A model generated the notes under the pieces. It was given only the letters and a program-made list of their open reading frames with translations. It searched no databases and was not told where the DNA came from. From Muscardinus avellanarius (taxonomy: Eukaryota > Chordata > Mammalia > Rodentia > Gliridae): a DNA stretch of 64,000 bases. This document shows, piece by piece, positions 1 through 64,000 of the stretch; positions within the stretch are counted from its first letter, which is position 1; every line of letters begins with the position of its first letter. The DNA is taken from NCBI GenBank assembly GCA_963383645.1, contig OY726571.1:21689599-21753598 (forward strand), read 5' to 3'. The position numbers and the translations under genes were made by a program.

Positions 1-550
1 TTTTTAGCTGCTGGAGTGTTTAGAAATGTGTGATCCTCCCTCACCCTGGCCTCTGGCTCTGGGCGCTGGGAGAGCATGCTGAGGGCTTTGACACACCTGT
101 TCTTATGCTACTAAATGAGGACTACCTCCTTTGACCTGAGACTTAGGGGCCTACTTCCAAGTACCAAATTATAACACGGGGTTTTCAGATGGTGGATCCC
201 CTCTCGGCCTATCTGAAATGTTTGTGATTCCTTTAGAAGCACTAGGTTCCTGAGAAGGGACATGGATAGCAAACCACTTGTAGTCTTGTTCTGTCCAGTG
301 TCCCAGAAAAGTATTTCCTGAGGCCAGGAAGGATTGTTACTACTTTCCTCTAAAGAAGAAAACCGCCCTTTATACCATGTCTAACATCTGCCTCTCTCAT
401 AAGCATATCCAGAAATGTTTGGCCTCCGTGTCCAAATATTTAATACTCAGCTATGTGGGCCCAAGAAAGGACTTTTCTGTTTTCTCTATCAAGTGTCTGA
501 TTCTTAAAATTGGAATCCTTAACCCTTGTGACTAGAGTTTTTCTTTTAAA

Positions 551-552
<2 letters not shown>
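1..552. other. Unique non-coding DNA
   Basis: No repeat family, coding frame or RNA gene recognised. Ordinary AT-leaning sequence up to the TG microsatellite. Confidence 0.5.

Positions 553-595
<43 letters not shown>
553..595. repeat. (TG)n microsatellite
   Basis: Uninterrupted TG dinucleotides, abutting the right end of an antisense SINE. It probably grew from the SINE tail, because the tail of a minus-strand copy lies at the low-coordinate side. Confidence 0.95.
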
Positions 596-596
<1 letters not shown>

Positions 597-800
597 GCTA
601 AGGATTAAATTCAAGGGCATTCTAACTCCAAGATACATCTTCAGCCCAGCCATTTTTGTATTTTTTTTTTATTTTGAAACAGGAGTTTGCAAAGTTGCTG
701 AGGGTCTTGTTAAGTTGCTGAGACTGCCCTTGAACTTGTGATCCTCCTGTCTCAGTCTCTCAAGTATTGGGATTGCAAGCTTATGCTATTGTGTCCAGCT
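596..800 (-). mobile_element. Dimeric SINE, type 1, degraded
   Basis: Reads on the minus strand: the ID-like half (AGGATTAAATTCAAGGGC) is followed by a T-rich linker and the B1-like half (GATCCTCCTGTCTCAG, GGGATTGCAAGC). It is strongly diverged. Confidence 0.8.
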
Positions 801-860
801 TCTTTTAACTTTTAAAATGTATTCAAAACTGAGCAATGACTTTCTCGTTATCCATTTGTC

Positions 861-1205
861 TGAGTCAACATTCTAAGAACCATAATATAAAACAACTGAC
901 CACACAGCTTAGAAAAAGGAAAACTTATTGCTCATGGTTTTGGAGTTCTAGAGTTTTTAGTTCGTATGAGGTCAAGCTCTGCCAATCTCAGGGAACGGTG
1001 GCAGGAAGCCAAAAGAGGGAAAGACCAGGGGCTCTTCTCCCACATCATAAAGGCCAGAAGCAAGAGATCAAGCAAGCAGGGGAGGTTAGAAACCATATAT
1101 AATCCAAGGACCCACCTCTCCAGCCACAGGCCACTTGCCCAGGTTACCACTCAGTAAATCCATTACAAAGGATTTACCAACTAATGAGATTACAATTCTC
1201 ATCAC
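861..1205 (-). mobile_element. MaLR-like LTR, antisense
   Basis: Contains the antisense signature of MST/MLT1-type MaLR LTRs: AACAACTGACCACACAGCTTAGA, a stretch ending in TTATTGCTCATGGTTTTGG, then GGCAGGAAGCC and CCCACCTCTCCAGCCACAGG. A related copy lies at 8500-9445. The family call is from memory of the consensus, and the ends are approximate. Confidence 0.6.
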
Positions 1206-1481
1206 TTAAGTACATCAACTCTGAGCTCTTCAGGGGGCTCTGTCTATCCAGAACACCGCTGAGCTGTGCCCTACTTGAGAAATTCAGATGGCTAATCCTC
1301 AGCTAATGGAAGGTTACAGGGCAATAGGAGTTTATCAAGGAAAAGAAAGGTACTACACTGTGTTTGGAAATAGTAACTGATACATGTTTCCTTCTCGATC
1401 ATTCTTATAACTGAAAAATGGAATTAGAAATCTGAGGGCTTACCAAATTAAGTTTGAACTGAAACCAAAAAGGCTCACTTA
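1206..1481. other. Unique non-coding DNA
   Basis: Nothing recognised between the MaLR-like LTR and the next SINE. Confidence 0.4.
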
Positions 1482-1693
1482 GCCGGGCGTGGTGGCGCAT
1501 GCTTATAATCGCTTATAATCCCATCATTCGGGAGGCCGAGATCGGAGGATCGTGGTTTGCAGACAGCCTCAGCTACTTAGTGAGGCCCTCTGTAACTTAG
1601 TGAGACCCTGTTCCAAAATAAAGAATAAAAAATAGGGCAGGGGTTGTTGATCAGAGGTAGAATGCCCCTGGGTTCCATCCCCAGACCCACCAA
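1482..1693 (+). mobile_element. Dimeric SINE, type 2
   Basis: Full-length copy from GCCGGGCGTGGTGGCGCATG to the CCATCCCCAGACCC end with an A-rich tail. A small internal duplication of CGCTTATAATC sits near position 1505. Confidence 0.92.
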
Positions 1694-2210
1694 AAAAAAG
1701 AAAAAGGAATAGGCTCACTTATCCTTTCTTCTTCTTAAGCTACTTATACACACCTGCAGTACTGTGTAGGAAGAGATGGTTTCACCTTTTTGTATGGAAA
1801 AGTTTTAGGACACACATTTCCATGGAGTATGTTTTTTCCCACAGTGGTTTCCAAAGCCTCTGTCATTGGCACCTAAGCAACAGCACTTCTCCAACTGAAA
1901 GACTCCAACTGGAAGTCTCACCGATGAGTCCCCCACGCCCCTAGCTTCTCCGGAAGGCCACTCCTCAGGCTCCGCTTTATTCTCACATATGACTTAGAGA
2001 TCCTTTTTCTACAGTTAAAAACATATTCGCAGGATTTGCATGAATCTCCGCATTATATTTGGCACCTTTTTGATAAGATGGCTAGAAAATGGCCTAAGGA
2101 AATATTCTTTCTAGTGTTGGCAAAGAAATAGGTTATTCTTTTGGTTTCTCCCATCATCCTAGCCCTGAAAAAGAATACAACTAGTCATTTTTGCCTAAAG
2201 AAACCGTGCT
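1694..2210. other. Unique non-coding DNA
   Basis: No repeat or gene recognised. Confidence 0.4.
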
Positions 2211-2394
2211 AGGCCAGGCATGGTGGCACACGCTTGTAATCCCTGTGCTTGGGAGGCTGAGACAGGAGAATCGTGCAGGTTTGAAGCCAGCCTCAGCTGG
2301 CTTAAAAGACCCTGTCTCCAAATAAAATACAAAATAGATCTGGGAGTGTAGCCCAGAGGTAGAGGGCCCCTGGGTTCCATCCACAGTACCACCA
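2211..2394 (+). mobile_element. Dimeric SINE, type 3s
   Basis: Short-left variant: GGTTTGAAGCCAGCCTCAGC is followed directly by TGGCTTAAAAGACCC, then ATCTGGGAGTGTAGCCCAG and a CCACAGTACCACC end. Confidence 0.92.
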
Positions 2395-2848
2395 AAAAAG
2401 AAGAAAAGAAAAGAAACCGTTTAGGCTTGATTTCTTTAAAATGCTCTCCCATTCCACTCTGTAATCTTCAAGTTTTATTTCCCTGTGATTTTTATTTCTA
2501 GAGGAAAAATAGAAAGGACAAGTTTATTTTAGAGATTCATTAAAATTTATTTTATAGTAATTATAAACAATGAAATAACTTGAGAGTCGAATGCATATAT
2601 GTATAGGTTCTAAGAATTTAAAATTCTTTTATAAAAATATTTCATGTAACTATTTATTGAGCATTTACACATTAACTTAAAACACATAAAAATGACATTC
2701 TTCATATAAAAAATTTGGTATGATTTTAATCCCAGATTAAAATTAATTAATCACTACATTGTTTTAATATATAAAATAATTTCAATGTCCAGGGAATTTA
2801 AACTCAATATTTTTATTTTTATTATTTATTAGTTTATTGATTGATTGA
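2395..2848. other. AT-rich unique DNA
   Basis: Unusually AT-rich, with many TTTAAAAT/ATTTTATA runs. No repeat family assigned. Confidence 0.4.
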
Positions 2849-3036
2849 TACTAGGGATTGAACCCAGGGGCATTCTACCTCTGAGCTACACCCTAGCCCT
2901 TTTTATTTTTTTTTAAACAGGGTCTCTTAGGTTGATGAGAGTCTCACCACTTGTTGAAGTTGTTTTTGAACCTGCAGTCCTCTGGTCTCAGCCTCCCAAG
3001 TACTGGGATTACAAGCATGCACCACCATGCCCGGCT
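2849..3036 (-). mobile_element. Dimeric SINE, type 1
   Basis: Antisense copy from TACTAGGGATTGAACCCAGG to CACCACCATGCCCGGCT. The junction holds TTTTTATTTTTTTTTAAACA. Confidence 0.92.
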
Positions 3037-3104
3037 TAAACCCAATCTTTAGATACTGCGGGGTGTCTAAAGATGATGCCATGCCAGGTTCACTAATTGG
3101 CATC

Positions 3105-3260
3105 CTCCATTTCCTTGTCATTTAATTTTCACAAGAACTCTTCAAAATGGATGACACTGTCTCCTGTTCACGTGTGAGGTTCAGAGCCATAACGTAGCCC
3201 CAGGTCACACATGGAGTGAGATTGGAAGCCTTGTCTCACTCCCACAAGCCACAAGGTGCC
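3105..3260 (+). mobile_element. MIR-like relic
   Basis: Shows the MIR 3' pattern: TCATTTAATTTTCACAAGAAC, GTGAGGTTCAGAGCCATAAC and CCCAGGTCACACATGGAGTG. These resemble the MIR phrases for fractions of cells in old SINEs (TTTAATCCTCACAAC, GAGGCTCAGAGAGG, CAAGGTCACACAGC). Confidence 0.65.
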
Positions 3261-3963
3261 CAAAATGTTTGAATACAGAAGAAGTAGACGACAGATTTAC
3301 TTTTTAGCCAATCACACATGTGCAGAAAAGACTCTGAAAGATGAACTGAAGATCTTGTCTCCCTGGGAGACGCTCTGCTGGTTCCAAGCCACTGAGAGTT
3401 GAAACAACCGTGCTCTACTTTCTCTCTTCTCTAGAAATATGTCATTTCTAGGCTAGAAAACTCTCTTTATACTTTGGCCATTAAGAGACATTTTATACAT
3501 TTTTTTCTGGATTTAAAGAAAAAAATCCCTTTCAGTATATTTATCCCAAACCTTTCTAACTGATTTCCATGTATTAGGGGGGGAAAAAAAAGCTTCTTCC
3601 AGTTAAGAACTACTTTGAGGATGTACATTTCGGTGAACACTAGTACCTAGCACCATTTAAGGATCTACACTAGGAGGCACACCAGGGCCTGGAGCCATTG
3701 TACTCTGGCCATGATTTTTGTTTTAGGTCAGCATCAAGATAGAAATCCAAAGCAAAAAAAAAAAAAAAAAAGAACTCCACTCCATTCCTTCAGGTTCAAA
3801 GAGACCAAGCTTCTCTCTACCTTGCCTCCTCCCCTCTCTGCAGGCCACTGAGCCCAGAGCTCTCTTCCAAATGCACGGTGGTAATATTCTTTGCTCCTCA
3901 CAAGAATGCCGGTTACAGTGCTCCTACTGGAGAGAAAGGAGTTTCAAGGAATATTTCTAAGCG
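3261..3963. other. Unique non-coding DNA
   Basis: Nothing recognised apart from an A17-18 run near 3755. Confidence 0.4.
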
Positions 3964-4158
3964 GGGCTGGGTGAGGCACACTCGTAATCCCAGCACTTGG
4001 GAGGCTGAGACAGGAGGATCATGGTTCCAGGGTGGTCTCAGCTACTTAGTGAGGCCTTTTGCAACTCAGTGAGACCCTGTTTCAAAAAAAAAGAATAAAA
4101 AATAGGGCTGGGGTGTAGCTTGGAGGTAGAATGTCCCTGGGTTCCATCACCAGTACCA
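3964..4158 (+). mobile_element. Dimeric SINE, type 2
   Basis: Complete, with a diverged start (GGCTGGGTGAGGCACAC), the standard middle and a GGTTCCATCACCAGTACC end. Confidence 0.9.
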
Positions 4159-4508
4159 TAAAAAAAAGAATATATTTGTTATATTTGCTCTAATAAGAAT
4201 AATACTTTGGATAGTGAGGGTTCACTGAGTATCTGTGGATGAATAAACAAATAAAAAATGAATTACTACATTCAGAATCCAATGGCTCTTGTTATTTGAC
4301 TTGAAGTCAAATCATAAAAGAACATGATTTGATACAAGACCAATTCTGTCATTTTTCCTGTTGGTGAGCTACCTATGAGACATACATTTTATATTATATT
4401 TTATAATTTAAATTGTATTTTTACAAATATTTCATTACCAGGCTTTAAGATTCCCTCTATACTTTGGCCCTTGAGAGACTTTTATTAATTTTAATTTTTT
4501 TTTTTTTT

Positions 4509-4710
4509 GCAGTACTTAGGATTGAACCCAGGAGCATTCTACCTCCAAGCCACACCCCCAGACCTATTTTTTATTCTTTATTTTGAAATAGAATCTCACT
4601 AAGATGTGGAGGGCCTCACTAAGTAGCTGAATCTGGCTACAAACCTAAGATCCTCCTGTCTCAGCCTCCCAAGTACTGGGATTACAAGTGTGTGCCATCA
4701 CGCCCAGCTT
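4509..4710 (-). mobile_element. Dimeric SINE, type 2
   Basis: Antisense copy from GCAGTACTTAGGATTGAACC to CATCACGCCCAGCTT. A T18 tract at its low-coordinate side is the A tail. Confidence 0.9.
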
Positions 4711-4758
4711 CCCTTGAGAGACATTTCATACATTTTTACTGGATTAAAAAAATTTCTC

Positions 4759-4941
4759 GCCGGGCGTGGTGGCGCACGCTTGTAATCCCCGCGCTTGGGA
4801 GGCAGAGACAGGAGGATCGCGCAGGTTCGAAGCCAGCCGCACGCGCTGGCTTAGGAGACCCTGTTTCCAAATAAAAATGTAAAAGTAGGTCTGGGAGGGT
4901 AGCCTGGAGGTAGAAGGGCTTCCAGGAACCCCAGTACCACC
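4759..4941 (+). mobile_element. Dimeric SINE, type 3s
   Basis: Near-consensus short-left variant with intact B-box-like GCAGGTTCGAAGCCAGCC and CGCTGGCTTAGGAGACCC. The right half has the GGGCTTCCAGGAACCCCAG variant. Low divergence suggests a recent copy. Confidence 0.93.
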
Positions 4942-4979
4942 AAAAAAAAAAAAAAAAAAAATTTCTCTCGACAGGCATA

Positions 4980-5128
4980 AGAAGCTGAGACAGCCTTAGC
5001 TACTTAGTGAGACTACTTAGTGAGCTACTTAGCAACTCAGTGAGACCGTTTCAAAATAAAGAATAAAAAGTAAGGCTGGAGGTGTAGCTCGGAGGTAGAA
5101 TGCCCCTGGGTTCAAATCCCCAGCACCA
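4980..5128 (+). mobile_element. Dimeric SINE, type 2, 5'-truncated
   Basis: Starts inside the left half (AAGCTGAGACAGCCTTAGC). Contains a small duplication of GAGACTACTTAGTGAGCTAC and ends GTTCAAATCCCCAGCACC. Confidence 0.85.
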
Positions 5129-5629
5129 CAAAAAGAAAAACAACAAAAAAATTCCTTTCACTATGATTACCCCAAACCTTTCTAACTGATTTCCATGTAT
5201 TAGGCAAAAAACTAACAAACAACAACAACAACAAAATTCCTTCCAGTATTGTCAGACTTTGCTGTGACATGAATTAAACCATCCCATCTCTAAGGAAGCT
5301 TCTCGTCTCCCTAACCTGCTCCTTGAGTTCCCACATCTGTCCCGGCCTGCAGGGCCAATAAACAACACTCCCATCATGTCTCTCCATTGTCCTCCTCCTG
5401 GTCAAAATGAGCTCAGAGCTGGTGTCATGTTGAGCCTCACTTTTGGTTCTGGTAACTTTCCCTCATCTGAAACAAGGGTTTATACACCACCCCCAAGATG
5501 CAATTTCCAATATAAATTGGAAATAAAATTTTTTCTTTATAGTAGGTAAGCTCCCTTTCAGTTCCTTGTTTCTAGGATGATGGTTAAAGGCTTAAGAATC
5601 AGGGGAAAAAAAAAAAAAGAACTTGATTG
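5129..5629. other. Unique non-coding DNA
   Basis: No repeat or gene recognised apart from a short AAC-rich stretch near 5215. Confidence 0.4.
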
Positions 5630-5790
5630 AATCCATTCACTACAGCACTTGGCTTTAAGTTGGGCAAGTTATTTCAGTCATCTGAAAAAATGAAGATTCC
5701 AAAGAATGAGGCACGAGTGAGATAATGTATGTCAAACCTACCGAACAGTGCTTGAAAATAGAGAGTGTTCAGTAAATTGAAACATGATGA
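5630..5790 (+). mobile_element. MIR-like relic
   Basis: Carries eroded MIR core phrases: CAGCACTTGGCTTTAAGTTG, GGGCAAGTTATTTCAGTCATC, then GAGTGAGATAATGTATGTC and GAACAGTGCTTGAAA. Confidence 0.65.
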
Positions 5791-7049
5791 TTAAGGAGTA
5801 GGAAAGATGGAAGGAATGAAGAAGAAAAAAGAAGAGAAATTTGTTAAATAGCTAGTAGCTGTGTTGGGAGGAGCAGAGCATGACCCTGAAGACAAGAGAT
5901 TAGGAGCAGTTATACTGAAGTAGGGGAAGGAATTGCAGAGATAGGCAAATACTGGAAATTCTACCCAAAGAGATCTCAAGGTTATGCAAGTAAGAATGGT
6001 TTCTGGAGAGCACAGAATGACCTCAGCGTGGAGCCTTCACATCTCTGTATCAGCCACTTAACCATTTTGCCTTAGATTAACTGAGCCACATGATGTTCAT
6101 GGTCAATAAAGTTCAGAGCCAGCATACACTGTGGAACTGGGTTCTGGTTTTATGGGCCCCCGATATTAATCTCTGTTCCAAAGAACAGACATACCAGGAG
6201 CCAGAAAAGAGCTCTTAATTAATGAATTTATCGTCTACGGTTTGCTGGTAATGAGGGAAATCCTGTACTGTACATTCTTTCAAGTGTAGATTGAGGATCT
6301 GGATCTGAAGCTAGTGAGGTAAGCAATTCAGCCCTTTTCCTATGATTGTGAGCCAAATTAATGGCTGGATTACTAATGGCTGTGCAGATTTTTTTTTTTA
6401 AGTGTGGTGGGTGGAGGAAAAGGGAGTGAGTCTTTTCTTGGCATGAACCAAAATGAATGAAAATACTCTCAGTGCTATTATAATCTATTCTGTGAGATTT
6501 CCAGGTGGCATTCTGCCATGGCTCAGGACACACCCATATGGACTCAAACCCTTTGTGTAAGGTTATCACAGTTGCTCGTAGGGACCAAAGCAGAAAGATT
6601 GCTTTTCCCCACCCAGCACACCCCCAACTCCTGCCAACTGTGAGATGTAGGAGTGTTGTATCAACATAATAATACTAATAATAACCATGATGAGTTCTTA
6701 CCAAGCTGAGAAATTCTAAGAAGTTTCTTCCACCTTCTTCGAATACCAACTATTGTCCCTAAGTTTCTAGACTTCTCTTTTAATCAGTGTTAGACCTCTG
6801 CTTGGCATAACCTTAATTTTTAGGTCATTTCACTAAGTTTAAATTGTAGAAACATAGGCTTGAAAGCAGTCTGTTCTACTACAACTTGAAAACAACATTC
6901 TGCCACCGTAGACATTCTCTAGGAGCATGCTTGACAGGCATTCACTCAGCCTCTGGTTAGTGTCTCTACACATCCAGAGACCTAGAGCCCGCATCTTGAG
7001 GAGGTCAAGCCATCTGGGGCATTTGAATTGACTTCAAGGTAGCGTGATG
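5791..7049. other. Unique non-coding DNA
   Basis: No repeat recognised. A 113-aa minus-strand open frame at 6228-6569 has no recognisable domain, and I do not treat it as a gene. Confidence 0.4.
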
Positions 7050-7235
7050 TGCCAGAGATGGTGTTGAGCTCAAAGGCCTAAGAATTGGTTCAGCTCTTGT
7101 TCTCCCACTGACCAGATGAAGGGCCTTGGGGAAAAATTACCGTGACTCAAAATAAGTCATTCTTATCAGCTCTGAGGTTGTTTGATATGATCTCAGTGAC
7201 TTCTAGCCATAACATTCTACCTTCAAATTGTTTTT
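7050..7235 (+). mobile_element. Ancient MIR/L2-like relic
   Basis: The tail GATATGATCTCAGTGACTTC followed by TAGCCATAACATTCTAC resembles the 3' part of old mammalian MIR/L2-type repeats. Very diverged, so the family is uncertain. Confidence 0.4.
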
Positions 7236-7848
7236 TTCTATGTCCAGCCTAAACTTGCCTCTCTGCAACTACCAATCGTTCATGTGAATAATAACTTTGA
7301 GAACTGTAAAGGATAAGTCTTATTTCTCATGGATGTAGCAGCTCATCATGTATTTGGGGATAGTTAAAAACGACCACAGTAGTTCAGGATAAATATCTTG
7401 GGACATCATGAATCCTCCTCTGATGACTTGACTTTCTAGGCATTTTCTGACAGCCCTCTTATAGACATACTCAGTGTTGACTAGTTAAACTATGGTCCTT
7501 AGAACTTGGCATAGCACTTCAGAGTTGGTCGAGTGAGCACAGAAGTATTGAGGCTAAAACAATGACCTCATCCCTGGGCTTACTCTAGACCCTGTGCATC
7601 TTTGGTTAAGGCTGCCTTGAGTTCTTTCAGCCCTTCTAGTCATGCTTGGTACAGATCATGTGTTTGTCAAGCCACTAACCCCTTTTCACATGAGCTACTC
7701 TTCAACCAATTATCTCTAGTCTATACAGGAACATTTAATGATGCCCCCTTTTTAAATATATAAATAATATACATTTTGTAGTAATGCGAAAAAAGAGTAA
7801 AAAAAAAAACAAAAAAAAAACAAAGCTTTCAAAATTGCAGTACTCGGA
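7236..7848. other. Unique non-coding DNA
   Basis: Nothing recognised. Confidence 0.4.
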
Positions 7849-8046
7849 GCCGGGTGTGGTGGTGCACACTTGTAATCCCAGCATTTGGGAGGCTGAGACA
7901 GGAGGATTGTGGGTTGCATACAGCCTCAGTTACTTAGTGAGGCCCTTTGCAACTCAGTGAGATCCTGTTTCAAAATAAAGAATAAAAAATAGGGTTGGGG
8001 TGTATCTCAAAGGTAGAATGCTCCTAGGTTCCACTCCCAGTACCAC
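7849..8046 (+). mobile_element. Dimeric SINE, type 2
   Basis: Complete copy from GCCGGGTGTGGTGGTGCACA to TCCACTCCCAGTACCAC, with an A tail. Confidence 0.92.
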
Positions 8047-8224
8047 AAAAAAAATTTGCAGTACTCAGAAAGCACTTTTTTCTTATGCTAAAATAGTTTT
8101 TTACAAAAATATATTGGCATTTCTTACGTACTCAGTTCTAAATCTCCTTATCTAATTTTTACCAGATTGCTCTGTGTACTCTTAACAAAGGCCTCTATGA
8201 AAGGCTGGTCTCTAACCTCTACCA

Positions 8225-8499
8225 GCCTATCTTTCCAACCTCCTTCCAGTCATTGTGTGGTCACAGTGCTTTTGTGACCAGCTGCTTTTCATTCCTACCC
8301 AGTTTCTGCTTACACATTCCATTTAATCTTCCCCATCTCCTCCATTTGTTCTTTTAGAAAACTCCTATGCATCCTTCAAGGCATAGTTCAAATGTTATCT
8401 TCTCCATGATATTCACCTGACTTTCTCTCTCATCCCCATTCCATCAGACCTCTCTTATCTGTATCTTGGTTGATCTTGACACCGCTCTTTTATAACAGG
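8225..8499. mobile_element. L2-like relic
   Basis: The string ATCCTTCAAGGCATAGTTCA followed by AATGTTATCTTCTCCATGA resembles the L2 phrase CTTCAGGTCTTTGCTCAAATGTCACC. I did not decide the orientation. Confidence 0.45.
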
Positions 8500-9445
8500 T
8501 CTCAGCCAACATTCTCACTGCCATCATCCAAAACAACTGACCACACAAATTAGAGGAAGAAAGATTTATTTGCTCACATTTTCTGGGGACTTCAAGGGTC
8601 AGTCCATGAAATCAGAAAATTATAGTAATATATGCATATCCGTGTTTATAGTAGCACAATTCACAATAGCCAAATTATGAAACCAGTGTGGGCATTCCTC
8701 AACAGATGAATGGATTACAAAATTATAGGATATATGCACAATGGAATTCTACTCAGTAATGAAGAACAAAACGATGTCATTTTAAGGAAAATAGATGAAC
8801 TGGGAGAACATTATGTTAAATGAGATTAGCCAGTCACAGAAAGTGAAGGGTCATATTTTTCTCTCATATACAGAAGGTGGAGAGTAATTGGAACACCAGA
8901 GGGGCTTCAGATAATGGAGGAGAAACCCTAGTGGAGCCAGGGAGGTGATCTAAGGGAAGGGGGGAGAGAGGATCAATGAAGGAATAATTTCCATCGACAT
9001 TATGTATATATGTGAGAATACCAGTATCAGTTTCAGTATCCTGTATGGGGAAGGGGAAGAAGAAGGAAGGAGCCGGGGAAAGCCCATCAAGTGCTATGTG
9101 TGCATATGTCACTATCACTGTGAACTACATTGTGATGCGAGACTCGTGTACCAATAAAAGCATTAAAAAAATAAAAAGTAAAGGTTCAATCCATGTCAGG
9201 CTGGGTTTGTGGAGCTTAGCGTATGGTGGTGGGAAATGCAGAGAGGGAAAATACTAGGTTCCTGCTCTCACATCATGGAGGCAGGAAGCAGAGAGTGTGT
9301 GGGGATAGAAGAGACCTTCTATAGTCCCCAAGGCCACACCCCCAGGGACGTCTTCTTAGCAATCAAACTCTGCTTCCAGCATTGCTACCTTCTTTTCATT
9401 AGGGCTAGGGGGACATTCTAAGTCCAAACATTACATAACACCTGA
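8500..9445 (-). mobile_element. MaLR-like LTR, antisense, split by an L1
   Basis: Left part 8500-8608 has AAAACAACTGACCACACAAA and GAAGAAAGATTTATTTGCTC. Right part 9196-9445 has CATCATGGAGGCAGGAAGCA, CCACACCCCCAGGGACGTC and ends GGGGGACATTCTAAGTCC-AAACATTACATAACA. Together they match the antisense layout of an MST/MLT1-type LTR. The L1 3' end at 8609-9181 sits inside it. Confidence 0.65.
8609..9181 (+). mobile_element. L1 3' end, 5'-truncated
   Basis: Begins in the end of ORF2 (TGGGCATTCCTCAACAGATG, ATGGATTACAAAATTATAGG, CACAATGGAATTCTACTCAG), runs through a purine-rich 3' UTR and ends ACCAATAAAAGC plus an A-rich tail. It is bracketed by a 14-bp duplication with two mismatches: AGGGTCAGTCCATG at 8595-8608 and AGGTTCAATCCATG at 9182-9195. 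Two related 3' ends lie at 19161-19412 and 26690-27085. Confidence 0.9.
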
Positions 9446-11517
9446 TTATAATTCCTTTGATATACTTTACCAAGTTCAAGTTCTACCCTGGCAAACACAA
9501 TATCAGTGGGCAACTTTAGTTTGTCCTAGCAGTCAGTCGCATCCAAAAACTGGGTCAAAAGAGGAAAAGCTAAGACAGCTCCTCCTTTGATAATCACATC
9601 GATTGCCCTGTGCCTGGTATATTTTGCTCCAAGACATAACAGATCAGGTATTAGACTAAAGGTTAAGATGAACGGTTGAAGGAACAAAGACATCTTCAGT
9701 TCAACAGTATCGGGGCAACGGATTTCAAAACAGTTTCTTAGGTTTATACTCGTGTACATTCCTGATTCACCTGCCTCCAGTTCATTAATTAAATTGCTCT
9801 CATCGAGCATGTTCAACACAGGCTCAATTTATTTTTAGAGAGCATTAACTAAATTGATAACAAGACACATCGCATCAAGTCCAGGCAACTCATTTGAATG
9901 TGATGTGTTTTGTTTGAATGAGTATTGGTGACTTTCAAACAGTGAAGAACATCTATTTCAGCCCAGTTGGCTATTTAAAAAATAAGTGATTCCCTTCGCT
10001 TCTATAAATCAGATTTTCAAGGCAATTTAATCTTGGGAGGAAGTGACTATACACGGGTCTGCCCACAAACACGAATCCAGAGATATCTATTATAACTGTC
10101 CTCGCCATGACACTGAAAAATTTGCTTTGTCTGTGTCAGCTCCCATCTTTAGGGAGAGGAAAAGGTACTGAAGGGTTCAGGCTTGGCTCTTTGCAAGGTC
10201 AGGAGTTGGGAGATGAAGATGGAGGGCTGCGTCTGGGAACAGCCTGGGCTGGGGAGAGCCGGGGCTGTGGCTTCTAAAGCAGCCTTGGGCTGCCTTACCC
10301 TTTTGAACTCCCTCTGCCTGCTGCAATTCTGGTCTCTACTCCATCATGGGTCCCAGGACAGTTTCTGCTCCAGACTGTCTGAAGAGCTTTGGGAATGCTG
10401 AGAGGAAACCTTTCAAGTCTGCTTTTCTTGAGAACGCTAAACCTGCAAAACTTGGCCAGACGTCGCACTGGGACTCCCTTTGTGGTGACTCAGAAGTCTC
10501 GGGGAGAGCAGGAAAATCTAGAGGAATAACATGGAAAGGGCCAGAGGGCAAAAAAGATGAAATTTGTATTTCCACTGAGTGGGTAATATTTTTCATTTCA
10601 AAGCCTAATGTAAAAATCTTGCTGGTTTTTAGTTATCTACAGACCGAGAACATAAACACTGCTATTAAAATAGTTCATCTCTCCCAAATGAGGCCCTGCA
10701 CAAATTTCCTTCTATGTGCAGGCTTTCAGCAACATCCTTACGAAACACAGGCAGACATCCAAAATCTACTCCTGCTATATTTGAAGTGAAACAGCCCTAT
10801 CTTCAGGAGATAGAGGGAGGAGACAGGAGGGGGGTCTTGGAAGGTCCCAGAGGAGCTGAGGGAGAGGGAGGATTTAAGAGGGCAGAAAAGGCAAACATAT
10901 TATGAAGGCTTTTTTCCCCTCACTAACAACATCCACTCTTGAACTGGTTGTTTAAAGTTGTGCCCCGTCTGGTAATATTCAGACTTGGGTTACCCACAGG
11001 CTTAGTTAAAAGGGTTTGGTACAGTTTCAAATGTTTGATTGCCAATAAGAACAGAGATGTCTGTATCCCTCAGGCAGAGCTGGCCTGGTGCTTTCTTGTG
11101 AGTACTGGGCTCTGGGATGTGGGGATCCCACACTTAGGGAGCTGCAGGCAGCTGTAGCTCTTTGTCCAACACTGCCCGATCCCCCCGCAGGTCCTTACAG
11201 AGGAGCCTGCAACAGAAGTGTGGTGTGGAGCCTCAGAGCTCTAACCCCAATCACAGCGAAGTACCTGGCATGGCTTTTAAGCCTTCCACAGAGAAGGAGC
11301 CATCCTGATTTTTAAGCAGTGCTGAGATCTTTTCTGTACTTTTCTGCCACTGAAATAGATTCTTCTACTCTTCCAAAAGTGAGCTTTAAAACAAGTGTTT
11401 GTCCATAACCTTCCGTGAACTTCTCCAGTTTTTCTGAAGCCCATTTTCTACAGACTCCAGATACAGCCAGAGCTTCAGGAACAATTAACAAGTTCTGAAG
11501 AATCAAAACACAGTCTC
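9446..11517. other. Unique non-coding block
   Basis: No repeats recognised across 2 kb. The longest frames are a 97-aa minus frame at 9526-9819 and a 147-aa plus frame at 10346-10789. Neither shows a domain, signal peptide or recognisable similarity. The lack of insertions could mean constraint, but that is inference. Confidence 0.4.
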
Positions 11518-11733
11518 TAGCCTGGTGTAGTGGTGTACATCTGTAATCCCAGTAGTTTGGAAGCTGAGACAGGAGGATCACAGATTTGAGGAGAGCCTTG
11601 GCAACTTAGTGAGGCCTTCTGCAACTTAGGGAGACCTTGTTTCAGAATTTTAAAAATTTTAAAAGGGCCTGGGTGTAGAGCTCAGAGATAGAATATCCCT
11701 GGGTTCAATTCCCAGTAACCTCCTCCCTTCCCT
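11518..11733 (+). mobile_element. Dimeric SINE, type 1
   Basis: Starts AGCCTGGTGTAGTGGTGTAC and ends GGTTCAATTCCCAGTAACC. Moderately diverged. Confidence 0.88.
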
Positions 11734-12392
11734 GAAAAAGAAAGAAAATAGAAAACATGTTCTCTTTCTAGAACATAGACCTAGTATATGCTCAATGAAT
11801 ATCCTGGATGAATAAAGTAATTAATAAAAAGATTAAAAAGTCTCATATCAAAAAACAAAAGGAGAGAGGGAGGGAAGGAACAGACAGGAAAGGAGGAAGG
11901 GAGAGATGAAGGAGGAAGGGCAGGAGAACCAGTCTGTTTGCTCTTGTATATATTTCATGAATGGAGCCTGTCACTAACTGGATGAGCCTGAGTTGTCTCT
12001 GAAGAGTCCTCCTGTCAGATCAAGGCACCCCATCTCTGATGGCTTCAACCTGGCTTGTCTTTCTGACTATGACACTCTCCCAAGAGTTTAGAGTATAAGG
12101 AATTTTTTTTTAAAAAAACTAAAAGTGATAATTAAAATTAGTAGTGTTTGGACCCTAAAGACCAGAAATGGGCTTTTCCAATGCGTAGCCTTAACTGCCT
12201 ATGTGATCTGAACCTCAAGGCCTCCTTAATCCATCAACATCCTAGTTTCAGAAGAAGCCCAAAATAAAAACATTCAGAATTTTCTGATAGTAGCTTCTAG
12301 CAAGTTTTTATCAAGGCAAGTTCTTAAAATAGTCTAGAACATAATAAGGTCTTTTTAAAACCATATTGCTTTAACTTCTAAAATTTGAAGTT
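11734..12392. other. Unique DNA with a GA-rich stretch
   Basis: Positions about 11855-11930 are almost purely purine (GGAGAGAGGGAGGGAAGG type), without a regular unit. The rest is unassigned. Confidence 0.4.
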
Positions 12393-12527
12393 CATAAATT
12401 CAAAAACTCAGCAATTATGATAAGTAACAAATTGCTTGCTTGCCATGCCAGGCATTATTTCTCTTCCTTTTTTTCTATTCATTCATTCATCATTAATTAG
12501 CTTATTTATTTATTCATTGATTTATTA
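12393..12527 (+). repeat. Local duplication, copy 1
   Basis: Shares CATAAATTCAAAAACTCAGC, then TGCCAGGCATTATTTCTCTT and CTATTCATTCATTCAT-CATTAA with 14097-14218. The two copies are 1.7 kb apart in the same orientation. Confidence 0.8.
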
Positions 12528-12569
12528 TTTCTATATATTTATTTCTCCTACTGTTACATTTATTTTTTA

Positions 12570-12951
12570 GTATTGGGGATTGAACCCAGGTGCATTCTGC
12601 CATTTTTTTTTTTTTCTGGTACTGGGGGTGGAACCCAGAGGCTTTCTACCTCCAGGCTATACTCCCAGACCTATTTTATATTTTATTTGGAAACAGGGAC
12701 TCACTAAGTTGCTAAGAGCCTCACTAAGTAGCTGAGGCTGGCTTTAAACCTGCATGATCCTCCTGTCTCAACCTCCCAAGCGCTGGGATTACAAGCATAC
12801 ACCACCACGCCCGGCACATTCTGCCATTTTTAACTTTAGTTGGAAACAGGGCCCCACTAAGTTACTGAAGCTGGCCTTGAACCAGTGACCCTCTTGTCTC
12901 AGCCTCCCAAATGCTAGGGTTATAGGCATGCACCACCATGCCCAGCTTGCC
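12570..12951 (-). mobile_element. Dimeric SINE, type 1, split by a type 3 copy
   Basis: The outer antisense copy occupies 12570-12592 and 12832-12951. The duplicated target CATTCTGCCATTTTT is seen at 12593-12607 and 12817-12831, flanking the inner SINE. Confidence 0.9.
12608..12816 (-). mobile_element. Dimeric SINE, type 3, nested
   Basis: Antisense copy (GGTACTGGGGGTGGAACCCA to CACCACGCCCGGC) with its T tail on the left. It is inserted in a type 1 SINE with a perfect 15-bp TSD. Confidence 0.95.
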
Positions 12952-12959
12952 AGGTGTTA

Positions 12960-13060
12960 TTTCTAAGCACCAGGTGGGTGTTGTCTCATTTAATTCTCAG
13001 AACCCTTCACAACACCATCACCTTGACATGGATCAGCAAAGCTTGGTGGACAATAGACAC
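12960..13060 (+). mobile_element. MIR-like 3' relic
   Basis: The phrase GTTGTCTCATTTAATTCTCA followed by GAACCCTTCACAACACCATC resembles the MIR TCATTTAATCCTCACAACAACCC segment. Short and diverged. Confidence 0.5.
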
Positions 13061-13574
13061 TTGATAGAATGAAACACTGAACCCAAACCCCAGAGCCCGT
13101 GTGCAAAACCCTCTGTGCTGGGGCAGGACTAGTCACCTACGATACCCCAAGCCCTGTGGACTTTCTCAGCGGAGCCCAGCTCCCATTGTTCCCTCCCTAT
13201 AGCAATGGCATCTGCCAGCCACACCCTACCTTCCCTCCCTCCTCCAGGCCCTTTTACCCTGGAGTCTGAAAGGTCACAGGTACACACCCAACTCCAGATA
13301 GCATTTAGTAAGCTTCCCCTCTAGCATTTAGGAAGTGTTCCTTACATACTCTGGCCATTTCACAAGTCTCCTTAACTGTGTTTTCAATTTAACCACATAT
13401 CGCTTCAGTATCCTTTTCCTCGGTATTGTATAGCCCTGGGAACGAGTTGGAAGCGTGCCTATCATAAGCTGAGTCACATTTTTTATGTGTCCCCTCCTCT
13501 CCAGCCATTGTTTTCTTAATTTTTTTCTTAAAAAAAAAAACCCTTTTTATTATCAAAGAATTTTTTTTGTTTTT
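13061..13574. other. Unique non-coding DNA
   Basis: Nothing recognised. Confidence 0.4.
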
Positions 13575-14096
13575 TAAAAACTTTTTATTGTCAAAGAAAG
13601 CACAAATGCTGAACACCACACAAAACAAATAATTGTCTACCTTGCATATATAATGAATTTATACATTACAAATGAATATAAAGCGAGTGCCCTGATATCA
13701 GCATCCAGCTTAAGAAACAGAACTTTGCCACTTGCCCCAGAAACCCTGTGACCCTGTGATAGCGTTGAGAAGCACTGTGGGCATTAGTAACAATAATAAC
13801 ATAGTGCTAACATGCTGGTGGGTTCTTTAAAATTGTAGAGAGTTTTTCATATTTTTAAAGCATAACTGAAATAGAATCAACAGTGCATATTAAATGTGTG
13901 CCACTTGATAAGTTTTAACATAATGTTCACAACTTCAAAAACATCACCAGTCAAGTCAGAAAATATATCCATCACCTCAAAGATTTCTTCCTACCTCTTT
14001 GAAATCCTCTCCTGCTTCCACCTAGTCTTTTCAGATGACTACTGATCTCTCCGTCACTATATTTTTATTTATGGGTTCTAACTCTGTTCATAGGAT

Positions 14097-14218
14097 CATA
14101 AATTCAAAAACTCAGCAATAAGGATAAGAAAATCTACTGTCGTGCCAGGCATTATTTCTCTTTCATTTTTTCCTATTCATTCATTCATTAACTTATTTAT
14201 TTATTATGTATTTATTGG
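14097..14218 (+). repeat. Local duplication, copy 2, inside the L1
   Basis: Interrupts the L1 between CTGTTCATAGGATC and TGTCTTACTGGTCTCACA. It matches 12393-12527 with small indels. Confidence 0.75.
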
Positions 14219-14675
14219 TTTTTGTCTTACTGGTCTCACATAACATAATGATTTTAAAATTCTCCCATGTCACATTGCATGTATAATAGTTCATTTTCTT
14301 TACTTATTTAGAATTATTTAGAATAGTTCATTTCTTTTTATTTCTGAGTAATACTACTCAGAAATAAATTATTTTATCCATTCCGTTGTTAAATTTAAAT
14401 TGCTTCCAGTCTCCTACTATTATAAATAAAGTTGCTTGTGCACAAGCTTTTCTCTTTGGTAAAAACCCAGGGGTAGTGTGGCTAGGTTATAAGGTAGATG
14501 TATGTTTCGTTTTTTTAAGAAACTACTAAACTTTTCCAAAACTGTGATATCATATTACATTCCCACCATCATTGTAGAAGAGTTCCAGTTTCTCTACATC
14601 TTAGCCATTTTCTGAGATTATCACTTTTTCTCAACTTTAGCCATTTTATTAAATGTAGTAAAATTTAATTGTAAG

Positions 14676-14677
<2 letters not shown>

Positions 14678-14716
<39 letters not shown>
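14678..14716. repeat. (TG)n microsatellite
   Basis: About 19-20 TG dinucleotides forming the tail side of the antisense SINE that follows. Confidence 0.95.
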
Positions 14717-14723
<7 letters not shown>

Positions 14724-15245
14724 GGAATGAACCCAGAGGCATGCTACCTTTGGGCTATATTAGGTTGAAAATAGAGTTAGGGAGTTTAGGAGGGAGGTAA
14801 AAACACCAACCAGGTTATCAGAGACTGCTGTTTTATTCGGACCCGGCACCCTCGGGAGAGTCAGCTGGCCGGGGGAAAGGGACCAATAGGCCACGCATCT
14901 GAAGAGTTGCTCATAGTCCTGATCGGCCGGCTGAGTCACGTCAGGGATCGGAGGCACCGCTGTCTTATAGGCATGCCGATTCTCTCGGGACATCTGTAGC
15001 ATTGCGATGTTTGGAGTCTCGGGACACCTGGAGTCTCACGATATCTCCGCTTCTGGCTTCCGGGGTTCCCCTGCGAGATCATGCTGGGGAGGGACCCAAC
15101 TTATCAGGCTATACCTCCAGTCCTATTTTATTTTTTAAATAGAAGCAAGATCTCTCTAAGTTGCCGAGGCTGGCCTTGAACCTTCCATCCTGCTGTCTCA
15201 GCCTCTCAAGTAAAGGGATGACTGGTGTGGGCCACCATGCCTGGC
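14717..15245 (-). mobile_element. Dimeric SINE, type 1, split by an LTR element
   Basis: Left piece 14717-14759 (TTACTAGGGAATGAACCCAG) and right piece 15107-15245 (CCTCCAGTCC to CACCATGCCTGGC). The intervening 347 bp is an LTR-like element flanked by GGCTATA on both sides. Confidence 0.9.
14760..15106 (-). mobile_element. Solo-LTR-like element, copy 1 (347 bp)
   Basis: Flanked by 7-bp GGCTATA duplications at 14753-14759 and 15107-15113. On the minus strand it begins TGATAAGTTGGGTCCC and has AATAAA about 80 bp before its other end (plus strand TTTATT near 14831). It then has a GT/CT-rich stretch and CTATTTTCA near the 3' end. This layout fits an endogenous-retrovirus LTR. The duplication length suggests a class II (ERVK-type) integrase, but only tentatively. 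No internal retroviral genes are present. Confidence 0.7.
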
Positions 15246-15488
15246 ATCATTATGATTTTAGTGTGCATTTTCCCAGTGACTAACCCTTTGACCATGTATT
15301 TATGCATCTTTCTATCTATCTGTTCTCCATTTTCATTGCTTTATTTTCTTATTGAGTTTCTCATTTTATTTTCTAGATATAAGACTTTACCAGATATGTA
15401 CTTTGCAAGCATTTTCTCCTGGTCTGCAGATTGTCTTTTAATTTTCTCATCAGTGACTGAGCAGTTTTTAATTTTAAAGTCAAACAGC

Positions 15489-15664
15489 AGCTGGGCAGGT
15501 GGCATACACTTGTAATCCCAGTAGTTGGGAGGCTGAGACAGGAGGATCTGGGTTTGCGGCCAGCCTTAGCTACTTAGTGAGGCCCTATATCAAAATAAAG
15601 AATAAAAAATAGGGCTGAGGTGTAGCTCAGAGGTAGAATGCACCTGAGTTTCATCCCCAGCAAC

Positions 15665-15666
<2 letters not shown>
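15489..15666 (+). mobile_element. Dimeric SINE, type 2
   Basis: Starts AGCTGGGCAGGTGGCATAC, has a shortened left half and ends TTTCATCCCCAGCAACCA. Confidence 0.9.

Positions 15667-15721
<55 letters not shown>
15667..15721. repeat. (CA)n microsatellite
   Basis: CA repeat with one A interruption, grown from the tail of the preceding SINE. Confidence 0.95.
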
Positions 15722-15723
<2 letters not shown>

Positions 15724-16120
15724 CAACTTCTTCTTTGAATCAGGGTTTTGATATCACAACTAAGAAATTCTTGCCTAATTCAATAGCACGACCTTTTCTC
15801 TCGTGTTTTCTTCCAGACATAAACATTGTAGTTTATGTTTTGTGCTTTAGATGTGTGACTGTCCTAGCACCAGGTGTTAAAAATATCATTTCTTCAAGAA
15901 ATTGCATTTGTAACTTTGTCAAAAATTGTTTGTCAGTACATACATGAGTCTATTTCTGCATTCTTTCTCCTATTTAGTCAGTTTGTCCTTATGCCAATAC
16001 TGTACTCTTTTGACTACTGCAGATTCATAATACGCATTACAGTCAGATAACATAAGCCTTCACTTTTGTTCTATTTATAAGTTATTGGGATACTCTAGGT
16101 CTTTTGTATTTCCATATGAT

Positions 16121-16258
16121 TTTTTTTATTTTATTGGTGCTTTGTAGTCATACATCTTAGTGGGGTACAAGATGGTAGACGCATACATGGACACATCACT
16201 CATTTGGCCCTTCCTCACTTCCCACCCTATATGAATTTTTAATTAACTAATTAATTAT
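16121..16258 (-). mobile_element. L1 3' UTR tail fragment, antisense
   Basis: On the minus strand it reads GTGATGTGTCCATGTATGCG, CATCTTGTACCCC, ATGTATGACTACAAAGCACC, AATAAAAT plus an A-rich tail. The same phrases close the composite element at about 50130-50220. CCATATGA at 16113-16119 and again at 16437-16444 brackets this tail together with the SINE at 16259. Confidence 0.7.
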
Positions 16259-16434
16259 AGTATTGGAGGTTAAATCCAGAGGCATTCTCCCTCTTAGTTG
16301 CACTCCCAGCCCTTTTTATTTTTCGTTCTGGAACAGGGTCTTGCAAAGTTGCTGAGACTAGCCTCAAACCTGTAATTCTCCTCTCTCAGCCTCCCAAGTA
16401 CTGAGATTATAGGCAAGCACCACCATACCCGGCT
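16259..16434 (-). mobile_element. Dimeric SINE, type 1
   Basis: Antisense copy from TAGTATTGGAGGTTAAATCC to CACCATACCCGGCT. Confidence 0.9.
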
Positions 16435-16617
16435 ACCATATGAATTTTAGAATCAGCTTCTCAGTTTCTACCAAAAGTCCTAATGGAATTTGAATTGAGA
16501 TTGTATTGAATCCATTAGGCAATTTTGAGGAGGACTGACATCTTAGAAACACTGAGCCTTCTTTCCACCAGCAAAGTACACGTCTCCATTTATTTAGCTT
16601 TTTAAAAAGTTCTCTTG

Positions 16618-16818
16618 AGCCGGGCGCGGTGGAGCATGCTTGTAATCCCTGCGCTTGGGAGGCTGAGACAGGAGGATTGCACAGGTTCGAAGCCAGCCTC
16701 AGCTACTGAGTGAGGCTCTCAGCAACTTAGTGAGACCCTGTTTCCAAATAAAATATAAAATAGATCTGGGAGTGTAGCCCAGAGGTAGAAAGCCTCTGGG
16801 TTCCACCCCCAGTACCAC
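16618..16818 (+). mobile_element. Dimeric SINE, type 3
   Basis: Full-length, from AGCCGGGCGCGGTGGAGCAT to CCAGTACCACC, followed by an (AAAT)n tail. TSD AAAAAGTTCTCTT at 16603-16615 and 16859-16871. Confidence 0.95.
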
Positions 16819-16860
16819 CAAAAAAATAAAAATAAAAATAAATAAATAAATAAATAAATA
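16819..16860. repeat. (AAAT)n microsatellite
   Basis: A-rich SINE tail that has turned into AAAT/AAATA repeats. Confidence 0.9.
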
Positions 16861-17209
16861 AAAAGTTCTCTTAACTATGTTTGTCGTTTCCAGCATGGTC
16901 TTGTGCCTGTTTTGTTAGATCTCATATATTCCTACTCTTATAAGTGAGTTTTAAATTTTCAATCTCTGGATCTTCATTTCCAGTATACGAAAATATAATT
17001 GACTTATGCATATTGATCTAATAATCTACAACTTTGCTAAGTGAACTTATTAATTCTAGTCACTTCTTCGTAGATTCCATTTAACTTTCTACGTAGACAA
17101 TGGTGTGCTTTGCAAACAAATATAGTACTTTCTCCTTTGCAAACTAGATTTCTGCTGTCACTTTCTCTTACCGTATCATAGTAATTGGAGTCTTCAGTAA
17201 AAAGTCAAT

Positions 17210-17417
17210 GCTGGGCATGGTGGCGCAGCATTTAAGAGGCTGAGACTGGAGGATCGTGGTTCGTGGACAGCCTCAGCTACTTAGTGAGGCCCTCTGCAAC
17301 TTAGTGAGACCCTGTTTCAAAATAAAGAATAAAAAATAGAACAGGGATGTAGCTTGGAGGTCAAATGCCCCTGGGTTCCATCCCCAGACCCGCAAAAAAA
17401 AAAAAAAAAAAAAAAAG
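17210..17417 (+). mobile_element. Dimeric SINE, type 2, with long A tail
   Basis: TGCTGGGCATGGTGGCGCAG start, a small deletion of the GTAATCCC region, CCATCCCCAGACCCGC end and more than 20 A. Confidence 0.92.
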
Positions 17418-17863
17418 CAACTAGAAGTGCCGAAAGCAGACATCCTGCCTTGCTCCTGATGATAGGGGAATGACATCCTTTATTAAGTATGATGTTGGCT
17501 GTACATTTTCATAGATTCCTTTATCAGTTAAGGGACTTCCTTCCTTTTAATCAGGATTTTGTATTATGTTAAAGCTTTTCCTACCTCTGTTATAATGATC
17601 ATACGTTCTTCTAAAATAAGGTGAATGGCATCACTTGATTTTCAAGTGTTAAACAGCCTCTATGTTCTTGAGATAAGTCCTATTTTATTATGATGTAGTT
17701 TCCTTCATATATCTTGTCACATTTGATTTACTAAAATTTTGTTGTTCATGTGTTAAATATTCCCGGTACACTTGTAATAATTTGGGCTCCTAATATGATC
17801 TGTTAGATTCAATCTTTGTGCATTAAACTCCAGTTAAGCCAGTCATCTCAAACAACCTTTTTC

Positions 17864-18130
17864 CTTTTTTCTTTCTTTTCTTTCTTTCTTTCTTTCTTTC
17901 TTTTCTTTTTCTTTTTCTTTTTCTTTTTCTTTTTCTTTTTCTTTTTCTTTTTCTTTCTTTCTTTCTTTTTTTTTTTTTGTGTGTGTGTGTGTGGTACTGG
18001 GATGGAACCCAAGGGCATTCTACCTCCTCTGAACTACAACCCTATTTTTTTTTTCTTTATTTTGAAACAAGTTTTCACTAAGTTGCCCAAGATCCTCCTG
18101 TCTCAGCAAGCATGAGCCACCACCCCTGGC
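17864..18130 (-). mobile_element. Dimeric SINE with expanded pyrimidine tail
   Basis: The SINE body is 17993-18130 (GGTACTGGGATGGAACCC to CCACCACCCCTGGC, with an internal deletion). Its tail, 17864-17992, is a long CTTT/TTTTC tract plus (GT)n. TSD AACAACCTTTTTC at 17851-17863 and 18133-18145. Confidence 0.9.
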
Positions 18131-18145
18131 ATGAACAACCTTTTT

Positions 18146-18722
18146 CTTCATTTTAAATTGTGTATGATTGAGCTGAGAAATATTGAAAATCAGGGCAGAT
18201 ACACATGTGTACCTTTCTACAATGTCATAGAGAAAGAGGACCTGTTTGATGGTGGAAGATACAGGCCAAGGGACTTTTCAGTTTCCTGAGCAGGGTTCGC
18301 ATAAGACCAAGACCACTCAGAGGGCCCAGTGTTACCTGGAGGAGACTGATACAGAGGATAGGAGTGAGCTCCGTCGTGGTGTGCTTTGGGGAGCACGGTA
18401 AATACCGTTCTATCTCATTTATTGGCCAGTCTTGCTTCGGAATTTCCTGCTGTCTACAACTAAAATAGACTTGGGGCCCCTAGATAAATGCAATGGAGGA
18501 GACAGGATTTAGGAAGGGATTATAAGACACCTGCAGGACAAGAGAAGCTGGAGACCGCAGGAAAGAGCAGGAAACCAACCAGCAGGTTCCCGTGGGCTTC
18601 CCACACGGAGAATATCAGTGCTTAGCAAGGGCTCCGGATGAAACCACCTCATACAGTTTTACAGAGAAGAAAAACAAGGTTGGCTTCTCCTCGTTTATCT
18701 AAAGACCCTATTGTCTCCTATT
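18146..18722. other. Unique non-coding DNA
   Basis: The first part may still be diverged L1. The rest is unassigned. Confidence 0.35.
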
Positions 18723-18728
18723 TTCTCT

Positions 18729-18969
18729 GTGAAAGGATGAAAATAGAGTTAGGGAATTTAGGAGGGAGGTAAAAACACCAACCAGGTTATCAGAGACCGC
18801 TGCTATATTTGGCCCCAACCTCAGTACCCTCCGGGGAGTCAGCCGGCTGGGGGGAAGGGACCAAAGGGCCACGCATCTAGAGAGTTGAACATAGTCCTGC
18901 TTCTGGCTTCCAGGGTTCTGCCTCCTGTTCCTGCTGCGAGATCACGTGGGGGAGGGACCCAACATACCA
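18729..18969 (-). mobile_element. Solo-LTR-like element, copy 2 (about 240 bp)
   Basis: Shares with copy 1 (14760-15106) the GAAAATAGAGTTAGGGA end, ACACCAACCAGGTTATCAGA, GGGCCACGCATCT and GAGGGACCCAAC. It lacks about 110 bp of the middle. The AATAAA of copy 1 is lost (CAAATATAG on the minus strand). CTCTGT flanks both sides (about 18723-18728 and 18970-18975), giving a 6-bp TSD. Confidence 0.7.
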
Positions 18970-19004
18970 CTCTGTAGCTTCCTCTTACCAGGAAAACATA
19001 CAAC

Positions 19005-19160
19005 CCTTGATGTTCTGAGACTGGCTGATCTCATTTAAGTGTAATATTCCCACCTACCACCCACTTTCCTGAAAATGACATCGTTTTGCTCTTTTTTATG
19101 GCTGAGCGAAACTCCATTGTGTGTATATACCACATTTTCTTCATCCATTCATCTATGTAA
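19005..19160 (-). mobile_element. Inverted 5' part of an L1 3' fragment
   Basis: Antisense ORF2-end phrases: TGGCTGATCTCATTTAAGTG, GAAAATGACATCGTTTTGC, GAAACTCCATTGTGTGTATA, TTCATCCATTCATCTATG. It joins a sense L1 3' UTR at about 19160, as expected for a twin-priming inversion. Confidence 0.75.
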
Positions 19161-19412
19161 ACCAGTAGACTAGTGGCAGGGGAGTCAGGGGAGAGAGGTG
19201 AGGAAGGGTAAAGGAGGATGGAGGAAGGAAACAGTTCAAGTAGTGCTGTGGCTATATGAAGGTCTCACTGCCAATCTAGCATGTCACGGAGAGAGGAGTA
19301 GGGAGCAGAGTGGGTCACAGGAGGAAAGGCACCAAGTGCTGTGCACACGCACGTTTATGGCCCTTTGAACCTCACTGGGATGTATAATTACAATACACTC
19401 ATAAAAGCAGAA
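19161..19412 (+). mobile_element. L1 3' UTR end
   Basis: Same family as 8609-9181: the purine-rich stretch, CACCAAGTGCTGTGCACACG, TGTATAATTACAATACACTC and ATAAAAGCAG are aligned with that copy. Confidence 0.8.
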
Positions 19413-19872
19413 GAAAGAGGAAGAAAAGCAAGACTTAGATGGTACAGCTTGTTAATCCAACAGCCTGCTTTTTCTTTTCTCCCTTCAGTATATTCAGAAA
19501 CTCCCGTCTCCCGCCCAAGTTCCATAGTAATTCATTTCCTTGGTGACACCGCTGCATCACCCTGCACAGGCCTCAGGTTAGGACAGACAATGGCACTTTT
19601 GACTGTGGGGACCAGCACCACCCTGATCATTCACCACTGACTAATTAGCACTCACCTCCTGGGGCCTCTCCTACTCTTTGAATACCCAAGTCCGGCCCCA
19701 TAATTCAGGGAGCCAGTTGGCTTGGGAGAAGAAATGCCTCTGCCAAAGCTTATAATAATGCAGGCTATTTTTGTTTTGTGTTTTGGGTGGTGCTGGTGGT
19801 TTTTGTGGGTTTTTCATTTGTTTTTGTGTTTTGTTTGGTGTGTGTGTGTGTACACACATGCATGGGTGTGTG
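19413..19872. other. Unique DNA ending in a GT-rich tract
   Basis: No gene recognised. TTTTGTG/GTGTGTGT-rich between 19765 and 19872. Confidence 0.4.
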
Positions 19873-20060
19873 TGGTACTAGGGATTGAACCCAGGGCCAT
19901 TTTACCTCTGAGCTATAGCCTCAGTCCTTTTTATTGATTTATTATATATTTCAAAACAGGGTCTCACTAAATTACTGAGGTTCTCACTGGCCTCAATCTT
20001 ATAATCCTCCTGCCTCAGTCTCCGAAGGGCTGGGATTGCAGGCATGGGCTACTGCACCCA
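19873..20060 (-). mobile_element. Dimeric SINE, type 1
   Basis: GGTACTAGGGATTGAACCCA to CTACTGCACCCAGC, antisense. Confidence 0.9.
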
Positions 20061-20086
20061 GCAATCCAGGCTATTTTTAGTCTTAA

Positions 20087-20192
20087 TTATTTGAAACGGG
20101 CCTCGTAAGTAGCTGAGGCTGTCCATGAACAGCGATCCTCTGTCTCTGCCTCCTGAATGCTGGGATTTCATGCGTGCGCCACCACACCTGGC
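20087..20192 (-). mobile_element. SINE left half only
   Basis: Only the B1-like half is present (TTATTTGAAACGGGCCTCGT to CACCACACCTGGCT). The ID-like half is missing. Confidence 0.85.
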
Positions 20193-20298
20193 TTCTCTCT
20201 CTGTTTTCTTATGCTTTTCTTGGTGCATTATAGTGTCATATCATAATGTAAATTGTGTCGACAGTAGCATACATGCACACAGTGCTTGGTGCCCCCCT

Positions 20299-20328
20299 CC
20301 CCCCCCCCCTCTCTCTCTCTCTCTCTTT
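20299..20328. repeat. C run and (CT)n tract
   Basis: CCCCCCCCC followed by CT dinucleotides, on the tail side of the next antisense SINE. Confidence 0.9.
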
Positions 20329-20332
20329 TAAT

Positions 20333-20503
20333 GGTACTGGGGATGGAACCCTTCTACCTCCGGACTACACTCCCAGACCTATTTTTTATATTTTGTTTGG
20401 AAACAGGGCTCTTAAGCCAGCCAGGCTGGCTTCAAACCTGTGCAATCCTCCTGTCTCTGCCTCCCAAGCATGGGGATTACAAGCATGTGTCACCACACCC
20501 GGC
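20333..20503 (-). mobile_element. Dimeric SINE, type 3s
   Basis: Antisense, with GGCTCTTAAGCCAGCCAGGC marking the short-left form. Ends CACCACACCCGGC. Confidence 0.92.
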
Positions 20504-20534
20504 GCCCCTCTTCTTTTTTAAGAATAATTAGTTG

Positions 20535-20747
20535 AGCCGGGTGTGGTGACATACACCTGCAATCCCAGCATTTGGGAGGCTGAAACAGGAGGATCAAAGT
20601 GTGTGGACAGCCTCAGATGCTTAGTGAGGCCCTTTGCAACTCAGTAAGACCCTGTTTCAAAATAAAAATAAAAAAAATAGGGCTGGGGGTATAGCTCAGA
20701 GGTAGAATACCCTGGGTTCCATCCCTAGTACTGCCAAAAAAAAAAAA
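20535..20747 (+). mobile_element. Dimeric SINE, type 2
   Basis: GCCGGGTGTGGTGACATACA start, GGTTCCATCCCTAGTACTGC end, A tail. Confidence 0.92.
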
Positions 20748-21000
20748 AAGGAATAATTAGTATGATTGTTTCGTTTTGTTTTCTAGCTTACTGGTAAACT
20801 GAATATTTTTAGCAGAAATGTGTCACCCAATCACGGAATGACAAAGAAATGTGTCACTCTCCACAAGAGCATCCTAATCTCTAAGGAAATGATTCACATT
20901 GTTACTGTGGTATGGGTTTAGATAGACAAAATACTTAATATAGTAACCATGTTCAATGTATTCTATCTATTTATGGAAGTTAGATTTGTGTGTGTGTGTG

Positions 21001-21069
21001 TGCTAAGGATTAAACCTAGGGCCCCATACCTTAGGTAAGCACTCTCCTACTGAGCTACACTCCAGCCCC
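21001..21069 (-). mobile_element. Monomeric ID element
   Basis: On the minus strand it reads GGGGCTGGAGTGTAGCTCAG, AGGAGAGTGCTTACCTAAGG and GGTTTAATCCTTAGCA. This is the tRNA-Ala-derived ID layout with pol III A and B boxes. No B1-like half is attached, unlike almost all other SINEs here. Confidence 0.85.
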
Positions 21070-21079
21070 TAGAATAGAA

Positions 21080-21303
21080 TTTTTTTTTTTTTTTTTTTTT
21101 TTTTTTTGGTACTGGAAGTAGAACTCAGAGGCTCTCTACCTCCAGGCTATACTCCAGACCAATTTTATATTTTATTTGGAAACAAGGTCTCACTAAATTG
21201 CTGAGAGCCTCACTAAGTAGCTGAGGCTGGCTTTGAACCTCTGTGATCCTCCTGTCTCAGCCTCCTAAGCACGGGATAATAAGCATATGCCACCATGCCC
21301 GGC
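21080..21303 (-). mobile_element. Dimeric SINE, type 3
   Basis: Antisense with a T27 tail on the left. GGTACTGGAAGTAGAACTCA to CACCATGCCCGGC. Confidence 0.92.
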
Positions 21304-21337
21304 AAGAATACAAATTTTTAAAAGTCAAAGTGTAAAT

Positions 21338-21715
21338 TAGCTGAGCATACTGGCACATGCTTATAATCCCAGTACTTGGGAAGCTAGGATAAGAGGATCA
21401 CAGGTTCAAGGCCAGCCTCAGCTATGTAGCGAGGCCCTCCAAAACTCAGGGATACCCTTAGCAACTTAATAAGATCCTATTTGAAAAATAAAAAATAAAG
21501 CCAGGCGTGGTGGCGCAGGCTTGTAATCCCCATGCTTGGGAGGCAGAGACGGGAAGATCAGGATTGCGCAGGTTCAAAGCCAGCCTCTCTGGCTTAAGAG
21601 ATCCTGTTTCCAAATTTTAAAAATATATAAAATAGGTCTGGGAGTGTAACCTGGAGGTAGAAGGGCTTCCAGGAACCCCAGTACCACCAAAAAATAAATA
21701 AATAAAAAGAAGAAA

Positions 21716-21768
<53 letters not shown>

Positions 21769-21892
21769 AGAGAGAGAGGGAGGAAGGAAGGGAAGGAAGG
21801 AAGGAAGGAAGGAAGGAAGGAAGGAAGGAAGGAAGGAACTGGAGGTATAGCTCAAAGATAGAATATCCCTGGGTTCAATCCCCAGTACCCCC
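21338..21892 (+). mobile_element. Dimeric SINE, type 1, split
   Basis: Left half at 21338-21500 (AGCTGAGCATACTGGCACAT). Right half at 21838-21892 (ACTGGAGGTATAGCTCAAAG to CCAGTACCCC). A type 3s SINE with an expanded purine tail lies between them. Confidence 0.88.
21501..21837 (+). mobile_element. Dimeric SINE, type 3s, with purine microsatellite tail
   Basis: Body 21501-21689, from GCCAGGCGTGGTGGCGCAGG to CCCCAGTACCACC. Tail 21690-21837 passes from AAATA to (GAAA)n, a short GA stretch and (GGAA)n. Confidence 0.92.
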
Positions 21893-22113
21893 CCCCCACA
21901 CACACACACGTAGTAGGTTAAACTCTTATGTTTACTTACATGAAATACTGTGGCTCATAACTATGACTTAAATGTTGAATCCCTTAAGGACGGAGCTGTC
22001 TTTGTACATGACTGGATCCCTAGCGCCTGGCACCCTATGGATTCTGCAATAAATATTTACATAACAAACCTTCTATACTACCAATTAGGTCCCAGGAGGG
22101 GGTTCGGGGGAGA

Positions 22114-22283
22114 TGCTGGGGATTGAACCCAGGGGCATTCTACCTCTGAACTACACTCCCAGCCTTTTATTTTTTATTTTGAAGCAGGGTCTTACTAAGC
22201 TGTTAAGGGTCTCCCTACATTGCTGTGATCCTCTGTTCTCAACCTCCTCAGTATTGGGATGACAGACCAGTGACCCACCTCCC
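22114..22283 (-). mobile_element. Dimeric SINE, type 1
   Basis: ATGCTGGGGATTGAACCCAG to CAGTGACCCACC, with a diverged B1-like end. Confidence 0.88.
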
Positions 22284-22490
22284 AATTATTATTCTGAATA
22301 CCTCAGAACCTAAGCCCATTTAGTCACTCTCTGTAAGGAAGATGCCATCATCTCCACTTTACAGATAAGAGAATTGAGTCCAGCACAGTGAGCCACTCCT
22401 GCAAGGCCACACAACTAGTGAAGGTCGCCCTGCATTGGAGCCCAGTGGACAGGTGGGCCTCAGCAGCCTCTCTCCTAGCCCTTGCTGAGA
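22284..22490 (+). mobile_element. MIR relic
   Basis: Clear MIR core: ATCTCCACTTTACAGATAAG, GAATTGAGTCCAGCACAGTG, CAAGGCCACACAACTAGTGA, and GCATTGGAGCCCAG. One of the best preserved MIRs in the window. Confidence 0.8.
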
Positions 22491-22762
22491 TGCACAGGCA
22501 CTAAATTTTTAGTCATGTGAGTTTTGACACTTGTGAGATTGTGATATGATTCAGCATTGAGAAGTGAGGACGCCAGGGAGTTTTCCCTGATCTAAACCAG
22601 AGGTCAGCTTACATCTTCTCTTCCGAAGTTGCCGGCTGCTTGCTGGTCCCATCTTAGTCAATCCATAAGGAGTCATATGTTTATTGCAGTAGAACCCTGA
22701 CCTGAAGTTACCATTCAAGTTAAAACAGCATCAGTATCAGTGCTTTCCCTACTACTATATAT

Positions 22763-22763
<1 letters not shown>

Positions 22764-22803
<40 letters not shown>
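22764..22803. repeat. (TG)n microsatellite
   Basis: About 20 uninterrupted TG dinucleotides in unique DNA. Confidence 0.95.
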
Positions 22804-22806
<3 letters not shown>

Positions 22807-23086
22807 CTACAGATTTGCACTCAGCCCATATAAAAAATTAAAAGACTAGATAAATATTTTGCTATTAGTAAGATTGATATTATTTACAATATTCTTATTT
22901 TGTTTTGTTCTTATGTGTTTGTCTTTAAATGAAATTATATAGTATTTTCTCTTCCCCTGTCTCATCCTGTCCCTTTTCCGTAGTAAGTCTTTACAAAAGT
23001 GTTGGCCATGAATAGGCCCTGTTTGAATGGCCACAGTCTAATATCAGGCACTAAGAGTTTTGTCTTTTTGCTTATTTGTTTGTTTG

Positions 23087-23088
<2 letters not shown>

Positions 23089-23128
<40 letters not shown>
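23089..23128. repeat. (TG)n microsatellite
   Basis: TG repeat on the tail side of the next antisense SINE. Confidence 0.95.
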
Positions 23129-23132
<4 letters not shown>

Positions 23133-23505
23133 GGAAATTGAATCTAGGAGCATTTTACCTCTAAGTCATACTCTCAGCCTCTTTTATTGTTTTTGTTTTT
23201 GGTGGTACTAGAGGTGGAACCCAGAGGCTTTCTACCTCCGGGCTATACCCCCGACCTATTTTATATTTTATTTGGAAACAGGGTCTCACTAAGTTGCTGA
23301 GAGCCTCACTAAATAGTTGAGGCTGGCTTTGAACCTGTGCGATCCTCCTATCTCAGCCTCTCAAACGCTGGGATTATAAGCGTGCGCCACCACACCGGGC
23401 CCCTATTTTGGTTTTTATTTGAAATGGTCTTGCTAAGTTGCTGAGGCTCATTTTGAAGCTGTGACCCTCCTGTCTCTGCCTTCCAAGTACACCATGGTAC
23501 CCAAG
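23129..23505 (-). mobile_element. Dimeric SINE, type 1, split by a type 3 copy
   Basis: Pieces 23129-23190 (TTACTGGAAATTGAATCTAG) and 23401-23505 (TTATTTGAAATGGTCTTGC onward). The B1-like end is badly eroded. Confidence 0.85.
23191..23400 (-). mobile_element. Dimeric SINE, type 3, nested
   Basis: GGTGGTACTAGAGGTGGAAC to CACCACACCGGGC. Near consensus and inserted in a type 1 SINE. Confidence 0.93.
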
Positions 23506-23521
23506 TCAGACGCCAGGTATT

Positions 23522-23523
<2 letters not shown>

Positions 23524-23567
<44 letters not shown>
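23524..23567. repeat. (TG)n microsatellite
   Basis: About 22 TG dinucleotides. Confidence 0.95.
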
Positions 23568-23569
<2 letters not shown>

Positions 23570-23940
23570 TTTTTAAAAGATCTACAGACAAGAGTCTTCA
23601 TTGGAGAAATTCAAATTGAACTTTAAAAAACTCAACATTATATTGACATATCCGGAATAAAAGGGAGGCACAGATACTTTCTGGCTTTTTTTTTCTTCTT
23701 TTTTTCTTGAGATAGAGAGAGCAAGAGCGAGAGCGAGAAACAGCAAGAGAGAGAGAGCAATAGGATATGCTTGTTGAATGTTGAGATAGCTTGTCCTTAG
23801 GGCCTTTAATAGCACCAAAATTAAATTAAAAATAGAAAAAGTACTGGACTCCAGCTATACATGTACTAGATGTATGATTGTTAAACAGTATGATATTTGA
23901 AAAGATTTAGTGAAAGTATGAGATTATCTTCCTCCCCTTC
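23568..23940. other. Unique DNA with a GA-rich stretch
   Basis: Positions 23710-23760 are GAGAGA/GCGAGA-like. No gene recognised. Confidence 0.4.
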
Positions 23941-24148
23941 TTTTCTTTTTTTTTTTTTTTTGTGGCACTAGGGATTAAACCCAGGGTCATCCTACCTCAG
24001 AGCTATACTCTCAGCCCTATTTTATTTTTATTTTGAAATAGGGTCTTGCTAAGTTAAAAAGAGTCTCATAATTTGTTGAGGCTGTTCTCTGACCTACAAT
24101 CTTCCTGTATCAGCTTCCCAAGCACTCTGATTAAAAGTGTGCACATCA
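23941..24148 (-). mobile_element. Dimeric SINE, type 1
   Basis: T-rich tail on the left, then GGCACTAGGGATTAAACCCA to GTGTGCACATCA, abutting a sense SINE. Confidence 0.9.
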
Positions 24149-24367
24149 GCCGGGCGTGGTGGTGCACGCTTGTAGTGCCAAGCATTCGGGAGACTGAGAC
24201 TGGAGGATGGAGGTTCATGGACAGCCTCAGCTACTTAGTGAGGCCTTCTGCAACTTCGTGAGACCCTATTTCAAAAATAAAGAATAAAAAATAGGGCAGG
24301 GGGTATAGCTTAGAGGTTGAATGCCCCTCAGTTCCAGCCCCAGACCCCCCCCCACACACACACACAC
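24149..24367 (+). mobile_element. Dimeric SINE, type 2, with CA tail
   Basis: GCCGGGCGTGGTGGTGCACG to GTTCCAGCCCCAGACCCC, then a short (CA)n. It is head-to-head with the preceding SINE, so the pair could fold as an inverted repeat in RNA. Confidence 0.92.
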
Positions 24368-24432
24368 GGCATGTACATCATGCCCTTCTTTCTTCCTCTT
24401 CATTTTATCCAGTTTCAAGTTCAAATTGGGCA

Positions 24433-24827
24433 ACACTTGGCATGGTGGTCCATTCCTGTAGTCCCAGTTTCTGGGAGGCTGAGACAGGAAGATCATAAAT
24501 CTGACGCCAGCCTCAACAACTTAGCAAGATCTTGTTTCAAAATAAAAAAGAGCTCAGCCAAGCATGGTGGCGCATGCTTGTAATCCCAGCGTTTAGGAGG
24601 CTGACACAGGAAGAGTGTGGTTCGCGGACAGTCTCAGCTACTTAGTGAGGCCCTGAGCAACGGAATGAGACCCTGTTTCAAAATAAAGAATAAAAAAATA
24701 GGGCTGGGGGTGTAGCTTAGAGGTAGAATGCCCCTGGGTTCCATTCCCAGTTCAAAAAATAATAATAATAAATAGAGTTGAGGGGGGTAGCTCAGAAAAA
24801 CAATGTCCCTGGGTTCAATCCCCAAAA
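24433..24827 (+). mobile_element. Dimeric SINE, type 1, split by a type 2 copy
   Basis: Left half 24433-24553 (ACTTGGCATGGTGGTCCATT). Right half 24775-24827 (GAGTTGAGGGGGGTAGCTCA to GTTCAATCCCCA). Confidence 0.88.
24554..24774 (+). mobile_element. Dimeric SINE, type 2, nested
   Basis: CCAAGCATGGTGGCGCATGC to GGTTCCATTCCCAG, with an (AAT)n tail. Confidence 0.92.
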
Positions 24828-25868
24828 GAAGAAAGAAAAGGAGGAAAGAGGGAGAGAGGGAAGAAGAGAAGGAGAGGAGGGGAATGAAAGGAAACCAGGC
24901 AAATCCCAGTTCAGTGTCATGGCGGATGGAGACACGCCATGCACTTGCTAAGCTGCAGGTACTTCGCAAGGCTGGCGTGGCCAGCGGGGGAGCTACAGTG
25001 TGGTGTAGGACCAAAGGCAGAGGCCAGGAAGCCCATCACAGAGCATCCTGACGTGAGGCAGGAAGCCTGAGAGCAATGCCGCTGGGGGTTGAGGGAGTCT
25101 CACAAGCTGTCAACAGCGAGGACCAAATGCTGGGCTGTTGGTCAGCGCCCCTGAGGATTATGAGGATTGTTATGTTTAAGTACAGTACCAGAAGACGGAT
25201 TCCAAATTGAAGGGTAAGACACACAATTCAGAGCTGTGGTTTGCAGAGGATAAGATGAAGACCTGAACAAGAGAAAAGCCCAAGGATCAAAGTTATTTTC
25301 TCACTCTATTGGCTTAAAATTATTTTATTATTATATTGAAATCTTGTGCTGAAAATAATTCATCAACTGACCCATGTTGAGTATTGTTTATGAGTTGTGA
25401 AAAGGCCCTCTCTACCTGTCATTGCTTTGATTGAAAAAAATAATAAAATAAAACTTCCCTCCTGGCACCCCCAGGTAGCTGTCCCTACCTGTCTTCCTAA
25501 GCCTCATTTCTACCTAACTTGCTTGGGGATAATCTGACTTTATTAAAACCCGTGTCACTTCTTGTTTCCATTGGCATGGAAAAGCTAGGTAACCACAAAC
25601 AAACTCAACGAGGCTGCCACCAATGCCTGAGACCTAAGGTTTCTTAAGATGATCACACAGCCATGTGAAACACTTAGAGATGTTGTTTGCACCGCAACAC
25701 TGGAGGAATTTCACAAAAATGAAAGAAGCCTTTCAAAGCATACTACCTGGACCAGCTCATTTTGTGTAATTCTTGCAACTGTGCTAGGATGCAGACCAAA
25801 CTATATGTTTACTCTGACTTGATCTCAAGCCATAGCTGCATGCTGAATTTTAAAAATATACTGACACA
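24828..25868. other. Unique non-coding DNA
   Basis: The first 60 bp are GA-rich. The rest is unassigned. No coding frame stands out. Confidence 0.4.
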
Positions 25869-26029
25869 GCTGGATGTGGTGAAGCCTGTCTAGAATCCTT
25901 CCAGTTTGGGGGAGGCTATGACAGGAAGATAGCAGATTGAAAGCCAGCCTCGGTTTTAATAAAAATTGAAATAGGGCTTGAAGTGTAGCTCGAAGGTGGA
26001 GTGCCCCTGGGTTTAATCCCTAGTATTCC

Positions 26030-26030
<1 letters not shown>
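25869..26030 (+). mobile_element. Dimeric SINE, type 1
   Basis: AGCTGGATGTGGTGAAGCCT to GGGTTTAATCCCTAGTATTCC. The middle is shortened. Confidence 0.87.

Positions 26031-26072
<42 letters not shown>
26031..26072. repeat. (CA)n microsatellite
   Basis: SINE tail converted to a CA repeat. Confidence 0.95.
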
Positions 26073-26074
<2 letters not shown>

Positions 26075-26172
26075 TACTGATAATATTGAGAAAATTGTAG
26101 GGAAAAGTAAGTTAAAAGTAAAAACAATGAGGTGAAGTGTTTTCTATTCAGATGTTTAATTTTTGTTAAAAG

Positions 26173-26317
26173 CAGAGATCAGCAAGGTTTTTATGTAAAG
26201 GACCAAGTAGTAGATGTTTTAGCCTTTGCAGGACATAGCTTGTGTCAATTAAACTTTATTTACAAAAACAAGCAGCGGGCCTGATTTTGACCATAGGCCA
26301 TAATTTGTCAACCCCTG
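26173..26317 (+). mobile_element. hAT-Charlie-like MITE
   Basis: Starts CAGAGATCAGCAAGG, with TTATGTAAAGGACCAAGTAG, TTTAGCCTTTGCAGGACATA and AACTTTATTTACAAAAACA inside, and ends TTTGTCAACCCCTG. The ends are inverted repeats. GTTAAAAG and GTCTAAAA flank it, and the second fits the hAT-Charlie target NTCTAGAN with one change. It is shorter than the usual roughly 200-bp form, so an internal deletion is likely. Confidence 0.8.
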
Positions 26318-26494
26318 GTCTAAAAATAAAAACAAGAAAACGACACTTCTACCCACAAATATATGTAGTATACCGTTCCCATTGAACTGAGGAAAATACT
26401 CATGGGAGCCGCAAAAAGCAAACAATAACCCTGGGTGGATTTTCTTCCTTCTTTTTCTTCTATGACGACAATTTTTTTATCAGTTTGGTTTTGC

Positions 26495-26625
26495 TAATAA
26501 CTCTTGAGTACCAACTATGTTTTTACCGAGGACTAAAGGAAGATAAAAGAACATGCCGGTGGCCTCTGATCTCTGGGAGCTCCTAGAGTGAGAGTTAAGT
26601 AAGCCTGCAAAATAGCAGCAGAGCA
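26495..26625. mobile_element. Ancient repeat relic (L2/MIR-like)
   Basis: CTTGAGTACCAACTATGTTT followed by a CTCTGATCTCTGGGAGCTCC phrase resembles the old mammalian GAGCACCTACTATGTGCC repeat. Family uncertain. Confidence 0.4.
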
Positions 26626-26689
26626 GAAGACAGTAAGTGTGGGAATCTTTCAGAGAAGGAGAGGACTGATGTCAACTGGAACTGTCTGG

Positions 26690-27085
26690 TCTTTGGGGGG
26701 AAGGGGAAGGTTAGATGAGTCCTGGAAGCAAGGGGGTAGGGAGGAAATCAGGGGAAGCTCACCAAGAGCTATGTGCATATAAATGTCACTATCACTTTGA
26801 GCTACAAATTATGATATGATATTCATTTTGTGTGTGTGTGATACTGGGGGTGAAACCCAGGGGCTTTCTACCTCCAGGCTATCCTTCCAGACCTATTTTA
26901 TACTTTATTTGGAAACAGGGTCCCACTTAGTTGCTGAAAGCCTCACTGAGTAGCTGAGGCTGGCTTCGAACTTGCGCGATCCTCCTATCTCAGCCTCCCA
27001 AATGTGGGCATTACACACGTGTGCCACCACGCCCGGCTTATGATATGATATTCAAATACACCAATAAAAGCTAAATGCTAAAAAA
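26690..27085 (+). mobile_element. L1 3' UTR end, split by a SINE
   Basis: Purine-rich run, CACCAAGAGCTATGTGCATA, TGTCACTATCACTTTGAGC, then after the SINE CAAATACACCAATAAAAGC. Same family as 8609-9181. Confidence 0.8.
26829..27037 (-). mobile_element. Dimeric SINE, type 3
   Basis: A short (GT)n tail on the left, then GATACTGGGGGTGAAACCCA to CACCACGCCCGGCT. The TSD TTATGATATGATATTCA is seen at about 26809-26825 and 27038-27054. Confidence 0.94.
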
Positions 27086-28550
27086 TTTTAAGTGCTAAAA
27101 AAAATATGGTAAGATGGAAGAAGATTGAGGACAGAATAATTTTTCAAAAGTTCTCAGATCATGTAGGGACACAGTGAATAACCAACCTGGAGTGTCCACT
27201 GCCTTCAGCAGATGGCCAGACTGCAACAGTGGGCGTGTGTCCTTATTCTCTGATCCTAAGTGATTGGGAAGAACACACGAGGGTACTCACAGGCTTCAGC
27301 GTAGAGAGCCACGGCAGGTGTCAAGAAGCCAAGCAGGGGAAGACTAAGGATGGATTTTGTGCGTGGTAGAGGTCCTGGAGCAAACCACACGCCAAGTGGA
27401 GGCATCCTGCAGACTGACGCTGGCGCTCAAGATAGAGACTTTGAGATCAGCAAAGAGGCAATCACCAAAATGTTAAGGCGAGGGAATCGGGGGAGGGCGG
27501 GACGAGGCACTGAGTCCTGAATGTCTTCACATCCTCATCCATCCTCAAGGGAGAAGCTGCTGCCCTGGACTGAAATCTAGGAAGGGAAAGAGGACCCAGG
27601 GACTCCGCTTCCTGGGACATGCAAGTCGGGTATGAGCGCCCCTGCAGGACCTGCAAAGCTGCTAGGTGCACAGTAGTCGATGCGAACAGATTTTTCCTAT
27701 CTCGAGCAGACCTTTCCGAGCCACAAAAAATACTGCCTTATGCGCGTGGTCACGGGATACCTGTGGGGATTTCTTTGCTGCCTCTGAGAAGCCGCTTCCT
27801 GGACTTGGCAGGGAGGCCGGGCTGAGGAATGCTGCTGGCTGCGGGAGCCTTCCAGTCCAGCACGTCCCAGACGGTGTCCTTTTAATGAAGCCCCAGCCTT
27901 TTTCTCCCTCTTGCCTTTCCTTCTTTTCTTCTTCTTTTTTTTTTTTTCTTGTAATGAAAGGTTGCTACAAATATAACATAATGGGGCCCTGACTGTGTTT
28001 CATTAACTTTTCATTTAAGCTGTTAGTATGGAATTAGTTAGCAGACTTGTGAATCAATTGGCTAGCCAGCAGGATTCCTTTTTAACAAGAAAAATATTGC
28101 CTGCTTTCAAACGCTCGCTGTGTGCGTAAATGTGCAGTACGGAGAACTTTGGTCTTTGTTCAGAAGAAGCTGATGCACCACGCTCTTGCTCCCGCCTTCG
28201 TTACTGGGCCCAAGTGGATGCCTCGACTAAAACCAACCGTGCATCCTCTGACATTTTTCTTCTCTGCAAATACAAGTTTGGATCACTGAGGGAAAATTCA
28301 CGCTGATGAATTCAAAGACTTCCAGACTTATACCAAAGTAGTGAACTCTTAACATGAGGTAGAATTTGTACATTTACTCTTTGACCCAGAGGTTCTCCAT
28401 AGTAACTAAAGCCCAGTCATCTTAAAAGAAGATGGAGGCATACCAGGTCGGCTGAGCATTCGCCATGCTGATTCTAAAATAAAGGGAGAGGGGAAAGAGT
28501 CTATTCTAATACACTGGAGAGATTTACATCACATTTTATAAACAATTTGA
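27086..28550. other. Unique non-coding block
   Basis: No repeats in 1.46 kb. 27440-27880 is moderately GC-rich with several CpGs. 27890-28330 is AT-rich with homeobox-like TTAATGA/CATTAAC/GAATTAG cores. Open frames of 69-108 aa lack domains. This could be regulatory, but nothing proves it. Confidence 0.4.
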
Positions 28551-28727
28551 AGCCGGGTGTGGTAGCGCACGCTTGTAATCCCCCGTGCTTGGGAGGCTGA
28601 GACAGGCAGATTGCACAGGTTCGAAGGCAGCCTCAGCAACTTAGTGAGACCCTGAGGTAGAAAGCCCCTGGGTCCTGGGTTCCACCCCAGTACCATCAAA
28701 AATAAAATAAAATAAAATAAAATAAAA
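28551..28727 (+). mobile_element. Dimeric SINE, type 3, internally deleted
   Basis: GAAGCCGGGTGTGGTAGCGC to CCAGTACCATC, then (AAAAT)n. The linker between the halves is lost. Confidence 0.9.
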
Positions 28728-28739
28728 CAATCTGAAAAG

Positions 28740-29151
28740 AGAGCATTGTCCAAGCAGCATCAGAAAGCCACATAGGAAAAGGAATAGAGGGAGAGAGAGA
28801 TGGAGTTTCATCTACATGAATATTTCAAGCAATTGAATACCATGTAGCTAATAGAAATGATTAAAATAGTGTGAAACAAACATGCTTATTGTCATAAAAA
28901 TGTGTTCACCAATATGGGAACACCTGAAAAGCAGTAAATGTGCTTTGAGATATAAACCAATTTTAATTTTAGAACATTTCAGAATGTTGCCTGTATGCTT
29001 TTAGTCAGAAAAGAAAAAGAAAAAGAAGGAAAGAAAGAGAATGAAAGAAAAAGTAAAAGGCTAGGTAGATAGACCACAAAATTATAGCCCCTGTTATCTC
29101 TGGACAGTGATATGTTTGCAGGTAGATTCTACTTTCCCTTTGAAGGTTTTG
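28740..29151. other. Unique non-coding DNA
   Basis: Short GAAA-rich run near 29010-29060. Otherwise unassigned. Confidence 0.4.
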
Positions 29152-29165
29152 AAAAACTAACTTGT

Positions 29166-29383
29166 CGCTGGGTGTGGTGGCACACATTTGTAATCTCCGC
29201 GCTTGGGAGGCTGAGACAGGAGGATCACACAGGTTTACATCCAGCCTCGGCTACTTAGTGAGGCTCTCAGCAACTTAGTGAGCCCCTGTTTCCAAATAAA
29301 GTATAAAATAGGTCCTGGAGTGTAGCCTGGAGGTAGAAAAGCCCCTGGGTTCCACCCCCAGTACCACCAAAAATAAAAAATAA
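29166..29383 (+). mobile_element. Dimeric SINE, type 3
   Basis: CGCTGGGTGTGGTGGCACAC to CCAGTACCACC plus an A-rich tail. TSD AAAAACTAACTTGT at 29152-29165 and 29384-29397. Confidence 0.95.
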
Positions 29384-29487
29384 AAAACTAACTTGTATAA
29401 TTTTAAAAATATTATATAAAATGGACTACCCTCTCCTGCTGAGGTAAAACAACATAGAGGTTTTGAGAGTAAGAAAAGCATTGGCAG

Positions 29488-29703
29488 CCGGGCATGGTGG
29501 TACATGCTTGTAAACCCAGCATTCGGAAGGCTGAGACCCAGAGGATCACGGTTCAAGGACAGCCTCAGCTACTTAGTGAGACCCTCTGCAACTCAGTGAG
29601 ACCCTGTTTCAAAATAAAGAATAAAAAATATGGCAGGGGATGTAGCTCAGAGGTAGAATGCCCCTGAGTTCCATCCCCAAACTTGCAAAATAAAAAAAAA
29701 GAA
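29488..29703 (+). mobile_element. Dimeric SINE, type 2
   Basis: GCCGGGCATGGTGGTACATG to CCATCCCCAAACTTGC plus a tail. TSD AAGAAAAGCATTGG upstream (about 29471-29485) and downstream (about 29705-29719). Confidence 0.94.
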
Positions 29704-29719
29704 AAAGAAAAGCATTGGC

Positions 29720-30382
29720 TTGCAACCTTCAATATTGTCCCAAAACGTGGCAGAGGCCTTTCAGAAGGAGGTTAACACCTGAGAATCTGTAGCAGCCTGC
29801 TCTCTCTATCCTGTGTCCTGGAAGTCTGCACCTACTGACTCAAATAACTGTGGATTGAAAATATTTGAGAAAAAAATTGATTCTGCACTGAGCATATGCA
29901 GGCTAATTTTTCTTGTCATTATTTTCTCAATACAGTATAACAACTATTTATGTAGCATGTACATTATTAATATTATAAACTAGAGGTGCTTTAAAGAACA
30001 CTAGAGAATGTGTATGGGTAGCATGCAAGTACTATGACATTTACATCAAGACTGTGTGTCATTTGATTTTGGTATCTGTGGAGGAGTCCTGCAACCCATC
30101 CCTGTGGATACCTTGATACCTGTACCAAGGTCCAAATCTCATATTAATTATCCTTCTGGATAGCTAACTCTTTCTTCCTATCCAACTATCTAGCTCTCTA
30201 TTAATTCATTTTTAAAAAGATGAAAGATATTGGCTCTATATTTTAAGGAGATGTTTACATTCTGCCTCTAACGTTAATTTTCTTTTTCTCAGTCAGAAAG
30301 CTAAGTAAGTTGCCTATAAATTTACTCACGAATGTATGTAGTCATATTTCTTTCAAAAAATATCTATTAAAAATCCACTAAA
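29720..30382. other. Unique non-coding DNA
   Basis: Nothing recognised. Confidence 0.4.
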
Positions 30383-30556
30383 GCCAGGCGTAGTGGCACA
30401 CGCTTGTAATCCCCGGGCTTGGTAAGCAAAGACAGGAGGATCGCGCAGGTTCGAAGCCAGCTGCACTGGCTTAAGAGACCCTGTTTCCAAATAAAAATAT
30501 AAAATAGGTCTGGGAGTGTAGCCCGGAGGTAGAAGGGTTCCATCCCCAGTACCACC
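30383..30556 (+). mobile_element. Dimeric SINE, type 3s
   Basis: GCCAGGCGTAGTGGCACACG, GCAGGTTCGAAGCCAGC, TGCACTGGCTTAAGAGACCC, TCTGGGAGTGTAGCCCGGAG, CCATCCCCAGTACCACC. Confidence 0.94.
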
Positions 30557-30707
<151 letters not shown>

Positions 30708-31814
30708 CACTATAAGTCATGTAGGAATACTAAGATTAAACTTTTAAAACCATTTTTATTGTTCTAGTTTTATTGTTCTATCTGTTTCTGGTTATTTTAT
30801 GTGTGCTCCTCTTGAAAACAAAAGGTCAAGAGAAACTGAAATCCTGGTTGACAATAAGTACAGTTTTTCCAAAAGCACTATTTAAGTTATCTTGAATTTT
30901 CAAAGTATACCTTGAAAGGACAAAGTCCTCTAGAAATTACAGTCATCTTGAGATTACAGTTTCTCTAGAAGCACTATTGAAGTTATCTAGAAACATTTTT
31001 CAAGAAGGATGATGGTACTGAATTGATAACTTTCCCACCTGGGCACTTGAATACAGTTGCCTCTACCCACATGCCTATTTAGATGTAAATGCAACTAAAC
31101 TAGGAATTCAGTGTCTCCAGATGGCTCTAGCCACACTTCAAGTGCCAGTGGCTAGTGGCTACCGTAGTAGACAGTGCAGATATAGAACATTTACTTCACC
31201 ACAGAAAGCTCTTGACCAGTGCTGGCCTGAATTAATTGATGAGAATACTTATGTAGAAGGGAAAATTTTTCACAATTTTCCCCTTCCGTTATTCATAATT
31301 CAGATGTTTACTGGTAGTTTGCTTTCTTTTATTTTTTCTTTCTTTCCCTGAGCGATTGTTCTAAACTCTCTAGGAAATAAGCTCTGAGAGTTTCAGTATT
31401 TGTTTGCACCTGCTCCAGAGAGCAGACATCAAAGGGCCAAGTCAATCTACTTATGCGCTTATGTGTGTTTATATAAATTTGGTTAAATATTAATTTTAAA
31501 TGGTTGTAATTGAGACCTGAGGATTGCAGCAACAACAAAAGGTCTGTTTAACTTTACTTAGAACACATTTAATTACATTAAATGGTTATATTGTAACAAC
31601 TCAGGCATCTCTGTTAGGTGGGTTGTGCTGGGTGGCATTTGATGCCCAAAATCTCAGTTATTTTTTTTAACAAATATTGCACAATGACTAAACCTCCACT
31701 TTTTATTTGAGTAGGAACCTAAAGACTAAATCACAACCCAGGAATTTCCAGAGCTTCCTGCAATTACATTGAACTGAATAATAATTAGGAAAATGTTTAG
31801 AAAATCCGCATACA
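30708..31814. other. Unique non-coding DNA
   Basis: No repeat or gene recognised. 30900-30990 has two related TCTAGAAATTACAGTCATCT / TCTAGAAGCACTATTGAAG phrases. Confidence 0.4.
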
Positions 31815-32272
31815 CAGCCAGGCGCCATGGTGCACACCTGTAATCCCAGTACCTGGGAAGCTGAAACAGAAGAATCACAGATTCCAGGCTAGCACGCAGA
31901 AACTGAGGGAGATCCTGTTTTAAAAAAAGGAAGAAAAAAAAATCCGGGTGTGGTGGTGCACTCTTGTAATCCCAGCTTTTGGGATGCTTGAGACAGGAGG
32001 ATCACAGTTCATGGACAACCTCAGCTACTTAGTTAGGCCCTTTCAAACTCAGTGAGAATTAAAAAAAAAAAAAAAAAAAAAAAAAGGGCTAGGGGTACAG
32101 CTCAGAGGTAGAATGCCCCTGGATTCCATCCCAGTACCACAAAAAAAAAAAAAAAAAAAAAAAAAAATTTAAGGGCCAGGAGTGTAGCTCAGAGGTATCA
32201 TGCCCCACCAAAAAAGAAAGGAAGGAAGGAAGGAAGGAAGGAAGGAAGGAAGGAAGGAAGGAAGGAAGGAGG
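31815..32272 (+). mobile_element. Dimeric SINE, type 1, split, with (GGAA)n tail
   Basis: Left half 31815-31942 (AGCCAGGCGCCATGGTGCAC). Right half 32170-32210 (GGGCCAGGAGTGTAGCTCAG). (GGAA)n tail 32218-32268. Confidence 0.88.
31943..32167 (+). mobile_element. Dimeric SINE, type 2, nested
   Basis: TCCGGGTGTGGTGGTGCACT to CCATCCCAGTACCAC with A25-28 both in the linker and in the tail. Confidence 0.92.
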
Positions 32273-32368
32273 GAGGGAAAGCAAATATGTAACTGTTATC
32301 TAATTTTATTTGTCCTTAAAGGCCGCATTACTTTTGAGTAGAAAATGTGTCTACTAGTGGTATGTGTG

Positions 32369-32515
32369 TGGTACTGGGGATTGAACTCAGGGGCACTATA
32401 CCTCTGAATTACACCCACAACCCTTTTAATTTTTGTTTTGAAACAGTGTCTCACTAGGTTGCTGAAGCTAGCCTCAAACCTGCGATCCTCCTGCCTGGAC
32501 CTCCCAAGTACTGAC
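32369..32515 (-). mobile_element. Dimeric SINE, type 1
   Basis: GTACTGGGGATTGAACTCAG to CTCCCAAGTACTGAC. The B1-like 5' end is missing. Confidence 0.88.
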
Positions 32516-33082
32516 CTAGCTTTATTACTTTATTTATGAAAAAAATCATTCCCACCAAAATTGCAATAAACAAATGTTCGGCTTCACAAATACTCATGGA
32601 GGGAAAGCCTGTGTACTGTTTAAAATGTGAGCTTTATGATTCAGGTATGCGAGGTCAGCAGATGGGAGTGGGAGAAATGCCGTTGGAAAAATGGTGTATT
32701 GCCCACAGATGCTAAGAGGAGGCAGCCTCTCCCGCTCATGGGGGCCCAGCGGGAGTGCAATGGTTGTCGTTGTTGGGAGGCAGAAGGACTGAGGGGAAAC
32801 TTGGGTGAGAGTCTTTATCATGGCTCCTTGGGCAGGGAAGCCATATGCAGATTTGAGATTGGCCAGATAGAGCCTGTCAGCCAGCTCCTAGGCACAGGGG
32901 CTGTCTCTAGTAATCCCGAGTCAATAAGGCCAAAGAATCAAAGAGTGAGAAATTCAGAAAAGAAAGAAATGCATAATTATCTCACCAAAGAAGATGCAGA
33001 AATAACAAGGATGTAAAAACTTGCTCAATATCACAGGGCATTAGGAAATTACAAATAGAAACGATGAGATTAGATAGTCTAG
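32516..33082. other. Unique non-coding DNA
   Basis: Open frame of 129 aa at 32627-33016 has no recognisable domain. Not called as a gene. Confidence 0.4.
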
Positions 33083-33234
33083 GAATTGAATCTAGGGGAG
33101 TTTTATCACCGAGTTATGTCTCCAGCCCCTCTCTCCATTTTTAAGATAGAAATTGCCCAGACTGGCCTCAAACTTGTGACCCTCCTGCCTTAGCCTCCCT
33201 AGTAGAATAACAGGAGTGTGCCACCGCAATTGGC
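33083..33234 (-). mobile_element. Dimeric SINE, type 1, old
   Basis: AATTGAATCTAGGGGAGTTT to GTGCCACCGCAATTGGCT. Highly diverged. Confidence 0.82.
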
Positions 33235-34639
33235 TTACCTCTTCCTTTTTTACAACATTACTTGAGAAGTAAATTATCATCCTAAATTCTTGATATTCCC
33301 TTCACTTTCTTTATAATTATATGATCTATGTGTAAAGAATATAGTTCCATTTTCCTGGTTTGGGACCTTATTTACATTCATGAGTAATCATGACACCTAT
33401 ATTCTTTTGTAGCTTGGTTCTTTTGCTAAACATATTGTGTATGAGACTCGTAACTTTTTGTGATGTTTAGCATTTCCTTAAATCTTGGCAGTAACCAGGC
33501 AAACAATTATGGATTAACAAAAATGCCTCCCAAGATAATAGGATTGTATATATTTACCTACTATTTAGTTCCTCTCTCCTCCTTCTCCTCCTCCTCTTCC
33601 GCCTTCTTTTTTAAAAAAAAAAAAAGCATTGATTTTCTAACACAAAATCATCATTTGACAAATTTCTCTCACCCTCCAAGAGAAGTTTTGTATTTGAGGA
33701 ATAATTCATGTAAAGACTGAGGACAGTCACTATGATCTTTGGGGGTCCAGGGACTCTTCAGAAACTTCATAGAAACGGTGGACACCTTTCCCCAAAGAAT
33801 GTGCTGTGCACACAGTTTGGAAGGCCGCGCATTCCAGCTGAGATTAGCATCTCAGCGTGATTGGCCGCAAGTAAAGCAAAGATCAGGGGCTTGGGACACG
33901 ACAGGGTGGAGTCTGGGAGCTGGGCTTCCTTGTCATGTGTCACGTTGCATCAGAGGGCAGAGGCTCACACCAGAAGTGACCCAACCCTTCTTAGAATAAA
34001 AACATCCTCAGAACGGGCTTGCTAAAAATAAATCATAGAATGGCTTCACATAATATCGAGTTGAGGAAAATCATTAGGACTAACCTAGGATGCTGCTAAG
34101 CCAAAAGAAATCGTCTTCAGTCAAGAGCGTGGCGCTCCCGTTGCTGGGTCTTTCTTAGGATTCTACTTCCTCTCACCTGCTCCAATCCCAAAGGTCCTCC
34201 AAGTCCTTTCACTCCAAGAAACTTTCCTGGCTGCTTCGACTCAAACTTTCTGCTCATCAAAATTCCCCACAAAAGTCACCCAGACAGAAGAGAGGGGTGA
34301 GCAGCTTGCCCTGGGAGCTCTAGGGACAGGGCTCGAAGTAACAGACTCCACGGAATCAGGGAATTCCCCTGCATGCGCTGTCTCTTAATTGTGTATCTAA
34401 CAGTTAGCTCATATTCAATCTTATAATCCTAAAATTTATATTTGGGTATATATTTTTACTGTATAAATAAATGTATGTAATTTATAAATAAACATTCACA
34501 ATACGTATATAGACACAAATCAAAATATAGAGAATGAAGACCAGCACTGCTGTTAAATGCCTTCAGTGGCTCTCCTGCCTCACCCAGCCCAGTGTTTCAC
34601 CTTCCCCCAAACTGCCTGGGACAGCTGGGCCGGGGCCAG
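33235..34639. other. Unique non-coding block
   Basis: 1.4 kb with no identified repeat. CpG-containing around 33820-33930 and 34110-34200. No domain in any frame. Confidence 0.4.
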
Positions 34640-34830
34640 GAGTACAAGGGAGACTGCCTGGCTTTGACCCCTCACTCCATCACTCCCTAGCACAAAACTT
34701 TAGCGGGAGATGACTTAACCTTTCTCTTCACGTCAGTCATTCATTCCTTCTCTAAGAAGTGGCAAACCAGATAGATGCTCACGTCACAGAGTTACTGGAA
34801 GGATGCAACATGGGCCTAGCTCAGGGTACG
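34640..34830 (+). mobile_element. MIR relic
   Basis: CCTGGCTTTGACCCCTCACT, GATGACTTAACCTTTCTCTT and CACAGAGTTACTGGAAGGAT follow the MIR order (CTGGGTTCAAATCCC, AGTTACTTAACCTCTCTG, GGGTTGTTGTGAGGATT). Confidence 0.7.
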
Positions 34831-35026
34831 CTGCGCGGCCCACCGCATCCAGGGTCTGTACGCAAAGAATTTGCTCTCCTGCTCCCTCCTCAGGAAATTT
34901 CTGTGGCTTTGTTTGTTCCCTGGTCTCCCTGAAATCCCAGAGCGTCTCATAGCTTTATAGTGGCTTGCGCGCAGAAGTTTTTCCATCAGAAACCAATCCT
35001 TATAATAATTAAAAATCCTGCTCAGA

Positions 35027-35252
35027 GCCGGGCGTGGTGGCACACGCTTGTAATCCCCGCGCTTGGGAGGCTGAGACAGGAGGATCACGTAGGTTCGAAG
35101 CCAGCCTCAGCTACTTAGTGAGGCTCTCAGCAACTTAAGTGAGACCCTGTTTTCAAATAAAATATAAAATGGGTCTGGGAGTATAGCCCGGAGGTAGAAA
35201 GCCTCTGGGTTCCACCTCCAGTACCACCAAAAAAAATAAAAATAAAATAAAA
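35027..35252 (+). mobile_element. Dimeric SINE, type 3
   Basis: GAGCCGGGCGTGGTGGCACA to CCAGTACCACC plus AAAAT tail. TSD AAAATCCTGCTCAG at about 35012-35025 and AAAATCCTGTTCAG downstream, with one mismatch. Confidence 0.95.
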
Positions 35253-35701
35253 TCCTGTTCAGTACAGTAATTGATACTTGGGTCCAGTTCTCACCCCATT
35301 CTTATGGGATCCCTGAGAAGGCCGGGTCCTGGCTGGGGTATCTGTGGAGTGGGAGGAGCCGCCCTTTCTTGTACCTTCTAGAAGCTTCCATGTCTCTTGC
35401 TGTAGGGCCTTTTTGTCCAGTCCTCTGAGCTGCATGCTTGGTTAGGGGCCTTCACTTGCCTTATGGTGCTCTTGAAGGGATTCGTTTTACAGTGACATCA
35501 CCCTGGCAGGTTCCCTCCCGGGCCTACTTGGCCTGAGGAGAGTACTGTGTGCTTGTCCAGGAGCTTGGGAGTGCCGCCCCCTCCCACTGCAGCCTGAGAT
35601 TCCACAGGACTCACTCAGGCCCTCGAGGGGGTCCTCTGGAGGTCCCTCTCATTTGCCTGAAGGTGAGAGCAAAGTGATCCTCCCCGCCCTAGCATGCGCG
35701 C

Positions 35702-35749
<48 letters not shown>

Positions 35750-36026
35750 TCCCAGCCGCCCCAGCCCCACTCTATCATTCGCTGGAGGGTAGTCATTGGC
35801 CAGGCTAACAGAACCGGTTTTGCAGTCAGGACACCTTCTACGCGTCCATCTTTTAGGCTCTCAGTGAGGTAGTTTCCACTTTCCTTCAGGGTATCTTGAC
35901 ATCTTTTTTATTATTCAGAGCCTATGGGGAATCAGCCACATGGAGCCTGAGAGAATCGCTGTTTAACATTCTGTGGTAAATGTGAAAGCGCTTACCCCAG
36001 AGCTTGGTCAGGAGCGGATGCTCAAG
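35253..36026. other. GC-leaning unique DNA with a CA repeat
   Basis: The most GC-rich unique stretch outside the composite element, with a CA microsatellite at 35704-35747. No exon or promoter can be demonstrated. Confidence 0.4.
35704..35747. repeat. (CA)n microsatellite
   Basis: About 22 CA dinucleotides not attached to a SINE. Confidence 0.95.
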
Positions 36027-36245
36027 CCGGCGTGATGGTGTACGCTTACAATCCCGGCATTCGGGAGGCTGAGACGGGAGGATCTCTGTTCTCCGAGACA
36101 GCCTCAGCTACTTAGCCAGTCCCTTTGCATCTCAGTGAGACCCTGTTTCAAAGTAAAGAATAAAAAAATAGCGCTGGCGTGTAGCTTGGAGGTAGAATGC
36201 CCCGGGTTCCATCCCCAATACTAAAAAACAAAACAAAACAAAAAA
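36027..36245 (+). mobile_element. Dimeric SINE, type 2
   Basis: GCCGGCGTGATGGTGTACGC to CCATCCCCAATACT, with an (AAAAC)n tail. Confidence 0.92.
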
Positions 36246-36341
36246 GTGAATACTCAGTAAATGTTGGTTCTCATTGTTTTTAGTAGACCCTCATAGGCTT
36301 TCTTATGTTTATTTGTGTTGTTTTGTTTTTTTTGTTTTTTG

Positions 36342-36542
36342 CAGTACCGGGGATGGAACCCAGGGGCACCCTACCTCTGAGCTACACCCCCAGCCCTATT
36401 TCTTTTTATTCTTTATTTTGAAACAGGGTCTTACTTAGTTCCAAAGGATCTCACTAATAGCTAATGCTGGCTGCGAACCTACAATCCTCCTGTCTTAGTC
36501 TCCCAAATGCTGGGATACAAGACTATGACGCCACGTCTGGCT
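36342..36542 (-). mobile_element. Dimeric SINE, type 2
   Basis: GCAGTACCGGGGATGGAACC to GACGCCACGTCTGGCTT. Confidence 0.92.
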
Positions 36543-36570
36543 TCTTTCTTATGGTTTTACTATGTTTTGG

Positions 36571-36912
36571 GTGCTCTAACAACTACCTTGGGCTGCGTGG
36601 CTTATGTCATAGAAATGTACTGCTCACAGTTCTGGTGGTTAAGAAATCCTGGATCAAAGCACCAACAAATCCAGTGTCTGGTGAGAGCTTCCTAGTTCCT
36701 AGAAGGTGGAATGGCTGTGTCCTTACGTGGTGGAAGGGAGGGCCTAAGGATTTCGGGCCTCTTTTATAAGGACACTAATCTCATCCATGAGGGTTCCACC
36801 CTTGTGATCTTAAGACCACCCTAAGGCCCCACCTCCTAAAACCATCACTTTGGGGCTCAGGATTCAACATAGAGGTTTTAGGGAAACACAAATATTTAGT
36901 CTGTAGTATGGT
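36571..36912 (-). mobile_element. MaLR LTR (MLT1-like), antisense
   Basis: Good antisense match by eye to MLT1/MST LTRs. The order is GTGCTCTAACAACTACC, GCTCACAGTTCTGGTGG, TGTGTCCTTACGTGGTGGAA, TTTATAAGGACACTAATC, CCACCCTTGTGATCTTAAGA, AAGGCCCCACCTCC and CAGGATTCAACATAGAGG. Confidence 0.8.
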
Positions 36913-37689
36913 CCCACATTGCTTCTATATCCAGCTTTACCACAGTTTAAAAAGTCTAGTCTATGGCAATGTCTCTCATAACCCACTGTTGTGAAATCAA
37001 CTTAAAGGTTCTCACGTGACAGTTTTTAAGTGAAACCAAAGAGTAGAAAACAAAAGGAACAGAAATACTGAGAATGCGTCTTTCATAAGAGGTATTATTT
37101 TCATAAAATTGTCATTTTCAAATAACCAAGTATGTATATTGTGATTTAAAAGTATTTGTTATTGGCCGCTCTTGGGAGGAAAAAAGTTAAAGTCTCCAGC
37201 ATCTGAGATTTTGTGGTTGTCTGCAGCGATTGATAGCCTGGGGGAGTCCATGTGGTCTTTCTAAACAAGTTTCTGAGTTGATGGGCTTCAAAAATAAAAT
37301 AAAAGAAAGAAAGAACATCTTGTTCCTCGTAGGTCTGTGATGTGAGTAGCTAATAACGAACCTTTTTAAGTTTTTCCCTAATTGCTTCTTAAGCACATGC
37401 ATGCGTCCCCAAAAACATGAGGAGCAGAGAACATGTTTCACATTCCCAGCACAAGAACATCAGTCAATGCCAATTCATGTCGGCCCTCAGTTTGGCTGTT
37501 TCGCTGGGTCAGATGCGTTAGCCTACACCATTTCCACTATTCACAGTTATATAGGTACAACTGGCCAGAAAGAAGCCTGTCCATCTTTCCACTGGCCCCA
37601 CAGTCTCAAAGCCATAGTCTCTGCTTAATAAATATTCAAGAAATGAGTCAGAGGTCCCATTTATGGAAAAAAAATGGTAGTGAATAAGG
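36913..37689. other. Unique non-coding DNA
   Basis: Nothing recognised. Open frames of 75-84 aa without domains. Confidence 0.4.
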
Positions 37690-37727
37690 TGTGTGTGTGC
37701 ACACGTGTGTGTGTGTGTGTGTGTGTC
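37690..37727. repeat. (GT)n microsatellite, interrupted
   Basis: GTGTGTGTGCACACGTGTGT type. The centre GTGTGCACACGTGTG is alternating purine-pyrimidine and self-complementary. Confidence 0.9.
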
Positions 37728-37732
37728 TTCTT

Positions 37733-37895
37733 TTGGATTGAACCCAAGGCATTCTACCTCTGAGCTACACCCCCACCCCTATTTTATTTTGAAACAGGTT
37801 CTCACTAAGTTGCTGAGGCTGGCCTTGAACTTGTGATCCTCCTGTCTCAGCCTCCCAAGTACTGCGATTACAGGTGTGCGCCACCATGCCCAGAT
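37733..37895 (-). mobile_element. Dimeric SINE, type 1
   Basis: TTGGATTGAACCCAAGGC to CACCATGCCCAGAT. Confidence 0.9.
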
Positions 37896-38763
37896 GGTGG
37901 ATGAGTTTTCAAATAGCCTATCCCCTGCACATTTTAAAGAACTTCAATATGATTGGGCATTTTAAGTTTCAGTATATCCAGATGCAGGGATTGAGATGGG
38001 AGAAATTCTCATAGAAGTGTGGTTTGATCAGGTTGAGGGACCACCCGCTCACTTTCTGATAGGAATAGTAAGTCTGCTACAGAAAGCACATTGTACTCTC
38101 CCCGTTTTATAATCTGACGTCATGTGAAGCGGCGTCACCAAGAGCAAAGTATGTTTTGCTCTGTGTAAGTTCTCCTGTGAATAGTTACCCCAGACCTGAC
38201 CATGAACCTGGCCTCTTCTGCAGAAGCTTCTGATACGACTAAAGGGAGAAATGTTACTTATTTCCCCAAGAACCTCAACAAAATAAGTTTTTCTATGTGT
38301 TCCTCTTAAAACCACAATAAAGTCCAGTAGTGGTATCAATTTGCTTGTGACTCTGCCCTGTACACATCTTTTGACTCTTTGAAAATTTTTTATGTCTGAA
38401 AAATTCTTACCTTGAAGAAGACTCAGATAGATGAGAACAGAAAAAAAAAAAATTAAATGACTTTCAGAAACTTATGAATGGCCATACGCTTATTTTGAAA
38501 TCCCTTTATCTATACCACTCCATCCTGCATTTGACCTCTTTGACCAAATGCTGTGTAGCAATACTTTTGTGACTCATCCAAAAACGTAGTATATTTAGAT
38601 CATTATGACTGTCTAACAGTATAAACAGAGCTATTCATCTGTCTGCTCATCGTCGTTCTTATCAAACGGGTTTATTAGATCACCCTGAAATACATTACTT
38701 TGGAATAATTTTTTAACCAAGGGAATTTTAGGCATTTTTGTGTTGAGAAAGACCAGGTATCTT
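37896..38763. other. Unique non-coding DNA
   Basis: No repeat recognised. A 96-aa minus frame at 38049-38339 shows no known domain. Confidence 0.4.
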
Positions 38764-38983
38764 TTTTATTTTTTTATTTTTTTTGTGGTACTATGGATGG
38801 AACCCAGAGGCTTTCTACCTCCGGGCTATACTCCCAGACCTAGTTTATATTTTATTTGGAAACAGGGTCTCACTAAGTTGCTGAGAGCCTCACTCAGTAG
38901 CTGAGACTGGCTGTGAACCTGCGCTATCCTCCTGTCAGCCTCCTAAGTGCTGGGATTACAAGCGTGCACCACCACACCTGGCT
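38764..38983 (-). mobile_element. Dimeric SINE, type 3
   Basis: T-rich tail, GTGGTACTATGGATGGAACC to CACCACACCTGGCT. Confidence 0.93.
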
Positions 38984-39780
38984 AAAGAGTGGGTATCTTA
39001 TGTAAAAGAAACTAGGTTGGGGTAGGGAGCTAGATTTGGGTTTCAAATTTATGCTCTCAGTTTTACCCTGAAGTGACAGGGATCAGATGGAATTGCTAAG
39101 TTTGCGTGGCAAGGTCAAACTAGTCTTCATGTTGGCTTGCAAGAAAAAAGTTAATTTAAAAAACCAGAGACCAAATTAACAATCAAACACCCACCACGTT
39201 CCAGATTTACTGCAATCAGATTTTTGTTTTGTGGTCATTGCTGTACTGGTGGCTACATTAATCCCTTCTCCCCACCTCCACATCCTCTCCTACAGCTGTT
39301 TGCTTGCTAAATTACACAGCATATTTCCTCTACATATTAATCAGACATTAAGTAAACCTCTCAGGAAGTTTTGCAACATACTGAGTTAAAAAGGAAACTT
39401 CCCTTCTGACCCTAATCTGGCTACTTTTTTTGAGCTCAGCCTACAAATCCCAGGATCATAAGCGTCTAATGGTCCTCAGTTCTGCCTTATTTCTTTTAAA
39501 AGGCTGCTGATAACCTACTCTGCCACCACCCAAATGAAGTCCAGGGTCAGGGTTTGCAATTTAAGGCAAGGTGGGGTATGTTCCGGAATACTTTCCATTA
39601 TTATCAGATCTTTGATAGTGTACTACTGTGTCCTCAACAACAGACCTTTCACATACCTGAATGGGCCCACCATGTAAAAAGTAAGGCTGGTATTTGTTAA
39701 ATTCCTCTGACAAAGAATGCCATTGAAATAAACTCAAATGGTATGTAAAGGAATAAAAGCCCAGGTGCAAGTCTCTCACT

Positions 39781-39781
<1 letters not shown>
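38984..39781. other. Unique non-coding DNA
   Basis: Nothing recognised. Confidence 0.4.
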
Positions 39782-39825
<44 letters not shown>

Positions 39826-40013
39826 TGTGGGTCTGGGGATGGAACCCAGAGGCATTCGGCCTCCGAGCTACCTGCCCTGCCCTATTTTTTATTCTTTATT
39901 TTGAAACAGTCTCACTGAGTTGCAGAGGCTGTTCTGAACCACGATTGAGCGATCCTTGTTCTCAGGCTCTTCCCTAATGCTGGGATAAAAAGCATGTGCC
40001 ACCACACCTGACT
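39782..40013 (-). mobile_element. Dimeric SINE, type 2, with (TTG)n tail
   Basis: Tail 39782-39822 is about 13-14 copies of TTG (CAA on the SINE strand). Body GTCTGGGGATGGAACCCAGA to CACCACACCTGACTT. Confidence 0.92.
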
Positions 40014-40096
40014 TAGTTTCTCGCTTTTGAAAGGCTGGTTTGGCACTTGTAAATTTGCAAGTGTTATTTTCTGAATTGCAAAAATACAGTAAAATT

Positions 40097-40327
40097 CTTT
40101 TTTTTTTTTTTTTTTTTTTTTTTTGGTGGTACTGGGGCATGAAACCCAGGGGCTTTCTACCTCTGGGCTACACTCCCAGACTTATTTTTATATTTTATTT
40201 GGAAACAGGGTCTCACTAAGTTGCTGAGAGCCTCACTAAGTAGCTGAGGCTGGCTTCGAATCTGCACAATCCTCCTGTCTCAGGCTCCCAAGTGCTGGGA
40301 TTACAAACATGCACCACTATGCTCAGC
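40097..40327 (-). mobile_element. Dimeric SINE, type 3
   Basis: T27 tail, GGTGGTACTGGGGCATGAAA to CACCACTATGCTCAGC. Confidence 0.93.
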
Positions 40328-40408
40328 AGTAACGTTCATTTTTTGGTACAAATCTTAATATTAGAAACAAGAGCTTCTTATGACAAAAATTAGGGCATTT
40401 GTTAATTT

Positions 40409-40625
40409 TTTTTTTTTTTTTTTTTTTTTGGTGCTGGGGATGGAACCCAGGGTATCCTACCTCTGAGCTACACCCCCAGCCCTATTTTTTATTCTTTATT
40501 TTGAAACAGGGTCTCAATGAGTTGCAAAGGGCCTCACTAAGTAGCTGAGGCTGTCTGTAAACCGTGATCCTCCTGTCTCAGCCTCCCAAATGCTGGGATT
40601 ACAAGTGTGTGCCACCATACCCAGC
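40409..40625 (-). mobile_element. Dimeric SINE, type 2
   Basis: T20 tail, GGTGCTGGGGATGGAACCCA to CCACCATACCCAGC. Confidence 0.93.
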
Positions 40626-40775
40626 CTTAAATTTTCTTATTGTTTCTACTACAATATCTATTTGCGTACAAAGAGATATTGATGCTGAAACATTGGAAGA
40701 TATTAAAAAGCTCAATGAGAAAATTATAAAATTTCTATAACTGATCTCTGTACAGATAGTAATTACAGTGGTAAG

Positions 40776-40781
40776 TGTGTG

Positions 40782-40822
<41 letters not shown>

Positions 40823-40998
40823 TACTGGGGATTGAACCCAGGAGCATTCTACCTTCAAGCTACATCCCCAGCCCTATTTTAATTCTTTATTTTGAAACAG
40901 GATCTCACTAAGTAGCTGAGGCTGGCCATGAACTGTGATCCTCCTGTCTTAGCCTCCCAAGTACTGGGATTACAAGCATGCACCACCATGCCCCACTT
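40776..40998 (-). mobile_element. Dimeric SINE, type 1, with TG tail
   Basis: (GT)n tail 40776-40818, body CTACTGGGGATTGAACCCAG to CACCACCATGCCCCACT. Confidence 0.92.
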
Positions 40999-41169
40999 GC
41001 ATTCTACCTCTGAGCTACATCTCTAGCTCTTTTATTTTTATTTTGAAACAGGGTCTCTCTAGGTTGCTGAAAGTCTCACTAGTTGCTGAGGCTGTCCTCA
41101 AACCTGTAATCCTCCCCAGCCTTCCAACGACTGGGATTGATTAAAGGTGTGCACCACCACACCCAGCTT
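40999..41169 (-). mobile_element. Dimeric SINE, type 1, truncated
   Basis: Starts inside the ID-like half (GCATTCTACCTCTGAGCTAC) directly after the previous SINE and runs to CACCACCACACCCAGCTT. The upstream SINE appears inserted near its right end. Confidence 0.88.
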
Positions 41170-41371
41170 TTGTTTTTGTTTTGTTTTGGTGCTGGCTTTC
41201 AAAACATATGCTAAGTTCTACTCTACTGCTGAAAAACACATTCACAGTCCAACTCCCCTTCATGAACTTTTACTGCATAAATTTTCTTAGAGTAGAACCA
41301 TGCTATACATACTGATTCTTACTAAAACACACATAGTAAATATCTGCCAAAATGTTTTAAACTTTAAAAAT

Positions 41372-41410
<39 letters not shown>

Positions 41411-42988
41411 GACTTATTTACTGTAACTGTAATACTTAAAGTAATTCATTGCATTCTGGTCCACTGAACTTGGAATAAACTGACTCCTTTGTTAAAGCAT
41501 GAGAGAAACCATAGTTCTTTACATAGCTAAACTGTTCAACAGAAAACATACAAGGAAGAAAATGAAAAAAACCTTGCTCTTTGTTCCATCCCGGCTGCCC
41601 GATTGGAAAGATAACCAAAGTCCCTTAAGCTCAAAGCACTTTTACCACAAATTCTTTAAGTAATATTATTCCTACTCACCTTGAACTCCTGGCAGACCTT
41701 CTTATCATTTGTGCGAGCCTCCCTTTCTCTCAGATAATCAACTGAGTAGTAGTGTTTGGAATTCAAGTCCTGTCGCTTAGAGGAAGGTTGAATGTGTTTA
41801 GCTTAGTGTACTTACAAATTGTGATAATTCCTGGACTCCTTAAGTAACCAATATTTGGTGTCTGTGAAAAAAGTGCATGTTTAAAAATAATTGGAAATTA
41901 ATATTTCTACTTGATAGAAACAAATTTTAATACATCTATTTGCTACTAAACTACTAGGGTAACTTATCTTAAATTTTATATTATTTCCCCAGAGGCAGAA
42001 AATTTTAAACAATGCATTCCCCAAAGGTAGCTAATATAATTGTTTCTTGTGTGTCTTCCGAAAAGATTCCAAGAATTTAGGAACATTTGTGTATGTAGTG
42101 TGTGCCTGAATGTGCATTCCTGCCCTTACCTTGAGTACTCATGAGGACATTCCCTACATGGGACTTATGGCACATATTTTCTTATTTCTTAAGGGTATTA
42201 ACAGATGGGCCCTTAGTTTCTAAGTGAGATACATGAAGATCTATTTGCTTCTCATCAAACGTAGACTCCATTTCTTCGATTAAGGAAGAAAATATGAAAA
42301 GTCTGCTTTGAAGTTCCTCCTTTTATAAATAATATTTGGTAACTTTGATGCTGCCATTTTAAGAAGGAACTGCTTCCCTGTACCTTATACAGAAATTAAT
42401 TCTAAGAGGATTAAGCAAGACACAGGAAGATAATAAAGGACAGTTTGGTAATACAAATACAATCAAATAAAGAACTTCTAATCATCAAAAGGCACCAGTG
42501 AGGAAGAGAAAATACAATGCAGAGTAGAAAGTATCTGCTCTTTGCATATGAGGTTGAATCCAGAAACAGAGATTCAGCCGTTACTAAATAGCCTCTGCCC
42601 TCATACCATGAAATTTTTTTCTACTTGAAAACCCAGATAGAGAAAATCAGCTCGTGTTAACAGAATTTGAAGAAAAGTATAGAAGTATATACTAGAAGAG
42701 GGAAACATTTTAAGAAAGGACAGCAATCTATTCTATCGAAGCCACAAGATCACATAGAAACTGGCAGGCTTCCATTTTGTAACTATCGCTTAGGCATCCA
42801 TTGTGTAATTTTTGTACATGTGTCTGTATGTTCCTCTCCTCAGTATGTTCCTCTGTATGTTTTATATTTCTCCTTTTTAAAAATCTGTTCACTGAAAACT
42901 AGCCAACTGGATTAGGTTGTGAAGTTTACTCCAGCTAGTGGGAGATGGCACAGTGGCTATGCTTTAAGGGAATAAAAGGCTGAACAGG
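41170..42988. other. Unique non-coding block
   Basis: 1.8 kb without recognisable repeats except a (GT)n at 41374-41409. AT-rich, with no gene evident. Confidence 0.4.
41374..41409. repeat. (GT)n microsatellite
   Basis: About 18 GT dinucleotides in unique DNA. Confidence 0.95.
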
Positions 42989-43173
42989 CCGGGCGTGGTG
43001 GTGCATGCTTGTAATCCCCGCACTTGGGAGGTAGAGATAGAAGGATCACACAGGTTTGAAGCCAGCTTAGCTAGCTTAAGAGACCCTGTTTCCAAGTAAA
43101 AAATATAAAATAGGTCTGGGAGTGTACCCCGGAGGTAGAAAGGTTCCATCCCCAGTACCACCAGAAAAAAAAA
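42989..43173 (+). mobile_element. Dimeric SINE, type 3s
   Basis: GCCGGGCGTGGTGGTGCATG to CCCCAGTACCACC. TSD AAAAGGCTGAACAG at about 42975-42988 and 43174-43187. Confidence 0.95.
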
Positions 43174-43395
43174 AAAGGCTGAACAGACTGCCCACCCAGT
43201 GTGCATGCACCCTTCTGTGCAGAAGTAAATTTCCTTGCAGGCTAAAAATAAAAGTATTTGCAACTCATGTAGACAGTACTGGACAGAATATATAGATTAC
43301 AACCAGAAAAAAAAAAAAAAAAAAAAAAAGAGGAACTCTTACTAATCAATGAGAAGAAGGCAGCCAACTTAAAAAAAAAAAAAAAAAAAAAAACA

Positions 43396-43840
43396 GCCGG
43401 GAATAGTGGTGCACCCCTGGCACACCTATAATCCCAGTACCTGAGAGGCTGAGACAGGAGGATCACAGATTCAAGGCCAGCCTCGGTAACTTAGCAAGAC
43501 CCTATTTTAAAATAAAAAAAATAGCCAGGCGTGGTGGTGCACGCTTGTAATCTCAGCCTTTGGGAGCCTGAGACAGGAGGATTGCACAGGTTCAAAGCCA
43601 GCCTCAGCTACTTATTGAGCCGCTCAGCAAACTAGTGAGACCCTGTTTCCAAATAAAATATAAAATAGGTCTGGGAGTATAGCCTGGAGGTAGAAAGCCC
43701 CTGGGTTCCATCCCCAGCACCACAAAATAAATAAATTAATTAACTAATTAATTAAATAAAATGGCTAGAGGTATAGCTTGGAGTAATATGTTCCTGGGTT
43801 CAATCTCCAGTACCAAAAAAAAAAAAAAAAAAAAAAAACA
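43396..43840 (+). mobile_element. Dimeric SINE, type 1, split by a type 3 copy
   Basis: Left half 43396-43523 (AGCCGGGAATAGTGGTGCAC, with a small internal duplication). Right half 43763-43817 (GGCTAGAGGTATAGCTTGGA to GTTCAATCTCCAGTACC) with a long A tail. Confidence 0.9.
43524..43762 (+). mobile_element. Dimeric SINE, type 3, nested
   Basis: GCCAGGCGTGGTGGTGCACG to CCATCCCCAGCACCAC, tail of AAAT/TTAA type. Confidence 0.93.
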
Positions 43841-43844
43841 GCCA

Positions 43845-44622
43845 CTCTACCAAAGAGGGAATTCAAATTGACAGTAAACATGAAAAGATGTTCAAGCTCA
43901 TTAGTAATAAAGAAAATATGAATTAAAACAACAAAGATACCATTATACACACCCACCTGATTGGCAGAAATTGAAGTCTGATAATGCCAAGATCTGGCGA
44001 GGATGTGAGGTAACAGGATATTTCATACACTGCTGGTGGGAGTCTAAATTGGTTCAAACCACACTGGAAGAGAGTTTGGCATGATTTGATAAAGCCGGAT
44101 GTTATATAAACCCTATGACCTAGCAATTCCACTCTTAACTGTATTCCTCAAAGAAATGTTTACACATATGCACCCAGAGACACATAACCAGAGTGTGGCC
44201 ATGATCCCAAGAGGCACCAATTGGAAACATGTCAGAGCTCCGTCAACAAGAGCCGTGGTGGGGTCATTCTATTGAATGCTACTTACCAATTAAATCAAGG
44301 AGAATTGCCCCCCCAAAATATAGATGAACCTTATAAACATGATAGCGAGCAAAAGAAGCAAGCTGAAGCTGAAAGAACACATATAGGAGGATGTGACTCA
44401 CAAAACGAGAAAATGGAGGAGGCGAAGCATGTTGTTCAGAGATGGCAGGTAACACAAGTAAGTTACAGCAAGACCATGAGAAATCCGTAAGTCAAGACTG
44501 TAGTTACTGGACATCCTGAGGGCGAAGGCAGAGACCTAGGATACCTCTGTTTTCAAGCCTAAATTGTGGTTACAACCTGACTGTTTGCTTTGTAACTCTT
44601 TGTTCAACTGCAAATAGTTTTT
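43845..44622 (+). mobile_element. Old L1, 3' part of ORF2 and UTR
   Basis: Sense L1 phrases in order: CATGAAAAGATGTTCAAGCT, ATGAATTAAAACAACAAAGA, GGCGAGGATGTGAGGTAAC, CACTGCTGGTGGGAGTCTA, TGACCTAGCAATTCCACTC, GATGAACCTTATAAACATGA and TAGCGAGCAAAAGAAGCAAG. The 89-aa open frame at 44221-44490 lies inside this decayed region. Looks like an old (L1M-class) copy. Confidence 0.88.
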
Positions 44623-44642
44623 AAAATACATGAAGGCTGGGC
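44623..44642 (+). repeat. 5' target-site duplication of the composite element
   Basis: AAAATACATGAAGGCTGGGC, identical over 20 bp to 50224-50243. The preceding bases are TTTTT, so the cut is TT|AAAA, the consensus of L1 endonuclease. The last 8 bases are the start of a SINE that the insertion separated from its target. Confidence 0.92.
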
Positions 44643-45055
44643 CCCGGGCCGAACTGCGCATAGCACGCCAGACCCCTGGAGAAACCGGGCCCAGTAAGAC
44701 GCTGGGTTCTGGGCGGGGGTCCCGCGCAGTGCACACCCGCCAGGGCCCGGGTCATAGGACCCTGGGCCCCGGGCCGAATTGCGTGTAGCATGCCAGACCC
44801 CTGGAGAAACCGGGCCCAGTAAGTAGCTGGGTTCTGGGCGGGCGTCGCTCGCGGGGCACGCCAGATGGGACCCGGGTCGCGGGACTATGGGCCCCGGGCC
44901 GAAATGCGCTTAACACGCCAGACCCCTGGAGAAACCGGGCTCAGTACCCTGGGTTCCGGGCAGGGGTCGCGAGGAGCACGCCAGCTGGGGCCCGGGATGT
45001 GGGACCCTGGGCCCCAGGCGGAGTAAGGCAGATCACTCTGGACCCATGGGGAAAC
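44643..45055 (+). repeat. GC-rich 5' tandem repeats (about 124 bp x 3.5)
   Basis: The core GCCCCGGGCC recurs at 44641, 44765, 44891 and (as GCCCCAGGCG) 45011, spacings of 124, 126 and 120 bp. Each unit carries ACGCCAGACCCCTGGAGAAA followed by CCGGGC and a GGGTTCTGGGCGGG stretch. Short GC-rich units at the 5' end of an L1-mobilised element recall the promoter monomers in rodent L1 5' UTRs. That parallel is inference. Confidence 0.85.
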
Positions 45056-45637
45056 CGACAGGGTTACAGTGCTACTGAGTGCCTGATCCCACTACCTCCT
45101 CAAACCACATATACTGTCTTCTCTTATTAAAAAAAAAAAAAAATAAGGAACAGAAAAAGTAAAAGAAAAATATCGGAGAGGAGGTAAGAAAGCCGTTATG
45201 GATGCCAGGACACTGGAGATGCAGACAAAACTTATCTAAATACACTGGAACTTATGGAAAAATTCGCCGTGAAAGAGGACTGCTATTTCTCTATATTGTT
45301 AAGAATCTCAGACATCACCTGTAAGGAGAGAGCTTAGCAGAGACCAAGGAGAAATGCAGTGTTGAAAGAGTTCTCCGCGATGGTGGTGGAGACTTGTATT
45401 CAGGAGAAGCAGAAACCGGATCCTACCAACTTTATTTTTTTGGAGAAATTACACCAAATGTCAAATGCTACCATCACACATGCTTAGGAACACTGGACAA
45501 CATTCAGAGTGGAAAAAGAGCCTGGGAAGGATTTGAAATGGTGGAGGCAGTGGCAATGCCAGTGGCCAATACTCAGGGGAGGCAGAGATCTGATACATTA
45601 CACCTGGAACCTTTGAAATAATAACCACAGAGACAGT
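45056..45637 (+). other. Linker of the composite element
   Basis: Unique sequence with an A14 run near 45129. A strong 5'-splice-site-like GAG|GTAAGA lies at 45181-45189. One frame is open from about 45191 to 45484 apart from a TAG at 45335-45337, and an overlapping frame (75 aa, 45394-45621) is open in another phase. Neither matches a protein I recognise. It could be a degraded coding segment, a captured exon, or non-coding DNA. Confidence 0.5.
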
Positions 45638-47000
45638 GATTGGAACCTGCTGAGGGGTTAGGCGGGTGCCGGGGCCAGTGGCCAACATCGGAGCTTGCTG
45701 TGAGGCAAGGCCACTAATGAGGCCTCCGTGGCTGGGATTGGAACCTGCCAAGGGCTTAGACCGATACTGGGGTCAGCGAGGGCGGCATTGGAGCCTGCCA
45801 TGAGGCAAGGCTTGTGCTGGGGCCTCTGAGGTCGGGTCCAGAACCTGCTGAAGGGTTAGGCCGGTGCTGGGGCCAGCGAGGCCGGCATTGGAGCCTGCCG
45901 TGAGGCAAGGTCGGTACTGGGGCCTCCAAGGCCAGGATAATAGCTTGCGGAGGGGTTAGGCCAGTGCTGGGGTCAGCGAGGCCAGCATCGGAGCCTGCCG
46001 TGAGGCAAGGCCGGTGCTGGGGCCTCCGAGGACGGGACCGGAGCCTGCTGAGGGTTTAGGCAGGTGCTGGGGCCAGCGAGGCCGGCATCAGAGCCTGCCA
46101 TGAGGCAAGGCCGGTACTGGGGCCTCCGAGGCTGGGATAAGAGCCTGATGAGGGTTAGGCCGGTTCTGGGGCCTCCTAGGCCGGGATCAGAGCCTGCCTT
46201 GAGGCAAGGCCGGTACTGGGGCCTCCGAGGCCAGGATAAGAGCCTGCCAAAGGGTTAGGCCGGTGCTGGAGCCAGCATGGCCGGCATCAGAGCCTGCCGT
46301 GAGGCAAGGCCAGTGCTGGGGCCTCCGAGGCCAGGATTGGAGCCTGCCTTGAGGCAAGGCCGGTACTGGGGCCTCTGAGGTCAGGAGAAGAGCCTACCGA
46401 GGGGTTAGGCCTGTGCTGGGGCCAGCGAGGCCGGCATCGGAGCCTGCCAGGAGGCATGACCAGTGCTGGGGCCTCCAAGGTCGGGATCGGAGCCTGCCGA
46501 AGGGTTAGGCCAGTGTTTGGGCCAGCGAGGCCGGCATCAGAGCCTGCCTTGAGGCCAGGCCGGTACTGGCACCTCCAAGGCCAGAATAAGAGCCTACGGA
46601 GGGGTTAGTCCAGTGCTGGGGCCAGCGAGGCCAGCATCGGAGCCTGCCGTGAGGCATGGCCAGTGCTGGGGCCTCCGAGGCCAGGATAAGAGCCTACCGA
46701 GGGGTTAGGCCGGTGCTGGGGCCAGCGAGGCCGGCATCGGAGCCTGCCGTGAGGCATGGCCGGTGCTGGGGCCTCCGAGGCCAGGATAAGAGCCTACCAA
46801 GGGGTTAGGCCGGTGCTGGGGCCAGCGAGGCCGGCTTCGGAGACTGCCGTGAGGTAAGGCCGGTGCTGGGGCCTCCGAGGCCAGGATAAGAGCCTGCCGA
46901 GGGGTTAGGCCGGTGCTGGGGCCAGCGAGGCCGGCATCGGAGCCTGCCATGAGGCATGGCCAGTGCTGGGGCCTCCGAGGCCAGGATAAGAGCCTACCGA

Positions 47001-48400
47001 GGGGTTAGGCCGGTGCTGGGGCCAGCGAGGCCGGCATCGGAGCCTGCCGTGAGGCATGGCCGGTGCTGGGGCCTCCGAGGCCAGGATAAGAGCCTACCGA
47101 GGGGTTAGGCCGGTGCTGGGGCCAGCGAGGCCGGCTTCGGAGCCTGCCGTGAGGTAAGATCGGTGCTGGGGCCTCCGAGGCCAGGATAAGAGCCTGCCGA
47201 GGGGTTAGGCCGGTGCTGGGGCCAGCGAGGCCGGCATCGGAGCCTGCCGTGAGGCAAGGCCGATACTGGGGCCTCCGAGGCCAGGATAAGAGCCTGCTGA
47301 GGGGTTAGGCCTTTTCTGGAGCCAGTGAGGCCGGCATCGCAGCCTGCCGTGAGGCATGGCCGGTGCTGGGACCTCTGCAGCCAGTATCGGAGCAGGCCGA
47401 GGGGTTAGGCCGGTGCTGGGGCCAGCGAGGCTGGCATCAGAGCCTGCCGTGAGGCAAGGCCCGTACTGGGGCCTCCGAGGCCAGGATAAGAGCCTGCCGA
47501 GCGGTTAGGCCGGTGCTGGGGCCAGCGAGGCTGGCTTCGGAGCCTGCCATGAGGCATGGCCGGTACTGGGGCCTCCGAGGCCAGGATCGGAGCCTGCTGA
47601 GGGGTTAGGCCAGTGCTGGGGCCAGCAAGGCCGGCACCGGAGCCTGCCATGAGGCAAGGCTGGTACTGGGGCCTCCAAGGCCAGGATAAGAGCCTGCCGA
47701 GGGGTTAGGCCGGTGCTGGGGCCAGCGAGGCCGGCATCGGAGCCTGCCGTGAGGCATGGCCGGTGCTGGGGCCTCCGAGGCCAGGATAAGAGCCTACCGA
47801 GGGGTTAGGCCGGTGCTGGGGCCAGCGAGGCCGGCTTCGGAGCCTGCCGTGAGGTAAGGCCGGTGCTGGGGCCTCCGAGGCCAGGATAAGAGCCTGCCGA
47901 GGGGTTAGGCCGGTGCTGGGGCCAGCGAGGCCGGCATCGGAGCCTGCCGTGAGGCAAGGCCGATACTGGGGCCTCCGAGGCCAGGATAAGAGCCTGCTGA
48001 GGGGTTAGGCCTTTTCTGGAGCCAGTGAGGCCGGCATCGCAGCCTGCCGTGAGGCATGGCCGGTGCTGGGACCTCTGCAGCCAGTATCGGAGCCGGCCGA
48101 GGTGTTAGGCCGGTGCTGGGGCCAGCGAGGCCGGCATCGGAGCCTGCCGTGAGGCAAGGCCCATACTGGGGCCTCCAAGGCTAGGATAAGAGCCTGCCGA
48201 GCGGTTAGGCCGGTGCTGGGGCCAGCGAGGCTGGCTTCGGAGCCTGCCATGAGGCATGGCCGGTGCTGGGGCCTCCGAGGCCAGGATCGGAGCCTGCTGA
48301 GGGGTTAGGCCAGTGCTGGGGCCAGCAAGGCCGGCACCGGAGCCTGCCATGAGGCAAGGCTGGTACTGGGGCCTCCGAGGCCAGGATAAGAGCCTGCCGA
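47001..48400 (+). repeat. 700-bp higher-order repeat, two copies
   Basis: 47001-47700 and 47701-48400 match unit by unit. Shared private variants are CTTCGGAGCCTGCCGTGAGG with GTAAG (47101 and 47801), CGATACTGGGGCC (47201 and 47901), CTTTTCTGGAGCCAGTGAGG (47301 and 48001), the GCGGTTAGGC start (47501 and 48201) and AAGGCCGGCACCGGAGCC (47601 and 48301). Two of the seven unit pairs are identical by eye. Confidence 0.93.
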
Positions 48401-48650
48401 GGGGTTAGGCCAGTGCTGGGGCCAGCGAGGCCGGCATCGGAGCCTGCCGTGAGGCATGGCCGGTGCTGGGGTCTCCGAGGCCAGGATAAGAGCCTGCCGA
48501 GGGGTTAGGCCGGTGCTGGGGCCAGCGAGGCTGGCATCGGAGCCTGCCGTGAGGCAAGGCCGGTGCTGGGGCCTCCGAGGCTGGGATTGGAGCCTGCCTT
48601 GAGGCAAGGCCGGTACTGGGGCCTCTGAGGTCAGGATAAGAGCCTGCTGA

Positions 48651-49050
48651 GGGGTTAGGCCTTTTCTGGAGCCAGTGAGGCCGGCATCGCAGCCTGCCGT
48701 GAGGCATGGCCGGTGCTGGGACCTCTGCAGCCAGTATCGGAGCCGGCCGAGGGGTTAGGCCGGTGCTGGGGCCAGCGAGGCCAGCATCGGAGCCTGCCAT
48801 AAGGCAAGGCCCGTACTGGGGCCTCCGAGACCAGGATAAGAGCCTGCCGAGGAGTTAGGCCAGTGCTGGGGCCAGTGAGGCTGGCTTCAGAGCCTGCCAT
48901 GAGGCATGGCCGGTGCTGGGGCCTCCGAGGCCAGGATTGGAGCCTGCTGAGGGGTTAGGCCAGTGCTGGGGCCAGCAAGGCCGGCACCGGAGCCTGCCAT
49001 GAGGCAAGGCCGGTACTGGGGCCTCCGAGGCCGGGATTGGAGCCTGCCGA
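48651..49050 (+). repeat. Partial third copy of the higher-order repeat
   Basis: The CTTTTCTGGAGCCAGTGAGG variant recurs at 48661, and AAGGCCGGCACCGGAGCC recurs in the unit at 48951. The step from the second copy is 650 bp instead of 700. Confidence 0.85.
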
Positions 49051-49835
49051 GGGATGAGGCTGGAGCTGGGGCCAGTGAGGCCGGCATTGGAGCCTGCCGT
49101 GAGGCAAGGCCGGTGCTGAGGCCTCCGAGGCCGGGTTCAGAGCCTACCTTAGGGCAAGGCCGGTACTGGGGCCTCCGAGGCCAGGATAAGAGCCTGCCGA
49201 GGGGTTAGGCCGGTGGTGGAGCCAGCAAGGCTGGCATCGGAGCCTGCCGTGAGGCAAGGCCGGTACTGGGACCTCCGAGGCCGGGATAAGAGCCTGCCGA
49301 GGGGTTAGGCTAGTGCTGGGGCCAGCGAGGCCGGCATCGGAGCCTGCCGTGAGGCAAGGCCGGTACTGGGTCCTCCGAGGCCAGGATAACAACCTGCCGA
49401 AGGGTTAGACCGGTGCTGGGGCCAGCGAGCCTGGCATCGGAGCCTGCCGTGAGACACGGCCAGTGCTGGGGACTCCTAGGCCGGGAACGGAACCTGCCGA
49501 GGGGTTAGGCCGGTGCTGGGGCCAACGAGGCCGGCATTGGAGCCTGTCATGAGGCTAGGCCAGTGCTGGGGCCTCCGAGGCCGGGATTGGAATCCTGCCA
49601 AGGGGTTAGGCCGGTGCAGGGGCCAATGGCCAGCATCGGAGCCTGGCGTGAGGCAAGTTCACTCCTGCAGCCTCCAAGGCCGGGACCAAAGCCAGCTTAG
49701 GGGTTAGACCGATGCAGGGGCCAGCGAGACCAGAACTGGGGCCTCCCATGAGGCAAGGCCGCTGCTTGAGCCAGCGAGGTCTGGATCAGTCCACTGAGTA
49801 GCCAGGCCACTACTGGGACCATCAAGAGTGGGATC

Positions 49836-50223
49836 GGTACTTGCAACGCAGCATGCACAGAGAAATATCGCAGAAAATATAAATCAGACGCTTCTCTTAA
49901 TCAGCAATAACTAGGAGGAAAAGGGCAAAAGGAAGAGGTTTAGCTATAGAAAGGGCCCTATAGTGAAGCAACTAATGTGATCAATCAGAGGGTATGTAAT
50001 ACTGGAGGACGGAGCCTCTTTAAAACGCAGGAGGTACATAAACAAATGTATCAAAGTAAATCACCAAAGAAGCGTGGGATGGAGGGAGGGGAAGGGAATG
50101 GGATGGAGGCTGGAGGAGGGCTAACTGGATGATGTGTGCTTGTATATCCTCTCAAGTCTTGTACTCCAATGTGATTGATATATGACTACAATGCACCAAT
50201 TTAAAAAATAAATTAATAATAAA
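49836..50223 (+). other. 3' body and tail of the composite element
   Basis: Unique after the VNTR. Contains the purine-rich tract GGGATGGAGGGAGGGGAAGG, then GATGATGTGTGCTTGTATAT, AGTCTTGTACTCCAATGTG, ATATGACTACAATGCACCAA and an A/T-rich tail. These phrases align with the L1 3' tail fragment at 16121-16258, and less closely with the L1 3' ends at 8609 and 19161. A G-rich polypurine tract followed by such a tail is the usual layout of L1 3' UTRs. Confidence 0.75.
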
Positions 50224-50243
50224 AAAATACATGAAGGCTGGGC
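50224..50243 (+). repeat. 3' target-site duplication of the composite element
   Basis: Identical to 44623-44642 over 20 of 20 bases. Confidence 0.92.
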
Positions 50244-50746
50244 ATGGTGGCACATGTCTGTAATCCCAGTACTTTGGGAGGCTGAGACAGGAGGATCACA
50301 GTTTTGAGGTTGACTTCAGAAACTTAACAACACCCTCAGCAAATTAGCAACACCCTCTTTTTTCCTTCCTTCCTTCCTTCCTTCTTCCTTCCTTCCTTCT
50401 TCCTTCCTTCCTTCTTCCTTCCTTCCTTCCTTCCTTTTTTCTTTCATTTTGATTTGTGATACTGGGGATTGAACCCAGGGGTATTCTACCTCCAAGTCAC
50501 ATCCCCAGCTGTATTTTAAGTTTTATTTTGAAACAGAGTCTCACTAGGTTACTTAGGGTCTCACCAAATTGCCAGAATTGGCCTTAAGCCTGTGATCATA
50601 CTGTCGCAACTCCCAAGTACTGGGATTACAGACAGACATGTGTCACCATGTCTGGGCTTCAAGAACTTGCTTCAAAATAAGAAAGTAATATTGGGCTGGA
50701 GTACAGCTCGGATGCAGAATACCCCTAGGTTCAGTCTCCAGTGCCA
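50236..50746 (+). mobile_element. Dimeric SINE, type 1, split
   Basis: Left half 50236-50355 (GGCTGGGCATGGTGGCACAT). Right half 50661-50746 (GGGCTGGAGTACAGCTCGGA to GTTCAGTCTCCAGTGCC). Its first 8 bases are copied upstream of the composite element, so this SINE was there first. Confidence 0.88.
50356..50660 (-). mobile_element. Dimeric SINE, type 1, nested, with (TTCC)n tail
   Basis: Tail 50356-50446 is CCTT/CTTC repeats. Body 50455-50660 runs GTGATACTGGGGATTGAACC to CACCATGTCTGGGCTT. Confidence 0.88.
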
Positions 50747-50867
50747 AACATGCAGATAGATTATTTTAAGTAATTGATTTAAAAGACAGAGAAGAGAGAC
50801 ACTTGTCCCCAAATGCCCAAGACGAAATAGGATATCACTAAGAGTTTGCATCCCAAGAAAGTAGTAA

Positions 50868-51089
50868 AAAAAAAAAAAAAAAAAAAAAGCCAGGCATAGT
50901 GATACATGCCTGCAATCCTAGTACTTGGGAGGCTGAGACAGAAGGATCTCAGGTTTGAGGAGAGCCTCAGAAACTTAGCACGACTCTCGGCAACCTAGCA
51001 AAAACCTGTTTCAAAACAAAGAATGAAAAAAAAGTGGTGGGTATGTAGCTCAGAGGCAGAACGTTTCATGGTTTCAGCCCCAGTACCCG
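50868..51089 (+). mobile_element. Dimeric SINE, type 1
   Basis: Preceded by an A20 run (possibly the TSD or tail side). AGCCAGGCATAGTGATACAT to TTTCAGCCCCAGTACCC. Confidence 0.88.
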
Positions 51090-53143
51090 CCCCCCGTCTC
51101 CTTTGTGAGTAGTATATCATTTGTAGGAGTTCTAATTATGAGTCTAGCTTCAACACCCATGAGGAGAGATGGGCATGGATTGGGTTAGCGGCCTACAGCC
51201 TCAGTCGCAACAGTTTATCTCTGTGCAGCCACCATTTAAGAAGTGTTCCATTGCCCATAAAATTGGGAGAATTACCTCTAGAAATTCTCTAATCATGAGA
51301 AAAATGACTGCCTCATTTTATCCGTGTGGTAAATATTACATGGCCTCAATTCTAAACTCTCACAAAGCAAGAGTTCATATTTGGAGCTCCAGAAGCCAGT
51401 GAATCCTGCTTACCCACACGGATCCGTAAAAAAGAATCTCCCTGCCTTCTGACACTGTTGCTGGGCTCACACAGGGCTACCAACTTCTTTACGCCAGTTG
51501 AAAATTGTCCCAGGAATTTCAACAATTTTCTTGTTGACTCTTTCATGGGCTATGACCCCGAGGGTTTGAAGGACAGCTTCAGGGCTTGCGTGGTTAGGGA
51601 GCCTGCTGTTGATCTTGGCTTGGAGAGAGGACTTGGGCTCAGAGTGTGTGGTCGAGGAAGCCAACTGACACCTGTGGGGGACTGAGGGCTGCTTGTGTAG
51701 AGCTGTTTTACCTGTGGCTCAAGGATTCCTGGGAACACTGTCCAGGCATGTTTCTGCTGGTGAAATGCTATCGTCCTCTTCTTTCCATTTACAGTATATA
51801 GCTTCGACGGGGTAAACAGGCTCGACTTTATAATGATGACTCACTAGGTGTGAGAACAATGTATGTTAGTAACATTCACATTGACCTTGAAAGGATTACC
51901 CCCCCAAAAAAAATAAGGTAGAAAATACATCCTCACAGATTCTATTTCTCTGATTGGAGCAGGAAAATCTGTTGCTTCTGTCTAAAGCCAACTAGAAACA
52001 CATGAACTCAGAAACTAGCAGGCAACATTTTATAGCTCAGTCATGAAACCCTTAGAAAATGTCCCTATATTTTCCCCCAAATAACAGTTATTCTATGACC
52101 TACCTGGTGGTATCCAGAGGCCAGCCAAAGGACGACAAGTAGATGTTTTTCAGGATAATCTTCAGATGATTTCAAGACCACTATTTTCTAGCATGCAATA
52201 GCTTTAAAAAAAGATTCCAGAGTTGCAATTAAAGTCCCTTCTCACTGTAAGAGTCTGTGACCCTGTATGTGTGATGTTTCTGATCCACAGTCATGACAGT
52301 TGTGGGTGAGAGGTACGTAACCTACCATCTCCACTGTACCCATCAGGGACCGCAGTCCTAGACAGCAGTAGCTAACCAGTCACAAATATCTGTTTTCTGA
52401 GGCATATACCTACACATGATCTATTATTACATAAGCCCATAAAGTGGTATTTTCATTGGTTGTAATTAAGTAAATACTATATTTATGGCCTGCCATATCA
52501 AGCCTTTGTTACTGTCCTAAGAAGAAATGCTCTTTTCACTGCAAGAATTGGGTATTCAGAATGAGCATAGGTAGCTGTATATTTTCTCTGGGAAGGAAAA
52601 AGACCAAGAGTGGCATATTTTAAGAGTTTCCAAAATGAGAACATTGGCCAAAAGTTGAAGGTGAGGGATCAAATTCACCCTGCTGTGTATTTAATGGGTT
52701 CACTTTGAATAGGCCTGCAAGCACTTCTGAGCTGTCTGCCAGATCTCTAACACGGTGGGGAGTAACCACTCCAAAGAAGCTGAGATTGGAAGAAAGCTTT
52801 GCATTAATGGAGGAGAGATCTGAACACTGGTACTGGTTGGAAGGAAACCCAGAGATGAGAAGAAAAAAATAAAAGCATTTAAGGAATTTTCCCCCTACAG
52901 GCTTGAAGCAGTCATTTCTTTTCTTGGTCCAATCCATGCTTAAACTTGTCTGAATTTCCACTGGGGTTTTCTTCAAATTGTGAACCAAATGTGGAGGGTT
53001 CTTGCCCTGACGTCATACTTCTTACACAGTCGGAATGCCTTTGCCCCCACCCTACCACCTCAAGCTCCTGCTTACTGGTTCATCCTTCAGACATCTTGTG
53101 AACTGGGAAGCTTCCCCCGCCCCTTCTTAGAGAGATAATTCCA
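51090..53143. other. Unique non-coding block
   Basis: 2 kb without a recognisable repeat. Open frames up to 122 aa (minus, 52620-52988) lack domains. Confidence 0.4.
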
Positions 53144-53375
53144 TGCTGGGCATTGTGGTGCATGCCTGTAACCCCACTCTTGGGAGACTGAGACAGGAGG
53201 ATCACAGGTTTGAAGCCAGCCTTGGCAACTTAATTAGACCCTCAGTAACTTACCAAGAATCTGTTTGAAAAGTAGGGGTGTAGCTCAAAGGTAGAGTACC
53301 CTTGAGTTCAGCCCCCAGTGTTGAAAAGGAAAAAGAGGTTACTGCCCCTATATTCAATCCCTAGTACCAAAAAAT
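53144..53375 (+). mobile_element. Dimeric SINE, type 1, plus a tail remnant
   Basis: Body 53144-53321 (GCTGGGCATTGTGGTGCATG to TTCAGCCCCCAGTG). A second fragment TATTCAATCCCTAGTACC at 53352-53369 repeats the right end. Confidence 0.85.
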
Positions 53376-53459
53376 AAAAAAGGATAGAGAGGTTAATTTC
53401 TTTTTCCTTATTCACTTACCTCCTGGTATATTATAGCATTGAGCATCTTGTCATGATAG

Positions 53460-53926
53460 GCTCTGGTTCTGGGGTTCCTGGAAGCCCTTCTACCTCCAGG
53501 CTACACTCCCAGACCTATTTTATATATTTTTTTAATTTTGTTTTTTGTTTTTTGTTTTTGTTTTTGGTGGTACTAGGGGTGGAACCCAGAGGCTTTCTAC
53601 CTCCGGGCTATACTCCCAGACCTAATATATATATATACATATATATAATATTTATATATAATAATTATATATATATAATATTTATATATATAATATTTAT
53701 ATATATATATTTTTTTTTTTTTAAACAGGGTCTCACTAAGTAGCCGAGAAGCTGGCTTCTAACCTGTGCAATCCTCCTGTCTCAGCCTCCCAATCGCAGG
53801 GATTATTTTTTTTTTAATTTGGAAACAGGGTCTCTTAAGCCAGCACGGCTGGTTTAGAACCTGGGCGATCCTCCTGTCTTCACCTCCCAAGTGTGGGGAT
53901 TACAAGTGTATGCCACCACGCCCGGC
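53460..53926 (-). mobile_element. Dimeric SINE, type 3s, split by a type 3 copy
   Basis: Pieces 53460-53520 (GGGGTTCCTGGAAGCCCTTC) and 53810-53926 (GGGTCTCTTAAGCCAGCACG to CACCACGCCCGGC). Confidence 0.88.
53521..53809 (-). mobile_element. Dimeric SINE, type 3, nested, with AT microsatellite
   Basis: Tail T/TTTTG-rich 53521-53566, right half GGTGGTACTAGGGGTGGAAC. A (TA)n-rich tract at 53622-53708 has expanded in the A-rich linker between the halves. The left half is cut at GCAGGGATTA. Confidence 0.88.
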
Positions 53927-54222
53927 AAAGTATCCCATTTTTGTGAACACATTGTTGATTTTATATGCCCTATGTCTATTAAGTCTGATATTGGACACTT
54001 TTGTGGACCTGTTTCTTTTATTATTCCTGCTGGTTCTTGCTCATGGTGCTTTATTTCCATGTATCTTTAGCAATTTTAATTATTTAAGACACTGCTTTTC
54101 CTTGGAAAATATGGTAATTCCTGGAGGCCTATAATAAAGTTGCCTTCTCCCAAGATGTGACTGGTGTACCAGCAGTTTAGAGAAATCACCAGTCTGGGAA
54201 TGTTAGAAACTAAACTCAAATT

Positions 54223-54413
54223 AGGCACAGTGAATCGTGCCTGTAATCCCCAAACTTGAAACAGGCTGAGACAGGAGGATCACAAGTTCAAAGCCAACCC
54301 CAGTCATTTAGCAAGGCTCTCAGTAAACTTAGTGAGACCTTATTTAAAAAAAAAAAAAAAGCTGGAGATGCAGCTCAAAGGTAGAATGCCCCCAAGTTTG
54401 ATCCCCAGTACCA
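54223..54413 (+). mobile_element. Dimeric SINE, type 1
   Basis: TAGGCACAGTGAATCGTGCC to TTTGATCCCCAGTACC. Confidence 0.87.
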
Positions 54414-54717
54414 AAATAATACTTGATGATGAATCAAGTAAATCCAAGAGCTAAGAGTTATTTTCTTGTTTGTTTTTTTACAAACAAGAAAATATAATAG
54501 TATAAATGACAAGAAATGGGGCAGTGGATAAATCAGTTAAGAGTTAGGAGAAGGGTGATTTCTGTTTTGATCCTGTGTTCCAGGGGCTGGTAGGGGTCTG
54601 GGTGGACATGTCAAATTTATGATTAGAAAGATAATTCTAGAACTCAGAAGGGAGATTAAGACTCTTCTGAAGACATATTTTAGCCAGCCACTTAGAAATG
54701 TTAAGGCCATAGAGTAA
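54414..54717. other. Unique DNA
   Basis: Contains ACAAACAAGAAAATA, partly inverted with the TTTTCTTGTTTGTTTTT just upstream (54461-54495). No gene. Confidence 0.4.
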
Positions 54718-54731
54718 GAGAAATACTCTAA

Positions 54732-54970
54732 AGCCAGGCGTGATGGCACACGCTTGTAATCCCAGCATTCAGGAGGCTGAGATCGGAGGATCGTGGTTCA
54801 TGGACAGCCTCAGCTACTTAGTGAGGCCCTCTGCAACTCAGTGAGACCCGGTTTCATAATAAAGAAAAAAAATAAGGCAGGGTGTGTAGCTCAGAGGTTG
54901 AATGCCCCTGGGTTTCATCCCTACACCCACAAAAAACAAAAACAAAAACAACAACAACAAAAAAAAAAAC
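54732..54970 (+). mobile_element. Dimeric SINE, type 2
   Basis: AGCCAGGCGTGATGGCACAC to TTTCATCCCTACACCCAC with an (AAAAC)n/(AAC)n tail. TSD AGAGAAATACTCTA at about 54718-54731 and 54971-54984. Confidence 0.95.
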
Positions 54971-54984
54971 AGAGAAATACTCTA

Positions 54985-55340
54985 GGGAGTGTCTTCGGAA
55001 TGAAAAGAGACGAGGGCTGAAGGCGGACACTGGAGAACATACCTATATTTATTAAGGATCCAACACAAGAGAAAATGTAGTAACTGAACAAGACTAAGAA
55101 GTTGTGTGAGAAGCAAAAAGAGGGCCCGGAGAAGAGCGTTGTGGTCAACAAAGAGGTCATCCTGAGGAAGGTCGGGGTCACTCTTAAGATGGCTAAGGGG
55201 AAGCAACAGGAGTGCTAGGAAGAAGCTACTGAATTTGGTGTTTCAATGACTGCTGAAGACCTTTTCAGGTTAGCTTCGGTTCTATGCAAGAAGAAGCAAA
55301 TTTATGAGAAGTCAGGAAGAGAGTAGGCAAGGAGTGTGTG
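54985..55340. mobile_element. Possible ancient repeat relic
   Basis: The order of purine-rich phrases (GAGGGCTGAAGGCGGACACT, GTCATCCTGAGGAAGGTC, GTGTTTCAATGACTGCTGAA) resembles an old mammalian interspersed repeat of LINE type. Very diverged, family not named. Confidence 0.3.
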
Positions 55341-56492
55341 AAGACAGAGAGAATGCAGAGTATACGCTTTTCGAACATCTAGTGAGGAAAGAGAAAAAAA
55401 TGGTAGCTTCACAATTATGTAAAATCATTAGAAGATCATTCTAGAATACAAGAAACTATTGACCATAAGATGACTATTGACAGGAAAAGAGGATTTGAAG
55501 ACTGAAAAAAATCAAGAAAGCCAAAGTCTGATGACTGGATGTAGACCTGGATGAGACTCTAAGAAACTAAACCATGAATACAAGTCGAGGCTTGGATAGT
55601 ATTTCGAGGGAATGGAAGTGCTTCCCCTCCAAAGTCAGGTATTAAAGACAAAATAACAGAGTGACTGCAGTTCAGATGACAAATATGTCCTAGATAAAGT
55701 AGGCGTTGGGAGATGGACGGTGATTTTGGTGGCTTAAAGAGACTGGGACAGGATAGCAGCATTTATTAGTGAGTCTTCTAAGAAATCATCTTTGTACCAG
55801 AAAAACAATGTGAAGAGCCACAAAACAGACTGAATTGCCTGGATTTGTGGGCACTTCTGGATCCAGAACTGTCTGAGTTCAGGTAATATAGAAACGTAAC
55901 GTGGCATCCTGAGTATATTCTTCAGGATGCCATCTCCAAACATCTTGGTCCCTTTCTGGACTCCGTGGCATCAACACTGGGGTGCACACATCCCTTCTCT
56001 TTTCTTTGATGGTAGTACTAAGACATTTTGGAGTGGACTTAAGCGTGTGTCTGTGTGGGAGGAAACAATATCTTTATCCCCATTTGTCATCTGTAGATAG
56101 AGAAGTATTTTTAACTAATAAGTATTGAAAAATGTTTATCGGGTTGAGAAAAAACCAGGAAAATCTGGATATTGTGATTTCTTCAAGGGGAAAGGGATGT
56201 GCTGAGCATTGGCTATAAGGCGTATAATATGAAAGTGTGAAAACTAAACAGAAATATTAGATAAAGGTAGCAGTCCTACTCCAACCTCTTTGCTGAAGAT
56301 CTACTGAATGAGATAAGAAATGTGGTTGCTATAGAGCTATTCTGGGAGGTTTATTATAGAAAGTAAAGAAAAAGCCAAGAGTATGAAGCAGGAAACAGAA
56401 TAGTTAAAAAAAAAAAACCTATGTATTTTCATTTAAAAACTGGGAGAACGTGAAGCAAAAGTGGTTCTGATGACTGATGATCATGTCAATAA
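55341..56492. other. Unique non-coding DNA
   Basis: Nothing recognised. Confidence 0.4.
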
Positions 56493-56502
56493 GTGGTTTT
56501 AT

Positions 56503-56696
56503 AAGCAGACATGGTGGTGCAGGCCTATAACCCTATTAGTTCAGGGGCTGAGACAGGAGGGTTGCAGGTTGGAGACCATCCTTAGTAATAGTGAAACTTT
56601 CAGTAATTTAGCAAGCCCCTGTTTCAAAATAATAGGTAATTTTTAAAAAGAGGGATATGACTCAGAAGTAGGAAACCTCTGGGTTCAATCTCCAGT

Positions 56697-56740
<44 letters not shown>
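56503..56740 (+). mobile_element. Dimeric SINE, type 1, with (CA)n tail
   Basis: AAGCAGACATGGTGGTGCAG to GTTCAATCTCCAGTGT, CA tail 56699-56740. TSD AGTGGTTTTATAA upstream (about 56492-56504) and downstream (about 56741-56753). Confidence 0.92.
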
Positions 56741-56743
<3 letters not shown>

Positions 56744-56753
56744 GGTTTTATAA

Positions 56754-57891
56754 CTCTTCTTGTTCTAGTAGATTGGTGAGACAAAGACTAGACTTTGGTT
56801 TTATGAAAACTAACCTCAGACGGTGGCCTAGAGCCAATTATTAGCCCAAACCTTCTTTGTCCAAGCCTCGCCTCCTTAGAAGTGTGTCCGTGTAGACCGT
56901 GGGCAAGCAGTATCCAGGACTTGCTAAGAATCCTCATTTTCTGTTTGCCATTTTAAAAAAGGCATTTAAGTTACTTTAGTTTGTCAGGGCACTGCGTATG
57001 CAAAAGTATCTTACAGTTAATCACAGAATCTGTCAAATAGAGCTGATGTACATGGACAGACAAGGAGAACACTGTCTCTGCAACAAAGAGCTTGGCAGGA
57101 CTTTGAGCAAGGGATCATCCAGTATGGCAATCTGAGTCATGGCCAGATGTAGGGAGAATTCATTTCCAACACATTGCTGGTAATTATTTCAGTTCCCCCC
57201 TCTCTCTGTTTCTCTCTCTCTCTCTCTCTCTCTATCTCTATCTCTATCTCTATCTCTATCTCTATCTCTATCTCTCTATCTCTCTGCCCCCCATCCCCCG
57301 TTTCCCTTTCTGCCACTTTTAAGCTTGCAAAGATTTTCCATTTCAGGGAATATTTCTGCAGCTCTTTCTAATAGTAATGGAGACTATTTAATGTGAAGAC
57401 ATTACAAGCATGTTGTATTCTCTATTAGGCCTCTTTGATGAGTACTTAGATTCAGAGTCAAATTTGAGGAATCAGCTTTCAATTATACTCACTTACTTGA
57501 AGTTTTATAATGGTGTGTGTGTGGGGGGGTGTGTGTGTTACTTTTTTAATTTAAAATGAATGTGGGGAAGCATATGGCAATTATTTTCCTTCTTTCCCCA
57601 TTAAAATCCTGGAGGATAAATTAGGAAATTAGAGATTGTCTAACAGGCATGAAAATTAGTGAGGCCTATGAGTTGTACTCGGCTTCTCCCCCTCCTCCTG
57701 CATTGTAGATTCCCAGCCCCCACATGGACCTAACAGCCTGTATGCCAGGCTCTCTAAAGGAATGCTGGGTCTGCAGTGAGGGGCCTTCCCAAAGGCAAAT
57801 AGAGGGTTGGAATGCCAGTAGTACAGAAGAGCTCATCAGCCCCGGATGCTTTAGTCTGATTTCTTTTCTTTTGAAAAAGGTAACCCCCTAA
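56754..57891. other. Unique DNA with a pyrimidine microsatellite
   Basis: Unassigned apart from the CT/CTAT tract at 57197-57284 and a GT/G run at 57513-57539. Confidence 0.4.
57197..57284. repeat. (CT)n-(CTATCT)n microsatellite
   Basis: CTCTCTCTCT followed by about seven CTATCT units and a CTCTCTATCTCTCT end. Confidence 0.95.
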
Positions 57892-58104
57892 AGCCGGGCC
57901 GCACGCTTGCAATCCCAGTATTCGGGAGGCTGAGACCTGAGGATCATGGTTCGCGGATAGCCTCAGCTAATTAGTGAGGCCCTCTGCAACTCAGTGAGAC
58001 CCAGTTTAAAAATAAAGAATAAAAAATAGGGCAGGGGGTGTAGCTCAGAGGTCGAATGCCCCTGGGTTCTATCCCCAAACCCGCAAAAAAAAAAAAAAAA
58101 AAAA
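57892..58104 (+). mobile_element. Dimeric SINE, type 2, small 5' deletion
   Basis: AGCCGGGCCGCACGCTTGCA (TGGTGGC missing) to CTATCCCCAAACCCGC plus A24. Flanked by AAAAGGTAACCCCCTAA and AAAGGTAACCCTCTAG. Confidence 0.93.
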
Positions 58105-58120
58105 AAAGGTAACCCTCTAG

Positions 58121-58334
58121 CCCGGGCGTGGTGGCACACTCTTGTAATCCCCGCACTTGGGAGGCGGAGACAGGAGGATCGTGCAGGTTCGAAGCCAGCT
58201 TCACTGGCTTAAGAGACCCTGTTTCCAAATAAAAATATAAAATAGGTCTGGGAATGTAGCCTGATGAAGGGTTTCCAGGAACCCCAGTATCACCAAAAGA
58301 AAAAAAAATAAAAGGAAAAAAAGAAAAAGAAAAA
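58121..58334 (+). mobile_element. Dimeric SINE, type 3s
   Basis: GCCCGGGCGTGGTGGCACAC to CCCCAGTATCACC plus an A-rich tail. Inserted right after the TSD of the preceding SINE, with GGTAACCC again downstream at about 58335. Confidence 0.94.
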
Positions 58335-58489
58335 GGTAACCCTTTTGCAAAAGAATAAAAAATTGAACTCTATTTCTTACCTCATGGTTGAAGATCTAAG
58401 TGACATATTTTTCATTCCCAAAATAAGGATAACCCCAACTAAGGATTCAAGCCTATAGAAGTTAAGGAAAGGATGATATAAAGAAAATA

Positions 58490-58750
58490 CCTTTTTTTTT
58501 TTTTTTTTTTTACTGGAATTGTAGAATATAACTTGTTTTCCCACTGCTGGGTGAGTGCTCTTCTTACTACAGCATGCCCAACACTTCTGTGGGTGTGTGT
58601 GGCGGGACTTGGGGTAGAACCCAAGACCATTCTATCTCTAAGCTATGTCTCACTAAATTCATGAGTCTCACTACTTGCTCAGGCTGTCCTCAAACCTGCC
58701 ATCCAAACTCCCAAGTACTGGGATCACAGCTGTCACCACCACATCTGGGG
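58490..58750 (-). mobile_element. SINE-like antisense fragment
   Basis: T20 run at 58490-58511 and, separately, a diverged type 1 body at 58599-58750 (GGGGTAGAACCCAAGACC to CACCACATCTGGG). The T run may be unrelated. Confidence 0.7.
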
Positions 58751-58992
58751 TGCCCAGCACTTTTCTAGATATGCAAGGAACATGAGAGACAGGCTTATTG
58801 TGAGACTCTTCTCCATCAGAGCAAAGCAGTTATAATAAACTCAGAATAAAAATATAATAATATAATAATTAATATATAATATATATAATGTAGCCAAATG
58901 TATCTTAAGTGGTAAGCTAGAGGCATGGAATATTTTTATTCTTTCCCACACAAAACAAATCATTCTTCCAACTTTTAAAAACTATTGTGATA
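58751..58992. other. AT-rich DNA
   Basis: (TAA)n/(TATA)-like run at 58845-58890. Otherwise unassigned. Confidence 0.4.
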
Positions 58993-59200
58993 GCTGGGCA
59001 TGGCGGCACACGCCTGTAATCCCAGTAGTTGAGAGGCAGAGAGATGAGGATTGCAAGTTCGCGGCCAAATCCAGCAACTTGTGAGGCCTTCTGCAACTTA
59101 GTGAGACCCTGTTTCAAATTAAAGAATAAAAAGAGGCTGGTGATGTAGCTCAGAGGTAGAAAGCCCCTGGGTTCAATTCCTGGTACAACCAAAAAATAAA
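58993..59200 (+). mobile_element. Dimeric SINE, type 1
   Basis: AGCTGGGCATGGCGGCACAC to GTTCAATTCCTGGTACAACC. Confidence 0.9.
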
Positions 59201-61239
59201 TGTTGGAATGTTGAATCCCAGCCACTTTGGAAATTCTGATTTAAAATGAGATCTACATTTTACACATGTGAAAAGTAAGGTTCATAGAACGATATGACTT
59301 CCTTCAAAATGACACAGCTGTTTTGCCCCACAAATCGCAGGAGAATGCAGGTCTCCAAGCCCAGCCTTGGACTGGCTTCTTGATGCCCTGGGTCCCCCAG
59401 CAACATTTTCCAGGACACTGGGCTCAAAGTGGATTCTGATAGGCTTTCCCAAATCATAACATAAGTTTCTAAGTTAAATATTTTTTCTCCTATAAAACTA
59501 GGGATTTTTCCATCGTTTGGTGACTAAGTACCACTTTTCTTCTCAAATCAACAAAATGAATGACCAAATGTAAACATTCATTTACAAACCTCAGGAGGGC
59601 TTTGACAGATTTTTTTTTTTCATGAGCAGGTGTTTATGACTATTTCAGTAAACCAAACATAGAATATCATCATTTTCTTTTAGCAAAATTGCTTGGTGTT
59701 CTCATGGTAGAAGGAAATTTAACTGTGAACAAAAAGTCATGGCTTCCACATGCTCTGAAACCTAAACAACTTTGAACCTACAAAACCCCCTAGTAGGGCA
59801 CACCCAGAATCATTGAAGTCGCAGCCAGTAGAAATAACTGGAAGTATATTTGTAATTGATACCCTGCCTATATCCAAGAAGAATTCACATCTTCTACCCA
59901 GAAGAATTTATACAAGCCAGTCTAAAACTGTCCTCAATAAAAGAGGCTAATCTCACAAGCTGAACACAATTCTACACTGGTTACCATGGTAAATACAGAA
60001 AAGCCAAATTGGCTGAATTGTACCAAGGCAGGGAAAGAGTGCTTTCTATAGGATTTAATCCACTTGTAACCATTGAGCTGGCAACTACAGAAAGGCTGGT
60101 TGCGACACCTAGCCCGATGTCTGAAAAAATAACAGGGTTTCAGCAATTAGCACAATGGACAAAGGAAGGTACACACCATGTTTGGTGGCTAAATGAATAT
60201 TAATATTGGCTGATAGGATATCCTAGATGTTTATAGGATTTGCCTCTGGAAACGAGCTCTTATCCTTTAACAGAGCGAATGTTGGGAACAACTGTGGATG
60301 TTTAATCACGTAAGAGTACTTTCTTCTGGGGAAAAATAGCTCATTCTTAATTTTTCAGTTGAGTTAGACAAAGCTAATTGCAAAAAGGATTAAGATCTTG
60401 AAAACTGCTTTGTTCAGCTTATTGTTTCAGGTTCCCCTTTGGAGTGCAGATGATGTGTTTATTTGACATAATAAATACCACCATCCAGTTTGTTCCAAGA
60501 ACCAAAAGGCTCTGTGCTTGCCCAAGGAATTTCTCAGTTGTTTATATGTAAGAAAACACTGCTCTGTTTTATTGGACAGGGCCATGGCAGCTTCTTTCTT
60601 AAATAGGGAATACAGAGAGAGCTGTGGTTTCTCTATACACATCTGAGCAGAGAAACCAGAAACTAGCCCTTAGCGCTTCTTCAAATGCCTGGCTGTTTTC
60701 AACTCCTGAGAGCAAAAAGGAAGACGTACTGGAAGTATCTGCCTCGCTTCAGAACACAGAGCTCTGCTTTGGGCTATAGGCGTTTCCATTTAGGCCCATG
60801 TTATAGATTTTCTTAGAATATTAGATTGGAGTGTTTGGCGTGAACCATAGATTGGAAAAAGTTGCAAACCCAACAAAATCACACTATCTGCCAGCCACAT
60901 CTAAGTGCCAGAACACAAAGGAATAAAGTAACCACTAATTAAGCTGCCTGGAATTTTGTTTGGGGGGGGGGGGTTATTAGGGGCAGGAGAAAAGGAAGTT
61001 GTCTTTGCTTTCATTTTTTAATTTTTAATACATCCTTGTCATCTGAGGAGGGCAATTGTGTGGAATACATGTGCTTTGTGGTAACTTCAAGTGTCTACAA
61101 CATGGCAATCTTTCCAAACAGCTGAAAACTCTCTAGTCCCTTAAGATTTCCAAAAGGTACTCCTTAAATGGGCATAACTGATGGGTGATTGGCTAGTGAG
61201 CTACAGAGAAGCTGAGTCAGAGTGACCTGTAGAAGCCAG

Positions 61240-61241
<2 letters not shown>
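59201..61241. other. Unique non-coding block
   Basis: 2 kb without recognisable repeats. A G13 homopolymer lies at 60961-60973. Open frames of 60-71 aa lack domains. Confidence 0.4.

Positions 61242-61288
<47 letters not shown>
61242..61288. repeat. (GT)n microsatellite
   Basis: About 23 GT dinucleotides in unique DNA. Confidence 0.95.
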
Positions 61289-61290
<2 letters not shown>

Positions 61291-61985
61291 GGGGGAGCAG
61301 TGGGTAGGGGGCGGGGGTGAAGGGAGGCTGCAAGCTTAGCAGAATGTTTGAACAGGACAAAGAGCAGTTCCAGCAACCAAATAAGGAAGTCAGTGCTGAA
61401 GGATTTCAGAATACAAGTGTGTCCGAGATTTGGAAGCAATCTGGAAGAGTAAAAATAAGCCAAAAAAGAAAGAGAGAATGGCAAAGGGTTGCTGCTTTAC
61501 TCACACGAAATCTACAGGGAAAACAGTGTCTCTGGTTTTAAAAGAGGAATGAGAAATACAAATTGTATCTAGCCCTTTCTTTGGCTTTTTGGAAACCTGT
61601 TGCTGATGATATGCTTAGAAACTCTTGGTAGCAGCTAACATACTGAACATTCTCTTGGTAGACACAGAAAAGCACAAGTTGTATATTAAAAGCCCTAGAG
61701 CATCCTTGTTATGTAGAGTTCATAAAACGTTTAGCACAAGTTTCCAAGAACCAACAAAAATATCTTGAAACCCATTCACAGACATGTCCAGAATATAGAC
61801 TTATAATTGTATCTTTCAAATTAGATGTCCATCAGACATGGTGTCTATTTTAAGTATGCTGATTTAACTGAGGAAAATGTCAAAGGAGGCAGATTATGCC
61901 CCGAGGCTGTCAGTGCCTACATTAATCTCAATGCCATCTCCTCTATAATAACAAGAATTAACACTGACTTTATTTTATTACTTAC
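61289..61985. other. Unique non-coding DNA
   Basis: Nothing recognised. Confidence 0.4.
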
Positions 61986-61997
61986 TTATTTTGTGTG

Positions 61998-62182
61998 GGG
62001 GGTACTGGGGATGGAACCCAGAGGCATTCTACCTCTGAGCTACACCCCCAACCCTATTTTTTATTCTTTATTTTGAAACAGGGTCTCACTAAGTTGTGGA
62101 GGGCCTTACTAAGTAGCTGAGAATCCTCCTGTCTCAGCCCCCCAAGTACTGGGATTGCAAGTGTGCATCACCACACCCTGCT
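61998..62182 (-). mobile_element. Dimeric SINE, type 2
   Basis: GGGGGGTACTGGGGATGGAA to CATCACCACACCCTGCT. Confidence 0.92.
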
Positions 62183-62184
62183 AT

Positions 62185-62219
<35 letters not shown>

Positions 62220-62420
62220 CTTTTGTGGTAATAGGGTTCGAACCCAGAGTCATTCTACCACTGAGCTACACCTTCATTCTTTTTTAATTTTTATTTTGAA
62301 ATAGGACCTCACTGAATTGCTGAAGACCTGGCTGTGTTGCTGAGGCTGTCCTCAAACCTGCAATCCTCGGTCTCAGCCTCCCCAGTATTAAGATTACAGG
62401 CATATTCCACCACACCCAGC
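62183..62420 (-). mobile_element. Dimeric SINE, type 1, with (TTTA)n tail
   Basis: (TTTA)n 62183-62222 is the tail. The body GTGGTAATAGGGTTCGAACC runs to CACCACACCCAGCTT. Confidence 0.9.
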
Positions 62421-62503
62421 TTACGTTGACTTTATTTTGACACATTTTTGTACTGTGAGTGGAGGAGGACAGAGATTTGTAAGAAGAATTTCAGAATACT
62501 CTT

Positions 62504-62715
62504 TTTTTTGTGTGTGTGGTACTGAGGATTGAATCCAGGGACATTCTACCTCTGAGCTACACCCCCAGCCCACTTTTTTATTCTTTATTTTGAAACAGAG
62601 TCTCACTGAGTTGCAGAGGGCCTCACTAAGTAGCTGAGGCTGTCCGCAAACCACGATCCTCTGGTCTCAGCCTCCCGAATGCTGGCATTACAAGCGTGCG
62701 CTACCACACCCGGCT
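62504..62715 (-). mobile_element. Dimeric SINE, type 2
   Basis: GTGGTACTGAGGATTGAATC to CTACCACACCCGGCT. TSD CAGAATACTCTT at 62492-62503 and CAGAAAACTCTT at 62716-62727. Confidence 0.94.
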
Positions 62716-62933
62716 CAGAAAACTCTTAAACATAACTAGTAATACCATCATTCTTTTTGTTTTTTGTTTTTGTTTTCATGTCAAAGAACAAACATTGATA
62801 AATTATGTTTCTAATAGTCAAGAAACCTATTTATCGCAATAACTATTAAAAAAAAATATGGGGCATGGTTCCTGGGTTGGAATTTATTAAAACCTGAATG
62901 ACTCTGATTTCAATTTTTAAGAAAGACAAGTGA

Positions 62934-63250
62934 AGCCAGGTGTGGTGATACACACTTGTAATTCAGTACCTGGAAGGCTGAGACAGAAGGGTCTGGGTTC
63001 ACAGCCAGACTCAGCTGTTTAGTGAGGCCCTCCACAACTTAGTAAGATCTTGTTTCAAAATAAAAAATAGGGCCAGGTTTGGTGGTGCACGCTTGTAATC
63101 CATGTGCTTGGGAGGTAGAGACAGGAGGATGGCGCAGGTTCGAAGCCAGCCTCGCTGGTTTAAGAGACCCTGTTTCCAAATAAAACATAAAATAAGTCTG
63201 GGAGTGTAGCCTGGAGGTAGAAGGGTTCCATTCCTAGTACCACCAAAAAA

Positions 63251-63281
<31 letters not shown>

Positions 63282-63340
63282 AGGCTGGGGGTTGTAGCTC
63301 AGAGGTAGAATGTTTCTGGGCTCAATCCCTAATACCCCCC
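62934..63340 (+). mobile_element. Dimeric SINE, type 1, split by a type 3s copy
   Basis: Left half 62934-63070 (AGCCAGGTGTGGTGATACAC). Right half 63283-63340 (GGCTGGGGGTTGTAGCTCAG to CTCAATCCCTAATACC). Confidence 0.9.
63071..63282 (+). mobile_element. Dimeric SINE, type 3s, nested
   Basis: GCCAGGTTTGGTGGTGCACG, GCCTCGCTGGTTTAAGAGAC, CCATTCCTAGTACCACC, (AAAT)n tail 63246-63282. Confidence 0.93.
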
Positions 63341-63344
63341 TAAA

Positions 63345-63405
63345 ATATATACATATACATGTATATATGTATATGTATATATGTATATATGTATGTATGT
63401 ATGTG

Positions 63406-63460
<55 letters not shown>
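63345..63460. repeat. Compound (ATGTAT)n-(AT)n-(GT)n microsatellite
   Basis: Alternating purine-pyrimidine for more than 100 bp, grown from the tail of the preceding SINE. Confidence 0.95.
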
Positions 63461-63461
<1 letters not shown>

Positions 63462-64000
63462 AAATAAAAGGCAAGCAAATAGGTCTGCTTTTCTGCTCCC
63501 GGGCCAGACAAATATTTGCAACACCCACATTTGAGTCAGAAACTACTAGACCACTGCCTAGTGGTAAATAAAAGAGTTTGAGTATATAATTGAATAGAGC
63601 AAAAAGGGGATCTCATGGCACACAGATATGAACCAAGACATTTAGATGACTTTAGAATGTAGTGCACTCTAGCTTCAAAATACACCACTGTCAAGTGAAA
63701 TGTAAGGTGAGTTAATATGCCACTTTTATCACCCTTCTAAAACCTGTCAGGCTCACAAGGAAGTGTTTATCATCACTAACAAAGAATTGTAAACTCAACA
63801 AGACACAATGTTAGACTTACACATTCAAAACTGGCCACAGTTTTAAATAACTAAGCAGTATCCTAACAATGGTTCGTTAAACAGATCCAATTTAAAAAAG
63901 TTAGTAATAGGTGTCAAGAACTATAAAAATGCTATTTGACCTCTCAAATCTCACTTTCCAGTCATTTAAAAGGTAATTCAGAAGAGGAAAACATGTTTAA
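63461..64000. other. Unique non-coding DNA
   Basis: Nothing recognised to the end of the window. Confidence 0.4.

Follow-up and report, generated by a model that had tools for sequence, protein, structure and literature searches.

A hazel dormouse element with the module plan of SVA and LAVA: evidence for an L1-dependent VNTR composite retrotransposon family

Results

We analyzed a 64,000-nucleotide stretch of rodent DNA (the window) and found, at positions 44643 to 50223 of its forward strand, an element bracketed by a perfect 20-bp repeat, AAAATACATGAAGGCTGGGC, with copies at 44623 to 44642 and 50224 to 50243. TT directly precedes the first copy, which makes the insertion site TT|AAAA. An earlier note on this DNA had claimed a perfect 20-bp target duplication (TSD) at such a site, and the claim was borne out: the pair scored above all 120 mismatched pairings in the control described below, although its secure part is shorter. 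At its 3' end the 5' copy shares 6 bp (CTGGGC) with the head monomer of the element (microhomology), which leaves 14 bp of secure duplication and puts the possible start of the element at 44637. The stretch directly downstream (50236 to 50360, forward strand), which we take to be a SINE, is probably older than the insertion. The note had placed the target at the 5' edge of this SINE and had taken this as proof of the order of events. The duplication reaches 8 bp into the SINE, but owing to the monomer homology the overlap is safe for only about 2 bp.

The element is made up of four modules on the forward strand. The head (44643 to 45055, or from 44637 if the microhomology is counted) consists of about 3.1 tandem 125-bp GC-rich monomers and is a likely promoter. 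It is followed by a 582-bp linker (45056 to 45637), with neither a coding frame nor a Pfam match, and by a VNTR of 4,152 bp (45638 to 49789) with 50-bp units and a 100-bp period (2 × 50), conserved at its ends and variable in its interior. The 3' body begins with 280 bp (49790 to 50069) that matched neither the two L1s nor the HAL1-like element compared, and it ends with about 154 bp (50070 to 50223) homologous to the L1 3' end, in which 122 of 147 aligned bases were identical to the L1 copy L041. Tandem Repeats Finder returned a 125-bp array at 44637 to 45019 and a 100-bp array at 45858 to 49766, and the GC content was 0.70 in the head, 0.42 in the linker, 0.69 in the VNTR, and 0.42 in the body (flanks, 0.40 to 0.43). 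The GC-rich tandem repeats, linker, and ∼4.2-kb GC-rich VNTR of the earlier note were found in place by repeat search and GC profile, and its L1-like 3' UTR applies to the final ∼154 bp of the body and not to the first 280 bp.

The same note had seen no enzyme-coding frame, and we agree. The only two open reading frames (ORFs) of at least 100 amino acids in the element were antisense frames of the VNTR, no Pfam family scored above cut-off in the six sense frames of the linker and body, and an Rfam scan of 44500 to 51100 (E ≤ 1) returned no structured RNA. We also considered the linker as a decayed gene and rejected this, as Pfam returned nothing for the linker frames and the PDB only a chance-level match (E, 0.71).

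The element belongs to a large family. Across the genome, a 28-mer from the body had 3,837 matches (1,934 and 1,903) and a 30-mer from the linker had 4,844 (2,421 and 2,423), each with up to two mismatches; the reversed control patterns of both had none. The best 40 matches in the genome were 96 to 100% identical for the linker and 98 to 100% identical for the body. We extracted 20 of the 39 other best-scoring linker copies with their flanks, a sample biased toward young and complete copies. Head, linker, VNTR, and body occurred in order in all 20, although only 54 bp of the body was left in L025 and the body of L021 had deletions. All four modules were likewise present in three of three older copies, whose linkers were 90 to 93% identical to that of the window. 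The order of 125-bp monomers, linker, VNTR, and 3' body was thus common to all 24 copies that we read across linker and VNTR, two of them with damaged bodies. When copies were chosen by the body instead, with ∼350 bp upstream examined, the VNTR lay directly upstream in 12 of 12.

Linker matches exceeded body matches, and copies without a body were suspected. In the three linker copies without an exact body match nearby that we opened, the body was present; the gap in counts probably reflects conservation of the two patterns, as judged from these three.

Non-CpG divergence of the linker and body from the majority sequence ranged from 0.41 to 2.17% among 21 high-scoring copies (window, 1.03%), and the linkers of the older copies differed from that of the window by 7 to 10%. 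Because older copies exist beside young ones, activity of the composite family seems to have extended over a long period.

We read target duplications in the young copies by eye. L012 and L022, which are segmental duplicates with adjoining flanks and a common TSD, were counted as one event, giving 20 events including the window. A TSD was read in 18 of the 20, again with the window; L010 had no clear TSD and looks as though target sequence was lost at insertion. L025, which has lost its normal 3' end, had only an imperfect candidate. As a control, TSDs were also scored automatically with A discounted, each event against 120 mismatched pairings of 5' and 3' ends drawn from the family. The score was above all 120 in 11 of 20 events (the window among them), the candidate in L025 equaled the best mismatched pairing (matched by 1 of 120), and the remaining eight events lay inside the mismatched range. 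The TSDs of L009, L011, L013, L016, L019, L027, and L028 were short or A rich and did not exceed every mismatched pairing; the hand-read TSD of L016 was missed by the automatic search. Insertion sites were TT|AA in 10 of 18 events, six of these TT|AAAA, and an A-rich tail ended every copy read except L025. At least 2 of the 12 body-chosen copies (L031 and L039) were cut inside the VNTR, that is, 5' truncated, and had perfect TSDs.

These observations bear on whether the locus is a local minisatellite or a segmentally duplicated repeat rather than part of a mobile family. The L012/L022 pair is indeed a segmental duplicate, but there are thousands of dispersed copies, and those that we opened had their own flanks and, in nearly all cases, their own TSDs. 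The local reading is ruled out by this dispersal and by the distinct duplications, and we give it practically no credence. The earlier note had proposed searching with the linker and body for a family, and the result was what a family would give: thousands of copies, with the opened ones sharing both ends and having their own VNTR lengths. The alternative that it had named, a single copy or local minisatellite, falls to the 3,837 and 4,844 matches and the distinct flanks.

Across 21 copies the VNTR measured between 608 and 4,152 bp, with a median of 1,677 bp, and 621 of the 729 units cut from these copies were 50 bp long. Our labeling of units as A or B was a crude word test that left many units unlabeled, and our conclusions draw on the lengths of the units and the conservation of the ends alone. 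In the 19 copies with a VNTR longer than 900 bp, mean pairwise identity was 0.95 to 0.96 at the ends and 0.72 to 0.78 about 500 bp inside. The segmental duplicates L012 and L022 differed in VNTR length (1,532 versus 1,982 bp), and therefore, on the evidence of this one pair, length changes in DNA after insertion.

The 20 events begin at many positions of the head monomer, with groups at positions 52 to 57 (six events), 66 to 72 (three), and 124 (three). Exactly one unmatched base lay between the TSD and the monomer in 7 of 20 events, and this base was G in all 7. No unmatched base, and hence no extra G, was found in 8 of 20, and the other 5 (L013, L018, L019, L021, and L028) had longer, mixed unmatched stretches. 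A second set comprised 19 junctions without 3' ends, reduced to 17 by dropping L059, whose head runs off the piece, and L046, whose alignment is ambiguous. In 11 of these 17 the template base is other than G, and in 8 of the 11 the base before the element is G (P = 0.001 if 25% G is expected; P = 0.03 at 40% G); with L046 kept, the count is 8 of 12. Reverse transcription of a cap would leave such an untemplated G, and we therefore read these junctions as pointing to initiation by RNA polymerase II within the monomers. Capped initiation within the head is probable on this sequence evidence. Transcription of mouse L1 also starts inside tandem monomers.

The ∼154-bp tail of the body, from a G-rich tract through TGCACCAA to the A-rich tail, aligned to the 3' ends of two L1s (scores, 124 and 113), both with an open ORF2 frame of 1,278 codons, and to the tail of a HAL1-like element (score, 87; shuffle maximum, 30). 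The three older composite copies showed the same homology. The tail is only ∼83% identical to the young L1, and its donor may have been a different or older L1. The head, the linker, and the VNTR over its first 1,000 bp gave nothing above shuffles against the UTRs of the two L1s and the HAL1-like element, save for an A-run in the linker: an alignment of the linker to an L1 3' UTR (score, 50; shuffle maximum, 29) was set aside, as the places reported by BLAST show this run. That the element is composite is demonstrated for the L1-like tail only.

Two alternative origins were weighed against this evidence. The first is an internally deleted L1 or HAL1 in which an expanded tandem repeat has replaced the ORFs, with head and linker representing an L1-lineage 5' UTR. 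Rodent L1 5' UTRs contain tandem arrays, which the head array resembles, and the last ∼154 bp are L1-like. Against this, neither the head, the linker, nor the first 1,000 bp of the VNTR rose above shuffles in comparison with the 5' UTR of the full-length L041 or of the HAL1-like element, and no Pfam L1 domain exceeded the cut-off in the linker and body frames. We rejected the head or linker as an L1 5' UTR on the lack of a match in these two elements, and in a comparison that covered two L1s and one HAL1-like element we consider a deleted L1 or HAL1 improbable. The second alternative, a long noncoding host RNA with GC-rich promoter repeats and a minisatellite that was retroposed and acquired an L1 3' end, is unlikely but deserves somewhat more weight. 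Among the comparisons made, the tail alone is traceable to a mobile element, as this origin would have it, and no single-copy source gene was met in passing. This alternative concerns where the family came from and not how it behaves now.

The genome also contains candidate L1 partners. Of 150 scored L1 reverse transcriptase matches, at least 50, counted by eye, lay in an open 1,278-codon ORF2, and many scores were identical; from these frames, L1 looks recently active in the dormouse. In L041 the 5' end is reached, and its own TSD could be read. The dormouse genome has HAL1-like elements as well (L024, L015, and L026), of which L024 encodes an L1 ORF1 of 322 amino acids. The earlier note had placed the DNA in a rodent, which is correct, and more narrowly in a sciurid, which is not: cytochrome b from a 16,727-bp mitochondrial contig was 100% identical to that of Muscardinus avellanarius over 374 residues, with the next species at 93%. 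Muscardinus is a glirid, in the suborder Sciuromorpha. L1 quiescence is reported for a ground squirrel in the portion of PMC5857283 available to us, and the combination of a sciurid host with L1 extinction was rejected on cytochrome b and the open L1 ORF2 frames.

Discussion

We conclude that the hazel dormouse very probably has a family of VNTR composite retrotransposons that are non-autonomous and depend on L1, and that the element in the window is one of its members. As far as sequence can tell, the family is a functional analogue of the ape elements SVA (SINE-R-VNTR-Alu) and LAVA (L1-Alu-VNTR-Alu). The copies are dispersed, have TSDs and A-rich tails, and encode no reverse transcriptase of their own, and the genome contains L1s with open ORF2. 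In the cycle that we propose, RNA polymerase II would start within the tandem 125-bp head monomers, and a capped noncoding RNA would run through the linker, VNTR, and body to the L1-derived 3' end, followed by polyadenylation. L1 proteins would presumably bind this RNA in trans, and a nick at TT|AAAA-type sites with target-primed reverse transcription would leave the A-rich tail and TSD, some copies being 5' truncated along the way. The VNTR would lengthen and shorten later, in DNA.

The earlier note had likened the element to SVA and LAVA. The module plan is the same, but descent is not supported, and the likeness is one of plan. Genuine membership in the hominoid lineage, whether inherited or transferred, could be argued from the order of module types, which is the same, and from the unit length and the end-conserved VNTR, which are similar in the available part of PMC4432496. 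However, the dormouse element has no CT-hexamer array, as hexamers nowhere run beyond a single unit, and a SINE-derived module did not clearly emerge: in a comparison with two local SINEs, the head, linker, VNTR (over its first 1,000 bp), and body gave nothing clear above shuffles (one linker/antisense SINE score was 24 against a shuffle maximum of 23). The literature, as far as its available text goes, also confines the group to hominoids, and on these comparisons we hold membership to be very improbable.

According to the accessible parts of PMC4432496 and PMC7353768, VNTR composites occur in hominoid primates alone, and the former sets them apart as unique among non-LTR elements in having complex internal tandem repeats. 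Because they are reported as hominoid specific, the dormouse composite is probably of independent origin. Among the titles and abstract openings listed from the open-access literature on SVA-like, squirrel, or dormouse elements, none described a rodent equivalent, and nothing was found that paired the dormouse with retrotransposons or LINE-1; repeat databases may already list the family, though not read as a composite.

We therefore think it likely that dormice independently evolved a VNTR composite that joins a monomeric polymerase II promoter, a VNTR of ∼50-bp units, and an L1 3' end and is present in thousands of copies, old and young. This suggests that the SVA-type parasite plan evolved more than once. 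If true, the convergence would make the large GC-rich VNTR a selected part of an L1-parasitic RNA and not an ape accident. Lupan et al., in the text available, treat the role of the VNTR in retrotransposition as unsettled; we infer that it has a function in the element. The dormouse family, which is apparently of separate ancestry and shares its genome with open-ORF2 L1s, offers a natural replicate for this question. Traits common to dormouse and ape VNTRs (GC richness, ∼40- to 50-bp units, conserved ends, and length change in DNA) become candidate requirements, while those that differ, such as the Alu-like domain and the hexamers, would be dispensable for the composite plan. In addition, its thousands of insertions give a wild rodent both candidate regulatory sites and markers that vary in length.

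Several known systems share part of this plan. As in mouse-type L1 promoters, copies start inside a monomer and monomer number is variable, but the dormouse composite lacks ORFs and its monomers are unlike the dormouse L1 5' UTR compared. It has no ORF1 and ORF2 between UTRs, in contrast to L041 and L042. HAL1 elements are L1 relatives with ORF1 only, and they resemble the composite in their L1-derived 3' end; the HAL1-like L024 encodes ORF1, however, whereas the composite encodes nothing, with no 100-amino-acid ORF in the linker or body and no Pfam L1 domain. LAVA, of gibbons, is likewise a VNTR composite with an L1-derived fragment in its 3' part. In the available text of PMC4432496 it has AluSz and L1ME pieces at the 3' end and a CT/Alu-like region at the 5' end, and the L1 piece in the dormouse is instead the extreme 3' end of its own genome's L1 type. 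SVA, of hominoids, is the closest parallel: it is noncoding, with 5' tandem repeats, a GC-rich, end-conserved VNTR, a 3' module with poly(A), TSDs, and thousands of copies (PMC4432496 and PMC7353768, in the parts available), and its insertion is of the L1 type, as in the dormouse. The VNTRs of both SVA and LAVA have conserved ends and a variable interior (PMC4432496, same part). Where SVA has CT hexamers and an Alu-like region, the dormouse element has 125-bp monomers and a 582-bp linker, and its VNTR unit of 50 bp, paired as 100, differs from that of SVA, as does its rodent host. The 3' module is SINE-R or U1-Alu-U2-L1ME in SVA and LAVA; in the dormouse element the 3' tail is L1-like. The central GC-rich VNTR with units in the ∼36- to 50-bp range and conserved ends, the TSDs, the A-rich tail, and the L1-type site of SVA and LAVA are all found in the dormouse element, and its host, Muscardinus avellanarius, is not a hominoid. 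It is set apart from membership by the hexamers, the SINE-derived region, and the host, but in its VNTR, TSDs, tail, and L1 partner it acts like SVA and LAVA.

Insertion histories of composite copies

The L1 elements of the dormouse are strikingly intact. At least 50 of the 150 scored reverse transcriptase hits in the host genome (PF00078 profile; counted by eye) lie in open ORF2 frames of 1278 codons, and many share identical scores. One such L1 (L042) has a 322-residue ORF1 frame in addition to its ORF2.

In the window (50224-50360) and in two further pieces carrying composite copies (L024:2989-3230 and L014), a SINE begins where the 3' target duplication of the composite ends. The duplication is present a third time in L024, slightly mutated, 3' of the SINE. 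This third copy suggests that the same L1 nick site served for two insertions there, first the SINE and then the composite.

Between the body and the 3' target duplication, L014 and another copy, L018, carry an additional A-terminated stretch of ∼45 to 85 bp (in element orientation, after position 4117 in L014 and after 4738 in L018). These stretches are candidate 3' transductions and could point to source copies.

Two copies on contig C10, L012 and L022, have adjoining flanks and their target duplication in common and are a single composite insertion that was segmentally duplicated; their VNTRs measure 1,532 bp and 1,982 bp, respectively. L065 appears to contain nested composites, with one copy sitting in the body of another.

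Other retrosequences

An intronless open frame of 580 amino acids at L017:278-2017 looks, judging from its protein sequence, like a FUT8 retrocopy. A further strong cytochrome b match in the genome, besides the mitochondrial one, lies on a chromosome-size contig (C23:90928265-90928822) and probably represents mitochondrial DNA that was copied into the nucleus.

L024 also bears a HAL1-like element on the minus strand (5860-8620), in which a GC-rich 5' region is followed by L1 ORF1 and then an L1-type 3' UTR, with ORF2 absent between the two. Its ORF1 (322 amino acids) matches Pfam L1 domains. Further HAL1-like elements were seen in L015, L021, L022, and L026.
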